NCBI RefSeq assembly: GCF_003925875.1
Contig: NZ_AP019309.1
Span: 1,054,001 to 1,118,000, forward strand
Direction of reading: 5' to 3'
Source: Intestinibaculum porci
Lineage (GTDB): Bacteria > Bacillota_I > Bacilli_A > Erysipelotrichales > Coprobacillaceae
Length of the DNA: 64,000 nt
Shown: positions 1 to 64,000 of the stretch, one piece after another
Layout of the letters: the number at the start of each line of letters is the position of its first letter
Numbering within the stretch: the first letter of the stretch is position 1
The notes under the pieces: model-generated
What the model was told of the DNA's origin: nothing
Seen by the model: only the letters and a program-made list of their open reading frames with translations
Databases searched by the model: none
Position numbers and translations under genes: made by a program

Positions 1-39
1 GGCTGCTTTTAAAATAGGCTGATAAAATGCATCACAAAA

Positions 40-1311
40 TCATTTTTTCTTGCGTCGCTTCAGCTCTTTGAGATTATTGGTACGGCCGTGTTTGAGAATG
101 CGCTGATAGTTATCTGTTAAAGCTTTTTCATAACGGGAAGAAAGCCAGGGAATATAGAACTGTTCATGGGCGACTTCATCTGGTAAGTACTGGATGTATT
201 CCCAAAGATCATGACGTTCATAATCATATTTTTCATCTTCTTCTAAGCCGACAGGCGTTAATGCTAAATAACGCGGAGCACGATGCGGTTTAGCGCGGAC
301 GCTCGCTAAAGCATTATCAATCGCTTGTTCAGAGCTTTTAGATTTAGGAGATAAAGCGAGATCGATAATAACACTCGCTAAAGGAATGCGGGCTTCTGGG
401 AAACCGATCGTTTTGGCAGCCTGAAAGGCCATGACGGTACGCATGCAGGCATTCGGATTGGCTAAACCGATATCTTCATACGCGCAGGTAATAACGCGTC
501 TTTCTAAAGATTCGATATCGCCGGCGTCGATCAGCTTCGCAAAGTAATAGAGAGCACCATTGACATCACTGCCGCGAATGGATTTCTGTAAACCAGAGAG
601 GGTATCATAATAGTTATCCTCATCTTTATCAAAGCGGACATTGGCCTGCGGCATCGCTCTTTCGAGATCATCCATTGTCAGATGGTCATCTTCACTGACA
701 ATCGATGTTAATTCTAATGTGTTATAGGCATAGCGGATATCACCCGCTGATAGCGATGCAATCTTTTCATAGACATCTTCATCGATCTTATAGGCATTAT
801 TGAATCCTTTTTCACTGCCAGCTGCAATCTTTAAACCAGTGATCACATCCTCTTTGGAAAGGGGATTGACCTGTAAAATCTCGCAGCGGGAACGAATCGC
901 AGGATTGATGGAATGATAAGGATTAGCGGTGGTACAGCCAGCCACTGTTAATAAGCCGCTTTCAATATGAGGCAGTAAATGATCCTGTTTATCTTTATTC
1001 ATCCGATGGACTTCATCGATGATGACAAAGAGGCCATCACTGAGTTTCGCTTCGGCAATGATCATATCCATTTCCTTCTTATTACCGGTAGACGCATTGA
1101 AAATGCGATAAGGAATACCTAAATCATGGGCTAGGGCTTTGGCCATGGTCGTTTTCCCGCAGCCAGGGGGACCATAGAGAATAATCGACATCGGATGACT
1201 TTTTTTGACGAACTGTTTTAAAATGCCATGCTCGCCGACAAGATGCTTTTGACCAAGGATATCATCGAGACTCATCGGTCTCATATTATAGGCTAAAGTT
1301 GTATGTTTCAT
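40..1311 (-). CDS. rarA: Replication-associated recombination protein A (RarA/MgsA), AAA+ ATPase
   Basis: AAA+ clamp-loader-like ATPase that acts at stalled replication forks in the cytoplasm. At 423 aa it has the family's usual length. The sequence shows Walker A GPPGCGKTT near residue 48, Walker B IIDEVHRMNKDKQ near 98, the substrate motif TTANPYHSINPAIRSRC, and the C-terminal MgsA tetramerisation region with YALTPVGLEEDEKYDYERH. The ATG at 1311 is preceded by a good ribosome site (GAGGTG, 7-base spacing). It is transcribed divergently from dtd across about 60 bases. Family assignment is secure; the precise fork function is from family knowledge. Confidence 0.95.
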   Translation of the reverse strand: MKHTTLAYNMRPMSLDDILGQKHLVGEHGILKQFVKKSHPMSIILYGPPGCGKTTMAKALAHDLGIPYRIFNASTGNKKEMDMIIAEAKLSDGLFVIIDEVHRMNKDKQDHLLPHIESGLLTVAGCTTANPYHSINPAIRSRCEILQVNPLSKEDVITGLKIAAGSEKGFNNAYKIDEDVYEKIASLSAGDIRYAYNTLELTSIVSEDDHLTMDDLERAMPQANVRFDKDEDNYYDTLSGLQKSIRGSDVNGALYYFAKLIDAGDIESLERRVITCAYEDIGLANPNACMRTVMAFQAAKTIGFPEARIPLASVIIDLALSPKSKSSEQAIDNALASVRAKPHRAPRYLALTPVGLEEDEKYDYERHDLWEYIQYLPDEVAHEQFYIPWLSSRYEKALTDNYQRILKHGRTNNLKELKRRKKK

Positions 1312-1372
1312 GAAATTTCACCTCATTTTGTGTTATGATGATTATAACATTTTTTTAAAAGTGAGGAAACGT
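1312..1372. promoter_or_regulatory. Divergent rarA/dtd promoter region
   Basis: This AT-rich spacer carries TATGAT on the plus strand and TATAAT on the minus strand within TGTTATGATGATTATAACA. It can therefore supply overlapping -10 elements to both genes. The -35 elements are not clear. A ribosome site for rarA (GAGGTG, read on the minus strand) lies at its left edge, and GTGAGG serves dtd at its right edge. Confidence 0.5.
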
Positions 1373-1822
1373 ATGAGAATTGTATTACAGCGGGTATCGC
1401 ATGCCAGTGTCACAATTGATGGAAAAGTTCATGGCGCCATTGACCATGGTTATATGCTTTTAGTGGGCTTTAAAGAAGGCGATGATGAGAAGATCTTAAA
1501 ACAGATGGCGGATAAAGTTGTGCATTTAAGGGTCTTTGAAGATGATCAGGAAAAAATGAATTTATCCTTATTAGATGTAAAGGGAGCGATATTATCGATT
1601 TCTCAGTTTACCCTTTATGCCAATTGTCGTAAGGGCCGTCGTCCAAGTTTTATAGAAGCGGCGAAACCAGCGATCTCTTCACCGTTATATGATCGTTTTA
1701 ATGAGATCTTAAGAGAACAGGTACCTGTCGAAACGGGAATCTTTGGCGCTGATATGAAAGTCGCTTTAGTTAATGATGGGCCGGTGACGATCACGTTAGA
1801 TAGTGATGACATCTGCAAATAA
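1373..1822 (+). CDS. dtd: D-aminoacyl-tRNA deacylase
   Basis: Removes D-amino acids (and glycine from tRNA-Ala) mis-attached to tRNA. The 149-aa protein starts MRIVLQRVSHASV, the canonical N-terminus, so the ATG at 1373 is chosen; an upstream in-frame ATG at 1310 lies inside the divergent promoter. Active-site motifs SQFTLYA (about residue 77) and NDGPVT (about 137) are present, and length matches the family. In many Firmicutes dtd follows relA; here it is monocistronic and divergent from rarA. Confidence 0.95.
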   Translation: MRIVLQRVSHASVTIDGKVHGAIDHGYMLLVGFKEGDDEKILKQMADKVVHLRVFEDDQEKMNLSLLDVKGAILSISQFTLYANCRKGRRPSFIEAAKPAISSPLYDRFNEILREQVPVETGIFGADMKVALVNDGPVTITLDSDDICK

Positions 1823-1831
1823 AAGACCAGT

Positions 1832-2629
1832 TTAATACTGGTCGTTTAAAATCTTACGGATTTGTTTGACAACACCTTGCTGCTGATTCGTCCAGGGCAG
1901 GGTTTCACGGGCGATCGCTTTAATGCGCGGATCGGCATTTTTCATGGCGTAGGAATATTTTACGCTGTTAAGCAGTGTGAAATCATTCATCGCATCACCA
2001 AAAGCCGCGCATTCATCGGGCGAGATATTTAATAGTTTCTGCAGTTTTCTGATCCCAGCGCCTTTATTGACGCCGGTTTTCTGAATATCAAGCCATTCAT
2101 TTCCGGCGGTGGTTGCGGTTAAACCGCTTGGCAGCAGGTTTCTAATTGCATCTTCGTACTGATGAATATCCGCGTTAGGATCATAAATGGCGATCTTCAT
2201 GATTTCATCATCGACATGATCGAAGTTTTCATGAAACATCAAATTACGATAGTAAGTGTGTGCGATGGGCGCATAAGCACGATCTTTTTCTAATAGGTGG
2301 ACGCCCTTGAGGCCGCTCATAATGACAAAGAGCTGCGGCTGACTTTGTAAAGCTTTTAAGGCGGCTTTGACTTGCTCATCAGAGAGGGTCTCATAAGCGA
2401 TCAGGCGGGGCCCTTTGGCGATGTAACTGCCATTATCCGCCACAAAGTAAATTTCTTCGCTCATCGGAATAAACTGTCCGTAAAGACGGAAATACTGGTT
2501 TCCGCTGGCTAAGACAAACTTGATGTTGCGGTCTTCCATTTTATAAAATTGTGACAGGAATTCATAGTCGAACATTTTGTTTTCATCTAAGAATGTTCCA
2601 TCCATATCCGTTGCAATCATTTTAATCAT
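1832..2629 (-). CDS. HAD-superfamily Cof-type phosphatase
   Basis: Predicted Mg2+-dependent phosphatase of the HAD-IIB (Cof/YwpJ-like) group; the substrate cannot be read from sequence, sugar phosphates or FMN/PLP-type metabolites being usual. Motif I TDMDGTFLDE lies at the N-terminus, motif III lysine in the NKGAGIRKL region, and motif IV GDAMNDFTLL near residue 215. The ATG at 2629 is chosen because GGGGG sits 8-9 bases upstream; a start at 2659 would add ten residues without a ribosome site. The gene converges on dtd with about 10 bases between the stops. Confidence 0.88.
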   Translation of the reverse strand: MIKMIATDMDGTFLDENKMFDYEFLSQFYKMEDRNIKFVLASGNQYFRLYGQFIPMSEEIYFVADNGSYIAKGPRLIAYETLSDEQVKAALKALQSQPQLFVIMSGLKGVHLLEKDRAYAPIAHTYYRNLMFHENFDHVDDEIMKIAIYDPNADIHQYEDAIRNLLPSGLTATTAGNEWLDIQKTGVNKGAGIRKLQKLLNISPDECAAFGDAMNDFTLLNSVKYSYAMKNADPRIKAIARETLPWTNQQQGVVKQIRKILNDQY

Positions 2630-2679
2630 TTTTATTACCCCCGTGTTAGTATAGCACATTCAGAAAGAGAGGGCATCTT

Positions 2680-3315
2680 ATGTTGATCATGACAATTGTA
2701 TATTTGATACTTTTACTGTTATTAGCGCTCAGTGCCCGAACAAAATATTATTTATATGCAAAAACAGCATCATCTCTATGCTTTGTCGTGATTGCGATCG
2801 TTGGGGCGATATCGCGCCATGCGATGTATACGTTACTGCTGATGCTGCCAGGACTCTTAGCTTTTATGCTTGGTGATATTATACTAGCCTTTAAAAGTAA
2901 ACATTCCTTATTGCTTGGTATTATTGCTTTTTCTATTGGGGATTTGGCCTTTCTGCATTTTTTAGGCGATTATCATGATTTTGGCTTATCTTCCTTGCTG
3001 CTAAGTGTCATCGCTCTCATCAGTTATGTTTTTATCGCGAAAAAGGGCATTATTGATTTTGGCGAACTGCTTATTCCATCTGGGGTCTATGCCTTTTTAG
3101 AAGGTTTAGTGGTCATGAAGAGCATTCTTGTTTATCGGGTTGTACCAACGCGTTTCTTCTTGTTTATCATGATTGGGATGATTTTATATCTGATTTCTGA
3201 TCTTGTATTGATGATCTTTAAGTTTAAAAAGAAGAGCTTAGCGATCGGTGCAGCGGCTTTAGCTCTCTATTATGGCGGACTGTATTGCCTGGCCATTTGT
3301 TTCTTCTTCATATAA
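2680..3315 (+). CDS. YhhN/TMEM86-family integral membrane protein
   Basis: A 211-aa, very hydrophobic protein with about seven or eight predicted membrane segments. The family pattern is visible: charged KYYLYAKTASSL near the N-terminus, FMLGDIILAFK near residue 65, and a second SDLVLMIFKF near 175. YhhN/TMEM86 proteins include lysoplasmalogenases that hydrolyse the vinyl-ether bond of lysoplasmalogens, so a membrane lipid role is possible, but activity here is inferred from the family only. It is divergent from the HAD phosphatase and followed by a terminator. Confidence 0.75.
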   Translation: MLIMTIVYLILLLLLALSARTKYYLYAKTASSLCFVVIAIVGAISRHAMYTLLLMLPGLLAFMLGDIILAFKSKHSLLLGIIAFSIGDLAFLHFLGDYHDFGLSSLLLSVIALISYVFIAKKGIIDFGELLIPSGVYAFLEGLVVMKSILVYRVVPTRFFLFIMIGMILYLISDLVLMIFKFKKKSLAIGAAALALYYGGLYCLAICFFFI

Positions 3316-3342
3316 GGTATGCTTCGGGCATATCTTTTTTTT
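3316..3342 (+). terminator. Rho-independent terminator after the YhhN gene
   Basis: GGTATGC and GCATATC pair (7 bp, one G-U) around a TTCGG loop, followed by eight T's. It begins directly after the stop codon. Confidence 0.8.
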
Positions 3343-3399
3343 GATGATTGAATTTTTTGTATACAATTTTCTATGAAAGCGTTACAATAATAGATAGAG

Positions 3400-3655
3400 G
3401 GGGGAGAACCTTACATAAAAATTCTTTGTACAAATGAGTGTTGCCGACTCGCGAGGGAGAGACTGCGACTCTTCCTTTTCTTCATAAATAGTGTGATAAA
3501 TATTTATCAGTCCCTATAAAATATTACAGTGTGATAACATAATACTATTGCGAAGGAGGGCATAAAAGCTTAAAATAGTAAAGTAATCATTATGGTGTGA
3601 TTTGATTTTAAAATTGGACAGGGAGTCGCACTACATGCGTAGTGAGCTATGAAGA
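3400..3655 (+). ncRNA. Candidate structured RNA (class unassigned) upstream of the NifX-like gene
   Basis: A gene-free stretch of about 390 bases (3316-3706) holds nested pairings on the plus strand. TGCGACTC (3464-3471) pairs perfectly with GAGTCGCA (3623-3630), closing a domain of about 165 nt. Inside are GATAAA/TTTATC (3495-3508), CATAAT/ATTATG (3538-3543/3589-3594) and ACTATT/AATAGT (3544-3549/3574-3579). CACTAC/GTAGTG (3629-3644) forms a terminal hairpin. The motif GTGTGAT occurs three times. A -10-like TACAAT lies near 3384. I could not match it to T-box, cobalamin, purine or SAM consensus sequences. Size and architecture make the raiA motif one class to test, but that is a guess. Confidence 0.45.
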
Positions 3656-3706
3656 AAGGAAGTGAATGGGCATTTTCGTTCGATTGGAATGAGGGATGTC
3701 TACTAC

Positions 3707-4006
3707 ATGAAAATAGCGGTCAGTTATTTGAATAAAGAGGTTTTTGATGATTTTGGGACCACCCCAGCATTTAAACTCTATGAAATACATGAGCAACAAG
3801 TTTTAAAAAGTACTGTCGTGGATACGCAGGGGATCGAATATGGCGCTTTAGCTGTCTTTTTAGACAAGTATAAAGTAGATCTGGTTCTTACCGGAACAAT
3901 TACCCCTGGTTCACGCTCTGCCTGTCATTCTAATAACATGGAAGTTGTTACGGGGATGAGCGGGAACGCTGATGACTGTGTCATGCAGTACTTGAAGGAA
4001 AGGTGA
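3707..4006 (+). CDS. NifX/NifB-type dinitrogenase iron-molybdenum cofactor-binding domain protein
   Basis: A 99-aa single-domain protein of the dinitrogenase FeMo-cofactor biosynthesis superfamily: MKIAVSYLNKEVFDDFGTTP at the start, then a central KVDLVLTGTITPGSRSACHS and a final DDCVMQYLKER. In non-diazotrophs such small proteins are thought to bind metal or Fe-S clusters; nitrogen fixation is not implied. The ATG at 3707 begins the domain; the GTG at 3662 has its ribosome site too close. It is followed after four bases by the PNPOx-like gene, so the two are probably cotranscribed behind the long leader. Confidence 0.8.
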   Translation: MKIAVSYLNKEVFDDFGTTPAFKLYEIHEQQVLKSTVVDTQGIEYGALAVFLDKYKVDLVLTGTITPGSRSACHSNNMEVVTGMSGNADDCVMQYLKER

Positions 4007-4010
4007 AAAT

Positions 4011-4484
4011 ATGGAAATTGTGAAGTATGAAATGCGTGATTTGCGGGAGATTTATGATGCCCTGCATGTCAGTGAAATTCTTTATCTGGCGGTCAATGAT
4101 GAGAAATATCCAATTATTTTCTCAATGCTGTTTGGCTGTGAAATGGTTGATGATACCATTGTTTTATATTTTTATGATGATAAGAAAAATGATAAAACGG
4201 AGATTATCAGCAAGCATCCAGATGTTTCAATCCGTACCGAAGTCGTTTATGAATATTATGAATATCCGGAAACGGCGATGAGCTGTTCTTATGAAAGCGT
4301 CACTGGTACTGGTACCTGCGTACTTTGCAATGAGGAGTTTCATCATGCGATGGATCTGATTCTTACCCATTATGGGTTTGAAGGATCACTGGTTAATGAT
4401 GATCTGGCCGAAAAGAAGAATATCTTTAAAATTACTTTAAACCATGTCACTGGTAAAAGACATGTAAAAACACCTCAATTTTAA
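4011..4484 (+). CDS. Pyridoxamine 5'-phosphate oxidase-like flavin-binding protein
   Basis: 157-aa split-barrel protein resembling the NimA/PNPOx-like group that binds FMN or related cofactors. Recognisable features are the N-terminal YLAVNDEKYPIIF strand pair, the phosphate-side stretch FYDDKKNDK, and SCSYESVTGTGTCVLC near residue 95. It probably works as a small flavoprotein reductase; the substrate is unknown. It sits four bases after the NifX-like gene, suggesting a shared redox or cofactor role, which is inference from context. Confidence 0.75.
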   Translation: MEIVKYEMRDLREIYDALHVSEILYLAVNDEKYPIIFSMLFGCEMVDDTIVLYFYDDKKNDKTEIISKHPDVSIRTEVVYEYYEYPETAMSCSYESVTGTGTCVLCNEEFHHAMDLILTHYGFEGSLVNDDLAEKKNIFKITLNHVTGKRHVKTPQF

Positions 4485-4498
4485 GAGGTGTTTTTTAA
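4468..4498. terminator. Bidirectional terminator
   Basis: AACACCTC and GAGGTGTT flank an AATTTTAA loop, with T-runs on both strands. It overlaps the end of the PNPOx-like gene on the plus strand and lies at the stop of the CpXC gene on the minus strand, so it can serve both converging genes. Confidence 0.85.
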
Positions 4499-5727
4499 TT
4501 AACCAAAGTGTTTTGATGATAAGCGTCAAGCAGTGATAACAAATGGGTATCAATAGGAAATAGCTCTGTTGAAAAAGGATTCAGCAAATAGCCATCAACA
4601 GGTAAAAGCTGCTGATGCATCAGATCAAAGAACGGCATTTTCGCAATCGTATAATGTTCATCATAGAAAGAAATAATTTCGTCATGATTGGTAAAGATCG
4701 GGATAAACGATAAAGCATCAGCGCGATCCTCCATTGTTTCTGGCATCAGCAAACCATCTTTATCTTTTAAAGGCAAGTATACGATGCAATTTTCTAAGAG
4801 CTGAAAGAAAGCGCCCACCTGCATTGTCTGGTGATCCCCATGAATATCGGTCAGGGCATGTTCGACCGCAACCTGAGCAGCACGCTCATAAGGCGGTACG
4901 AAAGGAATCACTTTTTGAATAAACTTAGTGCCATGGGGGACATCACGCACTTCCTTAGTATGAATCGTGCTGATCGTACCGATGGCTTTTTCACCATGAC
5001 AGGTGACTTCAACATGATCACCGACATGCACATGATCATTCGCATTGACGACATAGTCGATCATTTGCCCCATGACCATCACGCGCACTAAAATGATGGG
5101 AATATTTAAGCTGTAGAGCTGTTTGACATAATGCTCATCGACAAACGGGGATGTATCATAATGTAAAACATGGGTTAACATCGCATTGGCGGCATGACTC
5201 TGATACCAGCTTTCTGAAAAGCTGTAACATTTGACGCCATAATGATCAGAGATGACGACGATTGATTCCTGGCTGCTTGAGTCATAGTAGGCGAGAGCGC
5301 GGCCGCAATCAGGATACGTCTTTTTAAACTCATTGAGCAGCATGTCTTTATAAATGGCGATCAGACGATCATCGCGCTGGTGATCAAAGATCTGAATCTT
5401 CTCTTTAAAAGCAAAATAGTTATCACAGTATCGAATAATATAATCGCGCAGGTGATCTCCTAAAAACTGCAGGGCCATCAGATGACTGAATTCTTCCTGG
5501 TTTTCGCAGTAACAAATGAATAGTTTATGCTGGGGATCAAAGTAGATGAGCGAGTGATAGTAATACGTGACATGATGGCAAAAAGCACATTCATATTTAA
5601 ATATATCATCGTTCATAATGGCCTGCTTTAAAGCGGGTTCTTTCGCCACATTGACAATATAAGGGTGGGGGAAAGCATTCAGCTGCCCGCATGATTCGCA
5701 GGGTAAGGTGAGGTTTTTTGATCTCAT
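4495..5727 (-). CDS. CpXC-motif protein
   Basis: 410-aa protein whose N-terminus carries two zinc-ribbon-like pairs, LPCESCG near residue 8 and ECAFCHH near 46, the arrangement of CpXC domain proteins. Function of the family is not established. The rest is acidic and histidine-rich with no transmembrane segment or known enzymatic motif that I recognise. The ATG at 5727 is used because GGAGA lies 8 bases upstream; the longer frame from 5760 is weaker. It stands alone between two convergent or tandem units. Confidence 0.7.
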   Translation of the reverse strand: MRSKNLTLPCESCGQLNAFPHPYIVNVAKEPALKQAIMNDDIFKYECAFCHHVTYYYHSLIYFDPQHKLFICYCENQEEFSHLMALQFLGDHLRDYIIRYCDNYFAFKEKIQIFDHQRDDRLIAIYKDMLLNEFKKTYPDCGRALAYYDSSSQESIVVISDHYGVKCYSFSESWYQSHAANAMLTHVLHYDTSPFVDEHYVKQLYSLNIPIILVRVMVMGQMIDYVVNANDHVHVGDHVEVTCHGEKAIGTISTIHTKEVRDVPHGTKFIQKVIPFVPPYERAAQVAVEHALTDIHGDHQTMQVGAFFQLLENCIVYLPLKDKDGLLMPETMEDRADALSFIPIFTNHDEIISFYDEHYTIAKMPFFDLMHQQLLPVDGYLLNPFSTELFPIDTHLLSLLDAYHQNTLVN

Positions 5728-5807
5728 GATGATCATCTCCTTGGTTTTATTATACTCCAAAATGGCCTGAAGAGAGGAGAAAAGTCATCCATAACTTAAC
5801 GATATGA

Positions 5808-5830
5808 AAAAACATCTCTTTCGAGATGTT
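5808..5830 (-). terminator. Terminator of the Ig-like membrane protein gene
   Basis: AAACATCTC/GAGATGTTT hairpin with a 4-base loop, followed on the minus strand by a T-run. Confidence 0.75.
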
Positions 5831-6312
5831 TACTCCACAATCATCATTTTCATTTTTTTTATACGCTGCGTATAGTGATTATCAATCACCGTTAAGGTAA
5901 TCGTCACTTTTCCTGGTGCGGTGGTTTTTACAACCCCATGATTATCAACGGTTGCTTTCGAACGATCACTGGATTTAAAATTCAGCTCTTTGATCTTCAG
6001 CTTTTTGGTATCAGGTAAAATTGTATAATCGATCTTTTTCGTTGTACCAACTTTACAGGTAATCGTTGAAATAGGGGTAGAAATAGATTTTACGACTGGT
6101 CCTTCACGCATGCAGGCAATCTGATACGTGGCGGTTAATACGATAAACCAGGCGATCATTAACGCCCCGCGGACATATTTGTTTAATTTGCGATTGAGAT
6201 AAATGAGGGCGAAGGGTACTAAAGGAAATAGTACGATTGCCGTGAAGATGAGCCCTTTGGAAATTTTGCGATCCTCAAGTTCTTCTTCAATGACGTCAGT
6301 TGTCTCAGCCAT
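5830..6312 (-). CDS. Small membrane protein with Big_2-like Ig domain
   Basis: 160 aa. An acidic N-terminus is followed by two membrane segments (about residues 20-38 and 49-67, separated by a short basic loop with NRKLNKYVRG). An extracytoplasmic domain from about 75 to 160 resembles bacterial Ig-like (Big_2) repeats, with VGTTKKIDYTILPDTKK and VDNHGVVKTTAPGKVTITL. Such domains usually lie at the cell surface and bind carbohydrate or protein. Specific role unknown. The start has an AGGTGATT ribosome site. It is in the same direction as rpsD, with a terminator between. Confidence 0.65.
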   Translation of the reverse strand: MAETTDVIEEELEDRKISKGLIFTAIVLFPLVPFALIYLNRKLNKYVRGALMIAWFIVLTATYQIACMREGPVVKSISTPISTITCKVGTTKKIDYTILPDTKKLKIKELNFKSSDRSKATVDNHGVVKTTAPGKVTITLTVIDNHYTQRIKKMKMMIVE

Positions 6313-6359
6313 AGAATCACCTCGGCCTTTATTATACTTGATGGAATATACTTTGCAAA

Positions 6360-6389
6360 GAAAAAAAGCACATAAAGTGCTTTTTTGAA
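6360..6389 (-). terminator. rpsD terminator
   Basis: AAAAAAGCAC and GTGCTTTTTT pair around a short ATAAA loop immediately after the rpsD stop. The flanking A/T tracts make it an efficient terminator for the minus strand. Confidence 0.85.
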
Positions 6390-6995
6390 TTAACCAAGAC
6401 GGTTGTAGTATTCGACGATCAGCTGTTCGTTGATTTCCTGATTTAATTCAGATCTTTCTGGTAATCTGACTAATTTACCACATCTCTTATCAGCATCAAC
6501 TTCAACGAAACCAGGAACTGTAACCTGAGCTTCTAAAGCGTTTTTGATAACGTCTAACTGTAAAGATCTTTCCTTAACAGCAACGACATCACCAGGTTTA
6601 ACCTGTGCTGAAGGGATATCAGTTTTCTTGCCATTTAATAAGATATGACCATGGTTAACTAACTGTCTAGCCTGTCTTCTTGTAGAAGCGAAGCCCATTC
6701 TGTAAACAACGTTGTCTAAACGTGATTCCAGTAAGCATAAGAAGTTATAACCCTGGACACCTTCTAATTTCATAGCCTTGTTGTAAGTGTTACGGAACTG
6801 TTTTTCGTTTACGCCGTACATATTTCTTACTTTCTGTTTTTCAGCTAACTGTAAACCATATTCAGTTGATTTGTGTCTCTTCTGACCATGCATACCTGGG
6901 GCATATGGTCTCTTGTTTAATTCTTTGCCGTTTTCTAAGATAGAGAAACCTAATCTTCTTGATTTCTTCCAAACGGGACCTGTGTAACGTGACAT
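6390..6995 (-). CDS. rpsD: 30S ribosomal protein S4
   Basis: 201-aa primary 16S rRNA-binding protein that nucleates 30S assembly and represses its own mRNA in Firmicutes. Begins [18 protein letters not shown]; the S4 RNA-binding domain is visible as [34 protein letters not shown] (central third, given here as landmark residues R-L-D-N-V-V-Y and R-R-Q-A-R-Q). It has the conserved lone position of Firmicutes rpsD, outside the main ribosomal operons, with a long leader upstream. A strong AGGAGG precedes the ATG. Confidence 0.98.
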
Positions 6996-7162
6996 TGACG
7001 TTCCTCCTATATTGTTTTATTTTAGCATAAAACAATAGAGCTCATAGTTTGTTATACGTATGTTTTCATTAAGCATTTCTTTGCGGGAATACTCTGCACC
7101 CTCGACGGTGAAAACGTAGCTGCATAACTGCTATGTACCGCTATCATTTACTGCAAGTCCAT
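6996..7162 (-). promoter_or_regulatory. Probable S4 leader (autoregulatory RNA) of rpsD
   Basis: About 165 nt of untranslated leader between the promoter and rpsD on the minus strand. It has several short pairings, including CACCGTCGAGGGTG and GATAGCGGTA...TAGC segments, and ends in a perfect ribosome site. Firmicutes rpsD genes characteristically carry the S4-binding pseudoknot leader (Rfam Ribosomal S4 leader class). Assignment rests on position and foldability, not on a covariance match. Confidence 0.6.
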
Positions 7163-7190
7163 ATTATACGTGACATTTTTGAAAAGTCAA
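7163..7190 (-). promoter_or_regulatory. rpsD promoter
   Basis: Read on the minus strand: -35 TTGACT (7190-7185), 16-base spacer, -10 TATAAT (7168-7163). Near-consensus sigma-A promoter. Confidence 0.85.
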
Positions 7191-7325
7191 TCATTTATTG
7201 CCTTATTATGATGAAATTTTGCTTCGTGTGAGGTGATTTCCTATATGCATCATATTCTCTTCTTTTGATAATGAAATTAGGCCGGATATATGCTAAAATA
7301 GCAGGGTAAATGAAAGGATGTTTAT

Positions 7326-9083
7326 ATGGAACAAGTCATATCTTATATAAATCAGTTTATTGCCCTTTTGGGTATGAGAAACCTTATTATCATCGGGGTG
7401 ATTCTCGTTCTCTTTATCATTGCGATCGTTATTTATCGCTCGTTGCGTTTAAAGGTTTGTCGCAGTGAAATTGTCGATATTGAAAATCGCATTAATGGGA
7501 TTAAAACATTACCGATCCAGTACCGCTTAGGACGCGTGCAAAGCATTGCGAAAAATATGAAAGAAGTGGCGGCGGAATATCAGGAATTCGCCAAAGATTA
7601 TGATCATATTGTCGACTTCCTGCAAAATGAATTAAATCCTTTGGTCAATGAAGTGGATGAGCAGCTATTTTATGGAAAGCTGCGCGGCGCTAATAAAAAG
7701 ATGGCGAAGTTAAGAGTGATGACAGATCGCTACGAGAAGGAATCGCAGGTCTTACTTAAGAAAATTGAAAAAGTCACGGAAATTGAAAACGTTCAGCGAA
7801 TTGAAATTATTCGCGTGAAAGAAAAATACCGTACTGTGACCAATCAGTATGATGCCATTCGTATCAAAGTGGAAAGCTTTGTTCCAGAAATCAATGAAAT
7901 CTTCAAAAGTATTGATGAAGACTTTGTGAAACTTGAAGGGATGATGAACAATCAGCTCTTTGATGATGCGAAAGCTTTCACTTCGCAGATTGAAGGACGG
8001 ATTGATGCCTTAAGTGAAAGCATGAAAGATTTACCTTCTTATGTTTCCGTGGTGAAGCAGTTACTGCCTTCAAAAGTGGGCAAGGTCAAGAAACTGATTG
8101 AAGATCTTGATGAAGATGCTTATGCGCTTGAAGCGTTAGAAGCGGATGATCGCTTCGCGACGATTGAAGAGGAATTAGAGGAATCGATTGCGTTAGTAAA
8201 GAGCGTCCAAATTAATGAGGCCGGTGCTAAACTAGAATCATTAACGGATCATATTGAATCGTTAGCTGTTGATTTAACGAAAGAAAAGGAATCTTATAAG
8301 AAATTTAAGGAACAGTGGAGCAAGATTACCACGATTGTTGATAAAACGCGTGTTGAATATGATGAATGTTACGAAGACTATCAGGTCTTAAAACAGAAAT
8401 TTGTCATCGATGAAGAGAAGATGACTTTAGTACGTGATTATGATGACTTTAAGCTGATCCTCGATGAATATGCGGATTTAAAAAATAAGCTGGATTCCGG
8501 GGAATTCGCTTATACTGATATGTTAGAAAATGTCGAAGCGATGATTCGCATTGTCACTTCCCATAAGCAGCATATTATTGATTTCATCAAAGGTCGTGAC
8601 AATCTCTATGCTATTGAGAAACGCGCTAATGATGAAATTGAAAACATCAACATTGTCTTATTAGAAATCAAATCAGAAATTAAAAACAATCATTTACCAA
8701 TGATTAATGAATCTTATAAAGATTACATTGCCGACTCTTATGAAAAAGCCAGAGAGATCAAAGCCTATAAAGCAAAGGCACCAGTAAATTTAGAAGAATT
8801 ATCGAAGAAGGTCGATGGGGCACGTGATGTCATTTATAAGCTCTATGACAATGTGCATAACCTGATTATTACCGCGGAGATGGTTGAAGAAGCGATTGTC
8901 TTTGGCAACCGTTACCGTTCTACTTACTTAGAAGTCAATACTGAATTGACCAAAGCCGAAGTGCTTTTTAGAAATGGTGAATATACCAAAGCTTTAGCGG
9001 TGGCGGTCGATATGATTGAAAAGATCCAGCCGGGGTCTTACGAAAAGATGATCAAAAAATCAGAAGCGCGTGCTAGCGCCTAG
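7326..9083 (+). CDS. ezrA: Septation ring formation regulator EzrA
   Basis: Membrane-anchored negative regulator of FtsZ ring assembly. 585 aa: one N-terminal membrane segment (about residues 17-40, LIIIGVILVLFIIAIVIY), then a long cytoplasmic region made almost entirely of charged helical repeats, as in EzrA's spectrin-like bundles. The length matches the family (about 560-590). In Bacillus ezrA also lies next to a cysteine desulfurase gene and near rpsD, and that neighbourhood is retained here. An extended -10 (TGCTAAAAT) lies about 30 bases upstream and GAAAGGATG gives the ribosome site. Confidence 0.92.
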   Translation: MEQVISYINQFIALLGMRNLIIIGVILVLFIIAIVIYRSLRLKVCRSEIVDIENRINGIKTLPIQYRLGRVQSIAKNMKEVAAEYQEFAKDYDHIVDFLQNELNPLVNEVDEQLFYGKLRGANKKMAKLRVMTDRYEKESQVLLKKIEKVTEIENVQRIEIIRVKEKYRTVTNQYDAIRIKVESFVPEINEIFKSIDEDFVKLEGMMNNQLFDDAKAFTSQIEGRIDALSESMKDLPSYVSVVKQLLPSKVGKVKKLIEDLDEDAYALEALEADDRFATIEEELEESIALVKSVQINEAGAKLESLTDHIESLAVDLTKEKESYKKFKEQWSKITTIVDKTRVEYDECYEDYQVLKQKFVIDEEKMTLVRDYDDFKLILDEYADLKNKLDSGEFAYTDMLENVEAMIRIVTSHKQHIIDFIKGRDNLYAIEKRANDEIENINIVLLEIKSEIKNNHLPMINESYKDYIADSYEKAREIKAYKAKAPVNLEELSKKVDGARDVIYKLYDNVHNLIITAEMVEEAIVFGNRYRSTYLEVNTELTKAEVLFRNGEYTKALAVAVDMIEKIQPGSYEKMIKKSEARASA

Positions 9084-9112
9084 AAGGATGTTGTCAATGA
9101 CATCCTTTTTGC
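9083..9112 (+). terminator. ezrA terminator
   Basis: AAGGATG...CATCCTT stem with a TTGTCAATGA-type loop and a trailing T-run directly after the ezrA stop. Confidence 0.75.
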
Positions 9113-9140
9113 TTGTAGAAATGGAGAAATAGTGTAAAAT
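9113..9140 (+). promoter_or_regulatory. Promoter of the cysteine desulfurase-thiI operon
   Basis: -35 TTGTAG (9113-9118), 16 bases, -10 TAAAAT (9135-9140) with an upstream TG. An AGGAGGG ribosome site follows at 9151. Confidence 0.65.
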
Positions 9141-9161
9141 AGGTGTGACCAGGAGGGTAAA

Positions 9162-10298
9162 ATGATTTATTTAGATTATGTTGCAACCACCCCTTTGAGT
9201 GATGAGATTCGTCTCACCTACGAAAAGATTTTAGAAAAATATTTTGCCAATAGTGATAGTGCCTATAGCTTAGGTTATGAAGTCAGCGGACTATTAGACA
9301 ATGCTCGCAGTCATATCGCTTCGTTATTAAAAGTGCGTCCGGATGAATTGATTTTTACATCCTGCGCTTCTGAAGCGAATAATACCGCTATTAAAGGCGT
9401 CTGCTTTCAGTATATGAACCGTGGAAAACATATTATTACGACGGCGGTCGAACATTCATCAGTGATGAATACGTTCAAACAGTTAGAAGAAGTCTTTGGC
9501 TTTGACGTGGATTATATTGGTGTGGATGAAAAAGGCCATCTCAACTTAGAGGAATTAAAAGATAAAATGCGTGAGGATACGATTCTCGTTTCGACGATGT
9601 ATGTTAATAATGAAGTGGGAACGATCAATCCGATTAAGAAAATCAGCCAGATTATTCATGAGAAAAATCCGAAAACCAAATATCATGTGGACTGTGTGCA
9701 GGCGTTAGGCAAACTGCCTATTGATTTAAGCTTATGTGATTTAGCAACTTTTAGTGCCCATAAGATCTTTGGTTTAAAAGGCAGCGGTCTGCTTTATAAA
9801 AATCATCATACGACGATTGTTCCATTAATTAATGGCGGTCAGCAGGAATTTGGTTTACGCGGCGGGACTTCAAATGCGGCCACTTATATTGTTCTCGCTA
9901 AGACGATGCGCCTCGCTTTAGAAAAACAAGAGGAACATTACCAATATGTTGCTTCATTAAATGCTTTTATGCGTGAAGAATTACATAAACGTGATGGTAT
10001 TGTCATTAACTCTAGTGAAGATGCTTCACCCTTTATTTTAAATATTTCTGTGCCGCATTATAAACCAGAAGTCATTGTTCATGACTTGGAAAGCAGCGGT
10101 ATTTATATTTCTACACGCTCGGCCTGTACGTCTAAGAAAACGGAGATTTCCCATACTTTAGCCGCCATGCATTTAGATGAAGAAGTCGCTAAAAGCGCGC
10201 TGCGTATTTCTTTTGCACACGTAACGACCAAAGAAGAATGTGTAACCTTCTTAAAGGCGCTTGATCAATCATTAGAAAGGGTAAAGAAACAAAGATAA
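9162..10298 (+). CDS. Cysteine desulfurase (NifS/IscS family, NifZ type)
   Basis: PLP enzyme that takes sulfur from cysteine as a persulfide for transfer to ThiI. 378 aa. PLP lysine K201 in SAHKIFGLKGSG and catalytic cysteine C322 in STRSACTSKKTE are intact; HSSVMNTF holds the PLP-stacking histidine region. The usual LDNAATTP reads LDYVATTP here, a conservative oddity. Its stop overlaps the thiI start by one base (TAATG), indicating translational coupling. In Bacillus the equivalent partner of ThiI is NifZ; the adjacency supports tRNA s4U and possibly thiamine sulfur supply. Confidence 0.93.
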   Translation: MIYLDYVATTPLSDEIRLTYEKILEKYFANSDSAYSLGYEVSGLLDNARSHIASLLKVRPDELIFTSCASEANNTAIKGVCFQYMNRGKHIITTAVEHSSVMNTFKQLEEVFGFDVDYIGVDEKGHLNLEELKDKMREDTILVSTMYVNNEVGTINPIKKISQIIHEKNPKTKYHVDCVQALGKLPIDLSLCDLATFSAHKIFGLKGSGLLYKNHHTTIVPLINGGQQEFGLRGGTSNAATYIVLAKTMRLALEKQEEHYQYVASLNAFMREELHKRDGIVINSSEDASPFILNISVPHYKPEVIVHDLESSGIYISTRSACTSKKTEISHTLAAMHLDEEVAKSALRISFAHVTTKEECVTFLKALDQSLERVKKQR

Positions 10299-11500
10299 TG
10301 CAAGCAAATCATATTATTGTCCGCTTTGGTGAATTAACGACCAAAGGGAAAAACAGAAAAACATTTACACGTAAATTATTAAAAAACACCAAAGAAATTT
10401 TAAAGCCATTTGATAAGTTAACGTATGAATTAACATACGATCATATCTTTATTTTACTAAATGGCGAAGATCCGCAGGCGGTAGCAGAAAAACTGAAAAC
10501 AGTTTTTGGGATTCATTCGTTCTCCCTTTGTTACAAAGTGGAACATGATTTAGAAGCTGTTAAAGAAGTGGCAGCCCAGATTATTAATCAGGATGCGGGG
10601 AAGACTTTTAAAATTGAAACCAAACGTAATGATAAGTCCTTCCCAATGACCTCGATTGAAATGAACAAAGCGATTGCGGGTTATGTTTTCCACCATACTG
10701 ATAAAGATTTAAAGGTTGATGTGCATCATCCGGAAATTTTAGTGAAAGTGGAATTCCGTAAGGACTATGCTTATGTTATGGATAATGTCGTCATGGGAGC
10801 TGGCGGTTATCCCGTCGGCATCGGCGGAAAGGCTTTATTAATGCTTTCGGGCGGTATCGATTCACCGGTGGCGGCGTACTTGACAATGAAACGTGGTGTA
10901 GACTTAGAGATGATCCACTATGCATCACCACCTTATACAAATGATTTAGCACGTGAAAAAGTGTTAGATTTGGTCAATGTGTTACGTCACTATACTCATG
11001 GCAAAATGACCGTGCATATTATCCCATTTACCAAATTACAGTTATCGGTTTATGATCACTGCGATGAATCTTATGCGATGACGGTCATGCGTCGGATGAT
11101 GTATCGCATTGCGGAAGGCTTAGCCCAGGAAATTGGTGCCAAAGCGATCGTCAATGGGGAGTCGATTGGTCAGGTAGCGAGTCAGACTTTAGATTCAATG
11201 AATACGATCAATGCCGTCATTACAACGCCGGTCATTCGTCCCGTCGCTTGCTTAGACAAGTTAGAAATTATTAAGATTGCGGAAAAGATTGGCACTTATG
11301 ATATTTCTATTCGTCCGTTTGAGGATTGCTGTACTATTTTCACGCCGCATAATCCAGCGACGAAACCAAAGATTTATCGCTGTGAAGAGTATGAAAAGAA
11401 TTGGGATTTCGCCTCTCAGGTTGCGGATTGTATTAAAAATCGTGAAACAATTGTCATCGATGAAAACTATAAAAATGACGATGAATTAGACTTATTTTAA
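10298..11500 (+). CDS. thiI: tRNA 4-thiouridine synthase ThiI
   Basis: Adenylates tRNA U8 and inserts sulfur to make 4-thiouridine. 400 aa: ferredoxin-like and THUMP domains over the first 165 residues, then the PP-loop pyrophosphatase motif SGGIDS at 184-189. The C-terminal rhodanese domain of enterobacterial ThiI is absent, as is normal for Firmicutes. EDCCTIFTP near residue 342 supplies the conserved cysteine region. Coupled to the desulfurase gene by a one-base overlap. Confidence 0.95.
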   Translation: MQANHIIVRFGELTTKGKNRKTFTRKLLKNTKEILKPFDKLTYELTYDHIFILLNGEDPQAVAEKLKTVFGIHSFSLCYKVEHDLEAVKEVAAQIINQDAGKTFKIETKRNDKSFPMTSIEMNKAIAGYVFHHTDKDLKVDVHHPEILVKVEFRKDYAYVMDNVVMGAGGYPVGIGGKALLMLSGGIDSPVAAYLTMKRGVDLEMIHYASPPYTNDLAREKVLDLVNVLRHYTHGKMTVHIIPFTKLQLSVYDHCDESYAMTVMRRMMYRIAEGLAQEIGAKAIVNGESIGQVASQTLDSMNTINAVITTPVIRPVACLDKLEIIKIAEKIGTYDISIRPFEDCCTIFTPHNPATKPKIYRCEEYEKNWDFASQVADCIKNRETIVIDENYKNDDELDLF

Positions 11501-11502
11501 TG

Positions 11503-11528
11503 AGAAGCAGGGGAACCTGCTTTTTAAT
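11503..11528 (+). terminator. thiI terminator
   Basis: AAGCAGG/CCTGCTT stem with a GGAA loop followed by T's, three bases after the thiI stop. Confidence 0.8.
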
Positions 11529-11619
11529 ATATAAATATTCATCTGAAAAGGCTTCCAAAATAACCTAAAAAGTGGTAAATTTTTAAGGTAACAGGAATTA
11601 AACTTAGGAGGATACAAAT

Positions 11620-12840
11620 ATGGCAAAAGTTATGGCAGTCAATGCCGGAAGTTCATCTTTAAAATTCCAGCTTTTTGAAATGCCTGAAGAAACCGTTATT
11701 ACTTCAGGGGTTGTCGAAAGAATTGGTCAGGAGATGGGCAGCTTTACAATTAAATATAATGGAGAAAAGAAAGTGATGGAACAGCCGGTACCAGATCATA
11801 AAGTAGCGGTTGACTTATTACTTGAAGCACTGGTCTCATTACATATCGTTAATCAGTTAAGTGAAATCAGTGCAGTGGGACATCGTATTGTCCAAGGTGG
11901 TCCTTACTTTAATGATAGTGCCATCGTTGATGATGATGTCGTTGCAAAAGTAGAAGAACTTGCAGAATTAGCACCATTACATAACCCAGCTCATTTAGTT
12001 GGTTATCGTGCATTCAAGGAAGCTTTACCTAACGCCGGGGAAGTCTTCACTTTTGATACCGCATTCCACCAGAGTATGGATGAAGAACGTTATCTTTATC
12101 CTTTACCATATGAATATTATACTGATTTAAAAGTGCGTAAATACGGGGCTCATGGGACTTCTCATAAATATGTTTCTGAGCAGCTTATTCAATTATTGGG
12201 CAATCCAAAACATTCGCGTGTCATTGTCTGTCATTTAGGCAACGGAGCTTCTTTATCTGCTGTTCAGGATGGCAAATGCGTCGATACCTCAATGGGCTTT
12301 ACGCCATTAGCCGGGGTTATGATGGGCGGCCGCTGCGGCAGCGTCGATCCTTCAATCATGCCTTACTTATGTAAGAAACTGAATAAAACACCAGATGAAA
12401 TCTTAGATATCTACAACCATGAATCAGGGATGAAAGGTGTCTCTGGCATTTCTTCTGATTCGCGTGATATTGAAAATGCGTTATTCAATAAAGATGGCAA
12501 ATCAACACCTGAACAGATTGATCGCGCGTTAAAAACCTCTTTACTTTATGCGCGCATTGTTTCTAAATACATTGGTGCATACTATACTGAACTTGGCGGC
12601 TGCGATGCGATTGCCTTCACCGCTGGGGTTGGTGAAAATGCGGCTTACTTAAGACGACTGATCATCGATAACTGTTCGCGCGCTTTATCAGTTTTCTTAG
12701 ACGAAGAAGAAAACAACCGCCGCGTAGATGGCAATCATCTGATTTCAAATGAATTCTCAAAGATTGAAGTTTATGTCATTCCAACAAATGAAGAAGTCAT
12801 GATTGCTCGTGATACGGTGAGATTATTAAATATTCGATAA
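11620..12840 (+). CDS. ackA: Acetate kinase
   Basis: Makes ATP and acetate from acetyl phosphate, the last step of acetate fermentation. 406 aa with family motifs NAGSSSLKFQ at the N-terminus, GHRIVQGG near 87, FDTAFHQ near 147, CHLGNGAS near 205 and FTAGVGENA near 329. The motif usually reading MGTRxG is MMGGRCGSVDP here. A strong TTAGGAGG ribosome site precedes the ATG. No pta gene is adjacent, so phosphotransacetylase must be elsewhere. Confidence 0.97.
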   Translation: MAKVMAVNAGSSSLKFQLFEMPEETVITSGVVERIGQEMGSFTIKYNGEKKVMEQPVPDHKVAVDLLLEALVSLHIVNQLSEISAVGHRIVQGGPYFNDSAIVDDDVVAKVEELAELAPLHNPAHLVGYRAFKEALPNAGEVFTFDTAFHQSMDEERYLYPLPYEYYTDLKVRKYGAHGTSHKYVSEQLIQLLGNPKHSRVIVCHLGNGASLSAVQDGKCVDTSMGFTPLAGVMMGGRCGSVDPSIMPYLCKKLNKTPDEILDIYNHESGMKGVSGISSDSRDIENALFNKDGKSTPEQIDRALKTSLLYARIVSKYIGAYYTELGGCDAIAFTAGVGENAAYLRRLIIDNCSRALSVFLDEEENNRRVDGNHLISNEFSKIEVYVIPTNEEVMIARDTVRLLNIR

Positions 12841-12852
12841 GGGGGCATACCT

Positions 12853-13638
12853 ATGGATACACCATCCATTAAAGCCGTCTTCTTTGACATTGATGGAACC
12901 CTTGTGAGCTTCAAAACTCACAAGGTTTCTTCATGTGTCGTGACGGCTTTAAAAAAATTACAAAAACAAGGCATCAAAATCTTTGTGGCAACGGGCCGGG
13001 GGAAAGATGGTTTAGCAGTGATTAAGGATATTCCTTTTGATGGTTATATCACTTTAAATGGTCAGTTTTGTTTTACGCAAGAGAGAATTATTTATGAAAA
13101 CTTTATTGCTCGTAATGAACTGGCTATTTTATTAGATGAACTCAAAAAAGAGCCGTTCCCATGTGGCTTTACAATGAAAAATGGGAAAGTCTTTAACTAT
13201 CGTGATCAGCGCGTTGATGCGATTCATGCAATCACTCATAATGACAATCAGCCGGCCGGAGATGTTTCGCACGTTTTAGACGAAAAAGTTTATCAATGTA
13301 TGTGTTTTATTGATGAGAAAAAGGAAAAGCAGCTGCTTGCGAAAATGAAAAACTGCACGTCAGGACGCTGGCATCCGCTCTTTACCGATATTTCTCCCCT
13401 TGGCGGCACCAAACAAAATGGCATTGATCAGTTCTTAAAGTATTATGATATTGATTTAAGCGAAACAATGGCTTTTGGTGATGGCGGGAATGATGTGGCG
13501 ATGTTAAAGCATGTCGCCTATGCGGTTGCGATGGGCAATGGTGAAGAGGCTGTCAAAGAAATCGCTGATTATGTGACTGACAGCGTTGATGAAGATGGCG
13601 TTGTCACAGCGCTTCATCATTTCCACCTGCTTTCCTAA
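12853..13638 (+). CDS. HAD-superfamily Cof-type phosphatase
   Basis: 261-aa HAD-IIB phosphatase. Motif I FFDIDGTLVSF is at the start, motif II ATGRGKDGL near residue 48, and motif IV AFGDGGNDVAML near 206. Substrate unknown. It lies 12 bases after ackA in the same direction and may be cotranscribed. A perfect 9-bp inverted repeat lies within codons 16-25 (12900-12925), just after motif I. It is distinct from the HAD gene at 1832-2629. Confidence 0.88.
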   Translation: MDTPSIKAVFFDIDGTLVSFKTHKVSSCVVTALKKLQKQGIKIFVATGRGKDGLAVIKDIPFDGYITLNGQFCFTQERIIYENFIARNELAILLDELKKEPFPCGFTMKNGKVFNYRDQRVDAIHAITHNDNQPAGDVSHVLDEKVYQCMCFIDEKKEKQLLAKMKNCTSGRWHPLFTDISPLGGTKQNGIDQFLKYYDIDLSETMAFGDGGNDVAMLKHVAYAVAMGNGEEAVKEIADYVTDSVDEDGVVTALHHFHLLS

Positions 13639-13671
13639 GGGTTTTGTGGTATGATGATGGCGGTGATAAAA

Positions 13672-14616
13672 ATGAAAGAAATATTAGAAAAAGTCAAAGC
13701 TTATAAACAAATTCTCGTTTATCGACATGTCAATCCGGATTTAGATGCTTTTGGCTCACAGTTTGGTTTAACACTCTTTTTAAAAGAGAATTTTCCTGAT
13801 AAGCATATTGTGGCGATGGGAGATTTCTCTTCGCCCACCAAGAAGTTATATCCTTATGAAGAAAAGGACGTTCCTGATGAGGAAAAGAGCTTAGCAATCA
13901 TCGTTGATACCGCCAATCGTGAACGCATTGATGGGGATCTCTCATTAGCTTTTGAAAAGATTAAGATCGATCATCATCTGATTGTCGATCAGTATGGTGA
14001 TCTCAATATTGTGGATGAAAAAGCCTCTTCCTGCGCCCAGGTGATTACCAGCTTATATCAAAGTGTCGAGGATGATTACACCCTTTCTAAAGAAGCTGCC
14101 AGCTGTCTGTATTTAGGGATTGTTGGAGATTCTAACCGATTCCTTTATCGCAATACCGATGAACGTACCTTTCAAGCAGCGAGCACACTGCTTAAACATG
14201 GCGTTGATATAGAAGCGTTATATAAACGTTTATATTTACGACCAGAACGTGATTTACAGGTGACAAAATTTATCTTAAACAACTATCAGGTAGAAAATAA
14301 GGTCGCTTATTACATCTTAAAAGATGAAGATTTACAAACTTTACAAATCAGTCGTGAAGAAGGGTCAAACTATGTCAATACGCTCGCTAATATTGAAGAG
14401 TTTGCCATTTGGGTAGCCGTTACAGAAAATACCAAGGATCATAATGTTCGGGTTTCTATCCGTTCTCGTGAAGTGCCCATTAATACGATCGCCAGCGCTT
14501 TTCATGGTGGCGGGCACGCATTAGCGAGCGGGGCTACATTAAGCAGCTTTGAAGAGCTGCCAGCATTAATTAAAGCATTAGGAGAAGCGGCTGCTTCTTA
14601 TCAGAAGGATGAGTAA
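13672..14616 (+). CDS. nrnA: DHH/DHHA1 phosphoesterase, NrnA-like
   Basis: Bifunctional oligoribonuclease (nanoRNase) and pAp-phosphatase family. 314 aa from the ATG at 13672, which has GGCGGTGAT upstream; the ATG triplet run at 13651 overlaps a plausible -10 (TATGAT) and lacks a ribosome site. Metal-binding motifs are visible: HVNPDLDAFGSQ, IIVDTANRERIDG, KIDHHLIVD (DHH) and C-terminal GGGHALASGATL (DHHA1). Degrades 2-5-nt RNAs left by RNA turnover and pAp from sulfur assimilation, by family knowledge. Confidence 0.92.
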   Translation: MKEILEKVKAYKQILVYRHVNPDLDAFGSQFGLTLFLKENFPDKHIVAMGDFSSPTKKLYPYEEKDVPDEEKSLAIIVDTANRERIDGDLSLAFEKIKIDHHLIVDQYGDLNIVDEKASSCAQVITSLYQSVEDDYTLSKEAASCLYLGIVGDSNRFLYRNTDERTFQAASTLLKHGVDIEALYKRLYLRPERDLQVTKFILNNYQVENKVAYYILKDEDLQTLQISREEGSNYVNTLANIEEFAIWVAVTENTKDHNVRVSIRSREVPINTIASAFHGGGHALASGATLSSFEELPALIKALGEAAASYQKDE

Positions 14617-14631
14617 TTTCATCCTTTTTTC
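14605..14631 (+). terminator. nrnA terminator
   Basis: AAGGATGA/TTCATCCTT stem overlapping the end of nrnA, followed by six T's. Confidence 0.75.
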
Positions 14632-14693
14632 GCTTGTTTTATAGGGACAAAGACCATATCTATGATATAATTATTAAATAAGGGGGTGTTTTT

Positions 14694-15371
14694 TTGAAAT
14701 CGAAAATAATGATTGTCGATGATGAAGCAGACATTCGTGCATTAGTCCGCTTTTATTTAGAAAAAGAAGGTTTTGAATGTATTGAAGCAAGCGGTGGTGA
14801 AGAAGCGATCGCAGTTGTTGAAAACCAGTATATAGATTTAGCCATTGTAGATGTCATGATGCCGGGGATGGATGGCTTTGAGCTTGTCGAAGCGATGCAC
14901 CAGTATCGTGAATTTCCAGTGATTATGTTAACGGCGAAAGCCCAGTCAAAAGATAAACTGAGAGGCTTTTCTTTAGGAATCGATGACTATGTCACAAAGC
15001 CTTTTGATCCAGAAGAACTGTTAGCGCGTATTCGTGTCATTTTAAAGCGTTATAACGTTAATGCCTCAAATATTGTCAAATTAGGTGATGTCGTCTTTGA
15101 TGGTGATAAATATGAAGTGCGTTATAAAGATGAAACGATTCATCTGCCCTTAAAACAGTTTGAGCTGGCTTTTGAATTAGCGAAAAATCCTAATCAGATC
15201 TTTACCCGTGAACAGCTGATTGAAAAGATCTGGGGGATGGACTATGAAGGCTTTGACCGCACAGTCGATGTCCATATTAAGCGTATTCGTGAAAATTTAG
15301 GGCATTTGCCAGGCTTTAAAGTGGTAACGGTACGTGGCCTTGGCTATAAGATTGAGGTTGATGACAAGTGA
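14694..15371 (+). CDS. OmpR/PhoB-family response regulator
   Basis: 225 aa: receiver domain with DDE acidic pocket (VDDEAD), phosphoacceptor aspartate in AIVDVMMPGMDG (about residue 52) and KPFDPEELLARI, followed by a winged-helix DNA-binding domain ending in VTVRGLGYKIE. The start is TTG at 14694, preceded by AGGGGGTG at 5-8 bases; no ATG fits. TGATATAAT gives an extended -10 about 25 bases upstream. Overlaps the sensor kinase gene by four bases (GTGA). The controlled genes cannot be inferred from the window. Confidence 0.95.
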   Translation: MKSKIMIVDDEADIRALVRFYLEKEGFECIEASGGEEAIAVVENQYIDLAIVDVMMPGMDGFELVEAMHQYREFPVIMLTAKAQSKDKLRGFSLGIDDYVTKPFDPEELLARIRVILKRYNVNASNIVKLGDVVFDGDKYEVRYKDETIHLPLKQFELAFELAKNPNQIFTREQLIEKIWGMDYEGFDRTVDVHIKRIRENLGHLPGFKVVTVRGLGYKIEVDDK

Positions 15372-16753
15372 TCAAATCCGTCTATGGCAAACTGTTTTTA
15401 GGCTTTGTAGCCACTATTGTAATCAGTTTTATGATCACCGGGATGTTCGCTTTTCACCAAAGCAAAGCGGACACGACCACGCTCGCCTCTGGCGAACTGG
15501 GAAAATCCAGCGAACATATCTCGGATTTAGTTGAACGCATTTCAAAAGATGATCTGTATAAGATTTTAAGTGATTATTCGCAGACGTCAGAGTTAAACTT
15601 CGATTTACGCTCTGATCGTCTCAAAATGTCTTATGGACATTTTGATCGCAATGTGAAATTGAGTGAAAAACAGGTTTCCTATTTGCAAAGCCATGTTGGT
15701 AAGTCGATTACGAATATGGTGGGAACGAAGATTGCTTATGCGAAATCTTTTAATATCAATAATCGAGTTTATGTTATTTGTGTGCAAAAGGACTCTAGCG
15801 ATACCCAAAAGACATATCTGACCAGCTATATTTTAGCGGGGATTATTCTTTTTATTGCCGGGTCTTTAATCTTCTTGGTTGTTTCTGATTTTATTGTCAA
15901 ACCTATTTCAGAGTTAACCAAAGCAACGAATGAACTGGGTAAAGGCAATTACAATGTCCGCGTCAATTATGCTGGCGATGATGAGATTGCAAAATTAAAT
16001 AATGCCTTTAATCAGATGGCCATTCAGCTTGCAAAGCAGGAAGAAACCCGTCAGCAGTTTATTAGTGATGTCTCCCATGAGTTCCAGACGCCGCTAACGG
16101 CCATTGGCGGTTTTGCGAATATCCTGATGACCGAGAATTTACCAGATGATCAGCGTAAGAAATATGCAGAAATTATTTTAAGTAATTCTAAGCGTCTTTC
16201 TACATTATCGAAAAACATGTTACAGTTAGCGACGCTAGAGGGCGATGATACCAAACTTGATAAGAGTTCTTATTCCTTGATTGCCCAATTGAACCGGGTC
16301 ATTGAAACGCAGGATTATTCTGCGTTATTAAAGGATATTGAGATTGAATTTATCAAGCCGCGCGGGGATCTGATGGTGGAAGCGGATGAATCGCGAATGG
16401 AACAGGTTTGGACCAATCTTATCAATAATGCCATCAAATATACTAAAGAACATGGTGTGATCACCGTGGAAGTGAAAAAATCAGGCAGTAATGTCATTGT
16501 CAATATTCAGGATACGGGCATCGGCATGAGCAAGGAGACCATTTCACATATCTTTGAGCGTTTCTATCGTGATGATAAATCAAGGGCCATTGAAGGCAAT
16601 GGCTTAGGCTTAGCGATTGTGGCTCGGATCATTTCTTTGCATGGCTTTACTTTAGATGTGCAGAGCCAGGAAGATGTCGGCTCGATCTTCAGTGTGAAGA
16701 TGCCGCTTTATGTGAAACGTTTAGCACCAAGATTTAATGAAAAGAAGGAATAA
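15368..16753 (+). CDS. Sensor histidine kinase (HisKA/HATPase, HAMP)
   Basis: 461-aa membrane kinase partner of the preceding regulator. Membrane segments at about residues 9-29 and 155-175 flank an extracellular sensor of about 125 residues; HAMP follows (LTKATNELGKGNYNVRV). H-box is SDVSHEFQTPLTAIGGF near 234; ATP-binding N, G1, F and G2 boxes appear as NLINNAIKYTKEHG, DTGIGMS, FERFYRDDKSR and GNGLGLAI. The GTG start overlaps the regulator's stop. The ligand is unknown. BaeS/YycG-like organisation. Confidence 0.94.
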   Translation: MIKSVYGKLFLGFVATIVISFMITGMFAFHQSKADTTTLASGELGKSSEHISDLVERISKDDLYKILSDYSQTSELNFDLRSDRLKMSYGHFDRNVKLSEKQVSYLQSHVGKSITNMVGTKIAYAKSFNINNRVYVICVQKDSSDTQKTYLTSYILAGIILFIAGSLIFLVVSDFIVKPISELTKATNELGKGNYNVRVNYAGDDEIAKLNNAFNQMAIQLAKQEETRQQFISDVSHEFQTPLTAIGGFANILMTENLPDDQRKKYAEIILSNSKRLSTLSKNMLQLATLEGDDTKLDKSSYSLIAQLNRVIETQDYSALLKDIEIEFIKPRGDLMVEADESRMEQVWTNLINNAIKYTKEHGVITVEVKKSGSNVIVNIQDTGIGMSKETISHIFERFYRDDKSRAIEGNGLGLAIVARIISLHGFTLDVQSQEDVGSIFSVKMPLYVKRLAPRFNEKKE

Positions 16754-16755
16754 GC

Positions 16756-17328
16756 ATGAAAGTTTTAAAAGAACGAATTTTACGTGACGGGCGTGTTATT
16801 ATGCCGGATATTTTAAAAGTGGATTCATTTCTGAATCATCAGATCGATGTTGCCTTATTTGATGAAATCGGCAAGGAATTTGCCCGTCGTTTTCAAAAGG
16901 AACGAATTAATAAGATCTTGACCATCGAATCTAGCGGGATCGCTTTAGCGGTGATGACAGCCCGTTATTTTCATGACTGTCCGGTGGTCTTTGTGAAAAA
17001 AGCCAATTCTAAAATTATGGATCCTCATGCTTATAAGGCGAAGGTCCATTCCTTTACGAAAAATAATGATTATACCGCGCAGTGTGCGAAAGCTTATTTA
17101 GGACCAGAAGATCATATTTTAATCATCGATGATTTCCTCGCTAACGGGGCAGCTGTCGGCGGGATGTTAGAAATTTGTAAGCAGGCGCAGGCGCATGTTG
17201 AAGGCGTGGGGATCGTCATTGAAAAAGGTTTCCAGGAAGGACATGATAAGATTGTCAGTCAAGGGATCCATTTGGAATCATTAGCGATTATTGATCATTT
17301 TGAAAATGGTCAGGTTGTTTTTAAATAA
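16756..17328 (+). CDS. xpt: Xanthine phosphoribosyltransferase
   Basis: Converts xanthine and PRPP to XMP in purine salvage. 190 aa, the usual size. It starts MKVLKERILRDGRVI and has the PRPP-binding motif ILIIDDFLANGAA near residue 124. It begins two bases after the kinase gene with no leader, so the guanine riboswitch that often controls xpt is absent and expression probably follows the two-component operon. Confidence 0.94.
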   Translation: MKVLKERILRDGRVIMPDILKVDSFLNHQIDVALFDEIGKEFARRFQKERINKILTIESSGIALAVMTARYFHDCPVVFVKKANSKIMDPHAYKAKVHSFTKNNDYTAQCAKAYLGPEDHILIIDDFLANGAAVGGMLEICKQAQAHVEGVGIVIEKGFQEGHDKIVSQGIHLESLAIIDHFENGQVVFK

Positions 17329-17345
17329 ATAGAAAGGATCATACC

Positions 17346-20276
17346 ATGTATCTGAAAAGAGTTGAATTACATGGGTTTAAATCATTTGCGGACAAAAGCG
17401 TCATTGAATTTACCCCTGGCGTTACGGGGATCGTTGGCCCAAACGGCTGTGGAAAATCCAATATTACCGATGCCATTCGCTGGGTATTAGGTGAAAAGAG
17501 TGCCAAAGCGCTGCGTGGGGATAACATGAGTGATGTTATCTTTTCCGGAAGCGAGGATCGTAAAGCTCAGAATTTAGCGGAAGTGACCCTCGTTTTTGAT
17601 AATGAGGATCATTATCTTGATTATGATGCCAATGAAGTGGAAATCACCAGACGTCTTTATCGTATCAATAATGAAGCGGAGTATTATATCAACAGACAGC
17701 CTTGTCGTTTAAAAGATATTACGACACTCATTATGGATACGGGTTTAGGAAAAGATACACTCTCCATTATTTCGCAGAATAATATCAATGATTTTGTGGC
17801 GCAAAAACCCGAAGAACGCCGTCCGCTTTTTGAAGAAGCGGCGGGGGTCGCAAAATATAAAGCTCGGAAACGAGAATCGGTTGCCAAGTTAGAAAGGACC
17901 ACCAATAATCTTGAACGTGTCGATGATATCGTTGTGGAGTTAGAAAAACAGGTGGGACCATTAAAACGTCAGAAGGAGAAAGCGGAAACCTATTTGGCTT
18001 ATCAGAAACAGCTCGAAGAAGTGGAAGTTTCTGTCTTAGTCAAGGTGATTGAAAATCTTTCGACGCAGTTAAAAACTTTAGATGACCAGATCAAAACAAG
18101 CGATCAGGAGAAAACAGTCAATGATGGCAATATCCTGATCAAAGAAAATCAGAGTGAAGAACTTTCTAAAAAGATGTTTCACTTAGATCAGGATGTGAAT
18201 AATTTACAAAATGAGTTATTCACGGTCATGAAAAATGTCAGTGACTTAGAAGCCCAGAAAGCGACGATCGATGCTTCGCGTAAACAGGCGGCATCTTCAA
18301 ATAATCAGGAAGATCTGAAAGCGAAGATCGCTTCGCTCAAAGGAATCTTAAAAGATGCCCTGCGGGAATATAATGATCGCGTGGAACGGTATCAGGAAGT
18401 GAAGGCGGAAAAAGAGCAGCTCTCTGCTCAGCAAAGTCAAAATGCGCAGGCTCAGGAAGTGTTACGTCATGAAATTGAGAATCTGAACTTTGAAATCCAT
18501 AAAAAGCGCAGTGAGAAAACGCAGTTAGTCGATCAAATTGAAAATAAATCCAATTATGGTTATGGGGTTCGTTCCATTTTAAAAGCGAAGGATTCCTTAA
18601 GCGGGATCTTAGGAACAGTCAGTGATTTACTGACGGCGCAAAAAGGCTATGAAATGGCTTTAGCGACAGCCCTTGGCGGCAGTGTTCAAAATATTGTGAC
18701 AGCTAGTGAAGATGATGCGAAAAGGGCGATTGCCTTTTTGCGTAAAAATCATGCCGGCCGGGCGACCTTTATGCCATTAGAAAAAATGCAGCCAAGAAAA
18801 GTGCGGGAAGATCATGCTCTCATTTGTGAGCAGGCGGCAGGCTGTTTAGGCTTAATGAGTCGCTTTGTCAGCTATGATGAGAAAATCACTCCGATTGTGG
18901 AAAATTTATTAGGCAATATTATTCTTGCCGATAACCTCGATCATGCGTCGCAGTTATCATCGCTGCTTTATGCGCGTTATCGGATTGTCACCTTAGAAGG
19001 TGACGTCGTGAATGTTGGCGGTTCTTTAACGGGTGGGAGCATGAGTAAGAAAAATAATGCCTTTGCCCAGAAAGAAGCGCTTGAACGTTTAGAAAAAGCG
19101 ATCAAAAAGGATGAGAAAGCGTATAATGAAAAACGCATAGCCTTAAATCACGCAGAAAATGAGGGCAGAGAATTGTCTTCACTCTTTATGCAAAAACAGA
19201 TGAGTTTTGCCAAGCTGGAAGTCGTTGTCACGAACAAGAAGAATGAGCTAACAATGGCAAAATCAGATTATGAAGCCGCGGCGAAAGATCATGAAGATCT
19301 CGTCGATGATGTGGTTGAGGATCACAGTCTGCTTGATGAATTGAATGCGCAAAAGAAACGGCGTGATGAACTGAGTGAAGAAATTCAGGCGAAACGTACG
19401 CTTAGAATGTCTTATGTCAATGAGAAAGAAGCTTTAGAAAATGAATTGAAGACGATGCGCAGCGACAATCGTCGTTATGAAAAAGCGTTAACGGAAAATA
19501 AGATTGCGAAAACGAAACATGAAACAGAAATTCAGAACTATCTGATGCGTCTTAATGATACGTATATGATGACTTTTGAACATGCGAAAACGTTAGCGGA
19601 TCCAGACATTGATTTAGACGCTTCGACAAGACAAGTCAAAGAGCTGCGTAACCGTATCGCTTCCTTAGGAAGTGTGAATACGGAAGCGATCGCCCAGTAT
19701 GAAGAAGTGTCTGCGCGTTATGAAGAACTGACGAAAAATCGCCAGGAGTTAAAAGCGGCGCAGGATAAGTTATTAACGGCTATTGAGGACATGGATCATA
19801 TTATGGTGGATCGTTTTACGAAAACGTTTGAAGCTATTAATAAAGAATTCAATAATGTCTTCAGAACGCTTTTTGGCGGCGGGCATGCGGCGCTGCATTA
19901 TACCAATCCAGATGATATTTTAGAAACTGGTATTGATATTGAAGCGCAGCCGCCAGGGAAAGCCGCCAAGCTGCACTCGTTCTCGGGGGGCGAAAATGCC
20001 TTGATCGCTTTAAGCTGTTTATTTGCGATTATCAGCGTACGCCCAGTACCGCTTTGTATTCTTGATGAGGTGGAAGCCGCTTTAGATATGGCGAACGTCG
20101 AACGTTTTGCAAAATACCTGCAGACTTTTGCCGATCGCACACAGTTTATTGTCGTCACCCACCGTGAGGGAACGATGGCCCACTGTGATTTGCTTTATGG
20201 GGCGACCATGCAGCAAAAAGGGGTCACGAAGTTAGTCAGTGTACAATTAAAAGAAGCGCAGCAAATGGCTTCTTAG
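17346..20276 (+). CDS. smc: Chromosome segregation protein SMC
   Basis: Condensin ATPase that organises newly replicated chromosomes. 976 aa. Walker A GPNGCGKSN near residue 32; hinge roughly 405-545 with GVRSILKAKDSLSGILG and GGSVQNIVTASEDDAKRAI; ABC signature FSGGENALIAL and Walker B LCILDEVEAALD near 900. The common form is about 1180 aa, so both coiled-coil arms are shortened by roughly 100 residues each. All functional motifs are intact. Heads the smc-ftsY-ylxM-ffh cluster. Confidence 0.96.
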   Translation: MYLKRVELHGFKSFADKSVIEFTPGVTGIVGPNGCGKSNITDAIRWVLGEKSAKALRGDNMSDVIFSGSEDRKAQNLAEVTLVFDNEDHYLDYDANEVEITRRLYRINNEAEYYINRQPCRLKDITTLIMDTGLGKDTLSIISQNNINDFVAQKPEERRPLFEEAAGVAKYKARKRESVAKLERTTNNLERVDDIVVELEKQVGPLKRQKEKAETYLAYQKQLEEVEVSVLVKVIENLSTQLKTLDDQIKTSDQEKTVNDGNILIKENQSEELSKKMFHLDQDVNNLQNELFTVMKNVSDLEAQKATIDASRKQAASSNNQEDLKAKIASLKGILKDALREYNDRVERYQEVKAEKEQLSAQQSQNAQAQEVLRHEIENLNFEIHKKRSEKTQLVDQIENKSNYGYGVRSILKAKDSLSGILGTVSDLLTAQKGYEMALATALGGSVQNIVTASEDDAKRAIAFLRKNHAGRATFMPLEKMQPRKVREDHALICEQAAGCLGLMSRFVSYDEKITPIVENLLGNIILADNLDHASQLSSLLYARYRIVTLEGDVVNVGGSLTGGSMSKKNNAFAQKEALERLEKAIKKDEKAYNEKRIALNHAENEGRELSSLFMQKQMSFAKLEVVVTNKKNELTMAKSDYEAAAKDHEDLVDDVVEDHSLLDELNAQKKRRDELSEEIQAKRTLRMSYVNEKEALENELKTMRSDNRRYEKALTENKIAKTKHETEIQNYLMRLNDTYMMTFEHAKTLADPDIDLDASTRQVKELRNRIASLGSVNTEAIAQYEEVSARYEELTKNRQELKAAQDKLLTAIEDMDHIMVDRFTKTFEAINKEFNNVFRTLFGGGHAALHYTNPDDILETGIDIEAQPPGKAAKLHSFSGGENALIALSCLFAIISVRPVPLCILDEVEAALDMANVERFAKYLQTFADRTQFIVVTHREGTMAHCDLLYGATMQQKGVTKLVSVQLKEAQQMAS

Positions 20277-20285
20277 GAGGAATAT

Positions 20286-21266
20286 ATGGGACTATTTAAT
20301 AAAATTAAAGAGACTTTTATTGGGAAGTCGACCAAACAAAATGAAAAATATGTAGCGGGATTAGATAAATCTTCGACGTCTTTTTCGGAAAAGATTAACT
20401 CTTTAGCGGCCCGTTATCGTGAAATCAACGATGATTATTTTGATGAATTAGAAAATATCCTGATTATGAGCGATGTCGGGGTCAATATGGTGATGACGAT
20501 CGTTGATGAAATCAAAAAAGAAGTTCGTCTGGAAAATATCAAAGATCCTCGTCAGATCAATGATATTATCATTGATAAGATGTTTGTCATTTATGCTAAT
20601 GATTCGATTATGACCACGAAAATTAACTATGCAAAAGAAGGCTTAACAGTTATTTTAATGGTCGGCGTCAATGGCGCCGGCAAAACGACGACCATTGCGA
20701 AATTAGCGAATAAAATGAAAAAAGAAGGCCGTTCGGTGATGTTAGCGGCTGGGGATACTTTCCGTGCCGGGGCGATTGATCAGTTAGATGTCTGGGCGAA
20801 ACGTTTGGATATTCCTTGCGTCAAAGGCAAGGAAGGCGGCGATCCGTCAAGTGTTATTTACGATGGTGTCAAACAGGCTAAAGAAGCAGGGGTTGATGTG
20901 CTGATTTGTGATACCGCTGGCCGTCTGCAAAATAAAACCGGATTAATGCGTGAATTAGAGAAAATGAACCGCATTATTAAAAAATATGTGCCTGATGGAC
21001 CTCAGGAAACACTTTTAGTTATTGATGCGACAACGGGTCAAAATGGTGTGAATCAGGCTGTGGAATTTTCTAAGATCACGGATATCACTGGCATTGTCTT
21101 AACGAAAATGGATGGTACGGCGAAAGGCGGGATCGTCTTATCAATTAAAGATATGCTCAATATTCCGGTGAAATTTATTGGTTTAGGTGAGAAAATGGAT
21201 GATCTGCAGGAATTTGATTTGGAAAACTATATTTATGGCTTATGCCATGACTTAATGGGGGACTAA
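20286..21266 (+). CDS. ftsY: Signal recognition particle receptor FtsY
   Basis: SRP-GTPase that docks SRP-ribosome complexes at the membrane. 326 aa, with a short N-terminal region instead of the long acidic domain of enterobacteria. G1 GVNGAGKTTTIAKLA near 124, G3 DTAGR near 211, G4 TKMDGTAKGG near 278. Nine bases after smc and immediately followed by ylxM and ffh, the partner GTPase. Confidence 0.97.
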   Translation: MGLFNKIKETFIGKSTKQNEKYVAGLDKSSTSFSEKINSLAARYREINDDYFDELENILIMSDVGVNMVMTIVDEIKKEVRLENIKDPRQINDIIIDKMFVIYANDSIMTTKINYAKEGLTVILMVGVNGAGKTTTIAKLANKMKKEGRSVMLAAGDTFRAGAIDQLDVWAKRLDIPCVKGKEGGDPSSVIYDGVKQAKEAGVDVLICDTAGRLQNKTGLMRELEKMNRIIKKYVPDGPQETLLVIDATTGQNGVNQAVEFSKITDITGIVLTKMDGTAKGGIVLSIKDMLNIPVKFIGLGEKMDDLQEFDLENYIYGLCHDLMGD

Positions 21267-21267
21267 T

Positions 21268-21600
21268 ATGGAAGACGATATTCTCGAAAAGAAAGAGCAT
21301 GTCATCTTACTGATGGACCTCTATAAAGATTTATTAACGGATAAACAAAAGGAATATCTGACCCTTTATTATGAGGAAGATCTCTCATTATCGGAAATTG
21401 CGAACGATTTAGGGGTGTCACGCAACGCTATTTATGATAATATTAAACGCGCAGTGAAGTCCTTAGAGAAGTACGAAAGTAAACTCAAGCTGTTAGAAAA
21501 GCATAAACAGCGTCTTGCACTGATTAAAAAGATTGAAAAAGAAAACCAGAGAGATACCAAAGATATTGAAGATTATCTGGAAATGTTGAAGGAATTATAA
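21268..21600 (+). CDS. ylxM: YlxM/p13-family helix-turn-helix protein
   Basis: 110-aa sigma-70 region-4-like HTH protein (LSEIANDLGVSRNAIYDNIKRA near residue 45, landmarks L-S-E-I-A and S-R-N-A). The family is encoded next to ffh in many Firmicutes and Mollicutes and modulates SRP/FtsY GTPase interaction in streptococci. Starts one base after the ftsY stop. Confidence 0.93.
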   Translation: MEDDILEKKEHVILLMDLYKDLLTDKQKEYLTLYYEEDLSLSEIANDLGVSRNAIYDNIKRAVKSLEKYESKLKLLEKHKQRLALIKKIEKENQRDTKDIEDYLEMLKEL

Positions 21601-21630
21601 GAAAAAAAGAAATAAAGCAGGGGGAATACC

Positions 21631-23028
21631 ATGGCATTTGAATCATTGTCAGAAAGACTCCAAGGGACCTTAAAGAAGGTTACCGGGCAGTCGCAATTAA
21701 CCGAACAAAACATGGAGGAGATGCTGCGAGAGATTCGTCTCGCCTTACTCGAAGCCGATGTTAACTATGAAGTGGTCAAAGACTTCATCGCGAAAACGAA
21801 AGAAAAAGCTTTAGGGGCTGATGTCCTTGGCTCATTAAAACCAGGACAGGTGGTTGTCAAAATCGTCCATGATGAATTAGTAGAATTGTTAGGAACGGAT
21901 GTATCAACAGTTGACTTCTCAAAGAAACCAACCATTATTATGATGGTCGGTTTACAGGGGTCAGGGAAAACCACGACAACTGGTAAGATCGCTAAACGTA
22001 TTAAAGAAAAAGATGGGAAGAAACCATTATTAGTTGCGGCCGATATTTATCGTCCAGCAGCCGTTGAACAGTTAAAAACGATTGGTCAGCAGGTGGATGT
22101 GGAAGTGTTCTCAGAAGGCACTGACGTATCTGCGGAAAAGATCGTAACGGATGCTTTAGATCATGCGAAAGAAAACCATAATGATGTCATCTTAATCGAT
22201 ACGGCCGGCCGTTTACAGATCGACCAGCCGTTAATGGAAGAGTTAAAACATTTAAAGGATATTGCTCATCCGGATGAAATCCTTTTGGTTGTTGACTCAT
22301 TAGCAGGTCAGGAAATTGCTAATGTGGCTTCTTCATTTAATGATCAGCTCGGTATCACTGGGGCTGTGTTAACGAAGTTAGATGGTGACTCACGTGGTGG
22401 GGGTGCAATCTCAATTCGTTACTTAACCCATGTTCCAATTAAATATATCGGGACGGGTGAAAAATTAGATCAGATTGATTTATTCTATCCAGATCGTATG
22501 GCTGAACGTATTTTAGGGATGGGGGACGTTGTTTCCTTAGTTGAAAAAGTACAGGATGTCTATGATGAAAAAGAAAGCATGAAAGCTTTCAATAAGATGC
22601 AGCGCGGCACTTTTGGCTTGGATGATATGCTCGTGCAGATGAAACAGCTCAAGAAAATGGGCCCTCTTTCAGGGATTTTGAAAATGCTGCCGGGGATGCC
22701 TAAGATGCCAAAAATTGATGATGATGAAGCGAATGATCGTTTAAAAGAAACAGAATCCATGATTCTCTCTATGACGTTAGAAGAACGTCAGCATCCGGAA
22801 ATCATCAACATGAAACGTCGCGAAAGAATTGCCAAGGGGTCAGGTAAGAGTGTCGCTGATGTCAACCGTTTATTAAAACAGTTTGAGCAGTCTAAGAAAA
22901 TGATGAAACAGCTCTCTAATATTGATCCGACAACGGGCATGATGACGCAAAAGCCACAGCGTAGTAACTTTAACCCAGCAGGTGGCCCACATAAGAAAGT
23001 GCGTCATAAGAAAAAGAAGAAAAGATAA
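21631..23028 (+). CDS. ffh: Signal recognition particle protein Ffh
   Basis: SRP54 homologue that binds signal peptides and 4.5S RNA. 465 aa: N and G domains with GLQGSGKTTTTGKIA near 107, DTAGRLQ near 191 and TKLDGDSRGG near 247. The methionine-rich M domain (MPGMPKMP near 350) and a lysine-rich tail HKKKKKR follow. GGGGGAA gives the ribosome site. SRP RNA is not in this window. Confidence 0.98.
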   Translation: MAFESLSERLQGTLKKVTGQSQLTEQNMEEMLREIRLALLEADVNYEVVKDFIAKTKEKALGADVLGSLKPGQVVVKIVHDELVELLGTDVSTVDFSKKPTIIMMVGLQGSGKTTTTGKIAKRIKEKDGKKPLLVAADIYRPAAVEQLKTIGQQVDVEVFSEGTDVSAEKIVTDALDHAKENHNDVILIDTAGRLQIDQPLMEELKHLKDIAHPDEILLVVDSLAGQEIANVASSFNDQLGITGAVLTKLDGDSRGGGAISIRYLTHVPIKYIGTGEKLDQIDLFYPDRMAERILGMGDVVSLVEKVQDVYDEKESMKAFNKMQRGTFGLDDMLVQMKQLKKMGPLSGILKMLPGMPKMPKIDDDEANDRLKETESMILSMTLEERQHPEIINMKRRERIAKGSGKSVADVNRLLKQFEQSKKMMKQLSNIDPTTGMMTQKPQRSNFNPAGGPHKKVRHKKKKKR

Positions 23029-23029
23029 G

Positions 23030-23060
23030 CAAAGATAGGGGGATTACTCCTATCTTTTAG
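23030..23060 (+). terminator. ffh terminator
   Basis: AAGATAGG/CCTATCTT stem with a GGGATTACT-type loop and trailing T's after the ffh stop. It ends the smc-ffh transcript before the methylase-like gene; a TATAAT at about 23070 then provides a new promoter. Confidence 0.75.
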
Positions 23061-23092
23061 TTTTCATGTTATAATGAAAGCAGGTGAAATTT

Positions 23093-24700
23093 ATGGAAAT
23101 TCAGGAATTAGAACGAAAATTAGGCGGCTCTCTTTCCCAGGAAGAACGTCGCGATCGCTTATTATGTATTGCTTTTATTGTCTACTGTGAAAAACAGCAA
23201 GATTTATCGCCTACTGATTCTTTTGACTTAAGCCGTCTGCTAGAGGTGATTTATGAAGAGCATCTGCGTAGTCTCATTCAGGATGCATATATGTATACCC
23301 GTAATGTCAACGATCCAGCGATGCGCCGCAGTCTCGTAGATATTTATCATTTATTTCATAGTTATCATGAAAATGAGTTATTGTCGTGTTACTGGGAACT
23401 CTATGATCAGCTTGTTTTAGGGGAAAAAGATTATCGTTTAATTACTGAACCCAATCTTTGCCGGCTAGTCAGTGATACAGAAAGCTTTCATGAAGATGAA
23501 AAAGTGTTAGATGTCAATATTGGCCAGGGTCGTTTTCTCATTACTTTACATGAACATCATCCTGATTTACAGTTTTTTGGCTATGATCTGAATAATGATG
23601 ATTTATTAGTTGCACGGATGAGTTTTTATCTTGAAGATATGAATGTTGTCATCTTAGGCAGTGATTTTCTTAAAGATATACGGGAAGAAACTTATGATTT
23701 TATTTTTGTCAATTATCCTTGGCAGATGAACAGCAGTCAGCCAGTTTTAGGCCATCGTTATTTACAGTCAGATATGCCTGGTTATGGCGCAATGATTAAA
23801 GCTATCAATAGTTTAAGTGAGCAAGGTGTTGCCATTTGCGTGAGTGATGATAGCTTTGGAAGTAAAGCGGAGACCGTGAACTTACGTCAGGAAATCGTCG
23901 ATCAGCATTTGCTTTCAGGAATTATGGCGATGCCGAAAGGAACCTGGAAATGGACCTCACGCGGCTATCAGCTGCTTCGCTTTAGTCGCAGTGATGTCAT
24001 TCGCGTTGTGGATGCCCGTAAAGGCAAGAAAACGAAACACCGTCAAAGTGTGTTAGATCTTGATGCTATTAAAGTGATGATGAATGACAGCTTAGCGGTG
24101 AAAAACAAAACAATACAGGAGAATGATTACAGCTTTGATGTCCTTACCTATCTTTATAAAGCAAGACTGCATCTTATTCATCCTACAAAATTGAGAGATC
24201 TTTGTATGGTGATCAAACCCATCGATCTCTTACCAGGAAAAGAGGCTTGTTTTAAACTGACAGCGACCGACTTTGATCAGGGGATGATTTATGAAGATCA
24301 GTTAAAAAAGGATTACTGTCTGATTTCTTATCGATATACTGTTGATGAATGTGATGTGGTATTAAGTGTCAATAGTGAAGAAGTGAAAGCTGCCTGTCTT
24401 CATGATGATACGCATTACTACGTGGCGGATGAAAAACTGTTTATTCTCAAAATGACATCGGCGAAGCTTTTGCCAGATTATTTAGCGATATTCCTGAATA
24501 GCAGCCAGGGACAAATTGCGGTAAAGATGCAGGGGGCTTATACTAAGCGTAAACTTGAAGAAGTAGAGATTTCTGTCCCTTCTTTAGAGCATCAGCAGGC
24601 GGTGATTGATCGTTATGAAAAGCTGATGGATAAGCGTCTTAAGACCATGCAGACCCTCTATGATATTGACTTGCAGTTATCAGCTTTAGGGGAAAAGTAA
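23093..24700 (+). CDS. N6-adenine methyltransferase-like protein with HsdS-like C-terminus
   Basis: 535 aa from the ATG at 23093 (AGGTG 6 bases upstream). Residues 138-147 (VLDVNIGQGRF) match the SAM-binding motif I of type I M-subunits. YDFIFVNYPW (201-210) corresponds to the catalytic NPPY/F motif but has Y in place of the first proline. C-terminally, PSLEHQQAVIDRYEKLMDKR plus a leucine-rich helix resemble the closing part of a type I specificity-subunit domain. No restriction subunit is nearby. It may be an orphan or non-catalytic methylase-specificity fusion. Its place between ffh and rpsP is unusual. Enzymatic activity is uncertain. Confidence 0.6.
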   Translation: MEIQELERKLGGSLSQEERRDRLLCIAFIVYCEKQQDLSPTDSFDLSRLLEVIYEEHLRSLIQDAYMYTRNVNDPAMRRSLVDIYHLFHSYHENELLSCYWELYDQLVLGEKDYRLITEPNLCRLVSDTESFHEDEKVLDVNIGQGRFLITLHEHHPDLQFFGYDLNNDDLLVARMSFYLEDMNVVILGSDFLKDIREETYDFIFVNYPWQMNSSQPVLGHRYLQSDMPGYGAMIKAINSLSEQGVAICVSDDSFGSKAETVNLRQEIVDQHLLSGIMAMPKGTWKWTSRGYQLLRFSRSDVIRVVDARKGKKTKHRQSVLDLDAIKVMMNDSLAVKNKTIQENDYSFDVLTYLYKARLHLIHPTKLRDLCMVIKPIDLLPGKEACFKLTATDFDQGMIYEDQLKKDYCLISYRYTVDECDVVLSVNSEEVKAACLHDDTHYYVADEKLFILKMTSAKLLPDYLAIFLNSSQGQIAVKMQGAYTKRKLEEVEISVPSLEHQQAVIDRYEKLMDKRLKTMQTLYDIDLQLSALGEK

Positions 24701-24719
24701 AACTGTTAAGTAAAAAACC

Positions 24720-24747
24720 TTGACAGGGAATTTAAATATGATATGAT
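24720..24747 (+). promoter_or_regulatory. rpsP promoter
   Basis: -35 TTGACA (24720-24725), 16-base spacer, -10 TATGAT (24742-24747). Drives rpsP-khpA. Confidence 0.85.
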
Positions 24748-24787
24748 GGACAAGTCAAAAAAAATAAAACTATTGGAGGATATACAT

Positions 24788-25060
24788 ATGGCAGTTAAAT
24801 TAAGATTAAAAAGAATGGGTGCTAAGAAATCACCTTTCTACAGAATCGTAGCAGCAGATTCTAGATTCCCAAGAGATGGTCGTTTCATCGAACAGTTAGG
24901 TACTTATGATCCAAGACAGAACCCAGCTAAAGTCACTTTAAAACATGACGAAATCATGAAATGGTTATCAAATGGTGCTCAGCCATCAGATACAGTAAGA
25001 AATATCTTATCTAAAGAAGGAATCATCAAAGAATTCGCTGAAGCTAAGAAGGCTAAATAG
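24788..25060 (+). CDS. rpsP: 30S ribosomal protein S16
   Basis: 90 aa, starting [20 protein letters not shown], the canonical N-terminus. An in-frame ATG at 24743 falls inside the -10 element and is rejected. A GGAGG site lies 8 bases upstream. First gene of the rpsP-khpA-rimM-trmD-rplS series typical of Firmicutes. Codon use is strongly biased (AGA, GCT, TTA), as expected for a highly expressed gene. Confidence 0.98.
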
Positions 25061-25062
25061 TC

Positions 25063-25314
25063 ATGGACTACGTCAAAACTTTATTAGACATTACTCGTGA
25101 ATTAGTGAATGATAAAGATCAGTTAGAAGTACGTGAAATGCCTTCCCTTGATGAAGACACGATCACCTTATATGTGTACGCATCTAAGAATGATATTTCT
25201 AAACTGATTGGCCGTAAAGGTGTGATGGCGAATTCTATTCGTCGTCTGATGTCTATTGGTCAGCATGATGATCATAAACGTTTAGATATTAAGTTTGAAT
25301 CTTACGGAGAATAA
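25063..25314 (+). CDS. khpA: KH-domain RNA-binding protein KhpA
   Basis: 83-aa single KH domain with the GxxG-type loop IGRKGVMA near residue 50. Partners with KhpB/Jag in cell elongation control and binds small RNAs and mRNAs in Gram-positive bacteria. Two bases after rpsP, so cotranscribed. Confidence 0.94.
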   Translation: MDYVKTLLDITRELVNDKDQLEVREMPSLDEDTITLYVYASKNDISKLIGRKGVMANSIRRLMSIGQHDDHKRLDIKFESYGE

Positions 25315-25340
25315 GGATGTCTGAGACATCCTTTTTTTAT
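25312..25340 (+). terminator. Hairpin after khpA
   Basis: GGATGT/ACATCC stem with a CTGAG loop and seven T's between khpA and rimM. It may attenuate read-through into rimM-trmD, lowering their level relative to rpsP. Confidence 0.75.
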
Positions 25341-25350
25341 AGAGGTGAAT

Positions 25351-25863
25351 ATGGAAGAAAAAGTATTAGTAGGTAAAATTATTAAACCTTTTGGCATTAA
25401 GGGAGAGGTTAAGGTTGATGCGATGACCGACTTTCCCGATGAACGTTTTAAAGTCGGGGCCATTGTTTATTTACGTGAAAAACGCGGCGATCAAAGTCTT
25501 GTTATTGCCTCACATCGCGTTCATAAAGGCTATGATCTGATCAGTTTTGAAGGTATGCAGGATATTAATCTGATCGAGGCATTTCGGATGCATGAGTTAT
25601 ATGCTTTAAAAGATGACTCTTTACTTGATGAAGGGGAAGTCTGGGTATCAGATTTAATGGGGTGTGAAGTCTACAATCATGGAACGCTTTTTGGCGTTGT
25701 CAAAGATATGTATGACAATACCTATCAGGATCTTTTAGTTGTGGAACATAACGGGAAAAGAGTCTTGATCCCCTATGTGGATGCCTTTGTGAAAAATAAA
25801 GATATCGAACATAAACGTATTGATGTCGCACTTATTAAAGGATTTGTCGATGATGAAGATTGA
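25351..25863 (+). CDS. rimM: 16S rRNA processing protein RimM
   Basis: 170-aa 30S maturation factor that binds S19. N-terminal barrel begins VGKIIKPFGIKGEVKV; the PRC-barrel follows with DLMGCEVYNHGTLFG and LLVVEHNGKRVLIPYVDAFV-type end (landmarks V-L-I-P and D-A-F-V). The ATG at 25351 follows GAGGTG; the GTG two codons upstream is inside the ribosome site. Overlaps trmD by 11 bases. Confidence 0.96.
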   Translation: MEEKVLVGKIIKPFGIKGEVKVDAMTDFPDERFKVGAIVYLREKRGDQSLVIASHRVHKGYDLISFEGMQDINLIEAFRMHELYALKDDSLLDEGEVWVSDLMGCEVYNHGTLFGVVKDMYDNTYQDLLVVEHNGKRVLIPYVDAFVKNKDIEHKRIDVALIKGFVDDED

Positions 25864-26578
25864 TATTTTATCGCTCTTTCCCGAAATGTTTGAGGGTTTC
25901 CTGCATACGTCTATTATTAAAAGAGCCATTGAAAAAGGTGTTGTCGAAATTCATGTCCATGATTTCCGTGAATTTGCCCATGATCGTCATAAAAGCGTTG
26001 ATGATACGCCCTATGGCGGCGGTCAGGGGATGGTTCTCATGTGTCAGCCATTACTAGATTGCTTGAAAACGGTTGTTGACAAGGATGCACTTGTTATTCT
26101 GATGTCTCCGCAAGGGCAGACCTTCTCTCAAAAAATGGCAGTAGACCTCACGAATGAAAAACATTTAATTATCATTTGTGGGCACTATGAAGGTTTTGAT
26201 GAACGTATTCGTGACTATGTCGATATGGAAATTTCGATTGGTGATTATGTCTTAACGGGCGGGGAATTGTCATCGATGGTGATCACGGATGCAGTCACCA
26301 GATTATTACATGGGGCGATTCGCGAAGCATCGCATGAAGATGACTCATTCTCCGATGGCTTATTAGAATATCCCCAGTACACTAAGCCAGCAGAATATGA
26401 TGGCGCGAAAGTGCCGGAGGTCTTATTAAGCGGTCATCATGAGAATATTCGTAAATGGCGTTTGAAGCAGTCTTTAAAGCGAACCTATTTACGTCGTCCG
26501 GATCTGCTTCGTGATCGTGCTTTTACGAAAGAAGAAGCAAAGCTGATGGAAGAAATTCAGGCAGAGTTAGAAAAATAA
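25853..26578 (+). CDS. trmD: tRNA (guanine-N1)-methyltransferase TrmD
   Basis: Makes m1G37 in tRNAs reading CNN codons, preventing frameshifting. 242 aa from MKIDILSLFPEMF. SPOUT trefoil-knot motifs GGGQGMVLMCQP near residue 57 and LTGGELSSMVITDAV near 133 are intact. Start inside the end of rimM suggests translational coupling. Confidence 0.97.
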   Translation: MKIDILSLFPEMFEGFLHTSIIKRAIEKGVVEIHVHDFREFAHDRHKSVDDTPYGGGQGMVLMCQPLLDCLKTVVDKDALVILMSPQGQTFSQKMAVDLTNEKHLIIICGHYEGFDERIRDYVDMEISIGDYVLTGGELSSMVITDAVTRLLHGAIREASHEDDSFSDGLLEYPQYTKPAEYDGAKVPEVLLSGHHENIRKWRLKQSLKRTYLRRPDLLRDRAFTKEEAKLMEEIQAELEK

Positions 26579-26586
26579 AAAAAGAA

Positions 26587-26615
26587 TTGCATTGCATAAA
26601 GATAAATGCTACAAT
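26587..26615 (+). promoter_or_regulatory. rplS promoter
   Basis: -35 TTGCAT (26587-26592), 17-base spacer, -10 TACAAT (26610-26615), just after the trmD stop. Confidence 0.8.
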
Positions 26616-26617
26616 AG

Positions 26618-26690
26618 TCAAGTCGTAAGACCGCAGGAGCTCCGCTGGCTGAAAAAGTTATGAACTTCGAAGACAAAATTTGATATATAC
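26618..26690 (+). promoter_or_regulatory. Probable L19 leader RNA
   Basis: About 75 nt of untranslated RNA between the promoter and the rplS ribosome site, containing AGACCGCAGGAGCTCCGCTGG, which can form adjacent short stems. Firmicutes rplS mRNAs carry an autoregulatory L19 leader at this position (Rfam L19_leader). Called on position and size; no covariance model was run. Confidence 0.5.
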
Positions 26691-26703
26691 GGAGGAAAAA
26701 TTA

Positions 26704-27054
26704 ATGAACTTACAGTTAGTTGATGAAATCACTAAAGATCAGTTAAGAAGTGATGTTCCAACATTCAAACCAGGTGATACTTTAAAAGTATACGTAACTA
26801 TTCAGGAAGGTAATAAATCACGTGTTCAGTTATTCGAAGGTGTCTGCATCGCAAGAAAAGGTTCTGGCATCAGCGAAACTTTCACAGTAAGAAAGATCTC
26901 TTACGGTGTTGGTGTTGAACGTGTGTTCCCAGTACATTCACCAATTATCGATCATATCGAAGTAGCTAGAGTCGGTAAAGTACGTAGAGCTAAATTACAT
27001 TACTTACGTGGTTTATCAGGTAAAGCTGCAAGAATCAAAGAATTACGTAAATAA
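26704..27054 (+). CDS. rplS: 50S ribosomal protein L19
   Basis: 116 aa, the usual length, starting [19 protein letters not shown] and containing [19 protein letters not shown] and the basic tail [16 protein letters not shown]. The ATG at 26704 follows CGGAGG; the frame-open ATG at 26680 would add an atypical extension. Confidence 0.98.
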
Positions 27055-27057
27055 GAA

Positions 27058-27084
27058 GAGGATGGGGGATTCCCCATCTTTTTG
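27058..27084 (+). terminator. rplS terminator
   Basis: GATGGGG/CCCCATC stem with a GATT loop and T5, immediately after rplS. Confidence 0.85.
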
Positions 27085-27103
27085 TTTTCTTAAGGAGAAT
27101 GAA

Positions 27104-27658
27104 ATGGATACAGAAAAAGCTTTAAAAGCTGCCAAAAGAAAGAAAAGAATCTTGATCTTAGCACCGCTGCTGTTATTTGGCTTTTCTTTGTATGTACTGA
27201 TTCTGCCAGTAGTTGTTAGCGGAGAATCGATGATGAATACGCTGCATGATGGGGATTTTGCCTTTGTGTCTAAGACGGGATTACGTCATGTTCACCGTTT
27301 TGATATTGTCGTCATCAATTCGAAAAAACTGAATGAAAAGATTGTGAAAAGGGTTATTGGTTTACCAGGTGAAACAATTGAATATAAGGATGATAAGCTT
27401 TATGTCAATGGAACTTATACCAAAGAAGATTTCTTAGATCCTTCGTGGATGACTTATCAGAAAACAAGATTGAAAGATAAGCTCTATACCCACAATTTTA
27501 AGGTCACTTTAGGGGAAAACCAGTACTTCTGCATGGGGGATAACCGTCTGAATTCGGTCGATTCCCGTGAACTTGGTCCCTTTGAACGAAAAGATATTAT
27601 TGGAAAAGGCGGCTTTATTCTCTTCCCAATTACCCATATTAAATCAATGAACCAATAG
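27104..27658 (+). CDS. lepB: Signal peptidase I
   Basis: 184-aa type I signal peptidase. One N-terminal membrane segment (about 16-36) is followed by catalytic serine in SGESMMNTL (about residue 44) and catalytic lysine in KIVKRVIGLPGE (about 84), then box E MGDNRLNSVDSRE. Matures secreted proteins such as the adhesin encoded at 51615. AAGGAG precedes the chosen ATG at 27104; the upstream in-frame extension would start within rplS. Confidence 0.95.
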   Translation: MDTEKALKAAKRKKRILILAPLLLFGFSLYVLILPVVVSGESMMNTLHDGDFAFVSKTGLRHVHRFDIVVINSKKLNEKIVKRVIGLPGETIEYKDDKLYVNGTYTKEDFLDPSWMTYQKTRLKDKLYTHNFKVTLGENQYFCMGDNRLNSVDSRELGPFERKDIIGKGGFILFPITHIKSMNQ

Positions 27659-27673
27659 AAATGAGGTGAAACT

Positions 27674-28540
27674 ATGGCACAAATTCAATGGTATCCGGGA
27701 CATATGGCGAAAGCAGAGCGAGAAATCGAAGGTAAGATGAAGCTCATTGATATCGTCATTGAATTAGTCGATGCCCGGGCTCCTTATTCTTCTAAAAATA
27801 CCACCTTTGATCGTCTGATCAAAAACAAACCACGATTATTAGTGATGACCAAAAAAGATTTAGCGGATGACGCAATCACCGCTAAATGGAGTCAGTATTT
27901 TGAAAAACAAGGCTATGGCGTGATGGTTGCTAATATGAAAAACTTTAATGAATATAAAAAGATTATTGCCAAATGTCGTCTGATTTTAAAAGACAAAATG
28001 GAAAAAGAAGCATCGCGCGGCTTAAAGCCACGCGCGATTCGAGCAATGGTGATCGGCGTTCCCAATGTTGGTAAATCCACTTTTATCAATTCCTTAGCGA
28101 AGCGTAAAGCCGCGGTGACGGGCAATCGTCCTGGCGTGACGAAAGCCCAGCAGATTATCCGTGTTGAAAAGGATTTTGAATTGTTTGATACACCGGGGGT
28201 TTTAGCACCCCGTTACAATGACGAGGAAATTGCTCGTAATGTGGCTTTAATCGGCTCGATCAGACAGGATATCTTACCGCGTGACGATTTATTTATTTAC
28301 GCTGTTAAATACTTAAATAAACAATATCCTGATGCTTTAAAAAAACGTTATGATGTCAGCTTTGATGAAGAAGATGATTGGGTGATCCCAGTCTTTGATC
28401 AAATCGCGAAAGTACGAGCGATCAAGAAAGTGCGCGGGGAAACCGATTATGAACGCGTTATGGATGTCTTCTTTAAAGATCTTCAAGATGGGGCCTTTGG
28501 CAAAATCAGCTGGGAGATGCCGCCATGTGTGAACGATTAG
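27674..28540 (+). CDS. rbgA: Ribosome biogenesis GTPase A (YlqF)
   Basis: Circularly permuted GTPase required for late 50S assembly. 288 aa beginning IQWYPGHMAKAEREI; G4 (MTKKDL) precedes G1 (GVPNVGKSTFIN near 121) and G3 (DTPGVLAP). The C-terminal ANTAR-like RNA-binding tail is present. Sixteen bases overlap with rnhB. Confidence 0.96.
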   Translation: MAQIQWYPGHMAKAEREIEGKMKLIDIVIELVDARAPYSSKNTTFDRLIKNKPRLLVMTKKDLADDAITAKWSQYFEKQGYGVMVANMKNFNEYKKIIAKCRLILKDKMEKEASRGLKPRAIRAMVIGVPNVGKSTFINSLAKRKAAVTGNRPGVTKAQQIIRVEKDFELFDTPGVLAPRYNDEEIARNVALIGSIRQDILPRDDLFIYAVKYLNKQYPDALKKRYDVSFDEEDDWVIPVFDQIAKVRAIKKVRGETDYERVMDVFFKDLQDGAFGKISWEMPPCVND

Positions 28541-29160
28541 CTTATGAACAGGCCGCTTATGAAGCGGGCTATCAAAAGATTATCGGTTTAGATGAAGCGG
28601 GTCGTGGACCGATGGCGGGACCGTTGGTTGTCGCTGGAGTGATTTTTCCACAAGGCTACTATGATGAGCGAATTAACGATTCAAAAAAGCTGACGGCAAA
28701 GAAGCGGGAAGCGCTCTACAATATTATTATTGAAAATGCGCTAGCTTATCATATTGAAGTGATCAGCGTGGAAGAAGTGGACGAACTCAATGTTTATCGC
28801 GCTTCGCAGACTGGGATGATTCGCTGCGTAGAAAAAATTAATATCAAGCCGGATTATGCGTTAACGGATGCAATGCCTTTAAAAGATGTGATTCCTCACG
28901 ATGCAATTGTGAAAGGGGATGCGAAATCGCTATCAATAGGGGCGGCTTCCATTCTCGCTAAAGTGACCCGAGATCATATCATGATTGATTATGCAAAGCA
29001 ATATCCTGAATATGGCTTTGAAAAACATAAAGGCTATCCTACCAAAGCGCATAAAGAAGCTTTAGAAAAATATGGTGTCACACCGATTCATCGTAAATCT
29101 TTTGCACCGGTGAAAGATGTTTTAAATAAACAAAAGCAAATGTCATTATTTGATTTGTAA
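28525..29160 (+). CDS. rnhB: Ribonuclease HII
   Basis: 211-aa enzyme that cleaves RNA in RNA-DNA hybrids and single ribonucleotides in DNA. GLDEAGRGPMAGP near residue 17 holds the D-E pair; TDAMP near 112 and further acidic residues complete the site. Starts inside rbgA. In many Firmicutes dprA and topA follow rnhB directly; here about 7.8 kb separate them. Confidence 0.96.
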   Translation: MCERLAYEQAAYEAGYQKIIGLDEAGRGPMAGPLVVAGVIFPQGYYDERINDSKKLTAKKREALYNIIIENALAYHIEVISVEEVDELNVYRASQTGMIRCVEKINIKPDYALTDAMPLKDVIPHDAIVKGDAKSLSIGAASILAKVTRDHIMIDYAKQYPEYGFEKHKGYPTKAHKEALEKYGVTPIHRKSFAPVKDVLNKQKQMSLFDL

Positions 29161-29165
29161 AAAGG

Positions 29166-29193
29166 TTGATTATTATCAAAATGATGTTATAGT
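29166..29193 (+). promoter_or_regulatory. uppP promoter
   Basis: -35 TTGATT (29166-29171), 16 bases, -10 TATAGT (29188-29193). Confidence 0.6.
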
Positions 29194-29225
29194 AACAAGG
29201 TACTTTAATAAAGGAGAAATTTTTA

Positions 29226-30071
29226 ATGTTACTGAAATTATTTGTAAGTTTTCTCTTCGGTGTCGTAGAAGGGATTACTGAATGGCTGCCAGTCAGCTCA
29301 ACGGGACATATGATTTTATTTAATCAGTTCATTTCGTTAGAAAAACTGACAAGTAAAAACTTCTACTCAATGTTTGAAGTTGTCATTCAGTTAGGTGCGA
29401 TCATGGCTGTAGTTGTTATTTTTTGGCATCAGATTTGGCCATTTAGAAACAACAAAAAGAAACAAGGGGCAGAACGTTATGTTAATATGGATATTATCCG
29501 CTTATGGATCAAGATCTTAATTGCTTGCGTACCAGCTGCTATTGTTGGTGTTTTATTCGATGAACTCTTCGAAAAATTGTTCTATAATCCTGTTTGTGTA
29601 GCGATTGCCTTAATTGTCTTCGGGGTTGCTTTCATCGTTGTCGAAAACAATCATAAAAATATGCGTCCGCGCATTAATTCATTAGAAGAAATCACACCAA
29701 AAACGGCATTAATGATTGGAATCTTCCAGTTAATCGCCGCGATCTTCCCAGGTACTTCACGCTCTGGTTCAACAATTGTTGGTTCATTAATGATTGGGGT
29801 ATCACGTACAGTGGCTGCTGAGTTTACATTCTTTTTAGCAATTCCGGTTATGTTTGGGGCCAGCTTATTAAAGATTGCCAAGTTCGGTTTAGCCTTCACT
29901 AGTACTGAAGCTGCGATCTTAGCCGTTGGCTGTATCGTCGCTTTCGTTACTTCAATGTTAATTATTAAGTTCTTAATGAGCTATATCAAGAAACATGACT
30001 TCAAAGTATTTGGCTGGTATCGTATTATTCTCGGTATCCTTGTTTTACTTTATTTCTATGTTATTAAATAA
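29226..30071 (+). CDS. uppP: Undecaprenyl-diphosphatase UppP (BacA)
   Basis: Integral membrane enzyme that dephosphorylates undecaprenyl pyrophosphate, recycling the peptidoglycan lipid carrier and conferring bacitracin tolerance. 281 aa with about eight membrane segments. Signature motifs GITEWLPVSSTGHMI (about residues 17-31) and PGTSRSGSTI (about 174) are intact. It has its own promoter and terminator. Confidence 0.96.
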   Translation: MLLKLFVSFLFGVVEGITEWLPVSSTGHMILFNQFISLEKLTSKNFYSMFEVVIQLGAIMAVVVIFWHQIWPFRNNKKKQGAERYVNMDIIRLWIKILIACVPAAIVGVLFDELFEKLFYNPVCVAIALIVFGVAFIVVENNHKNMRPRINSLEEITPKTALMIGIFQLIAAIFPGTSRSGSTIVGSLMIGVSRTVAAEFTFFLAIPVMFGASLLKIAKFGLAFTSTEAAILAVGCIVAFVTSMLIIKFLMSYIKKHDFKVFGWYRIILGILVLLYFYVIK

Positions 30072-30097
30072 GATCTTCCTCATGAAGATCTTTTTTA
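30070..30097 (+). terminator. uppP terminator
   Basis: AAGATCTTC/GAAGATCTT stem with a CTCAT-type loop and six T's at the uppP stop. Confidence 0.85.
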
Positions 30098-30121
30098 ATA
30101 CACTGTTAAATTTATATGAAA

Positions 30122-30403
30122 GTTCATTTTCACTTCACATAAGATCGGTATATTAACTCTTGTCAGGAGACTGACACAAGCAAACATATAAATTTCCCTT
30201 CCCTAAAATGTAAACAAAGATGTCAATCATAATAGAGACATCACGAAGACCTGCTTCCCCAGCAGGTCTTTTTAGTCATTTGTCATCTCTTTGTCTAAAT
30301 TGAATGAAATAGATCACTTTTTTATAAAATTTCTTCCATTTTTTGTCAGATTCTTGTGAGATCTGCAGGGTAAAAGGTCTTTAAGTATATAGATAAAGAA
30401 AAA
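30122..30403 (+). repeat. Long direct repeat copy 1: leader of the first Rpn gene
   Basis: About 282 bp nearly identical to 31576-31859; I count about 15 differences including small indels. It contains GTCAG/CTGAC and GATGTC/GACATC hairpins and a strong terminator (AGACCTGCT/AGCAGGTCT plus T5, 30246-30274). A second A/T-rich stretch with TATATAG leads into the Rpn gene. A TATATT at 30149 could serve as -10 for a transcript of about 115 nt ending at that terminator. Confidence 0.85.
30155..30274 (+). ncRNA. Candidate small RNA in the Rpn leader, copy 1
   Basis: Hairpin (GTCAGGAGACTGAC), A-rich linker, hairpin (GATGTC...GACATC), then a GC-rich terminator with T5. All lie between a -10-like TATATT and a second promoter-like stretch. 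The same order occurs in copy 2. The transcript is inferred, and it could equally be an attenuated leader of the Rpn mRNA. Confidence 0.35.
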
Positions 30404-30434
30404 GCTTCATCATTGAAAGCGAGGTGAATAAATC

Positions 30435-30488
30435 ATGATGAACACTTATTCGTTATCTAATGAAAAGGAGGAATTCTATGTCAAATGA
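30435..30488 (+). CDS. Possible 17-codon leader peptide overlapping the first Rpn gene
   Basis: Reads MMNTYSLSNEKEEFYVK after a GAGGTG ribosome site at 30421. Its TGA (30486-30488) falls just inside the Rpn start region, overlapping it in another frame, which is the geometry of translational coupling. Its SNEKEE resembles the start of the Rpn protein (SNEKKK), suggesting a small local duplication. Equivalent overlap is absent in the second Rpn gene. Confidence 0.3.
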   Translation: MMNTYSLSNEKEEFYVK

Positions 30489-31512
30489 AAAGAAAAAATT
30501 AGAAGAAAATAACCTTCCAGAATATGCTTATCTGGATCTCAATGCGAAAAGAATTCTTCATAGCGTTAATATTCTGATGCTGATCTTTCGCGCGTTGATT
30601 GATGAATTCAAAGACATGAGCGATGAGGCATTAACGGCTTTATTAAAACCCGTGAAAGAGGGCTTAGAAAACTTCAGTACGATGATCAGAGAGGGTAATC
30701 CGGAACTTGATCATAATGATCAGAAACGGATTCTTGATTTACTTTATGTGATTAATCGAAAAGAGAAACCGAAGATGTTTGTAGATGTAGAACTGCAAAG
30801 CACCAAAGAACGATTCGTAGAAATTCGTTCAACGCAGTATATCACCGCAATCTTAGCGAAAACCCATTTTGTGGAAAATGAATTGGCGAAGGTGATTATG
30901 ATCTGGATCAATATGGCCCCAGCGAAACATGAAGAAGGCACGATCTTAGTGAATCCACCGCTTCTTTACGATCGCGTTCATGATGTCTATTGTCCAAGAG
31001 AAGCTTTGAAGGCGTGTCCAACAGTTGTTCTGGTTAATCTTTATGACATCAGAAAAGAGCGCGAAGCAGAAATCAGAAGTGAAAAGGAGGATATTATTGC
31101 GATTTTATCCACAATTTTTTCGACAAAGATTGATCACAAAAAGAAAGGTGCTATACTGAAAGAAAGAGGATTTACAATTGATGAAAAAGATGAACAGGAG
31201 ATGAAAGATATGGAATCTTGGAGCAAAGGTATTTTTGAAAGCATGAGAGATGATATTGCAGAAGAGATCAAAAGAGAAGTACGTGAAAAAGCTTACGAAG
31301 AAGTACGTGAAAAAGCTTACGAAGAAGTACGTGAAGAATGTCGCTCAGAAGGCCGCTTAGAAGGCGTAATGTTAATTAAGAAAGTGAATCATCTGTTAGC
31401 GAAAGGCATGAGTGATGAAGAGATTCTTAAGGCTCTTCCTGATGTCACCGCTGAATTTGTGAAAGATGCACGTGAAAGCTATGAAGAGGATCATCAGCTT
31501 TCTAAATATTAA
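30478..31512 (+). CDS. Rpn/PD-(D/E)XK nuclease family 'transposase', paralogue 1
   Basis: 344 aa from the ATG at 30478 (AAGGAGG upstream). N-terminal region contains YLDLNAKRILHSVNILM; the PD-(D/E)XK core is seen as KMFVDVELQSTKERFVEIR (D-x-E-x-Q) near residue 100, followed by IWINMAPAKHEEG. The C-terminus has charged repeats (REVREKAYEE, encoded by 24-bp tandem DNA repeats) and SEGRLEG. Rpn proteins are DNases; some act as anti-phage toxins controlled by a separately translated C-terminal fragment. A matching internal start exists here at 31210. About 40-45% identical by eye to the second copy. Confidence 0.8.
   Translation: MSNEKKKLEENNLPEYAYLDLNAKRILHSVNILMLIFRALIDEFKDMSDEALTALLKPVKEGLENFSTMIREGNPELDHNDQKRILDLLYVINRKEKPKMFVDVELQSTKERFVEIRSTQYITAILAKTHFVENELAKVIMIWINMAPAKHEEGTILVNPPLLYDRVHDVYCPREALKACPTVVLVNLYDIRKEREAEIRSEKEDIIAILSTIFSTKIDHKKKGAILKERGFTIDEKDEQEMKDMESWSKGIFESMRDDIAEEIKREVREKAYEEVREKAYEEVREECRSEGRLEGVMLIKKVNHLLAKGMSDEEILKALPDVTAEFVKDARESYEEDHQLSKY
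31130..31157 (+). promoter_or_regulatory. Possible internal promoter in Rpn gene 1
   Basis: TTGATC (31130-31135), 16 bases, TATACT (31152-31157), 52 bases before an in-frame internal ATG. The equivalent position of paralogue 2 has TTGATT-16-TATACT. It lies in coding sequence for a conserved protein segment (AILKxRGF), so similarity could be due to coding alone. Confidence 0.35.
31210..31512 (+). CDS. Possible internal gene: Rpn C-terminal fragment (RpnS-like), copy 1
   Basis: In-frame ATG (MESWSKGIFESM...) preceded by CAGGAG at 9-base spacing would yield the 100-residue C-terminal part of the nuclease. Published Rpn systems produce such a fragment as an antitoxin. Here it is inferred from the ribosome site, its conservation in paralogue 2, and a promoter-like sequence upstream. 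Confidence 0.35.
   Translation: MESWSKGIFESMRDDIAEEIKREVREKAYEEVREKAYEEVREECRSEGRLEGVMLIKKVNHLLAKGMSDEEILKALPDVTAEFVKDARESYEEDHQLSKY
31276..31335 (+). repeat. 24-bp tandem repeats within Rpn gene 1
   Basis: Two exact units beginning at 31276 and 31300 plus a 12-14-bp partial unit at 31324. Each encodes EVREKAYE. Recombination between units would add or remove eight residues in frame. Confidence 0.85.
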
Positions 31513-31526
31513 ATGAAATCATTTCT

Positions 31527-31562
31527 TAAAAGGGACTTGCCTTAAGGGTAAGTCCTTTGTTT
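31527..31562 (+). terminator. Terminator of Rpn gene 1
   Basis: GGACTTGCC/GGTAAGTCC-type stem with a TTAA loop and a short T-run. A related hairpin (GGACTT/AGTCC) follows paralogue 2 at 32963-32989. Confidence 0.65.
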
Positions 31563-31575
31563 AAAAAAATGATGT

Positions 31576-31859
31576 GTTCATTTTCACTTCACATAAGATT
31601 GATATATTAAGTCCTGTCAGGAGACTGACAACAAGCAAACATATAAATTTCCCTTCCCTAAAATGTAAACAAAGATGTCAATCATAATAATAGACATCAC
31701 GAAGACCTGCTTCCCCAGCAGGTCTTTTTAGTCATTTGTCATCGCTTTGTCTAAATTGAATGAAATAAACTCCTTTTCTATAAAATTTCTTCCATTTTTT
31801 GTCAGATTCTTGTGAGATTTGCAGGGTAAAAGGTCTTTAAGTATATAGAGAAAGAAAAA
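31576..31859 (+). repeat. Long direct repeat copy 2: leader of the second Rpn gene
   Basis: About 284 bp, about 95% identical by eye to 30122-30403, with the same hairpins and terminator (31702-31731). The similarity stops near the start of the coding region, although the two proteins are only distantly similar. Confidence 0.85.
31608..31731 (+). ncRNA. Candidate small RNA in the Rpn leader, copy 2
   Basis: Same order of elements as copy 1. Differences fall mostly in loops and linkers: an extra A after GACTGAC, and a shuffled AATAATAGAC. The terminator is unchanged. Not experimentally supported. Confidence 0.35.
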
Positions 31860-31900
31860 TGATAGTACTATTGAATGATTTTCTCGAAAGGAGAAGATAT

Positions 31901-32953
31901 ATGAAACCTAAAAAGCAAGGTCAGGAACAGGCAATGTTCAACTATCTTGATGCCAATGCAAAAAAGATTATTAAGAATGTCGATGTGTTATCATTGATCT
32001 TAGGCAGTCTAGTTGAAGATTTCAAAGAAATGGATGAAGGACAGCTCAAAGCCTATTTGGCACCAATCCAAAATAATGTCAAAAATTTCAGTCCTCAGGT
32101 TCAAATGCAAAGCACAGAACTGTTCATTGGCAAAAACAAGTGTATTCTTGATACTTTATTTGCCTTTAATAAAGGCAAACAAAGGGCACTGCTTGTGGAT
32201 ATCGAAATGCAGAGTACGAATGATTATTACATGGAACTGAGAAATGTGCAGTACTGCACGGCGGTGCTGGCACAGAGTCGTTTTAAAAAGAATAGAATGG
32301 ATAAGCTGTTTGTCATCTGGATCAATATGGCACCGCCTCATAAAGATGAAGGCATCATTATGGTGAGTGCACAAGCGCGTTTTGATCCACAGCATCAGAA
32401 ATATGTGAAACGCCGCGGCTTAAGAAAATGTCCAACGTCAATTATTGTCAATCTTTATGATATTCGCAAGCCGCGCATTGATGCCATTAAAAGTGAGAAG
32501 CTGGATCTTATTGCGGTTTTATCCACAATTTTCTCAGTGACAATTGATTACAAAGAAAAAGATGCTATACTGAAGGCAAGAGGATTTCATTACGATGAGA
32601 AGATGAGAAAGGAGATGGAGAATATGGAATCATGGAGCCGATATATTTTCAATAGTATGAAGCCAATGATGCTTGAAGACGCCGAAAAAGAGGTAAGAGA
32701 GCAGGCGTGGGCTGAAGGCATGGCTGAAGGTCGAGAAAAAGGTCGAAAAGTAGGCCTCAAAGAAGGTCGTGCTGAAGGCCGTAAAGAAGGTTATGATGTT
32801 GGCGTAGAAGAAATGAGCGAAATCTATGTTTCTTTTGCGAATGGTAAGAGTGATGAAGAAGTACTTGAAGCTTTTCCAAAATTAACATTAGCGAAAGTGG
32901 AAAAGCAGCGTCAGAAATTTGAAAAGCTGAAGATCAAATTAAATAGGGGATAA
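31901..32953 (+). CDS. Rpn/PD-(D/E)XK nuclease family 'transposase', paralogue 2
   Basis: 350 aa from the ATG at 31901, 7-8 bases after AAAGGAG. Shows the same order as paralogue 1: YLDANAKKIIKNVDVL, the nuclease core LLVDIEMQSTNDYYMELR (D-x-E-x-Q), IWINMAPPHKDEG, RKCPTSIIVNLYDIRKP, and KDAILKARGF. The C-terminus carries repeated EGR/KEGR motifs (AEGREKGRKVGLKEGRAEGR), typical of the family. Active-site residues are intact. The C-terminal region differs more from paralogue 1 than the core does, as expected if each has its own cognate fragment. Confidence 0.8.
   Translation: MKPKKQGQEQAMFNYLDANAKKIIKNVDVLSLILGSLVEDFKEMDEGQLKAYLAPIQNNVKNFSPQVQMQSTELFIGKNKCILDTLFAFNKGKQRALLVDIEMQSTNDYYMELRNVQYCTAVLAQSRFKKNRMDKLFVIWINMAPPHKDEGIIMVSAQARFDPQHQKYVKRRGLRKCPTSIIVNLYDIRKPRIDAIKSEKLDLIAVLSTIFSVTIDYKEKDAILKARGFHYDEKMRKEMENMESWSRYIFNSMKPMMLEDAEKEVREQAWAEGMAEGREKGRKVGLKEGRAEGRKEGYDVGVEEMSEIYVSFANGKSDEEVLEAFPKLTLAKVEKQRQKFEKLKIKLNRG
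32544..32571 (+). promoter_or_regulatory. Possible internal promoter in Rpn gene 2
   Basis: TTGATT (32544-32549), 16 bases, TATACT (32566-32571), again 52 bases before the internal ATG. Confidence 0.35.
32624..32953 (+). CDS. Possible internal gene: Rpn C-terminal fragment (RpnS-like), copy 2
   Basis: In-frame ATG (MESWSRYIFNSM...) 9 bases after AAAGGAG gives a 109-residue C-terminal fragment. Position and ribosome site match paralogue 1 exactly. Same caution: the conserved protein sequence could explain the conserved DNA. Confidence 0.35.
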   Translation: MESWSRYIFNSMKPMMLEDAEKEVREQAWAEGMAEGREKGRKVGLKEGRAEGRKEGYDVGVEEMSEIYVSFANGKSDEEVLEAFPKLTLAKVEKQRQKFEKLKIKLNRG

Positions 32954-33256
32954 TATGTATATAGGACTTGTCGCAAGATGAGTCCTTTTAGCTATAGAAC
33001 ATTATTTGTATAAGTGGAGAGAAAGGTGATTTTTATAAAGTTTTTCACTTTTTAAACTAAAATTCGATAAAAAAGAGAACTGATCTTTCTTTAATATAAG
33101 TGAGAGAAGACGACAACAAACGAAAGGCATGCGTGAGTATGTCTTTTTGTTTACGCTCAATGAGAGATTCAAATGAGTCAATATAAATAGAAAGGATGAT
33201 TATATGTCAGAAAATATTTTAAAAATGTCAATGGATGCATATGTCGGACTAATCAG
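32954..33256 (+). other. Intergenic stretch with terminator and an interrupted short ORF
   Basis: After a hairpin terminator for Rpn gene 2 (32963-32989), 33100-33145 resembles a diverged Rpn leader: GACGACAACAAACGAAA, then GGCATGC/GTATGTC hairpin with T5. An ORF starts at 33204 after GAAAGGATG and reads MSENILKMSMDAYVGLISVF before a stop at the IS21-like junction. It looks like a gene cut by the insertion; its identity is not recognisable. Confidence 0.4.
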
Positions 33257-33276
33257 TGTGTTCTAGACGCATTGAC

Positions 33277-33583
33277 CGGTTTGCATAATTCAGCCAAAAT
33301 GGTTCGATGAACGGATAGTGGTTTAGATAAACGTGTTACAGGTTTGTATGAACGCTATTGTCAGTTTACATTAATCACTCGATCGGTTTCATAAAACGCT
33401 ACTTTGGTGTACTCAAACGTAAGTGCGGTTTATCAAATCGGAGATCAGTTTGATAAAACGTTTAAATCGGTTTATAAAAACGTATCCCGGTTTATATAAG
33501 TCATGAGACTGGTTTATCTAAAAGTATTACCGGTTTGTTAAGACGCATATCGGTTTGCATAATCGGTCCATCGGTGTGTCTGT
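33277..33583 (+). repeat. Array of 15 imperfect CGGTTT repeats with 21-bp phasing at the IS21 left end
   Basis: Units with consensus CGGTTTATAAAAACG begin at about 33277, 33301, 33320, 33341, 33363, 33385, 33406, 33427, 33447, 33469, 33489, 33511, 33532, 33552 and 33573. Spacings are 19-24 and mostly 20-22 bp, two helical turns. One inverted unit (GTAAACCG) lies at the right end (35995). IS21 ends are known to carry a few transposase-binding repeats; this number is far larger. Confidence 0.8.
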
Positions 33584-33629
33584 ATTTATATATTTTTGAT
33601 ATTAAATTGAACTTTACCTCCTTTTTGGT

Positions 33630-33666
33630 GCTACACTATAAGGTGTAGTCAGAAGGAGGTTATTTT
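33630..33666 (+). promoter_or_regulatory. istA upstream palindrome and ribosome site
   Basis: CTACAC-TATAA-GGTGTAG forms a small palindrome containing a -10-like TATAAG, followed by AGAAGGAGG at 33651-33659. It may be the istAB promoter with an operator. Confidence 0.4.
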
Positions 33667-35220
33667 ATGCAAAAATGTACTACAATTGAAGAAATATTAG
33701 AAATGCTTGCACAGGGCTTTACTTATGAAGATATCCGTGCAAGATGCGGGATTGGATCCAGTGTAATTACGGATATCAAAAAGAAGTATGAGAAGATGGG
33801 AATATCCTTGAGCGAACTCAAGCTAATGTCTCCAGAAGAAATTAAGCAGAAGTTTTATCCGTCTGCCTGTCGTCGAGGAAACAGGCCGCTTCCTGATTTT
33901 AAAGATGTGTATCTGAAAATCACTGGTTCGCAGCACGCAACACTGTTTGAACAATGGATCGAATATAAGGAAAAATATAGTAACGGCTATGAGTATACAC
34001 AATTTAAGAAATACTTTGCAGACTGGAGAAAGGAACACCATATTGATGACAACATAAAAATGGCTCTTAATAGATCTCCTGGTAATAATCTGTATATTGA
34101 CTGGATTGGTGATACATTGCCTATTGTGAGAAACCCTGATGATCCAGACAAGCCGCTTACGGCTCATTTCTTCGTTACAACTATTGATATAAGTGATTAT
34201 ACGTTTTGTGAGGCTTTTCCTAATGAAAAGACTAATAATTACGTAGAGGGATTAGCGGATGCATTTACGTTTTATGGTGCACTTCCCCGTATTTTAAGGC
34301 CGGATAATCCAAAAACAATAGTTATTAAAAATAACAAGGATTCTCTTGTGCTCAATGCCATGCTTAGGGATTTTGAGCAGTACTACGGCGTGGTTATAGT
34401 ACCTGCACCACCGCGTAAGCCTAAAGGAAAAAGTCTTGTGGAGCATGCCGTTAAGTGGCTTGAGCAGAATCTTCTGCCAAGGCTTAAAGGACGATTGCTT
34501 AATAGCTTTGATGAGCTTAACGAAGTAATTGGCTTAGAAATGGAAAAGCTAAATCAGAGACCTTATAAAAACGCAAAAGGAAACAGAAAAGATATGTTTA
34601 TCGAATTTGATAAACCAGCAATGAGACCGTTGACTATGTCTCCATTCACCTGCTTTGATTATAAATATGTAAAAGTACCAAATAATTACCATATTCTAAT
34701 CGACAATCATTATTATTCTGTTCCCTACAAGTATTATAACCGCATGGTGCTTGTAAGAACATCTAAAAATCAAATTATTATCACTGATGAAAACAATAAT
34801 TTAATTTGTACACATGATAGAGCTTTTAAACCATTCCCAAAATATATTACCGAGAAGGAGCATATGCCTGCTTCCCATCAGTATTATTACGATGAGAATA
34901 ATTATAATGCTGAAACTTATATCAATTGGGCCGGCTCCTTTGGTCCCCAAACAAAGGAATATATCAAAAGAATTATTGCGTCTTTTGAATTTGAAGAGCA
35001 GTCCTATAAAAGCTGTAACGGTATGCTTCACCTGATCAAGGGCAAACCAAAAGCATTAGCTGAGGAAGCGGCTAAACGATGCCTCGCAAGTAATGTTATA
35101 GGCTATAGCTATTTCAAGAAAATTTATAATAATCTGACAAGCTCATCAGATAATGAATCAAATCATAATAATGCTCTGCCAAAGCATAAAAATATTAGAG
35201 GAAAGGATAGTTTTAAATAA
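33667..35220 (+). CDS. istA: IS21-family transposase IstA
   Basis: 517-aa DDE recombinase. N-terminal HTH (GFTYEDIRARCGIGSSVITDI) is followed by the RNase H-like core with catalytic residues in YIDWIGDTLP, LRPDNPK and SLVEHAVKWLE. A C-terminal beta domain (YHILIDNHYYSVPYKY) matches the family. Intact. The stop overlaps the istB start by one base. Confidence 0.93.
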   Translation: MQKCTTIEEILEMLAQGFTYEDIRARCGIGSSVITDIKKKYEKMGISLSELKLMSPEEIKQKFYPSACRRGNRPLPDFKDVYLKITGSQHATLFEQWIEYKEKYSNGYEYTQFKKYFADWRKEHHIDDNIKMALNRSPGNNLYIDWIGDTLPIVRNPDDPDKPLTAHFFVTTIDISDYTFCEAFPNEKTNNYVEGLADAFTFYGALPRILRPDNPKTIVIKNNKDSLVLNAMLRDFEQYYGVVIVPAPPRKPKGKSLVEHAVKWLEQNLLPRLKGRLLNSFDELNEVIGLEMEKLNQRPYKNAKGNRKDMFIEFDKPAMRPLTMSPFTCFDYKYVKVPNNYHILIDNHYYSVPYKYYNRMVLVRTSKNQIIITDENNNLICTHDRAFKPFPKYITEKEHMPASHQYYYDENNYNAETYINWAGSFGPQTKEYIKRIIASFEFEEQSYKSCNGMLHLIKGKPKALAEEAAKRCLASNVIGYSYFKKIYNNLTSSSDNESNHNNALPKHKNIRGKDSFK

Positions 35221-35993
35221 TGAATAAACAAGAAAAAATGACTGAAGAAAAGGAAAATCTCACAAAATTATGCTTTATATTAAAAAGAATGCACTTGTCA
35301 TCAATGGCTTCAGAGCTTGAAGCACAGCTGAACGATCCTAATGTGGATCTTTTATCATTTTCTGAAAGGTTTAATAAAATTGTTATGGCTGAATGGAATG
35401 CCAGACAGCTGAAAAAGTTTAAAAGATTGGTCAAACATGCTGAGCTGAAATATCCAGGAGCCTACTTTGATGAAAGCCTATATGATGCTAGAAGGCAGCT
35501 TGATACGACAACAATCGAAAGGCTTAACAACTCGACAGACTGGATTGATCAGGGTAGAAACCTTCTGGTAACAGGATTATGCGGATCAGGAAAAACCTAT
35601 TATGTCAATGCACTAGCGATTTCTGCTATGCATAAAAACAAAACGGTTAGATATACAAGAGCATCATTGTTAATGAATGAAATCAAAAGAATTGAGCAGC
35701 TTAATGATGCAGATGCAACTTATAAAGAGTTCATAGAATTATCCACAGTTGATATCCTGATCATTGATGATTTTGGACTCATGCCTTTGGACTTTGATAC
35801 CTGCAGAAGACTGTTTGAAATTCTTGACAGCCGAGAGGCTAGGAAAACCACTATCGTTGTATCACAGGTTCCGGTTAAAGGATGGTATGAATTATTTCAA
35901 AATGATACCTATGCAGATGCATGCTTAGATCGGTTAATAGCGAATGCTTTTAGATTAGAATTCAACGGCATTGATATGAGAAAATCATCTTAG
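35220..35993 (+). CDS. istB: IS21-family helper ATPase IstB
   Basis: 257-aa AAA+ ATPase that assists IstA in target selection. Walker A VTGLCGSGKTYYVNA near residue 115 and Walker B DILIIDDFGLMP near 177 are intact. Translationally coupled to istA (TAATG). Confidence 0.93.
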   Translation: MNKQEKMTEEKENLTKLCFILKRMHLSSMASELEAQLNDPNVDLLSFSERFNKIVMAEWNARQLKKFKRLVKHAELKYPGAYFDESLYDARRQLDTTTIERLNNSTDWIDQGRNLLVTGLCGSGKTYYVNALAISAMHKNKTVRYTRASLLMNEIKRIEQLNDADATYKEFIELSTVDILIIDDFGLMPLDFDTCRRLFEILDSREARKTTIVVSQVPVKGWYELFQNDTYADACLDRLIANAFRLEFNGIDMRKSS

Positions 35994-36025
35994 CGTAAAC
36001 CGGTTAGACCGTCCACATACATTGA

Positions 36026-36049
36026 CGGGGCGTCGCTGACGCCCCGTTT
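36026..36049. repeat. Strong GC-rich hairpin at the right flank of the IS
   Basis: ACGGGGCGTC-GCT-GACGCCCCGT, a perfect 10-bp stem in an otherwise AT-rich setting. It lacks a T-run on the plus strand, so is not a standard terminator. It may be a remnant of another element or a transcription barrier. Confidence 0.7.
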
Positions 36050-36067
36050 ACTGCGCTCTATGCATCA

Positions 36068-36532
36068 ATGGAAAATGATGTGGTCACGATCAGCTACATC
36101 AGACGTGATATCACGCTTGAATTTACACGTTTTTTAGTTGAATTTTTTTTGGAGGGATATATTAAAAAAGCAACAACTTTTGAAGAAGTCCTTGAGGGTT
36201 ATGAATACATTGAATATTCATTTTTAGCGGCTCGTTATCTGATGGCTCATGGGGATTTAAAGGATTTTCCCTTCTTCGAGAAGTATGATGTGCCTTATGT
36301 AGAACTGTCGATTGATGCGACACCATTGTCGGATGGGACTGCTAGTGTTGAAATTCGGACGAGTACCAAGGTGAAACGGTGGCCTGGTATTGAAGCGTAT
36401 TGCGCTGCATTTTTGATGGCTTTATATGAATTAGATGATATTTATGTGCCACATTTAGATATGATCTGTTATGTCGCTATCAGATTATTAGAGTTAGAGG
36501 GGAGTGATGAAGATGATCGAAGCATCAATTAG
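36068..36532 (+). CDS. Uncharacterised protein upstream of dprA
   Basis: 154 aa, acidic, no signal peptide or membrane segment, no motif recognised. Begins MENDVVTISYIRRDITLEF; two EGY/YEYIEY aromatic patches. The ATG has no ribosome site, probably because the IS21 insertion separated it from its original upstream region; the frame is open back to a stop at 36023. Its end overlaps the next gene by about 20 bases, so the two form a translational unit. Confidence 0.55.
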   Translation: MENDVVTISYIRRDITLEFTRFLVEFFLEGYIKKATTFEEVLEGYEYIEYSFLAARYLMAHGDLKDFPFFEKYDVPYVELSIDATPLSDGTASVEIRTSTKVKRWPGIEAYCAAFLMALYELDDIYVPHLDMICYVAIRLLELEGSDEDDRSIN

Positions 36533-36941
36533 AGTTAAAAAAGGACAGATCATGGCTGTTCGTGTTAATAAGCATGAAGATTTTTTTGAACATATTGTTT
36601 ATCCGCTTTTTGCTTTAACGCAAGCGCCGCATATGGAATCAAAACAGGATGTTATGGAAACTTTCCAGCATATGTATGCCTTTCATGAAGGTGTATATCG
36701 AATGCTCGCTGATGATGAAACGCGCTATGTGATTGCCGATGGTTTTTACAATCTTGTTTATGACCAGGAAACGCTGATGATTCCAGGTGTTATTGATGAT
36801 GAGAAATTTCTTTATCTTTATGGCTGTTTTTTAGCGTCATTTGTAAGTTATGAGAATCTTTCACGTGTTATTGCCTTAGTTTATACTTTATATGCACAAA
36901 ATGCCTTTGCGAATGGAGAGTTAGGTGATCGCTATGAATAA
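36513..36941 (+). CDS. Uncharacterised protein, coupled to dprA
   Basis: 142 aa from the ATG at 36513 (AGGGGAG 8-9 bases upstream; GTG/ATG at 36504/36507 lie too close). Soluble, acidic and aromatic-rich (EDFFEHIVYPLFALTQAPH), with no recognised domain. It overlaps the previous gene and overlaps dprA by eight bases. Conservation of this pair before dprA in relatives would suggest a role tied to competence or recombination. Confidence 0.6.
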   Translation: MIEASIRVKKGQIMAVRVNKHEDFFEHIVYPLFALTQAPHMESKQDVMETFQHMYAFHEGVYRMLADDETRYVIADGFYNLVYDQETLMIPGVIDDEKFLYLYGCFLASFVSYENLSRVIALVYTLYAQNAFANGELGDRYE

Positions 36942-37704
36942 TGATATGCGTGAGACTTTATTATACTTTTCATTAAAGTATGTTGGTGATTTTCGGAAGA
37001 TTTATCGCGCTTTAGAAGAAAAAGAAAGTGTTGATACGGCTTTGTTCGAGCAGTTAAAAAGAGGAATGAAGGCCTCTTATCTGACAATTGTGGATGAGCA
37101 GTATCCAGCGCGCTTAAAAGAAATTTATGATCCGCCATTTGTCCTCTATTATTATGGTGATGTATCATTGCTTTCTCGCGATCGTATGTTTTCCGTTGTG
37201 GGCAGCCGGCATCCTAATGCTTATGGCGCGAAAATGGCAAAACTGTACACTCACGTTTTGGTGGAAAATGGTTATGGCATTGTCTCGGGAATGGCTTATG
37301 GGATTGACAGTATGGCCCATAATGAGGCGATGCATAGCGGCGGGGTGACGATTGCCGTCCTTGGCAGTGGGATTGATGAAGTGTATCCGGCGGCGCATCG
37401 TTCACTTTATCAGCAGTTAATGCGCACACAGTTAGTTATTTCCGAATATCCGGGAATGACGAAACCGCAGAAAGTGTATTTTAAAAATCGTAATCGCCTC
37501 ATTACTGGTTTAGGTGATCAGCTGTTAGTCGTGCAGGCACAGTTAAAAAGCGGTACAATGGTGAGTGTTGGTCATGCTTTAGAACAAGGAAAAGATGTCT
37601 ATGCCATTCCGGGACGGGTGAATGAAGATCCGCCAGGTACGAATTATCTGATTTCGCAGGGAGCGATCTGTGCTTCATCATGTGATATTCTGCTTGATGA
37701 ATGA
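36934..37704 (+). CDS. dprA: DNA-processing protein DprA
   Basis: Loads RecA on incoming single-stranded DNA during transformation. 256 aa: Rossmann-like core with VVGSRHPNAYG near residue 88, GIVSGMAYGIDSMAH near 120, VLGSGIDEVYPAAH near 145 and RNRLITGL. Lacks the C-terminal winged helix found in some homologues, which is not essential. The ATG at 36934 follows AGGTG and overlaps the preceding gene. With comEA/comEC it indicates a competence gene set. Confidence 0.94.
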   Translation: MNNDMRETLLYFSLKYVGDFRKIYRALEEKESVDTALFEQLKRGMKASYLTIVDEQYPARLKEIYDPPFVLYYYGDVSLLSRDRMFSVVGSRHPNAYGAKMAKLYTHVLVENGYGIVSGMAYGIDSMAHNEAMHSGGVTIAVLGSGIDEVYPAAHRSLYQQLMRTQLVISEYPGMTKPQKVYFKNRNRLITGLGDQLLVVQAQLKSGTMVSVGHALEQGKDVYAIPGRVNEDPPGTNYLISQGAICASSCDILLDE

Positions 37705-37758
37705 GACCCTAATATGTGAATATTGTCTCATTTCTGCTCGCTTAAAAAAGTTTGCATA

Positions 37759-37787
37759 TTGACAAACAAAAATTTTTCGTTTAATTT
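37759..37787 (+). promoter_or_regulatory. topA promoter
   Basis: -35 TTGACA (37759-37764), 17 bases, -10 TAATTT (37782-37787). Confidence 0.7.
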
Positions 37788-37811
37788 AAGTAAGCGAAGG
37801 AGGCGAGAGGC

Positions 37812-39935
37812 ATGAAACATTTGGTTATTGTCGAATCACCATCTAAATCAAAAACAATTGGGAAATATCTAGGCAAAGATTATATTGTGACATCATCGAA
37901 GGGTCATATCCGCGATTTATCAAAGAGCGGCAAAGATGGCTTAGGAATTGATCAGGACAATGATTATGCGCCAAAATATTCCATCCCTCGCGATAAAAGA
38001 GAGACTGTTAAAGAATTAAAAGAGTATGTCAAAAAAGCGGACGATGTCTATCTGGCAACCGACCCGGACCGTGAAGGAGAAGCTATTTCGTGGCATTTAG
38101 CACAGGTTTTAGGGATCGATATGGATCAGGACAATCGTATCGTTTTTCACGAAATTACGAAAAATGCCGTGACACAGGCGTTGGAACATCCCCGTAAGAT
38201 TGATCAGAACTTAGTCAAGTCCCAGGAGACGAGACGAGTTCTCGACCGTATTATCGGGTTTAAATTATCGAAATTATTACAGCGTAAGATTAAATCAAAA
38301 TCAGCTGGCCGTGTACAGTCAGTCGCATTAAGACTGATTTGCGAAAAGGAAGATGAAATCAATGCTTTTGTACCAGAAGAATACTGGAAGATTAAGGCAT
38401 CCTTTATTAAAGATCAGATTCCTTTTGAAGCTGATTTAACGAAGTATAAAACAAAGAAGTTAGAAATCCATAATGGTGAAGAAGCAACGAAAGCGTTCGA
38501 AGCCTTAGGGAAAGACTTCACCGTTGAAAAATTGACCAAGAGTGTCAAAAAGAAGAATTCAAAAGCACCGTTTATTACTTCGACGCTCCAGCAGGAAGCT
38601 TCTTCGAAATTAGGCTTCAAAGCGAAACGCACGATGAGTATTGCTCAGCGTCTCTATGAAGGGGTCGATTTAGGTCAGGAAACTGTGGGTTTAATTACCT
38701 ACATGAGAACCGATTCCATTCGTTTAGCGCCTGAATTTATTAATGAAACGAAGAAATATATCGAAGAAAAATATGGGAAAGATTATGTCGGAAGAGCAAA
38801 AGTTGCGAAAAAGACAGAAAATGTGCAGGATGCCCATGAAGCGATTCGTCCAACTTCTATCTTAAGAACACCTGAATCAATCAAAGAACATTTGACTGCG
38901 GAACAGTATAAATTGTACGCGATGATTTATGCACGGGCGATTGCTTCATTAATGACGCCGGCAACGATGGATGCCACTTCTGTTGTCTTAGACAATAATG
39001 GCTATAAATTCAATGCTTCCGGCAGCGTGATGAAATTTGATGGGTATTTAAGAGCGTATAGCGCTTATGAAAAATCAAATAATGAACTCTTACCGCCGCT
39101 TGAAGAAGGCGAAATCTTGAATGCGGAAAAAGTTGATAAATCCCAGCACTTTACGAAACCGCCAGCGCGCTATTCCGAAGCGAAGCTGATTAAGGAACTT
39201 GAAGAATTAGGTATTGGCCGTCCATCAACCTATGCGACGATCATTGATACGATTGTCAGCCGCGGGTATGTGGAACTCGAAAACAAAGCCTTTAAACCAA
39301 CGGAATCAGGGATATTAACGAATTCAAAATTGGTTGAATTCTTTGATTCTATTATTAATGTCGAATATACGGCAAAAATGGAAAACGAACTTGATGAAAT
39401 TGCTCAGGGCAATGATACTTATGTCAATGCGATTTCCCATTTCGAAGAAAAATTTGAACCATTGCTGGAAACGGCCTATGAGAAAATGCCAAAGATCGAA
39501 CCTCAGAAAACTGGTGAAAAGTGTCCGCAGTGTGGCGGTGATCTGGTTATTCGTAAAGGGCGCTATGGCGAGTTTGTAGCTTGTTCAAATTATCCGGAAT
39601 GTAAATATATTAAAGCTGATCCTAATAATAAAATCGGTCAGGAGAGCGGTGATATCTGTCCGAACTGCGGTGCGCCAATGGTTTACAAACGCGGGCGCTT
39701 TGGTGATTTTATCGCTTGTTCAAACTATCCGGAATGTAAGACCATCCTGAAGGATAAAAATGATAAAACAAATCAGGAAACGGGTGAAACTTGTCCAAAG
39801 TGCGGCTCACCGATGGTTTACAAGAAGGGACGTTTTGGACCATTTGAAGCATGTTCAAATTATCCAAAATGTAAATACATCAAACCGAAACCTAAAAAGA
39901 AAAAGGTTAAGGAAGAAGAGACAAAAGAAGCATAA
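37812..39935 (+). CDS. topA: DNA topoisomerase I
   Basis: Type IA enzyme that relaxes negative supercoils. 707 aa. TOPRIM motif DPDREGEAISWHL near residue 80, active-site tyrosine in GLITYMRTDS near 297. Three C-terminal four-cysteine zinc ribbons (CPQCGG, CPNCGA and CPKCGS, each ending CSNYPxCK), then a lysine-rich tail. Follows dprA as in other Firmicutes. Confidence 0.97.
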   Translation: MKHLVIVESPSKSKTIGKYLGKDYIVTSSKGHIRDLSKSGKDGLGIDQDNDYAPKYSIPRDKRETVKELKEYVKKADDVYLATDPDREGEAISWHLAQVLGIDMDQDNRIVFHEITKNAVTQALEHPRKIDQNLVKSQETRRVLDRIIGFKLSKLLQRKIKSKSAGRVQSVALRLICEKEDEINAFVPEEYWKIKASFIKDQIPFEADLTKYKTKKLEIHNGEEATKAFEALGKDFTVEKLTKSVKKKNSKAPFITSTLQQEASSKLGFKAKRTMSIAQRLYEGVDLGQETVGLITYMRTDSIRLAPEFINETKKYIEEKYGKDYVGRAKVAKKTENVQDAHEAIRPTSILRTPESIKEHLTAEQYKLYAMIYARAIASLMTPATMDATSVVLDNNGYKFNASGSVMKFDGYLRAYSAYEKSNNELLPPLEEGEILNAEKVDKSQHFTKPPARYSEAKLIKELEELGIGRPSTYATIIDTIVSRGYVELENKAFKPTESGILTNSKLVEFFDSIINVEYTAKMENELDEIAQGNDTYVNAISHFEEKFEPLLETAYEKMPKIEPQKTGEKCPQCGGDLVIRKGRYGEFVACSNYPECKYIKADPNNKIGQESGDICPNCGAPMVYKRGRFGDFIACSNYPECKTILKDKNDKTNQETGETCPKCGSPMVYKKGRFGPFEACSNYPKCKYIKPKPKKKKVKEEETKEA

Positions 39936-39936
39936 A

Positions 39937-39965
39937 CGAAAGGGCTGCGTAAGCAGTCCTTTCCT
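39937..39965 (+). terminator. topA terminator
   Basis: AAAGGGCTGC/GCAGTCCTTT stem with a GTAA loop. The T-run is short. Confidence 0.6.
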
Positions 39966-39980
39966 AATAAGGAGAATAAA

Positions 39981-41282
39981 ATGGAAAATTATGTCAATGT
40001 CATTGGCGCCGGATTAGCCGGCTGTGAAGCGGTCCACCAGTTAGTAAAAGCAGGCATTCCTGTCCATCTTTACGAAATGCGTCCGGTGAAATCAACTGAT
40101 GCCCATAAAACTGAATATTTTGCGGAATTGGTTTGTTCCAATTCGTTACGTGCTGATGGTCTGAAAAATGCCGTTGGGGTGTTAAAACAGGAAATGACGA
40201 TGAATGATTCCCTGATTATTAAGATTGCCCGTGAACATGCAGTGCCTGCTGGCGGCTCGCTAGCGGTTGATCGCTATGGCTTTGCGAAAGCCGTTACCGA
40301 GGCTATTACGAATCATCCTTTAGTGACGGTTATTCATGAAGAAGTGACTCAAATTCCTGAAGGGCCAACGATTATTGCCAGCGGCCCTTTGACAAGTAAT
40401 GCATTATCCCAGGCTATTGGGGAATATTTAGGACAAAAAGAATATTTCTATTTCTATGACGCGGCAGCGCCTATTGTTACCAAAGATTCTATTAATTTCG
40501 ATATTGCTTATTATAAATCCCGTTATGATAAAGGAGATGCGGAATATATTAACTGCCCGATGGATGAAGCGCAGTTTGATGCCTTCTATGATGCCTTAAT
40601 GAACGCGGAATGCGTCGTGCCTCATGATTATGAAGAGAAGTTTTTTGAAGGCTGTATGCCATTTGAAGAAATGGCTCGGCGTGGTAAGCAGACGCTGTTA
40701 TTTGGCCCGATGAAACCAGTTGGCTTAGAAAAAGATAACGGGCCGCGCAGCCATGCGGTGGTGCAGTTACGTCAGGATAATGCCATTGGCAGTCTTTACA
40801 ATATTGTGGGGTTCCAGACACATTTAAAATGGGGCGAACAAAAGAAGATTATTCACATGATTCCTGGTTTAGAAAATGCGGAAATTGTCCGTTATGGTGT
40901 GATGCATCGTAACTGTTTCCTGAATTCCCCATTGTTCTTACGACCAACTTATCAGTATAAAGACCGTGATGATTTATTCTTTGCTGGTCAGATGACGGGG
41001 GTTGAAGGATATGTGGAATCAGCGCAGTCCGGCTTAACTGCTGGTCTCAATATGGCAAGACTGATGCAGGGGAAAACGCCGCTGGTCTTCCCCAATGAGA
41101 CAGTGATGGGAGCCTTAGCTCATTATATTACCCATGCCTCAAAAGCAGACTTCCAGCCGATGAAAGCCAATTTTGGTATTTTGCCTGATTTAGCGCAGCG
41201 CGTGAAGAAAAAGGAAAAGAAGGAAGCGTATGCGAAGCGCGCCATTGCGAGTATGGAGTCTTTCTTAAATGAAAACGCCTAA
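39981..41282 (+). CDS. trmFO: FADH2/folate-dependent tRNA m5U54 methyltransferase
   Basis: Uses methylene-THF and FADH2 to make ribothymidine at tRNA position 54. 433 aa. FAD motif [16 protein letters not shown] at the start; cysteine-bearing [24 protein letters not shown] near 335. Overlaps xerC by 14 bases. The lineage thus has a folate route for m5U54 as well as the degenerate SAM-type m5U enzyme fold at 59641. Confidence 0.96.
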
Positions 41283-42183
41283 GGATCGTTTTCTTGATTA
41301 TCTGCACTTTGAAAAGCGTTATAGTGATCTGACGATCACCTCTTATCGTCATGATCTTACGGATTTTGAAGGGTACCTTAAACAGGAAGGTATCACTTCC
41401 CTTTTGGATATTGATGATTTGGCAGCGCGTGGTTATGTGATGTCTTTAAGCAGTCAAAAACTGTCGCATACCACAATTAATCGTCGTTTATCGTCATTGC
41501 GCTCTTTTTATAAATATTTAGAACGTCAGAAAATGGTAAAGGGGAATCCTTTTGAACTGATTACTTCGTTAAAAGAAAGTAAACGTCATCCCGATTTCCT
41601 ATATGAGGAAGAAATGCTTGCCTTGCTTGACTCGATTGAGACAGACACTTTGTTAGGCGTGCGTAATAAAGCGATGATCGAATTAATGTATGCATCGGGA
41701 TTACGTGTGTCAGAAGTCGTGCATTTACGTATCGAGGATGTCCATCTTGATGATCAATTTTTGCGTATCATGGGGAAAGGGCAGAAAGAACGTGATGTGC
41801 CTTTCCATGATTATGCGAAGGCGTGGTTAGTGAAGTATTTAGAAGAAGCCCGGATAGAGCTCATGGCTTCGTATCATCAGGATCACCATTATGTCTTTGT
41901 CAATAGCCGGGGAGGGATGCTTAGCAGTCGCGGAGTGGAAAAGATTTTAAATAAAGTAATGGCCCATTATGATCCGCTGCGTAAAATTCATCCGCATACC
42001 ATTCGTCACTCATTTGCGACGCATTTATTAAATGCTGGAATGGATTTGCGGGTTGTGCAGGAATTGTTAGGGCATGCGCATCTTTCTACCACCCAGGTTT
42101 ATACGCATGTGACAAAAGAAAAACTAAAAGAGGTTTATGATCAGGCGTGTCCAAGAAAAGTGCTTGAAAAGATGAAAAAGTGA
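41269..42183 (+). CDS. xerC: Tyrosine recombinase XerC (CodV-like)
   Basis: Resolves chromosome dimers at dif with a partner. 304 aa: N-terminal SAM-like core-binding domain, then catalytic R in [33 protein letters not shown] with the nucleophilic tyrosine. Position after trmFO matches codV in Bacillus. XerC versus XerD is set by context. Confidence 0.92.
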
Positions 42184-42189
42184 TTGACG

Positions 42190-42318
42190 AGCAGGGGCTC
42201 TTCGTGATAGTATAACTACGTTGTAGACCTCTAGCTACAACCGCACATAAAAGGTATTAAAGGTACAAAGTACTGCCTTGGTTGGCGAGTCTAAGAAAAA
42301 TGAGAAGGAGGTACATCA
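42190..42318 (+). promoter_or_regulatory. rplU promoter region and probable L21 leader RNA
   Basis: TTGACG begins just after xerC, with GATAGT or TATAAC as candidate -10. The following untranslated stretch (about 42215-42300) folds around TTGTAGACCTCTAGCTACAA and TACTGCCTTGGTTGGCG. An L21 leader is known at this place in Firmicutes. Ends in AGAAGGAGG. No covariance search was run. Confidence 0.6.
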
Positions 42319-42627
42319 ATGTACGCAATTATTGAAACTGGTGGAAAACAGTTAAAAGTTGAAGCTGGAGACACGATCTTTGTAGAAAAGTTAGATGTTG
42401 AAGCTGGCGAAACTTACACATTTGATAAGGTATTATTAGTTGGTGATGACACTGTTAAGATTGGTAACCCATACGTTGCAGGCGCAACTGTTACAGCAAC
42501 TGTTGAAAAACAGGGTAAAGAAAAGAAGGTTACAATCTTCAAGTATGAACCAAAGAAACATTATCATAAAAAACAGGGTCATAGACAGCCTTACACTAAG
42601 TTAACAGTTAAAGAAATCTTAGCTTAA
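42319..42627 (+). CDS. rplU: 50S ribosomal protein L21
   Basis: 102 aa, [18 protein letters not shown] at the start and [19 protein letters not shown] near the end, canonical. First gene of the rplU-prp-rpmA unit. Confidence 0.98.
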
Positions 42628-42629
42628 TT

Positions 42630-42947
42630 ATGATAAAAGTTCACATTACCAGACATCAAGGGATTGTGCAGGAGATCACTATCAGTGGTCATGCCAATTC
42701 CGGAGAGTATGGTAAGGATCTTGTTTGTGCCGGTGTCAGCAGTGTGACGACAGGGGTATGCAATACCCTGGCAAATCACAACTTTCTCGACATAGGGACA
42801 ATCGTATACAAAGAAGGATACGTTTCCATTACTTCAAAAAATATGACGAGTGAACATCAATTGATACTAGAGACTTTGATCACTACTCTTGAAAATATTG
42901 AAGAAAACTATGGAACGTACATAAGAATTATAAATCAGGAGGCATAA
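42630..42947 (+). CDS. prp: Ribosomal-processing cysteine protease Prp
   Basis: 105-aa protease that cleaves the N-terminal extension of L27 in Firmicutes. Catalytic His in [10 protein letters not shown] (about residue 22) and Cys in [11 protein letters not shown] (about 34). Lies between rplU and rpmA, two bases after rplU. Its substrate extension is present on the next gene. Confidence 0.95.
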
Positions 42948-42954
42948 AACAATG

Positions 42955-43236
42955 ATGTTCAAATTAGATTTACAGTTATTCGCTTCTAAGAAGGGTGTTA
43001 GTTCGACAAAGAACGGCCGTGATTCTGAATCTAAACGTTTAGGCGCTAAGTTATCAGACGGTCAGAAATGTACTGCAGGTTCTATCATCTACAGACAGAG
43101 AGGAACTAAGATCTTACCAGGTGTAAACGTTGGTAAAGGCGGAGACGACACTTTATTCGCTAAAGTTGATGGTGTTGTTAAATACGAAAGAGTTGGCAGA
43201 GATAAAAAACAGGTTTCTGTTTATCCAGCAGCTTAA
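42955..43236 (+). CDS. rpmA: 50S ribosomal protein L27 with Prp-cleaved N-terminal extension
   Basis: 93 aa from the second of two adjacent ATGs (AGGAGG about 9 bases upstream). [14 protein letters not shown] shows the LQLF/A Prp cleavage site described in Staphylococcus; mature L27 would start ASKKG and reach the peptidyl transferase centre. The rest ([31 protein letters not shown]) is canonical. Confidence 0.97.
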
Positions 43237-43243
43237 GTCATTG

Positions 43244-43280
43244 AAAGAGTCCCAACGTCATTGGGATTCTTTTTTTAATA
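43244..43280 (+). terminator. rpmA terminator
   Basis: AGTCCCAA/TTGGGATT stem with a CGTCA loop and seven T's. Confidence 0.85.
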
Positions 43281-43306
43281 ATTAATCCCCCAAAGGAGGA
43301 AAAAGG

Positions 43307-44587
43307 ATGAAATTTATCGATCAGGTATCAATCTATGCAGCCGCTGGGAAAGGCGGCGATGGGGTTGTGGCTTTCCGTCGTGAAGCACATGTTCCTAAAG
43401 GCGGACCGGCTGGCGGTGACGGCGGAAAGGGCGGCTCGATTGTTTTTCAGGCGACCAATTCCCTGACAACCTTATTAGATTTACGATACAATAGAAAATA
43501 TATTGCGAAAGCCGGCGGCAACGGCATGGCCAAAAAAATGCATGGTGCCGATGCGGCGGATATGGTCATTAAAGTACCGGTTGGAACTGTTGTTTATGAT
43601 GAAGATACAGGGAAAATCTTATGCGATTTAGTTAAAGATGGCCAGCATGCAATCGTTTGTAAAGGCGGTCGCGGCGGTCGCGGGAATGCGCGTTTTGCGA
43701 CTTCACGTAACCCAGCACCAACAATTTGTGAACGTGGTGAACCAGGGGAAGAAATGAACCTGAAAGTGGAATTAAAATTATTAGCGGACGTCGGCTTGGT
43801 TGGTTTCCCAAGTGTTGGAAAATCGACATTATTATCAGTTGTCTCGAAAGCGCGACCTAAAATTGCGGATTATCATTTCACAACGATTGTCCCTAATTTA
43901 GGTGTTGTCCAGGTTAAAGATGGCCGTTCGTTTGTCATGGCTGATTTACCTGGCTTAATTGAAGGGGCCTCTCAGGGACGCGGTTTGGGTCATCAGTTCT
44001 TAAGACATATTGAAAGATGTCGCGTTATCGTGCATGTTGTTGATATGTCCGGAAGTGAAGGACGTGATCCTTATGAAGATTATTTGCAGATCAATAAGGA
44101 ACTTGGCGAATACAAGTATCATTTATTAGATCGTCCACAGATTGTCGTGGCTAATAAAATGGACTTGGATGAGGCAGAAGAAAACTTAGTACGTTTCAAG
44201 GAAAAAGTTGGTGATGATGTGCAGGTTTTCCCAATTATTGCGCCGATTCATGAAGGATTAGATGCTATGTTATATGCCATTGCGGATACTTTAGATAAAG
44301 CGCCACTTTCAACCTTAGAAGAGGAGGAAGATACTGTTGTTTATTCCTTTGATGAAGATGATGTACCACCGTTTGAAATTCATAACGAAGGTAATGGGGT
44401 ATTTGTTGTAACGGGCGAAAAGGTTGAACGCTTAGTGCAAATGGCAGCGTTATATACGGATGATGGCTTTAACCGTTTTGCACGTCAGATCCGTAATATG
44501 GGCGTTGATGAAGGGTTACGTATTTCGGGCGCGAAAGACGGCGATACCGTTCGTATTCTTGATTTTGAATTTACATTCTCAGATTAA
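43307..44587 (+). CDS. obg: GTPase Obg/CgtA
   Basis: Essential 50S-associated GTPase linked to stress and growth control. 426 aa: glycine-rich Obg fold ([20 protein letters not shown] and later [11 protein letters not shown]), G domain with [11 protein letters not shown] near 165 and [10 protein letters not shown], and C-terminal OCT domain. Follows rpmA as in other Firmicutes. Confidence 0.97.
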
Positions 44588-44612
44588 AAAAGGGCTCAAG
44601 CCCTTTTTTCAT
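44585..44612. terminator. Bidirectional obg/thpR terminator
   Basis: AAAAAAGGGCTCAAGCCCTTTTTT is self-complementary with T-runs on both strands and lies at the convergent ends of obg and thpR. Confidence 0.9.
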
Positions 44613-45120
44613 TGTCGATGATGATCCCAATACGGGTATTTTCATAAGGAATTGATTCCAACAAATGGATGGACGAGACATGTAAGGTGCAATAAATCGG
44701 AAATTTTGGCTCTTTGTGCAATACTGTTTTCCGCGCTAATGTCATATGTGGCAGAAAGGCTTTGTCATGAAAAGGCTGTTTATGGGCTTTTAAACGATCA
44801 GTTAACTGCTTTTGCAGGGCATATAATCCCTCATCATGGCTGGTTGTAAGATAATAGAGACGTTTTCCTTGTCTTTCAGGAAAATAATCAAGGCCGCTCA
44901 CTGTAAAGGAAAAAGGTTTAAAAGTGATTTCTGATAAGATCGCACGCATCGCCGTAACCGTATCTTCATCGCTTTCACCGATAAAGGCTAAAGTCATATG
45001 AAGAGAATTTTCGGGGATTGGCTTTAATGAGGAAGCGCAATCTATAAGCTGGCTGCGATACTGCAGTAAGCTGGCCTCTTCTTCCTGAGAAAATGTCAGG
45101 GCAAAATAGATTCTTCTCAT
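44596..45120 (-). CDS. thpR: RNA 2',3'-cyclic phosphodiesterase (LigT/ThpR family)
   Basis: 174-aa 2H phosphoesterase. The two HxT motifs are HMTLAFIGES (about residue 42) and HMTLARKT (about 124). Opens cyclic phosphates on RNA ends; physiological substrate uncertain. Convergent with obg. Confidence 0.92.
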   Translation of the reverse strand: MRRIYFALTFSQEEEASLLQYRSQLIDCASSLKPIPENSLHMTLAFIGESDEDTVTAMRAILSEITFKPFSFTVSGLDYFPERQGKRLYYLTTSHDEGLYALQKQLTDRLKAHKQPFHDKAFLPHMTLARKTVLHKEPKFPIYCTLHVSSIHLLESIPYENTRIGIIIDNEKRA

Positions 45121-45185
45121 GCTTATATCACCTCTGTGTCATTTTACCATCTTTTGTGTTAGAATAAGAAGCCGAGGAGTTAATT

Positions 45186-45755
45186 ATGTACAATTATATC
45201 AAAGGAATTATTACTGAATTTTATTCGGATCATATTGTGTTAGAAAATAACGGAATTGGTTATCTGATTTACGTGCCAAATCCTTATGTTTATAAGAAAA
45301 AAGAAGAAGTTACGGTTTATGTTTTCCAGTCTATTACGGAAAATGATATGCGTTTATATGGCTTTCGCAGCGCCAAAGAAAAAGATTTATTCTTAATGCT
45401 TATTAAGGTGAAAGGGATTGGCCCGAAATCTGCGATCGCGATTTTAGCGAGCGGGGAAGTTAATGACATTATTAATGCCATAGAAAATGATAATACGAAA
45501 TATTTAAAAAGTTTCCCAGGTATTGGTCCTAAGGCAGCCTCTCAGATCATTTTGGATTTAAAAGGGAAGTTTGATGGCTTAACGCGTTTAGAAGCGATGC
45601 CGGTGGATAATCCTGCTTATGAAGAAGCTTGTGAAGTTTTAGTTGCTTTAGGTTATAAAGAAAAAGATGTCGATAAAGTTATGGGCAGCTTAAAAGATGA
45701 AGACCTTGATACCAATGGCTACGTCAAGAAAGCCCTGGCTTTAATGGTTAAATAA
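45186..45755 (+). CDS. ruvA: Holliday junction DNA helicase subunit RuvA
   Basis: 189 aa. OB fold [20 protein letters not shown], tandem helix-hairpin-helix motifs [14 protein letters not shown] and [18 protein letters not shown], and the RuvB-contacting C-terminal three-helix domain. Tetramer on four-way junctions. Seventeen bases before ruvB. Confidence 0.97.
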
Positions 45756-45772
45756 TAGAAAGGAATGATGGT

Positions 45773-46768
45773 ATGGCTGAAGATGTTTTAGATACGAAGG
45801 CCCATCGCGAAGACGATGAAGAAAGTCTCCGTCCAGCCTCGTTTGATGAATATGTCGGTCAAAATGATCTTAAAGAAAACTTACGCATTTTCGTCTCCGC
45901 GGCGAAAAAACGTGATGAATCATTAGATCATGTTTTACTTTATGGTCCACCTGGTTTAGGAAAAACCACTATGGCAATGATTATTGCGCATGAAATGGGC
46001 GCGGGCATTAAAATTGTGACCGCACCAGCCATTGATAAAACAGGTGATTTGGTTGCCATTTTAACATCTTTATCACCAGGTGATGTTTTATTTATCGATG
46101 AAATTCATCGTTTAAACAAAGTTGTTGAAGAAGTGCTTTATCCAGCTATGGAAGATTACTGTGTCGATGTGATGATCGGGAAAGAAACACCACGCAGTGT
46201 CCGCATTGATTTACCACCCTTTACTTTAGTGGGGGCGACGACGCGAGCAGGAGATTTAAGTGCTCCGCTGCGTGATCGTTTTGGCATTGTCTCGAAGTTA
46301 GATTACTATAATGATGAAGACTTAACGAAGATTATCTCTCGTACGTCCCGCGTTTATGACTTCGCGATGGATGATGATGCAAAATATGAATTAGCACGTC
46401 GTTCCCGCGGAACGCCACGTATTGCCAATCGTTTATTCCGCCGAGTACGAGATTTTGCGCAGTTTTATGATGATGACCACATTTCATTAGCCCGTACACA
46501 GGAGGCGTTGGATCGCTTAAAAGTCGATAACTTAGGCTTAGATGATGTCGATCGTCGTTATCTGCTTGGCATTATTAATCGTTATGGCGGCGGCCCGGTC
46601 GGATTAGATGCGTTAGCAGCGAGTATTGGTGAGGAATCGGTGACGTTAGAGGATGTATACGAACCGTATTTATTACAAAAAGGCCTTGTCAAAAGAACCC
46701 ATCGTGGTCGTATTGCGACCCAGCTGGCCTATGATCATTTTCATATTACCAGAGAATTCGAAGAATAA
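45773..46768 (+). CDS. ruvB: Holliday junction branch-migration ATPase RuvB
   Basis: 331 aa. Walker [13 protein letters not shown], Walker [10 protein letters not shown], sensor 1 [18 protein letters not shown] and C-terminal winged helix ending [13 protein letters not shown]. Complete. Confidence 0.98.
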
Positions 46769-46783
46769 CGAATTCTCTTTTTT
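46752..46783 (+). terminator. ruvB terminator overlapping the stop codon
   Basis: GAGAATTCG/CGAATTCTC 9-bp stem with T6; the stop lies in the loop. comEA begins only a few bases after the T-run. Confidence 0.85.
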
Positions 46784-46786
46784 AAT

Positions 46787-47257
46787 ATGAAAAAATTAAA
46801 ATTTGTCGGCCTGGTTCTTTTGATTATTTCCTCACTCATTTACGGTTATGTTCATCCTGAAAAAGTAACCGTTAAAAAGAAACGTTCACCTAGTATTACC
46901 TTGGCGGGGGCTTTTAAGAAAAATGGTACTTATAAGATTAAAGAAGGAATGCTTTTGAAAGATGTTGTGAAAGACGTCGGTGTTTTGCCGGAAGCTAATA
47001 TGAAAGCGATCTCGTTAAGTGAAAAGGTGCATGCGGAACAGACAATTTATTTACCCAAAAGACATAAAGTGATGATTTCTCTTAATAAAGCTCAGGCAAA
47101 AGATTTTATGCAGTTAAATGGCGTTGGGGAAAAGACCGCCCAAAAGATCATTGATTATCGTAAAGCCCATCGCTTTGCCTGGATTGAAGATATTATGAAC
47201 GTCTCAGGCATTGGCGAAAAGCGCTTTGAAAGTTATCGGGAGTATTTATGCTTGTAA
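46787..47257 (+). CDS. comEA: Competence DNA receptor ComEA
   Basis: 156 aa: N-terminal membrane anchor (residues 4-20), a SLBB-like middle (DVVKDVGVLPEANMK), and C-terminal helix-hairpin-helix DNA-binding domain (MQLNGVGEKTAQKIIDYR, IMNVSGIGEKRF). Binds double-stranded DNA outside the membrane for transport through ComEC. The start follows a terminator T-run with no ribosome site, suggesting weak or conditional translation. Overlaps comEC by 10 bases. Confidence 0.93.
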   Translation: MKKLKFVGLVLLIISSLIYGYVHPEKVTVKKKRSPSITLAGAFKKNGTYKIKEGMLLKDVVKDVGVLPEANMKAISLSEKVHAEQTIYLPKRHKVMISLNKAQAKDFMQLNGVGEKTAQKIIDYRKAHRFAWIEDIMNVSGIGEKRFESYREYLCL

Positions 47258-49242
47258 GATATCATCTTTTTTATTACGCCATTTTTGCTTTATTAGTTGT
47301 TGTCTGTCGTTTTGTCCATCCGCTTTTTCTCATCGCTTTAGCATTTTATAGTCTGTTTTTGGTAAGACGTACCTCATTTCGGCACTTGCTTGTCGCTATC
47401 GTTTTATCACTGCCTTTATTACGAATGCTCAATGCCCCGCGTTTACCACATTATTTAAGCGGCCGTGTTGTCACTGTCAATACCAATCATATTATTGTGA
47501 AAACTACCTATGGAAAGGTCAAAGTTTATACCAAAGATCATTTCCGTTATCAGGATGAAATTCGCTTTAGTGCTCGCTCGATTAAGATCCATGAGGCCGC
47601 TAATGACAATGGTTTTAGTGAAGATCATTACCTTAAAGGGGCTCATATTATTGGCAAAATGTATATGACTCATTTGTATAAAAAACAAAGCCATTTCTCA
47701 CTCGCTAATCTTTTAGAAGAACATTTCAGTCATAACGTTAAGCTGCGTTCTTATCAGCGTTTATTTATTTTGGGATTAAAAGATGAAGAGATCAAAAGTG
47801 ATTATAGTGCGATGACTTCATTAAGCATTGTGCACATGTTTGCCTTATCAGGAATGCATGTCATGATTCTCTATAGTCTGCTTTTTCAGCTTTATGGCTT
47901 TGTGATGCCTAAAAAGATCGCGCATATTCTTGCGGAAATCACGATTGGGTTATATGTTTTCATGATTCCCTTTAATATCTCTCTGCATCGTGCATTCTTC
48001 GTATTGGTTTTAGGAGATATCTTTAAAAAGCACCTTAACCGCTTAGATATATTAGGGCTGCTTATTATTGGTCATTTGCTTTATAATCCGTATGTTATTT
48101 ACTCCATTTCATTTGTCTTCTCTTATTTTATTTACCTGATTGTCATTTTAACGAAAGATTTAAAAGGCTCACCGCTTTTGATTTACTTAAGTACCATTCC
48201 CATTGTCTTATCCTTAAACTTCAGTGTAAATCTTGTTTCGTTTTTGTTGGCAGATTTGTTAATGCCTTTTGTGGAAGGATTTTATATTATTACATTAGGT
48301 TCATTATTCTTCGCTATTTTCAAACCCGTCTTATCACTGATGATTTATGTCTTTACCAACATTTTGAAAATGACAGGGGATCTCTCTTCCGCTATTACCT
48401 TTCAGAAACCAACCTTATTATTTATGGGTCTTTATTATTATGCTTACTTTACTTTGCTTTATAAACGGGAAATGCATCAGCCAAGCAAACGTACAGTCCT
48501 TTTCTTATGTGCTTTGATGATCAGTTTTCATGTGTATTCTAAGTACAAGATCTATAGCGAAATAGGGATGATTAATGTCGGTCAAGGAGATTGTAGCTAT
48601 TTTCGCTTACCTTATAATCAAGGTAACTATCTCATTGATACGGGTGGTAATATTCGCTATGATGTCGCCACCACAACCGTGATTCCTTTCTTAAAATCTC
48701 AAGGGATTGATCACTTAGATGGTGTTTATATTTCTCATACTGACTATGATCATTCCGGCGCCTTGTCTTCATTAAAAGAACATTTTAAGGTTAAGAAGGT
48801 CATTATGTCTCCAAAGCCAGAGAAAACTATAGGTCCGATGACTATTAAGTTTTTAAAAACCGGCCATCATTATGGCAATAAAAATGATGACTGTAATATC
48901 CAATATGTCACTTTACATGATTATCATTACTTATTTACCGGTGATCTTTCTGAAGTAGGGGAGAAAGCTCTACTTAAGAAATACCATCATTTGGATGTGG
49001 ACGTTCTAAAAGTTGGCCATCATGGCTCAAAACATTCATCATCGGTCTCTTTATTTGAAATGATCCATCCGAAGATTGCCTTTATCGGTGTTGGCGAAAA
49101 TAACTTTTATGGACATCCTAGTGATATTGTCATTAAACGATTACAGGAACGCAATATCTATATCCTAAGAACAGATCAGGACGGTAATTTCTGTGTTCGT
49201 GATTATGGTTATCATCACTACGTATTTAAACACCATACATAA
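47248..49242 (+). CDS. comEC: DNA internalisation channel ComEC/Rec2
   Basis: 664-aa polytopic membrane protein. N-terminal OB-like DUF4131 region, central Competence domain (HMFALSGMHVMILYSLLFQL and about ten membrane segments), and C-terminal metallo-beta-lactamase-like domain with DTGGNIRYDV, SHTDYDHSGALSSL and GHHGSKHSSS. Metal ligands appear intact, consistent with the nuclease role. In many Firmicutes holA follows directly; here it is 12.5 kb away. Confidence 0.95.
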   Translation: MLVRYHLFYYAIFALLVVVCRFVHPLFLIALAFYSLFLVRRTSFRHLLVAIVLSLPLLRMLNAPRLPHYLSGRVVTVNTNHIIVKTTYGKVKVYTKDHFRYQDEIRFSARSIKIHEAANDNGFSEDHYLKGAHIIGKMYMTHLYKKQSHFSLANLLEEHFSHNVKLRSYQRLFILGLKDEEIKSDYSAMTSLSIVHMFALSGMHVMILYSLLFQLYGFVMPKKIAHILAEITIGLYVFMIPFNISLHRAFFVLVLGDIFKKHLNRLDILGLLIIGHLLYNPYVIYSISFVFSYFIYLIVILTKDLKGSPLLIYLSTIPIVLSLNFSVNLVSFLLADLLMPFVEGFYIITLGSLFFAIFKPVLSLMIYVFTNILKMTGDLSSAITFQKPTLLFMGLYYYAYFTLLYKREMHQPSKRTVLFLCALMISFHVYSKYKIYSEIGMINVGQGDCSYFRLPYNQGNYLIDTGGNIRYDVATTTVIPFLKSQGIDHLDGVYISHTDYDHSGALSSLKEHFKVKKVIMSPKPEKTIGPMTIKFLKTGHHYGNKNDDCNIQYVTLHDYHYLFTGDLSEVGEKALLKKYHHLDVDVLKVGHHGSKHSSSVSLFEMIHPKIAFIGVGENNFYGHPSDIVIKRLQERNIYILRTDQDGNFCVRDYGYHHYVFKHHT

Positions 49243-49339
49243 ATGCAAGCTTATGGTTTCACATCTTTTGCCACTTGCGAGAAAGCTGTAATGAAGAATT
49301 TACTGTGATCATGACATTTGAGCAGGTATTATCAATGTC

Positions 49340-49704
49340 AACTACCCGCGACTAAAGTCGCAGGCTTGTCTCGCGCAAGTCTAAGACTGGCGTCGGTACA
49401 TATGTACTAGCTGATTAGCCTAATGTGTTTCGGGCACTACGTTATCCGCAAAAATACAGGCACCTGGGGATTCTTCCCACGTCCCTCGCTCTGCGGGCAT
49501 GCATTAAACATCTCTGACGTGCAGGAGAAGTGTGCATGTCATACACAACTGCGGATAACCTTGGCGATGGGAACTACCCTGAAAGGGAGAAACTGCATAT
49601 ATACTGCCTCTGGCAAGCGTATGCAGGCGTGCGTAAGCGCACACTTATTCATCAATCTTAGCTCAGCTGATTAAGTTTATATATTCAAACGTTATTATTT
49701 TACA
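49340..49704 (+). ncRNA. IscB omega-RNA (HEARO-type RNA)
   Basis: A gene-free, GC-richer stretch directly upstream of iscB with extensive structure. LE hairpin GCGACT/AGTCGC (49348-49361); AGGCTTG/CAAGTCT (49362-49382); long stem GTTATCCGCA/TGCGGATAAC (49441-49450/49550-49559); CCCT/AGGG (49577-49587). CTGCATA/TATGCAG (49593-49599/49620-49626) encloses GCC/GGC, and GTGCG/CGCAC lies at 49629-49642. HEARO RNAs are the guide-bearing RNAs of IscB (OMEGA) systems and lie in exactly this position. The guide is expected at the 5' edge, near or left of 49340. Exact ends are not determined. Confidence 0.8.
49345..49364 (+). repeat. Left-end hairpin of the IscB element
   Basis: CCCGCGACTAAAGTCGCAGG, matching 51101-51120 at 16 of 20 positions, with the differences in the stem compensating each other (C-G here, A-T there). 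Subterminal hairpins of this type are recognised by IS200/IS605 TnpA. Confidence 0.8.
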
Positions 49705-49721
49705 GGAAAGGAGGAATTTCC
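49705..49721 (+). promoter_or_regulatory. iscB ribosome site inside a small hairpin
   Basis: GGAAA and TTTCC flank GGAGGA, placing the Shine-Dalgarno sequence in the loop of a 5-bp stem just before the ATG. Confidence 0.5.
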
Positions 49722-51077
49722 ATGAGCGTATGCGTTGTAGCGCCGGATAAAAAGCCGCTGATGCCGACAAGCGAGTACCGTGCAAGAAAGCTGCTGAAAA
49801 GCGGCAAGGCTGTTATCTTTAAGTATAAGCCGTTCACGATCATGCTTACAAGAATCGTAAGCGAGAATATGCAGCCGATCGAGTACTGCTGCGATACGGG
49901 ATACAAACATATTGGTGTATCCATCAAATCAGAAAAACACGAGTATTTTGACTGCCAATTTGACATGCTTCAGGATGAGAAGAAGCGGCACGATGACCGT
50001 CGGAAAATGCGCCGCGCAAGAAGAAACAGGCTTCGCTACAGAAAGCCCCGTTTTGATAATCGGACAGCTTCCAAAAAGGAAGGATGGCTGGCGCCGTCGC
50101 TGAGAAACATCCGTGATCAGCATATCCGTATTTTTGAGCGGTTCCTTGAGGTCATGCCGATAGTCTCAGCCACGTTTGAAATGGGCTCGTTTGACGTCCA
50201 CGCCATGCATGAGTTTGAGGCAACAGGCACCGTGCTTAAAGGCGATGATTATCAGAAGGGGCCGCGATACGGCATGAACACGCTGAGAAAAGCCGTTTTC
50301 TATCGTGACAATTACACATGCCAGGTGTGCGGGGAAACCGCGGATGAAGGCGCTATTCTGAGAGTGCATCATATCGGCTTCGAAACAGGCGATCATACGA
50401 ACCGCATGAGCAATCTGCTGACCGTCTGCACAAAATGCCATACTTCGGCAAACCACAAGCCGGGCGGAAAGCTGTACGACCTGAAGCCTAGGACGAAGCC
50501 GTTTAACGGCGCAGCCTTCATGAACGCTGTCAGATGGCAGATGTTCAGAACGCTGAAAAGCACCCACCCTGATTTAGAATGGCACATGACATATGGCGCT
50601 GCTACGCAGGAGGCAAGAAGAGTCCTACACCTTGAAAAGTCGCATGCCAATGACGCCTACGCCATGGGAGAATTCCATCCAAGACGCAGGACGCCTTTTA
50701 TGCATTTTCAGAAGCTGAGACGGAATAACCGCATCCTTGAAAAATTCTTTGATGCAAAATACGTTGATGCGCGAGACGGCAAGACAAAGAAAGGTGCAGA
50801 GCTGTCATGCGGACGCACAGACAGAAGCGAGTCAAGACACTCCGAGAAGAACCTTCGCGTATTCAGAGAGCGGAAAGTTTCGAAAGGCAGACGCGTGATC
50901 AGAAGAAGCCACTATAAACTGCGTCCTGGCGATACTGTTGTTATTGGCGGAGAGAAGCATAGGGCAAAGGGCGTTCATAACAAAGGCACATATGTTGTGA
51001 CAGACGCCAAGAAGTCAGTGCCTGTTAAGAAAGTAGAGAAGATTATTCATGCAGGTGGGTATATGCCTGTTAAATAG
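49722..51077 (+). CDS. iscB: RNA-guided endonuclease IscB
   Basis: 451-aa OMEGA nuclease, ancestor-type relative of Cas9. PLMP domain at residues 12-15 (KPLMPTSEYRARKLL); RuvC-I aspartate D58 in CCDTGYKHIG; arginine-rich bridge helix 89-110; RuvC-II glutamate E153 in ATFEMGSFD. HNH domain has C200/C203, H216-H217 (LRVHHIG), N231, C236/C239 and H240. RuvC-III is HANDA with D311. A C-terminal basic region (about 355-451, LRPGDTVVIGG) fits the TAM-interacting/P1 part. All catalytic residues are present, so it looks active. It lies behind its omega-RNA and is bounded by IS200/IS605-type hairpins, without its own TnpA. Confidence 0.93.
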   Translation: MSVCVVAPDKKPLMPTSEYRARKLLKSGKAVIFKYKPFTIMLTRIVSENMQPIEYCCDTGYKHIGVSIKSEKHEYFDCQFDMLQDEKKRHDDRRKMRRARRNRLRYRKPRFDNRTASKKEGWLAPSLRNIRDQHIRIFERFLEVMPIVSATFEMGSFDVHAMHEFEATGTVLKGDDYQKGPRYGMNTLRKAVFYRDNYTCQVCGETADEGAILRVHHIGFETGDHTNRMSNLLTVCTKCHTSANHKPGGKLYDLKPRTKPFNGAAFMNAVRWQMFRTLKSTHPDLEWHMTYGAATQEARRVLHLEKSHANDAYAMGEFHPRRRTPFMHFQKLRRNNRILEKFFDAKYVDARDGKTKKGAELSCGRTDRSESRHSEKNLRVFRERKVSKGRRVIRRSHYKLRPGDTVVIGGEKHRAKGVHNKGTYVVTDAKKSVPVKKVEKIIHAGGYMPVK

Positions 51078-51088
51078 AGAAGGAGGAT

Positions 51089-51132
51089 GGCACAATTCCT
51101 CCCGCGAATGAATTCGCAGGTATCCTTGTGCC
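51089..51132 (+). repeat. Right-end nested hairpin of the IscB element
   Basis: Outer stem GGCACAA/TTGTGCC (51089-51095/51126-51132) encloses CCCGCGAATGAATTCGCAGG (51101-51120). The inner hairpin mirrors the left end. A TCAA follows at 51139-51142, a tetranucleotide found at right ends of some IS605 relatives. Confidence 0.8.
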
Positions 51133-51142
51133 TATATATCAA

Positions 51143-51614
51143 TGAAAACGGATAAGGAATATGTCCCTAAAAAATGTCTTTTGCTTTCCGGTATGTGAAC
51201 CAGTGTATGGTTCAGATTAAAATGGAAGTGGTGTTCTATCGAAAGGGTAGGACGCCATTTTTGTCTTGAAAGACATTTTATGTCACAAAAATTACAGTTT
51301 CATATTATAGTGCAAAAATTGAAGAAAATACGGAAATGGTGCGAGAGTTTCCAACTGGTGGATCGTGATCCATTTATTTAAATTGTAAGTGATAAATCTC
51401 ATTTACCGCAGTTAAAGGAAAGTGTTGCGGATATAAATGCATTGATCATTGAAGCCTTATAAGCAGATAGATAACTGTCTGTCAAGTACAATTTTTGCAT
51501 TTAGAAGACCTTTTTTGGCAATAGCCCAAAAATATGTTTGCTTTTAAAATAGGATGGAAGAAACATGAGGGCAGTAAGGTAACCTTATATTTTCTACATA
51601 AGGAGAGAGTTAAT
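51143..51614 (+). other. Intergenic stretch after the IscB element
   Basis: Contains a GAACCA/TGGTTC hairpin (51198-51214) and a terminator with an 11-bp stem rich in G-U pairs (GGTGTTCTATC/GGTAGGACGCC, 51230-51256, then T5). A TGTCTT/AAGACA hairpin follows near 51261-51280. TGCAAAAATTG near 51311 recurs inverted as CAATTTTTGCA near 51489. Between them a short frame (51382-51462) ends KESVADINALIIEAL, likely the tail of a decayed gene that I do not recognise. Confidence 0.45.
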
Positions 51615-54600
51615 ATGAAGCAAATCAATACAAATCATTGTTATCAATATATGAGCCAAAAGCTGATACTATTGTGCTTATCACTATTAATGGTTATTAT
51701 ATTAGGCAGCATTACAAATACTTTTGCGGAAGAGACTAAATATAGTGCGTATACATTTGAAGGCAATAAAAATAGACGTATTGTAGTGAAATATCATAAT
51801 GATCAGATAGATGCAAATTGGTCATTTTGCATTAATAGTGATCGTCATGAACCAGGAAATAGCAGTGGGGCTACAGGTACTTATACGAAAATCATAAACC
51901 CGACAGAAGTTGTATACAAAGCGAATGCCCAAGGGGGAGGCGGTGATTATAAAAAAGTAAAAGCCGTTCTTTATTATTATGCCACACATGCCGAATATAA
52001 TTATGTTGTTGTGCAAAATGAATTATATACGCAAATGGGCATTTCTGGCTATGATTCACCGTGGAATAACGATAATTCACTAAAAGAACAAAAGGAAACA
52101 CTTAGAAACTTTGTCAATCATCTAACAGACGAAGAAAGCAAATTAATAGATGAAAGAACAACTTTTTATCTCTATCATTCAGAAGAAAATAACATTCAAA
52201 ATTTAATAACCTGTAAAGTGAAACCTTTTGAATCAAAGTTTATCAAAAAGGATAGTGCAACAAAACAAAATCTTGCTGGTGCAAAAATTCAGTTTTTCAA
52301 AGTAACGGATAGCGGTAAGCAACTTTTAGATCAAAATGGGCATGAGTTAAGAGGAGATAATAATACTACGGCAAGCTGGACATCAACAGCTGATGAAGAA
52401 ACATTTGTAATTCCGGAAGAAGGAACTTATATCATTCATGAATTATCAGCACCTGCAGGTTATAATGAAACAGATGATATTGTTTTTAAGATGGATGCTT
52501 TTGGTCGTATTACAATTGGCAATTATGATTCTAATAATAAAGCAGCATTTGAAACCAATGCTCCAGTTAGTAATATTACGACTTATACATTCGTCATGAA
52601 TGATGTTCCAGAAACAGGTAAAGAAATAGAAATCGGAAAAATAAATGGAGCAGGAAAACCTTTAGCAGGTGCGACGATTGTTATTAAACAAGGTGATGCA
52701 ACCATTAAAAGATGGACAACTGATACAGCTAATAAAACATTTAAAATTGCGCCGGGAACTTATACATTTCATGAATCCAGTGCCCCAAAAGATTACCAGT
52801 GTGTAAAAGACTTTGATTTTACGGTTGATGGAGAAGGGCGCATTACTATTGATTCATCGATCACATATGCTAGTGTGAATGGCAATAAGTTAGTTGTTAC
52901 TGATGATCATCAGCCAATTAAGGTTACGGTTTATAAAACATGGGATAGTGGAACAGTTGCGAAAGCAGTTAAACTTCAATTATATGTTGATGGCAAAACG
53001 TATGGTGATCCCGTAACATTGAAGTCAAGCGATGGTAAAAATTGGTCTTATAGCTGGAATGAAGTGCCTTATAGTTATGGGGATCATTATGTTGTAAAAG
53101 AAGAAAATTCTGATGTATTTTATCCTATTGAAACAGATAATTATACGATAACTTATTATGAAAAATATTCGGATTCTGATTTTAAAAGCTTGGAAAATGG
53201 TACCCAAATTATGTTAGTGAATCGTTCAACTACGCAGGCATTAGGGTTACAAATGTCGCAAATAAGTAGCGATCACGCTCCTTTAGAATGGAAAACAGTT
53301 AATAAGTATAATGATCAGATTGTCAATGCTCCAAGTGCTGACTCGCTTTGGACAATTCAAGATAATAAAAATGGTGTTGTTGCGCTCAAAAACAGCCAAT
53401 ATTCAAATCTTCAAATAGTTAATGTGAAAAAATCTGTGGATTTGGTGATGGCAGGGACAACAACACTTGCATGGGTCAATGCAACACAAGTGCATTTTAA
53501 TAAGCAGGGGTATCTGCAAATTGGTTCTGGTGCAGGATCTAACTGGTCTCTCACACAAAATACCGATGATCAATATGCAACAAGCAATTATTTTTCGTGT
53601 TCTTCTAACCCAAATATTCAATTTGATGTTTATGTCAGAATAACCAAAACTGTGAGTGAAAATGAAAAAGTGATTACACTGACAAATAAGGCTTATGAAA
53701 AAGGGAATGCTTCGCTTAAAATTAGGAAAAAAGATAGTCGTGATGCTGCTAAATATTTAGCAGGAGCGACATTCACGCTCTATCGCTATGATAACAGTGT
53801 AACAACGAAAATTCCTGGCAGTGATCTGACAGGCAGGAAAGTAGATACTGGTACAACGAATAGTGAAGGATCGTATACATTTGAAAAATTACCATTTGGG
53901 GAATACTATCTTGTCGAAGAGGAAGCACCATCCGGTTATGAAAAGTTAACAGAACCTATTCAAATTCATTGGGTTAAAGATGGTGATTCCGGTAAAGCTA
54001 TTGTATCTAAGCTTTCAAAAAGTCATGCAAAGTTTGAAAACAGTATTTTAGAGATCGCAAATGATCAGAAGAAAGTAAAGAGTTTAACAGTTCAAAAAGG
54101 CTGGGATATTGGGACTACGCCACAGGATATTCAGGTGACTCTTTATAAAGATGGAAAAAAGGCTGCTATTAAAGAAGCAACAGTGACATTGACCGCGGAA
54201 AAACATTATCAATACACTTGGAAAAATCTTGATTATGATGGGACTTATACTGTTTTAGAAGATACAAAGTCTAAAGATTTTGCATCTGAAGTAAGTCCTT
54301 CGTCAGGAATTAATACCTATACGAAAGTTGATAAGTTAAGTGATTTAGTAAATGGCGATCAGGTTGTCTTAATGGCTAATCAAGCGACTCCGCAAGTTTT
54401 AGGTGTTCAACCTAATGCTTCAAGTCATGAAGGGAAATTACGGTTAGTGACTCCTAATACCGGCTCGCTTAGTTCGTCAACTCTTTATACAACTCCAACA
54501 GCTGATACCTTATGGACAATAACTAATAAAAAAGAGCATACAGCGCAGTTCTCAAATGTGAAATATCGTGGATTAAAAATTGCAAATAAGTCTGGAGAAG

Positions 54601-55319
54601 AAGACAGTTTTGTTTCTGCAGATTCTTCGTTGATTACAGATATGTATTATGATTCACAAAACAGGTTACGTTTTGGGTATGGAGATAACACTTATGCGAT
54701 GACGTATGATCCGCAAATAAAACAGTTCACTTGTACCGCTCCAAGCAAGAATACCAATCAGCTTCGCTTTGATATTTATAAAGTTAATACTGTTAAAGAC
54801 CGCCGTGGTGAAGAATCTTTAGTAGTGATTAATAATAAGAGCACGACGATTAAAAAGGCTTCTATAAAGTTGAAAAAGTTTGAAGCAGGCGATACAACGA
54901 AATTACTGAAAAACGCAAAATTTCAGTTGTACATTAAAAATGAAAATAGTGCGACAAATATTCCGCATACATCTGTTTACGGAACACAAGTTGGGGATAC
55001 ACTAACAACAAATGAAGATGGAACATTATCAGTTTCAGGTTTAAATGTTGATACAACTTATTATTTTGTGGAAACAAAAGCACCTGAAGGGTATAAAGCT
55101 CTGGATCAGGCTATTGGCTTTACTGTGTCTGTTAATGGCGATATAGAATTAGTGAATTCGGTTGAAAATGTCATGGTTTCTAATGATGTGCTTCTTGTTG
55201 GAAATACGAAATCCTATGTGTTACCAGATACTGGCGGAACGGGAATTTTTCAATATTGGCTTTGGGGTTTAATACTCATTTTTATTTCTATTGCTTTAAA
55301 AACAAAAGGAATACATTGA
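51615..55319 (+). CDS. Cell-wall-anchored thioester/CnaB (SpaA-like) adhesin
   Basis: 1234 aa from the ATG at 51615 (AGGAGAGAG upstream). Signal peptide 1-39 (LILLCLSLLMVIILG...TFA). Residues 45-180 resemble a thioester domain, with Cys72 in WSFCINSDRHEP and Gln134 in VVVQNELY. SpaA/CnaB isopeptide domains follow (HELSAPAGY, HESSAPKDY, EEEAPSGYE, ETKAPEGYK) and two Cna_B-type domains (TVYKTWDSG, TVQKGWDIG). Two copies of an unfamiliar module of about 165 residues (NGTQIMLVN...LWTI and NGDQVVLMA...LWTI) are interleaved. Sorting signal LPDTG at 1203-1207, hydrophobic segment, short basic tail. No sortase gene is nearby. Likely host-surface or glycan binding. Confidence 0.85.
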   Translation: MKQINTNHCYQYMSQKLILLCLSLLMVIILGSITNTFAEETKYSAYTFEGNKNRRIVVKYHNDQIDANWSFCINSDRHEPGNSSGATGTYTKIINPTEVVYKANAQGGGGDYKKVKAVLYYYATHAEYNYVVVQNELYTQMGISGYDSPWNNDNSLKEQKETLRNFVNHLTDEESKLIDERTTFYLYHSEENNIQNLITCKVKPFESKFIKKDSATKQNLAGAKIQFFKVTDSGKQLLDQNGHELRGDNNTTASWTSTADEETFVIPEEGTYIIHELSAPAGYNETDDIVFKMDAFGRITIGNYDSNNKAAFETNAPVSNITTYTFVMNDVPETGKEIEIGKINGAGKPLAGATIVIKQGDATIKRWTTDTANKTFKIAPGTYTFHESSAPKDYQCVKDFDFTVDGEGRITIDSSITYASVNGNKLVVTDDHQPIKVTVYKTWDSGTVAKAVKLQLYVDGKTYGDPVTLKSSDGKNWSYSWNEVPYSYGDHYVVKEENSDVFYPIETDNYTITYYEKYSDSDFKSLENGTQIMLVNRSTTQALGLQMSQISSDHAPLEWKTVNKYNDQIVNAPSADSLWTIQDNKNGVVALKNSQYSNLQIVNVKKSVDLVMAGTTTLAWVNATQVHFNKQGYLQIGSGAGSNWSLTQNTDDQYATSNYFSCSSNPNIQFDVYVRITKTVSENEKVITLTNKAYEKGNASLKIRKKDSRDAAKYLAGATFTLYRYDNSVTTKIPGSDLTGRKVDTGTTNSEGSYTFEKLPFGEYYLVEEEAPSGYEKLTEPIQIHWVKDGDSGKAIVSKLSKSHAKFENSILEIANDQKKVKSLTVQKGWDIGTTPQDIQVTLYKDGKKAAIKEATVTLTAEKHYQYTWKNLDYDGTYTVLEDTKSKDFASEVSPSSGINTYTKVDKLSDLVNGDQVVLMANQATPQVLGVQPNASSHEGKLRLVTPNTGSLSSSTLYTTPTADTLWTITNKKEHTAQFSNVKYRGLKIANKSGEEDSFVSADSSLITDMYYDSQNRLRFGYGDNTYAMTYDPQIKQFTCTAPSKNTNQLRFDIYKVNTVKDRRGEESLVVINNKSTTIKKASIKLKKFEAGDTTKLLKNAKFQLYIKNENSATNIPHTSVYGTQVGDTLTTNEDGTLSVSGLNVDTTYYFVETKAPEGYKALDQAIGFTVSVNGDIELVNSVENVMVSNDVLLVGNTKSYVLPDTGGTGIFQYWLWGLILIFISIALKTKGIH

Positions 55320-55596
55320 TGATGAGCTACAAATAGTTCGAACGCTCATGCTTTGCTGGCATAAAGATTACTATGGTGAAGCAAATTTTTAAGTGAAAAG
55401 TAAGTCTTTTATTCTTCTACATATGTGAAAGTATGATGAGAATTTTCAAAATGGGCTCTTTTTGCTTGCAATGAGGATGGATTATGTTCATACTTATAAA
55501 AGAAAAGAACCAATTATGTCATGAAAATTTCATTCTTGGGACTCGTGCATGTAGGAATATAGGACTATAATGAAAGTGAAAGGTGAGGTGATGGAC
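55320..55596 (+). other. Intergenic stretch without a recognised gene
   Basis: AT-rich spacer after the adhesin. No strong terminator, RNA gene or ORF is evident. A -10-like GGACTATAAT lies at about 55562, upstream of the next gene. Confidence 0.4.
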
Positions 55597-56094
55597 ATGC
55601 ATAAGAAATGGAGTATTTTCGTGATGGTGAGTCTGCTTGTCCTGTCAGTCTCTGTAAACAAAGTACAGGCCAAGTCTGCTTCTAAGATTTTCCTTCATTA
55701 TACTGATGATGCAACGAAAAAGGCTGTTAAAGGGGTGACTTTTACATTAAACAAGGTTGCTGGCGAAGGAAAAAGCGGTTATGTATTCACAAAAGCGTAT
55801 CAAAAGAATAAAGTGACGCTTTCTTCTGATGATACCCTCAAGAATATTCAAATCGCTAAACAGCTCGAAAAAGTCAGTAAGAAAGGTATCAAGCGTACAA
55901 CAAATAAGCAAGGCAAGATCACTTTCAATAATTTAAAAGCTGGCGTTTATCTTATTCGTCAGACCAAAGCGGCTGGCAGCGCTAAAAACTATCAGAAAAT
56001 CGAGCCATTCCTTGTTTACTTAACGGAATCGACGAAGAAAGTTACTTATGACTTAACAGCTATTACACCAGTCACGATGACGGTATTTGGCTAA
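55597..56094 (+). CDS. Small secreted SpaA/prealbumin-like protein
   Basis: 165 aa from the ATG at 55597 (GAGGTG 6 bases upstream; ATG at 55591 is also possible). Signal peptide MHKKWSIFVMVSLLVLSVS... with VQA-K cleavage; the rest is one SpaA-like beta domain (GVTFTLNKVAG, FNNLKAGVYLIRQTKAAGS, PFLVYLTES, YDLTAITPVT) like the first part of Gram-positive pilins. There is no LPXTG or membrane anchor, so it would be released. The usual ET/EAPxGY glutamate is RQT here. Possibly a partner of the adhesin encoded upstream. Confidence 0.65.
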   Translation: MHKKWSIFVMVSLLVLSVSVNKVQAKSASKIFLHYTDDATKKAVKGVTFTLNKVAGEGKSGYVFTKAYQKNKVTLSSDDTLKNIQIAKQLEKVSKKGIKRTTNKQGKITFNNLKAGVYLIRQTKAAGSAKNYQKIEPFLVYLTESTKKVTYDLTAITPVTMTVFG

Positions 56095-56132
56095 ATGAAA
56101 GGATCAGCTATAAACGGCTGATCTTTTTTGGT
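56095..56132 (+). terminator. Terminator of the secreted protein gene
   Basis: AAGGATCAGC...GCTGATCTTTTTT stem-loop (GATCAGC/GCTGATC) followed by six T's. Confidence 0.85.
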
Positions 56133-56164
56133 ACAATTTATGTCTCTAAAGTGTGCATTTTCCG

Positions 56165-56460
56165 TACTAACTTAAAAGTGTAATATGCAGTAAGATGGAG
56201 TTGCAGACGAAGGAAATGAGTAAGGTTCCTCCCGAACACGAAACCTGACCTCATGTCATGCAAGCGTTATTTCTGCTTATTCCCGAAAGCAATAAAATAA
56301 TGTGCCCTTGAGTAGCATCTTCTTCAACCCTTACGAAGAATGTCTCTAATTTTTTGCACAACACTTTCTTTATGCCCTAAGATTTATCGAGAGATGAATC
56401 ACCCTATTTCTTGCTGCTAAGGGAGTCCTTGTAAGCCCGGTGACGATCGGGTTTTTTATT
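56165..56460 (+). ncRNA. Candidate structured RNA ending in a terminator (class unassigned)
   Basis: About 300 nt without an ORF but with a run of good stems. ATGAG+AGGTT/AACCT+CTCAT (56216-56254); TTATTT..GCTT/AAGC..AAATAA (56267-56300); CAT.TTCTTC/GAAGAATG (56316-56342); GATTTATC-GAGA-GATGAATC, 8 bp capped by a GNRA loop (56381-56400). It finishes with CCCG/CGGG and T6 (56436-56457). No match to tmRNA, RNase P, SRP or 6S consensus was seen. Strand is set by the terminator. Confidence 0.45.
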
Positions 56461-56537
56461 TGCCTGAACACTTGACTATCTTGATGAACTTTTGTACGAT
56501 CACATCAACAGTTTTTATTAAAGGTGGCAAGATATTT

Positions 56538-57383
56538 ATGAGTCAAAGTTCAGTGATCAGCATGATCTATAGTTTATATGATGATTTCTACCCGCAGGAA
56601 AAGAAGGTGGCTGATTATGTCATCGCCCATGCACATGATGTGGTCAATATGAATAACAGCGAATTAGCGAAAGCCTGTGAGACGAGTGTAGCGACGATCA
56701 GCCGTTTCGTCAAAAAATGCGGTGTGGAAAGTTTTCATCAGTTTAAAGTTGTGTTAGCGCGTGATGTAGTTTTAGGCGAAGATGTGCAGGTCTCTTCGAC
56801 AATTTCCTTAGAGGATATCCATACATCAATCGCTAATATTCAGGCAAATAAAATGAATGAAATCAAAGCCACATTATCTTTGCTCGATGAAAAGCAGTTA
56901 AAAGAAGTGGTTGCTTTATTAAGCAAAGCGGCGATGATTCAGATTGTCGCAGTGGGCAATACCATTCCGGTGGCGATCAATGCGCAGTATATGTTTAATG
57001 AGATTGGCTTACGCGCTATGGCGGGGACAATCTGGGAAACGCAGCTGGCTTTTTCGATGACGTTAACACCTCAGGACGTGATGATTGCGATTTCCAATAC
57101 AGGCGAATCGAAAGACGTCGTGAAAATGATTCACAATGCGCGTGAAGGCGGGGCTAAGGTGATAGCTATTACGAATAATCCTCAGTCAACGATTGCCTTG
57201 CTGGCGGATTATCACTTACAGTCAGCCACTAGAGAAAAACTATTTCTTAATGAATTCTATTTTTCTCGCGTATCCGCGATGACAATTATCGAAGTGCTTT
57301 ATCTCTTTTTGACGGTCGGTCATGAGAAAAGCTATGACTATCTCTCGAAATGCGAAAACTTAATGGTTGATGAGAAATTATAA
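56538..57383 (+). CDS. RpiR/MurR-family transcriptional regulator
   Basis: 281 aa: N-terminal HTH (ELAKACETSVATISRFVKKCG) and C-terminal SIS sugar-phosphate-binding domain (IQIVAVGNTIPVAI, AISNTGESKDVVKM). Such regulators respond to phosphosugars or amino-sugar phosphates. The ATG at 56538 follows AAGGTGG; the frame is open from 56460 but that would start at the terminator. The following oxidoreductase gene is the likely target or functional partner. Confidence 0.9.
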   Translation: MSQSSVISMIYSLYDDFYPQEKKVADYVIAHAHDVVNMNNSELAKACETSVATISRFVKKCGVESFHQFKVVLARDVVLGEDVQVSSTISLEDIHTSIANIQANKMNEIKATLSLLDEKQLKEVVALLSKAAMIQIVAVGNTIPVAINAQYMFNEIGLRAMAGTIWETQLAFSMTLTPQDVMIAISNTGESKDVVKMIHNAREGGAKVIAITNNPQSTIALLADYHLQSATREKLFLNEFYFSRVSAMTIIEVLYLFLTVGHEKSYDYLSKCENLMVDEKL

Positions 57384-57425
57384 TTGTGGGGCAACTCACA
57401 ATTTTTATTTTCGTTATTTTTGCTA

Positions 57426-57453
57426 TTGACGTAACTTAATAATGTGATAGAAT
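57426..57453 (+). promoter_or_regulatory. Promoter of the Gfo/Idh/MocA gene
   Basis: -35 TTGACG (57426-57431), 16 bases, -10 TAGAAT (57448-57453). AAAGTACGAAATAAAGTAAC downstream could hold a regulator site; this is not established. Confidence 0.7.
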
Positions 57454-57487
57454 AAAAGTACGAAATAAAGTAACAGGAGGTATCGCT

Positions 57488-58465
57488 ATGGCAGTAAAAT
57501 ACAATTGGGCAACGATTGGGACCGGGGTGATCGGTCATCAGTTAGCAGAGGCTCTGCAGAAACAAGGGGGCAACCTTTATAGTGTCGCCAATCGCACATA
57601 TGAAAAAGGCGTTGCGTTCGCCAAAGAATATGGCATTGAAAAAGTATACAAAGAGATTGATGAAGTCTTCACCGATCCAAACGTCGACGTCATTTATATT
57701 TCAACCCCGCATAACACGCATATTCAGTATTTACGTAAAGCTTTAAAAGCCGGTAAACATGTTTTGTGTGAAAAATCTATTACCTTAAATAGTGATGAAT
57801 TGGACGAGGCGATTGCTTTAGCTGAGGATAATCATGTCGTTTTAGCGGAAGCGATGACACTCTTTCATATGCCGCTTTATAAAAAGCTGCATGAGATTGT
57901 CGCTAGTGGTCGTTTAGGTCCTTTACGTCTGATTCAGATGAACTTTGGCTCTTATAAGGATTACAATATGAAAAACCGTTTCTTCTCCCGTGAACTAGCA
58001 GGTGGGGCAATGCTGGATATCGGGGTTTATGCCTTATCCTTTGTGCGTTTCTTTATGAGTTCAACACCAACTCATATTCAGACGCAAGTGAAATTCGCGC
58101 CAACTGGTGTAGATGAAATGGCTAGTTTATTACTGCAAAATAAAGAGGAAGAAATGGCGACGGTTATTTTATCTTTACATGCCAAACAGCCAAAACGTGG
58201 CACAATCGCTTTTGATCAGGGCTATATTGAAGTGTATGAATACCCTCGCGGAGAAAAAGCGGTCATTACTTATACTAATGATGGACATCAGGAAGTTATT
58301 GAAGCGGGCGATACCAATGATGCCTTAGTCTATGAAGTGCAGGACATGGAAAAGGCTATTGATGAAGGCTATGATATGCATTTGGATTATACTCGTGACG
58401 TGATGAAAATTATGACTTATGCGCGCGAAGAGTGGCATATGAAATATCCTGAAGAGGAGGCTTAA
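57488..58465 (+). CDS. Gfo/Idh/MocA-family oxidoreductase
   Basis: 325 aa. Rossmann start ATIGTGVIGHQLAEAL, EKSITLNSDELDEA (EKP-type motif with S in place of P), and C-terminal sugar-binding domain with GGAMLDIGVYALSFVRF. NAD(P)-dependent sugar or polyol dehydrogenase; the substrate is unknown. The upstream RpiR regulator supports a sugar role. AGGAGG precedes the ATG. Confidence 0.9.
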   Translation: MAVKYNWATIGTGVIGHQLAEALQKQGGNLYSVANRTYEKGVAFAKEYGIEKVYKEIDEVFTDPNVDVIYISTPHNTHIQYLRKALKAGKHVLCEKSITLNSDELDEAIALAEDNHVVLAEAMTLFHMPLYKKLHEIVASGRLGPLRLIQMNFGSYKDYNMKNRFFSRELAGGAMLDIGVYALSFVRFFMSSTPTHIQTQVKFAPTGVDEMASLLLQNKEEEMATVILSLHAKQPKRGTIAFDQGYIEVYEYPRGEKAVITYTNDGHQEVIEAGDTNDALVYEVQDMEKAIDEGYDMHLDYTRDVMKIMTYAREEWHMKYPEEEA

Positions 58466-58485
58466 GCCTTCTTTCTGGGTATAAG

Positions 58486-58520
58486 AAAAGATTTGATCAG
58501 GAAATGATCAAATTTTTCAT
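58486..58520. terminator. Bidirectional terminator between the oxidoreductase and hxlR
   Basis: AAATTTGATC/GATCAAATTT stem with an AGGAAAT-type loop and A/T tracts on both sides; the genes converge here. Confidence 0.75.
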
Positions 58521-58823
58521 GTTTTGTTCACCCCAGGCACACATCGCCTCAACGATCGGTGCTAACGAACGTCCCTGCACAGTGAGAGAGTATTCGGTTT
58601 TTGGCGGCACAACAGGATAGACTTCGCGATGAATCATTCCGTCGTTTTCTAAATCGCGTAACTGTTGTGTTAACGTTTTAGCCGTTGCCTGCGGCAGGCG
58701 GTGACTGAGTTCACTAAAGCGCAAAGTACCTTCATTGAGTAAGTAATACAGAATAATACATTTGTATTTTTCACCGATGACTGATAAGGTTGCTTCAACA
58801 GGGCAGTGAAATTTCTATTCCAT
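58497..58823 (-). pseudogene. HxlR-family regulator interrupted by an amber codon at position 3
   Basis: The minus strand reads ATG-GAA-TAG-AAA from 58823, after a good GGAGG ribosome site. The frame continues without further stops as KFHCPVEATLSVIGEKYK, LRFSELSHRLPQATAKTL and EYSLTVQGRSLAPIVEAM, a complete HxlR winged helix. Only the TAG at 58817-58815 breaks it. A TTG at 58724 could start a 75-residue truncated product lacking the first helix and the conserved redox cysteine region. Probably a recent loss of function, or a sequencing error. Confidence 0.8.
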
Positions 58824-58901
58824 AAATGCCTCCATAGTATCCTTTTAGATAGTATAGTAATTTAAAATGCGTACTTATAATAAGAAACTAAAGATGCTAG
58901 G

Positions 58902-59342
58902 ATGAGATCACCGAAAAGTCTAAACTATCATATTGTTTTTGTGACAAAATACAGACGCTCGTGCATAACGGAGGAAATCGGCAACTTTTTAAAGGAAGAG
59001 ATTGTACGACTAATTGAATCCATGGATGGGCATGTCTGTGAAGTGGAATATCACAAGGATCATGTTCACATCTTGGCAGAGCTTTCTCCGAAACATGCTA
59101 TATCTGATCAAATTGGCGTAATTAAGGGAGTTACTGCCAGAAATGTTAAAAAGAGATACGGCAGTCAGATTTCGAAATATCTCTGGAAGGGGCAGTTTTG
59201 GGCGCTAAGCTACTTTATTGCAACTTCAGGAGGCGTTACGCTTGATGTACTGAAAAAATATATTTCGGAGCAGAGAACTGGCCCATCAAAAGGCGGATGG
59301 CACGACCACAAGAAAAAGCGTCATTCATCCCCGTGCGATTGA
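58902..59342 (+). CDS. tnpA: IS200/IS605-family transposase TnpA (Y1 HUH)
   Basis: 146-aa single-strand transposase. HUH motif in EYHKDHVHILAEL; catalytic tyrosine in the LDVLKKYISEQ helix; YHIVFVTKYRRSCI and LWKGQFWALSYFIATSGG are typical. Complete. The start has only a weak AGG just upstream, as is common for IS200. Its stop lies inside the right-end hairpin. No TnpB is attached. Confidence 0.92.
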   Translation: MRSPKSLNYHIVFVTKYRRSCITEEIGNFLKEEIVRLIESMDGHVCEVEYHKDHVHILAELSPKHAISDQIGVIKGVTARNVKKRYGSQISKYLWKGQFWALSYFIATSGGVTLDVLKKYISEQRTGPSKGGWHDHKKKRHSSPCD

Positions 59343-59358
59343 AACAATCGCAGCGGGG
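59329..59358 (+). repeat. Right-end hairpin of the tnpA element
   Basis: CCCCG-T-GCGATT-GAAAC-AATCGC-AG-CGGGG forms a nested perfect stem. It shares CCCG.GCGA.T..TCGCAG with the IscB element hairpins at 49345 and 51101. Confidence 0.8.
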
Positions 59359-59538
59359 TCTTCTGGCGCTTCTTTGATAAAAGATCAGGAAGTGTTACGC
59401 GTTTTAATCGCGATTGGTCATCCGGCACATCAGAGTACGATTGTCCCGGCACAAAAAAGTTTGGCTTATTATCAGGATGAACAGCATCATTTCTATGTCC
59501 CTAAAAAAGCCTTATCTAAAATCGTTACAATACTCTAA
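59346..59538 (+). pseudogene. C-terminal remnant of an enzyme, possibly a nitroreductase
   Basis: An open frame with no start, reading AAGSSGASLIKDQEVLRVL, AIGHPAHQSTIVPAQKSL, YYQDEQHHFYVPKKALS and ending in TAA. It begins at the tnpA right-end hairpin, so the 5' part was lost or displaced by the insertion. A divergent hxlR partner often controls nitroreductases or other oxidoreductases; the identity is tentative. Confidence 0.5.
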
Positions 59539-59539
59539 G

Positions 59540-59573
59540 ATGAAAGACTATTCGGATGAATGGTCTTTTTTGG
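59540..59573 (+). terminator. Terminator after the remnant
   Basis: AAAGACTATTC/GAATGGTCTTT-type stem with a GGAT loop and six T's. Confidence 0.75.
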
Positions 59574-59640
59574 CGCAAAGGCGCAATTTGATAAAGGGCT
59601 TACATTTGATATGGTATACTGATTGTAGGAAGTGATCAAT

Positions 59641-61767
59641 ATGCCACAAATAACAACAAAAGAGCAGATCTCACAGGATCTGAAAAAACTTATTTATATC
59701 TTCTTACATCCGCGTGACAGTATGAAAAAAGCATTGACCTTTTTTAGTGAATTTTCCGAGAGCTTTCCTGCTTACAGCAGTGCGGCGTTAGCGTTTTATA
59801 TTATTATTTTAAGTGTTCCAGCACTGACGATCATCGCTTTAGCTTCGACGCTTTTTCATATCGATTTAGCGACTCTGCAGGATATTTTAGAGCGTTTCTT
59901 GATGCCCAAGTATGCCAAAATGTTAAGTAAAGTATTAACCAATAAAACAATCAGTTTGTCGACGATCATGATTTTAGCTTTCTCGGTGTATGCCGTCTCC
60001 CGTGGAATTGGGGCGATTTATACCATGACCAAGAAACTTTTCCCATTGGATGAACTGACCAAAGAAGGTGTTTTTCACTATTATCTTTACACCATTCGCA
60101 TTACCATCTTCATTCTGCTTTCAGCGATCAGTCTGATTATCGTATTAGCGATTGGTCCGATTGCCCGCATTTTTCATGTCTTTTATGGTATTATGATCTT
60201 CCGGGCTTTCCTCTTATTTATGATGGTGACCTTGTTTTTTACGCTTCTTTACCGGATGATTCCTCGTGCCCATATCTTTTTTCGAGAAGCTTTTAGGGGC
60301 GCTTTAGTTGCTACAATCGGCGAATATTTACTGATGAGTTTTTTAGACTTCTATTTACAAAGAGCGAATTTTTCTAACGTCTACGGTCCTTTAGCGAGTA
60401 TTGTGATGGTTTTGTTTATCTTAGATTGGTCCGCCAAAATGTTTTACTTTGGCATGTTTGTGACGCATCGTCTCTATATGAAACGCTTTTTAGCGCGAAA
60501 TGTGGAAGTAGAGGTTGAAGCGATTAACCATCGTGGCCAGGCTTATACCCATGTCTTTCGTAAAATGTGTTATTTAAAAAATGCTTTACCGGGTGAAAGA
60601 GTCGAAATCAGTATTATGAAAGAAAGTCGCAGCCGTATTTATGCGATTGTTTCAAAAGTTCTTCAGGCCAGCCCTGATCGTATGACCCCAGCCTGTTATC
60701 AATGTGATTTATGTGATCGCTGCCAGCTGCAGTATATGGATTATGAAGCCTCATTACGTCTGAAACGTCATGAAGCGCAGCGCTCTATTATGAAATATTC
60801 TTCATTTGCCTATGGTGATGAAGTGGTGCATGAACTGCTGCCAGTGCATACATTGACCCATTATAAGAAGTATCTCAAAGCTCCGGTTTCTTTTGATCAG
60901 GAATACTATATTGGTGATCATCACAAACAAAGCTGCAGTTTTATGCGTTCTTGTGTCCTTAATGATGGAAAAATGAATACGGCTATCGTGATGATCGAAA
61001 AGATTCTCAATAACTATATGATCAAGACAGTTGAAACGGTGATGTTTAAAGTGATTGGTGAAGCGATTATTGTCTTTATTGATTGCGGTCATCATGGTAT
61101 TGATCCCCAGCTAGTGATCGAATTAAAGAAAACATCCATCAACAGTCTTTACCAAATGCATAAGCGGATGGGAATCATGACCTATACATGTATTTATGGC
61201 GATGCGCATTATCCGTTTTTCTATCAGGGAAAAACCTATCAGATCTCTCCGTTAAACTATATTTATACCAATCAGGAAACCTTGGGGCACCTCCTTGATC
61301 TGATGATCAGTCTGCTTGATGAAGACGATCAGATATTGACAATAGGATGTGGTTTTCTGCTTAATATGGCTTTGTCACAGGAGGTCATCGCCCTCAATGA
61401 AAATGAAGCGATGTATCGGGATATGAAAGACTATGCTCAAAAGCATCAGCTGACGCATAAGAAGTTCTTATATGGCCGTGTTGATGCCCGCATTGGCATT
61501 GTCATCAGTCGTCATCATTTCGCTAGTGCGGTTGTCAATTTGATTGATAAACCGTTATCGAGCGCTTTATCACAAGCCTTTTTCACGGCCCGCATTCCTC
61601 ATCTTTACATTATTACGATTTCACCCCATGAGTTAATGGTTAGTTTAAAGGGAAATGATGCTGATCGTCTGCAGAGTACTTATCATTTAGAGGATGTCTA
61701 TGGCTTAGATAGTGAACCTTATACGATGAATGCCCTGTGGGTTTTCAAGCTGACATTAAAGAATTGA
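59641..61767 (+). CDS. Fusion: YihY/BrkB membrane domain + degenerate RlmD/TrmA-type RNA methyltransferase
   Basis: 708 aa from the ATG at 59641 (AGGA upstream, extended -10 TGGTATACT). Residues 1-285: YihY/BrkB-like region with about six membrane segments (YSSAALAFYIIILSVPALTI, GIGAIYTMTKKLFP, VYGPLASIVMVLFILDWSAK). Residues 288-340: TRAM-like (NHRGQAY, LKNALPGERVEI). SPDRMTPAC then gives C352-x5-C358-x2-C361 plus CQLQYMDYEASLRLK, and C432/C438, matching the [4Fe-4S] ligands of RlmD. The Rossmann methylase follows (ISPLNYIYTNQET; ILTIGCGFLLNMA near 565) but DPPR reads SRHH (623-626) and the catalytic SCNP reads TISP (659-662). It probably lacks methylation activity. Confidence 0.75.
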   Translation: MPQITTKEQISQDLKKLIYIFLHPRDSMKKALTFFSEFSESFPAYSSAALAFYIIILSVPALTIIALASTLFHIDLATLQDILERFLMPKYAKMLSKVLTNKTISLSTIMILAFSVYAVSRGIGAIYTMTKKLFPLDELTKEGVFHYYLYTIRITIFILLSAISLIIVLAIGPIARIFHVFYGIMIFRAFLLFMMVTLFFTLLYRMIPRAHIFFREAFRGALVATIGEYLLMSFLDFYLQRANFSNVYGPLASIVMVLFILDWSAKMFYFGMFVTHRLYMKRFLARNVEVEVEAINHRGQAYTHVFRKMCYLKNALPGERVEISIMKESRSRIYAIVSKVLQASPDRMTPACYQCDLCDRCQLQYMDYEASLRLKRHEAQRSIMKYSSFAYGDEVVHELLPVHTLTHYKKYLKAPVSFDQEYYIGDHHKQSCSFMRSCVLNDGKMNTAIVMIEKILNNYMIKTVETVMFKVIGEAIIVFIDCGHHGIDPQLVIELKKTSINSLYQMHKRMGIMTYTCIYGDAHYPFFYQGKTYQISPLNYIYTNQETLGHLLDLMISLLDEDDQILTIGCGFLLNMALSQEVIALNENEAMYRDMKDYAQKHQLTHKKFLYGRVDARIGIVISRHHFASAVVNLIDKPLSSALSQAFFTARIPHLYIITISPHELMVSLKGNDADRLQSTYHLEDVYGLDSEPYTMNALWVFKLTLKN

Positions 61768-61812
61768 GAAAGTCGATAATTGTGATAGAATACTTTTAAT
61801 GGAGGTGGCCAG

Positions 61813-62766
61813 ATGAATTTTGTGATCTATGGTGATGAACGTTTATTAATGGATGATAAGCTCAAAGAGCTCAAAGAGCGTTATCACTGCTCAACCGATG
61901 ACATGAACTATAGTGTCTATGATCCAAGTGAAAATAGTATGAGTATGATTCTAGAGGATTTAAGAACCTTACCGTTTTTAACGGATTATAAAATGGTTGT
62001 TATTACTCATCCGCTGTTTCTCACCTCGAGTAAACAAAAAGAGGTCAGTGAACAGGACTTAAAAGCTTTTATGGATTATATTGAACAGGATAATCCAACT
62101 AGTATTCTTGTCATCTTTCACGAAGGTACTTTTGATGAACGTCGGAAAGTCATGAAAAGTTTACGTAAACATGCCCAGGTATTTCAAATGGAAAAGATGG
62201 ATAGTCATTCCGTTTATAAAGTAACGCGGGAAATGATTATGCAAAAAGGCTCTAAAATTGATAATGATGCCCTCAATCTCTTATTAAGCCGGACAGGCGA
62301 TAATCTGTTTGAAATTTCTCATCAGGTTGAAAAGCTGACATTATACACACAGCATATTCGCATGGAAGATGTCGATGCCTTAGTAGCGGCGCCATTAGAA
62401 GAAAATGTTTTTGCCTTAACCAATGCCATCTTAGCCCATGATATGGCCAAGACAATGGGCATTTATAAGGACCTGATGGTCACTAATCATGAACCGATTG
62501 CTTTGATCGCTTTAATTGCGACGTCGCTGCGTCATCTTTATGAAGTCAAATTACTGTCTCGTAAAGGTTATAACGATCGTGAAATAGCCAAGATGACCGG
62601 CATTAATCCGCGTGCCATTTATCCTATTCGGAAAAATGGTGAGAAGTTTGAAATCAATGAGCTTCTTGCCAAACTCAATGAACTCTCACAGTTAGACGTG
62701 AAAATCAAAACGGGTTTGATTGATAAACAGCGCGGCTTAGAATTATTTTTATTACATATGGGGTGA
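61813..62766 (+). CDS. holA: DNA polymerase III subunit delta
   Basis: 317-aa clamp-loader wrench subunit. Begins MNFVIYGDERLLMDDKLKEL; VVITHPLFLTS and LFEISHQVEKLTLY fall in the expected places, and VFALTNAILAHDMAKT begins the C-terminal part. GGAGGTGG ribosome site. Usually downstream of comEC in Firmicutes; an accessory block intervenes here. Confidence 0.93.
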   Translation: MNFVIYGDERLLMDDKLKELKERYHCSTDDMNYSVYDPSENSMSMILEDLRTLPFLTDYKMVVITHPLFLTSSKQKEVSEQDLKAFMDYIEQDNPTSILVIFHEGTFDERRKVMKSLRKHAQVFQMEKMDSHSVYKVTREMIMQKGSKIDNDALNLLLSRTGDNLFEISHQVEKLTLYTQHIRMEDVDALVAAPLEENVFALTNAILAHDMAKTMGIYKDLMVTNHEPIALIALIATSLRHLYEVKLLSRKGYNDREIAKMTGINPRAIYPIRKNGEKFEINELLAKLNELSQLDVKIKTGLIDKQRGLELFLLHMG

Positions 62767-62770
62767 TGCT

Positions 62771-63982
62771 ATGCATTCATTGAAAGAATTATATAAAGTG
62801 GGGATTGGTCCATCCTCATCACATACGTTAGGGCCACAGAAAATTGCTAAGCGTATTCGTAAAGAATATCCCGAAGCGACACGTTTTGAAGTAGCTTTAC
62901 ATGGGTCATTAGCCTTAACGGGGAAAGGGCATCTTACTGACAAAGTCATGCGTGATACCTTTGCCCCGAGGCCTTGCACCTTTACTTTTAATGCTGATCG
63001 TTTGCCCTATCATCCCAATGGCATGATTGTTAATGTGTATCAGGATGACAAACTGCTTAACAGTATTGAAGCGTATTCGATCGGCGGGGGTGCCATCCTT
63101 TTTAAAGGAGAATTTGAACGCGGTCTTAAAGAATATTACCCGCATAACAGTATGGAAGAGATTCTCACTTTCTGTGAACATAATGCTTTATCGCTTTATG
63201 ATTATGTTAAACGTTATGAAGAAGATGATATTGAAGAGTATCTGATGATGATTTTAGAGACAATGTTAGCGTGCGTGGATGCTGGATTAAAAGCAGAAGG
63301 GGTTATTCAAGGACGATTAAAGATGAAGAAAGTGGCCAATGACATGTATCATCAGGCTTTGAATATCCATACGCCAATGCGTCGCTCCCGTCTGATGATT
63401 GCCTCTTATGCTTATGCAGTTGCGGAAGAAAATGCGGATGGTCATCGCATTGTCACCGCGCCAACATGCGGAGCAAGCGGGGTTGTGCCAGCAGTTCTTT
63501 ATCATGCTTATCATAACTTGCATATGAGCAAGCAGGATCTTGTTGAAGCGTTAGCGATCGGCGGCCTTTTTGGCAACTGTGTTAAATATAATGCGACTAT
63601 TTCCGGCGCGGATGGCGGCTGCCAGGCGGAAATCGGTACCGCTTGTGCGATGGCTTCAGCGATGGTCGCCTGGATACATGAACTCAATAACAATTTGATT
63701 GCCTATGCGGCTGAAATGGGCTTAGAACATAATTTTGGCCTGACCTGTGATCCGGTGGGCGGTTATGTGCAGATCCCTTGCATTGAACGTAATGCTTATG
63801 CAGCCCTGTGCGCGATGGATGCCGGCTTGTTAGCGGGAGAGCTGGGCTATTTAAGAAAGAATAAGATTTCTTTTGATCAGGCGGTGCGAGTTTTAAAAGC
63901 GACCGGTAAAGATTTAAATGATGCCTATAAAGAAACCTCATTAGGCGGCCTAGCGAAGGAGTATCATGTTGAAAACGACTAG
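62771..63982 (+). CDS. sdaA: L-serine ammonia-lyase, iron-sulfur dependent (fused subunits)
   Basis: Deaminates L-serine to pyruvate using an oxygen-labile [4Fe-4S] cluster. 403 aa in one chain: beta-like region with GIGPSSSHTLGPQ at the start and catalytic alpha-like region with TAPTCGASGVVPAVLYHA, GADGGCQAEIGTACAMAS and LTCDPVGGYVQIPCIERN, which hold the cluster cysteines. Somewhat shorter than E. coli SdaA (about 454). In many Firmicutes the two parts are separate genes. Starts five bases after holA. Confidence 0.93.
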   Translation: MHSLKELYKVGIGPSSSHTLGPQKIAKRIRKEYPEATRFEVALHGSLALTGKGHLTDKVMRDTFAPRPCTFTFNADRLPYHPNGMIVNVYQDDKLLNSIEAYSIGGGAILFKGEFERGLKEYYPHNSMEEILTFCEHNALSLYDYVKRYEEDDIEEYLMMILETMLACVDAGLKAEGVIQGRLKMKKVANDMYHQALNIHTPMRRSRLMIASYAYAVAEENADGHRIVTAPTCGASGVVPAVLYHAYHNLHMSKQDLVEALAIGGLFGNCVKYNATISGADGGCQAEIGTACAMASAMVAWIHELNNNLIAYAAEMGLEHNFGLTCDPVGGYVQIPCIERNAYAALCAMDAGLLAGELGYLRKNKISFDQAVRVLKATGKDLNDAYKETSLGGLAKEYHVEND

Positions 63983-64000
63983 CGCTTTATATGTCCATAT
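63966..64000 (+). CDS. hemW: Start of a HemW-like radical SAM protein (partial)
   Basis: ATG at 63966 after AAGGAG reads MLKTTSALYVHI to the window edge. SALYVHI is the usual opening of HemW/coproporphyrinogen-oxidase-like proteins, where IPFC and the CxxxCxxC cluster motif would follow. It overlaps the end of sdaA by 17 bases. Only 11 complete codons are visible. Confidence 0.5.
   Translation, partial: MLKTTSALYVH

Follow-up and report, generated by a model that had tools for sequence, protein, structure and literature searches.

An uninterrupted reading frame of Intestinibaculum porci was found to join a YihY/BrkB membrane protein to an RlmD-type RNA methyltransferase that has lost its catalytic motifs, and the soluble half is read, with a probability of roughly one half, as a YfjO-like m5U methyltransferase turned into a part of YihY that no longer catalyses and serves as an Fe-S scaffold or in regulation. 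The gene lies in the window, that is, the whole stretch of 64,000 nucleotides that was analysed (contig NZ_AP019309.1, positions 1,054,001 to 1,118,000), and the gene and its domains have the following window coordinates.

59641..61767, + strand: whole fusion gene, YihY/BrkB plus RlmD-type pseudoenzyme, 708 aa; same architecture in genomes G019, G029, G030 and G031
59588..59615, + strand: promoter-like site TTGATA-16-TATGGT with TG before the second hexamer (extended -10), about 25 bases 5' of the ATG; consensus match only
59776..60471, + strand: YihY/BrkB membrane domain, residues 46-277; Pfam PF03631, E 5e-20, dN/dS 0.07 in G030/G031
60496..60675, + strand: TRAM/OB domain, residues 286-345; alignment to RlmCD and beta strands in the model

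The frame runs from 59641 to 61764 plus a stop codon, as the earlier note had described for its continuous 708 residues, and AGGAAG stands directly 5' of the ATG at 59641. The number of promoter-like sites found was not above that in shuffled sequences. The same fusion was present in five genomes of three genera (the host, G000, and the four listed above). Because these form a single group in the tree, a frameshift or assembly artefact joining two genes was ruled out. A sample of 392 genomes from the phylum contained no such fusion beyond the host's family. In line with the earlier note, which knew of no description of it, neither the fusion nor a dead COG2265 clade was found described in a literature search that covered few subscription journals. 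In the host, the fusion gene adjoins holA. An IS200/Y1 transposase gene (window 58902-59342) lies just 5' of it, and the interval between the two (59343-59538) resembles the 3' end of an interrupted gene.

YihY/BrkB proteins (UPF0761, PF03631), once called RNase BN, are a very widespread bacterial membrane family to which, to our knowledge, no function has been assigned. The whole membrane domain of the fusion protein matches this family, with 72.5 bits against a cut-off of 33.7 and nearly the full length of the profile covered (8-254 of 259), consistent with the BrkB-type segments previously assigned up to about residue 285; unlike the fusion protein, no family member with an RlmD-type domain was found described. 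No other Pfam family matched the protein at cut-off, PF05958 included. Just a few residues separate the last transmembrane helix from the first TRAM strand, which supports the membrane attachment proposed earlier for the RlmD-like part. In the full-length structure model the membrane half was unusable (pLDDT about 45-55).

The soluble half has the TRAM, central and Rossmann parts of RlmD/RumA/RlmCD, and thus the methylase fold claimed for it was found rather than missed. The NCBIfam RumA/RlmD model (TIGR00479) matched residues 296-619 with E 8e-22, at a score (77.7 bits) far under the curated cut-off of 183.55. The profile of the clade aligned over its full length with Streptococcus pneumoniae RlmCD (E 4e-62), and it also aligned with an archaeal tRNA U54 methylase and Escherichia coli RumA; the full-length fold is therefore common to the soluble half and the COG2265 m5U methyltransferases. 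An AlphaFold model of residues 284-708 was of medium confidence (pLDDT 72), and its best PDB matches were RlmCD (TM 0.74-0.78) and RumA (TM 0.71-0.74), an agreement that is partly built in, since the alignment rows of the model were intact RlmD enzymes. The independent evidence for the predicted fold is thus the profile match to RlmCD, and the model serves as support.

In RlmCD, C408 is the nucleophile and E443 the general base, and F281, Q283 and D381 touch the flipped base (PMC6235398). These positions were read in a motif alignment of 25 intact, 34 unfused dead and five fused sequences (39 dead in all), which placed the following residues of the fusion protein opposite them.

61258..61266, + strand: lost F-x-Q motif, Y540/Y542 (RlmCD F281/Q283)
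61537..61548, + strand: lost DPPR motif, NLID at residues 633-636, with N633 at RlmCD D381; motif alignment
61618..61620, + strand: lost nucleophile Cys, I660 (RlmCD C408)
61735..61737, + strand: lost general base Glu, L699 (RlmCD E443); motif alignment

The nucleophile Cys, and likewise the F and Q of the F-x-Q motif, were present in 25/25 intact sequences and absent from the dead ones (0/34 unfused, 0/5 fused; 0/39 together). The Asp of DPPR was found in 25/25 intact, 1/34 unfused dead and 0/5 fused sequences, the adjoining PP in 25/25 intact and none of the 39 dead copies, and the base Glu in 25/25, 6/34 and 1/5, respectively. The fusion protein thus differs from RlmD, RumA and RlmCD in lacking all four elements and in being fused to a membrane domain. 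An ordinary RlmD as its identity was ruled out by this motif loss, and the soluble half is predicted to combine the RumA fold and ligand set, yet to be no functional RlmD. The earlier note had likewise concluded that the catalytic motifs were lost and that the protein is no RNA methylase; it was right to place TISP at the SCNP position, but the SRHH that it placed at the DPPR position lies about eight residues upstream of NLID, a correction that leaves the conclusion unchanged. Instead of keeping these motifs intact, the nearest homologues all lack DPPR and SCN. The TrmFO that had been attributed to the host is present at window 39993-41270.

A new enzyme, whose fold would keep SAM or another cofactor for a different reaction carried by newly conserved residues, is quite improbable. 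In unfused copies much of the GxG loop does persist, as does the acid after strand 2 (D/E in 32/34), newly fixed residues stand round motif I (S and E in 31/34 each), and a Cys-to-Asp change occurs in 18/34; however, these residues drift in the fused clade (last loop Gly 3/5, acid 2/5), where few regions are less conserved than the Rossmann part.

The cysteines of the RumA cluster, in contrast to the catalytic residues, were retained.

60694..60723, + strand: Fe-S loop C352-x5-C358-x2-C361; 5/5 fused, 31/34 unfused dead, 24/25 intact
60952..60954, + strand: fourth Fe-S ligand, C438; alignment, invariant in fused proteins

C352, C358, C361 and C438 align with the four ligand positions of RumA, whose cluster is held by the same four-cysteine set (PMC5614603). 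All four were kept together in 24/25 intact, 31/34 unfused dead and 5/5 fused sequences (36/39 dead), and they are the only invariant ones among the ten cysteines of the soluble part in the five fused proteins (P ~1.5e-4). The C-x5-C-x2-C loop and C438 of the ligand set proposed earlier therefore stand, whereas C432 is not conserved. Judged from this alignment, the four cysteines are expected to hold a [4Fe-4S] cluster. The three exceptions, namely G026, the host's unfused copy and that of its genus mate, form one clade, which lacks all four ligands at once, with yihY still adjacent. Their joint loss is the pattern expected of a cluster site and not of separate cysteines, and it also indicates that the cluster is not indispensable. 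In the fused clade, invariant columns made up 26% and 19% of the Fe-S segments and 24% of YihY, as compared to 9% of the Rossmann part and 8-13% of the soluble part outside the Fe-S segments. RlmCD is the converse of the fusion protein, being active without a cluster (PMC5614603).

The main rival explanation holds that the dead methylase, by way of TRAM and the Fe-S-braced central domain, binds structured RNA and through YihY keeps that RNA, or ribosomes, at the membrane; we regard it as possible, though rather unlikely. The TRAM and neighbouring residues G299, K308, R347 and K375 were kept in 39/39 dead sequences, and the glycine before the last loop Cys, which contacts RNA in RumA (PMC5614603), in 37/39, but the window protein has Arg at that position. 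The Arg of YRNK corresponds to RlmCD R127, without which activity falls by over 90% and RNA is bound more weakly (PMC6235398). This Arg was retained in just 16/34 unfused copies and 1/5 fused ones; the Asn beside it was kept in 4/34 and 0/5, respectively, and the base-flip pocket is gone.

Family-wide comparison revealed matches to the query in all 43 genomes of the host's family. All copies of this type in the family with their motifs read were catalytically dead, while the best-scoring relatives from the sister family and from other families of the class had intact motifs. In a careful tree, made in addition to a quick one and unrooted, a 100/100 branch separated the intact sequences from the dead forms, and a 100/99 branch set apart the five fused sequences, which have long branches. 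This topology fits a single loss of catalysis followed by a single fusion, and catalytic loss would accordingly be family-wide and older than the fusion; separate losses in fused and unfused copies were not favoured. Besides the fusion, the host has an unfused pair (C1:1249116-1251228) as well as two intact genes of the RlmD type. Its unfused copy (L035:4925-6241) is dead, has lost the four Fe-S cysteines and lies beside yihY, between the CNNM and RmuC genes. Viral contigs yielded three RlmD-type genes only, all intact. A partial exception among the relatives with intact motifs is G063, of the sister family, in which a methylase beside yihY (L133:1498-2844, minus strand) has Ser for the nucleophile Cys and Gln for the base Glu but keeps DPPR, F-x-Q and the cluster cysteines, and apparently represents an independent, earlier stage of catalytic loss.

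Genomic context analyses showed that in 21 family genomes yihY lies next to the dead gene, the two being separate but often overlapping, and that the two are adjacent or fused in 24/43 when fusion-only genomes are included. In the sister family the intact enzyme is encoded directly downstream of yihY in 12 genomes, which implies that the link to yihY predates the loss of catalysis. The typical order in the host's family is CNNM/CorC transporter, yihY, dead methylase and rmuC, with the CNNM/CorC gene upstream of yihY or the pseudoenzyme in 17/19 unfused loci (e.g., L035:2748-4103); this transporter is an equally good candidate partner. In G029 the fusion occupies the usual yihY-methylase place and is followed by a second dead copy. 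In several genera the pseudoenzyme has no yihY close by, and in the complete genome of G011 it occurs although PF03631 has no match there, so that it is not only a YihY part. Other Bacilli have the order yihY, polysaccharide deacetylase, (glycosyltransferase) and methylase. In G477 (L145:1666-3879) a PdaA-like polysaccharide deacetylase is fused before an RlmD/YfjO-like methylase directly after yihY, and in G244 (L089:967-2811, minus strand) an intact RlmD/YfjO-like methylase is followed, in one frame of 615 residues, by an apparent GNAT domain identified by eye.

Bacillus subtilis yfkH encodes a YihY (BSU07900; PMC3814617) and lies 12 locus tags from yfjO (BSU08020), a proximity by which the dead gene is probably YfjO-like, its orthology being drawn from synteny and paralogue status. 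YfjO and SP_1901 are orphan COG2265 proteins of unknown function (PMC7226160, PMC4605293) and are likewise extra paralogues beside the rRNA enzyme. The YfjO-like paralogues of Acholeplasma have no major active-site differences (PMC7226160), whereas the fusion protein has lost its active site and is fused to YihY. The TrmFO-like proteins of mollicutes are also m5U methylase paralogues without catalytic cysteines, with cofactor sites kept (PMC7226160), but they belong to an unrelated flavoenzyme and have no membrane fusion.

In the comparison of G030 with G031, the YihY part had a dN/dS of 0.07, the fused soluble part one of 0.15 and the unfused copy one of 0.05; the unfused pair G037/G038 gave 0.10. 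These values (0.05-0.15) argue against a decaying pseudogene and show that the fusion protein is constrained, with its soluble half looser. That YihY carries this half as an inert remnant is thus very unlikely. The long branches and the higher dN/dS of the fused half than of the unfused copy in the same two genomes would agree with such a relic, and the methylase fusions with other neighbours (PdaA-like, GNAT-like) indicate that fusing can be incidental; on the other hand, the frame is open, dN/dS is well below 1, and exactly the four ligand cysteines are retained in five deeply split proteins.

As the dead enzyme is old and under selection across the family, it probably has a new, non-enzymatic job. 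The sequences show an ancestral pair of yihY with a YfjO/RlmD-like m5U methyltransferase gene, in which catalysis was lost at the root of the host's family or close to it. The dead enzyme kept TRAM and the [4Fe-4S] ligand set, remained under purifying selection, and in one sub-lineage its gene was duplicated and fused to YihY. In the preferred reading of a non-catalytic scaffold or regulatory domain, the cluster-stabilised scaffold would hang from the last YihY transmembrane helix, most likely on the cytoplasmic face, and may give YihY a binding or regulatory function, the candidate ligands being a protein, RNA or the cluster's own state. The narrower proposal, in which the dead RNA methylase became a redox- or iron-responsive [4Fe-4S] domain that gates YihY or signals through it, is doubtful; if true, it would represent a new type of Fe-S sensor and the first functional handle on YihY. 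YihY and the YfjO-type orphans are here linked by adjacency in two families and by fusion. The clade also offers a natural experiment on what the RumA cluster is for, as the cluster site was kept after catalysis was lost, whereas RlmCD kept catalysis without the cluster.
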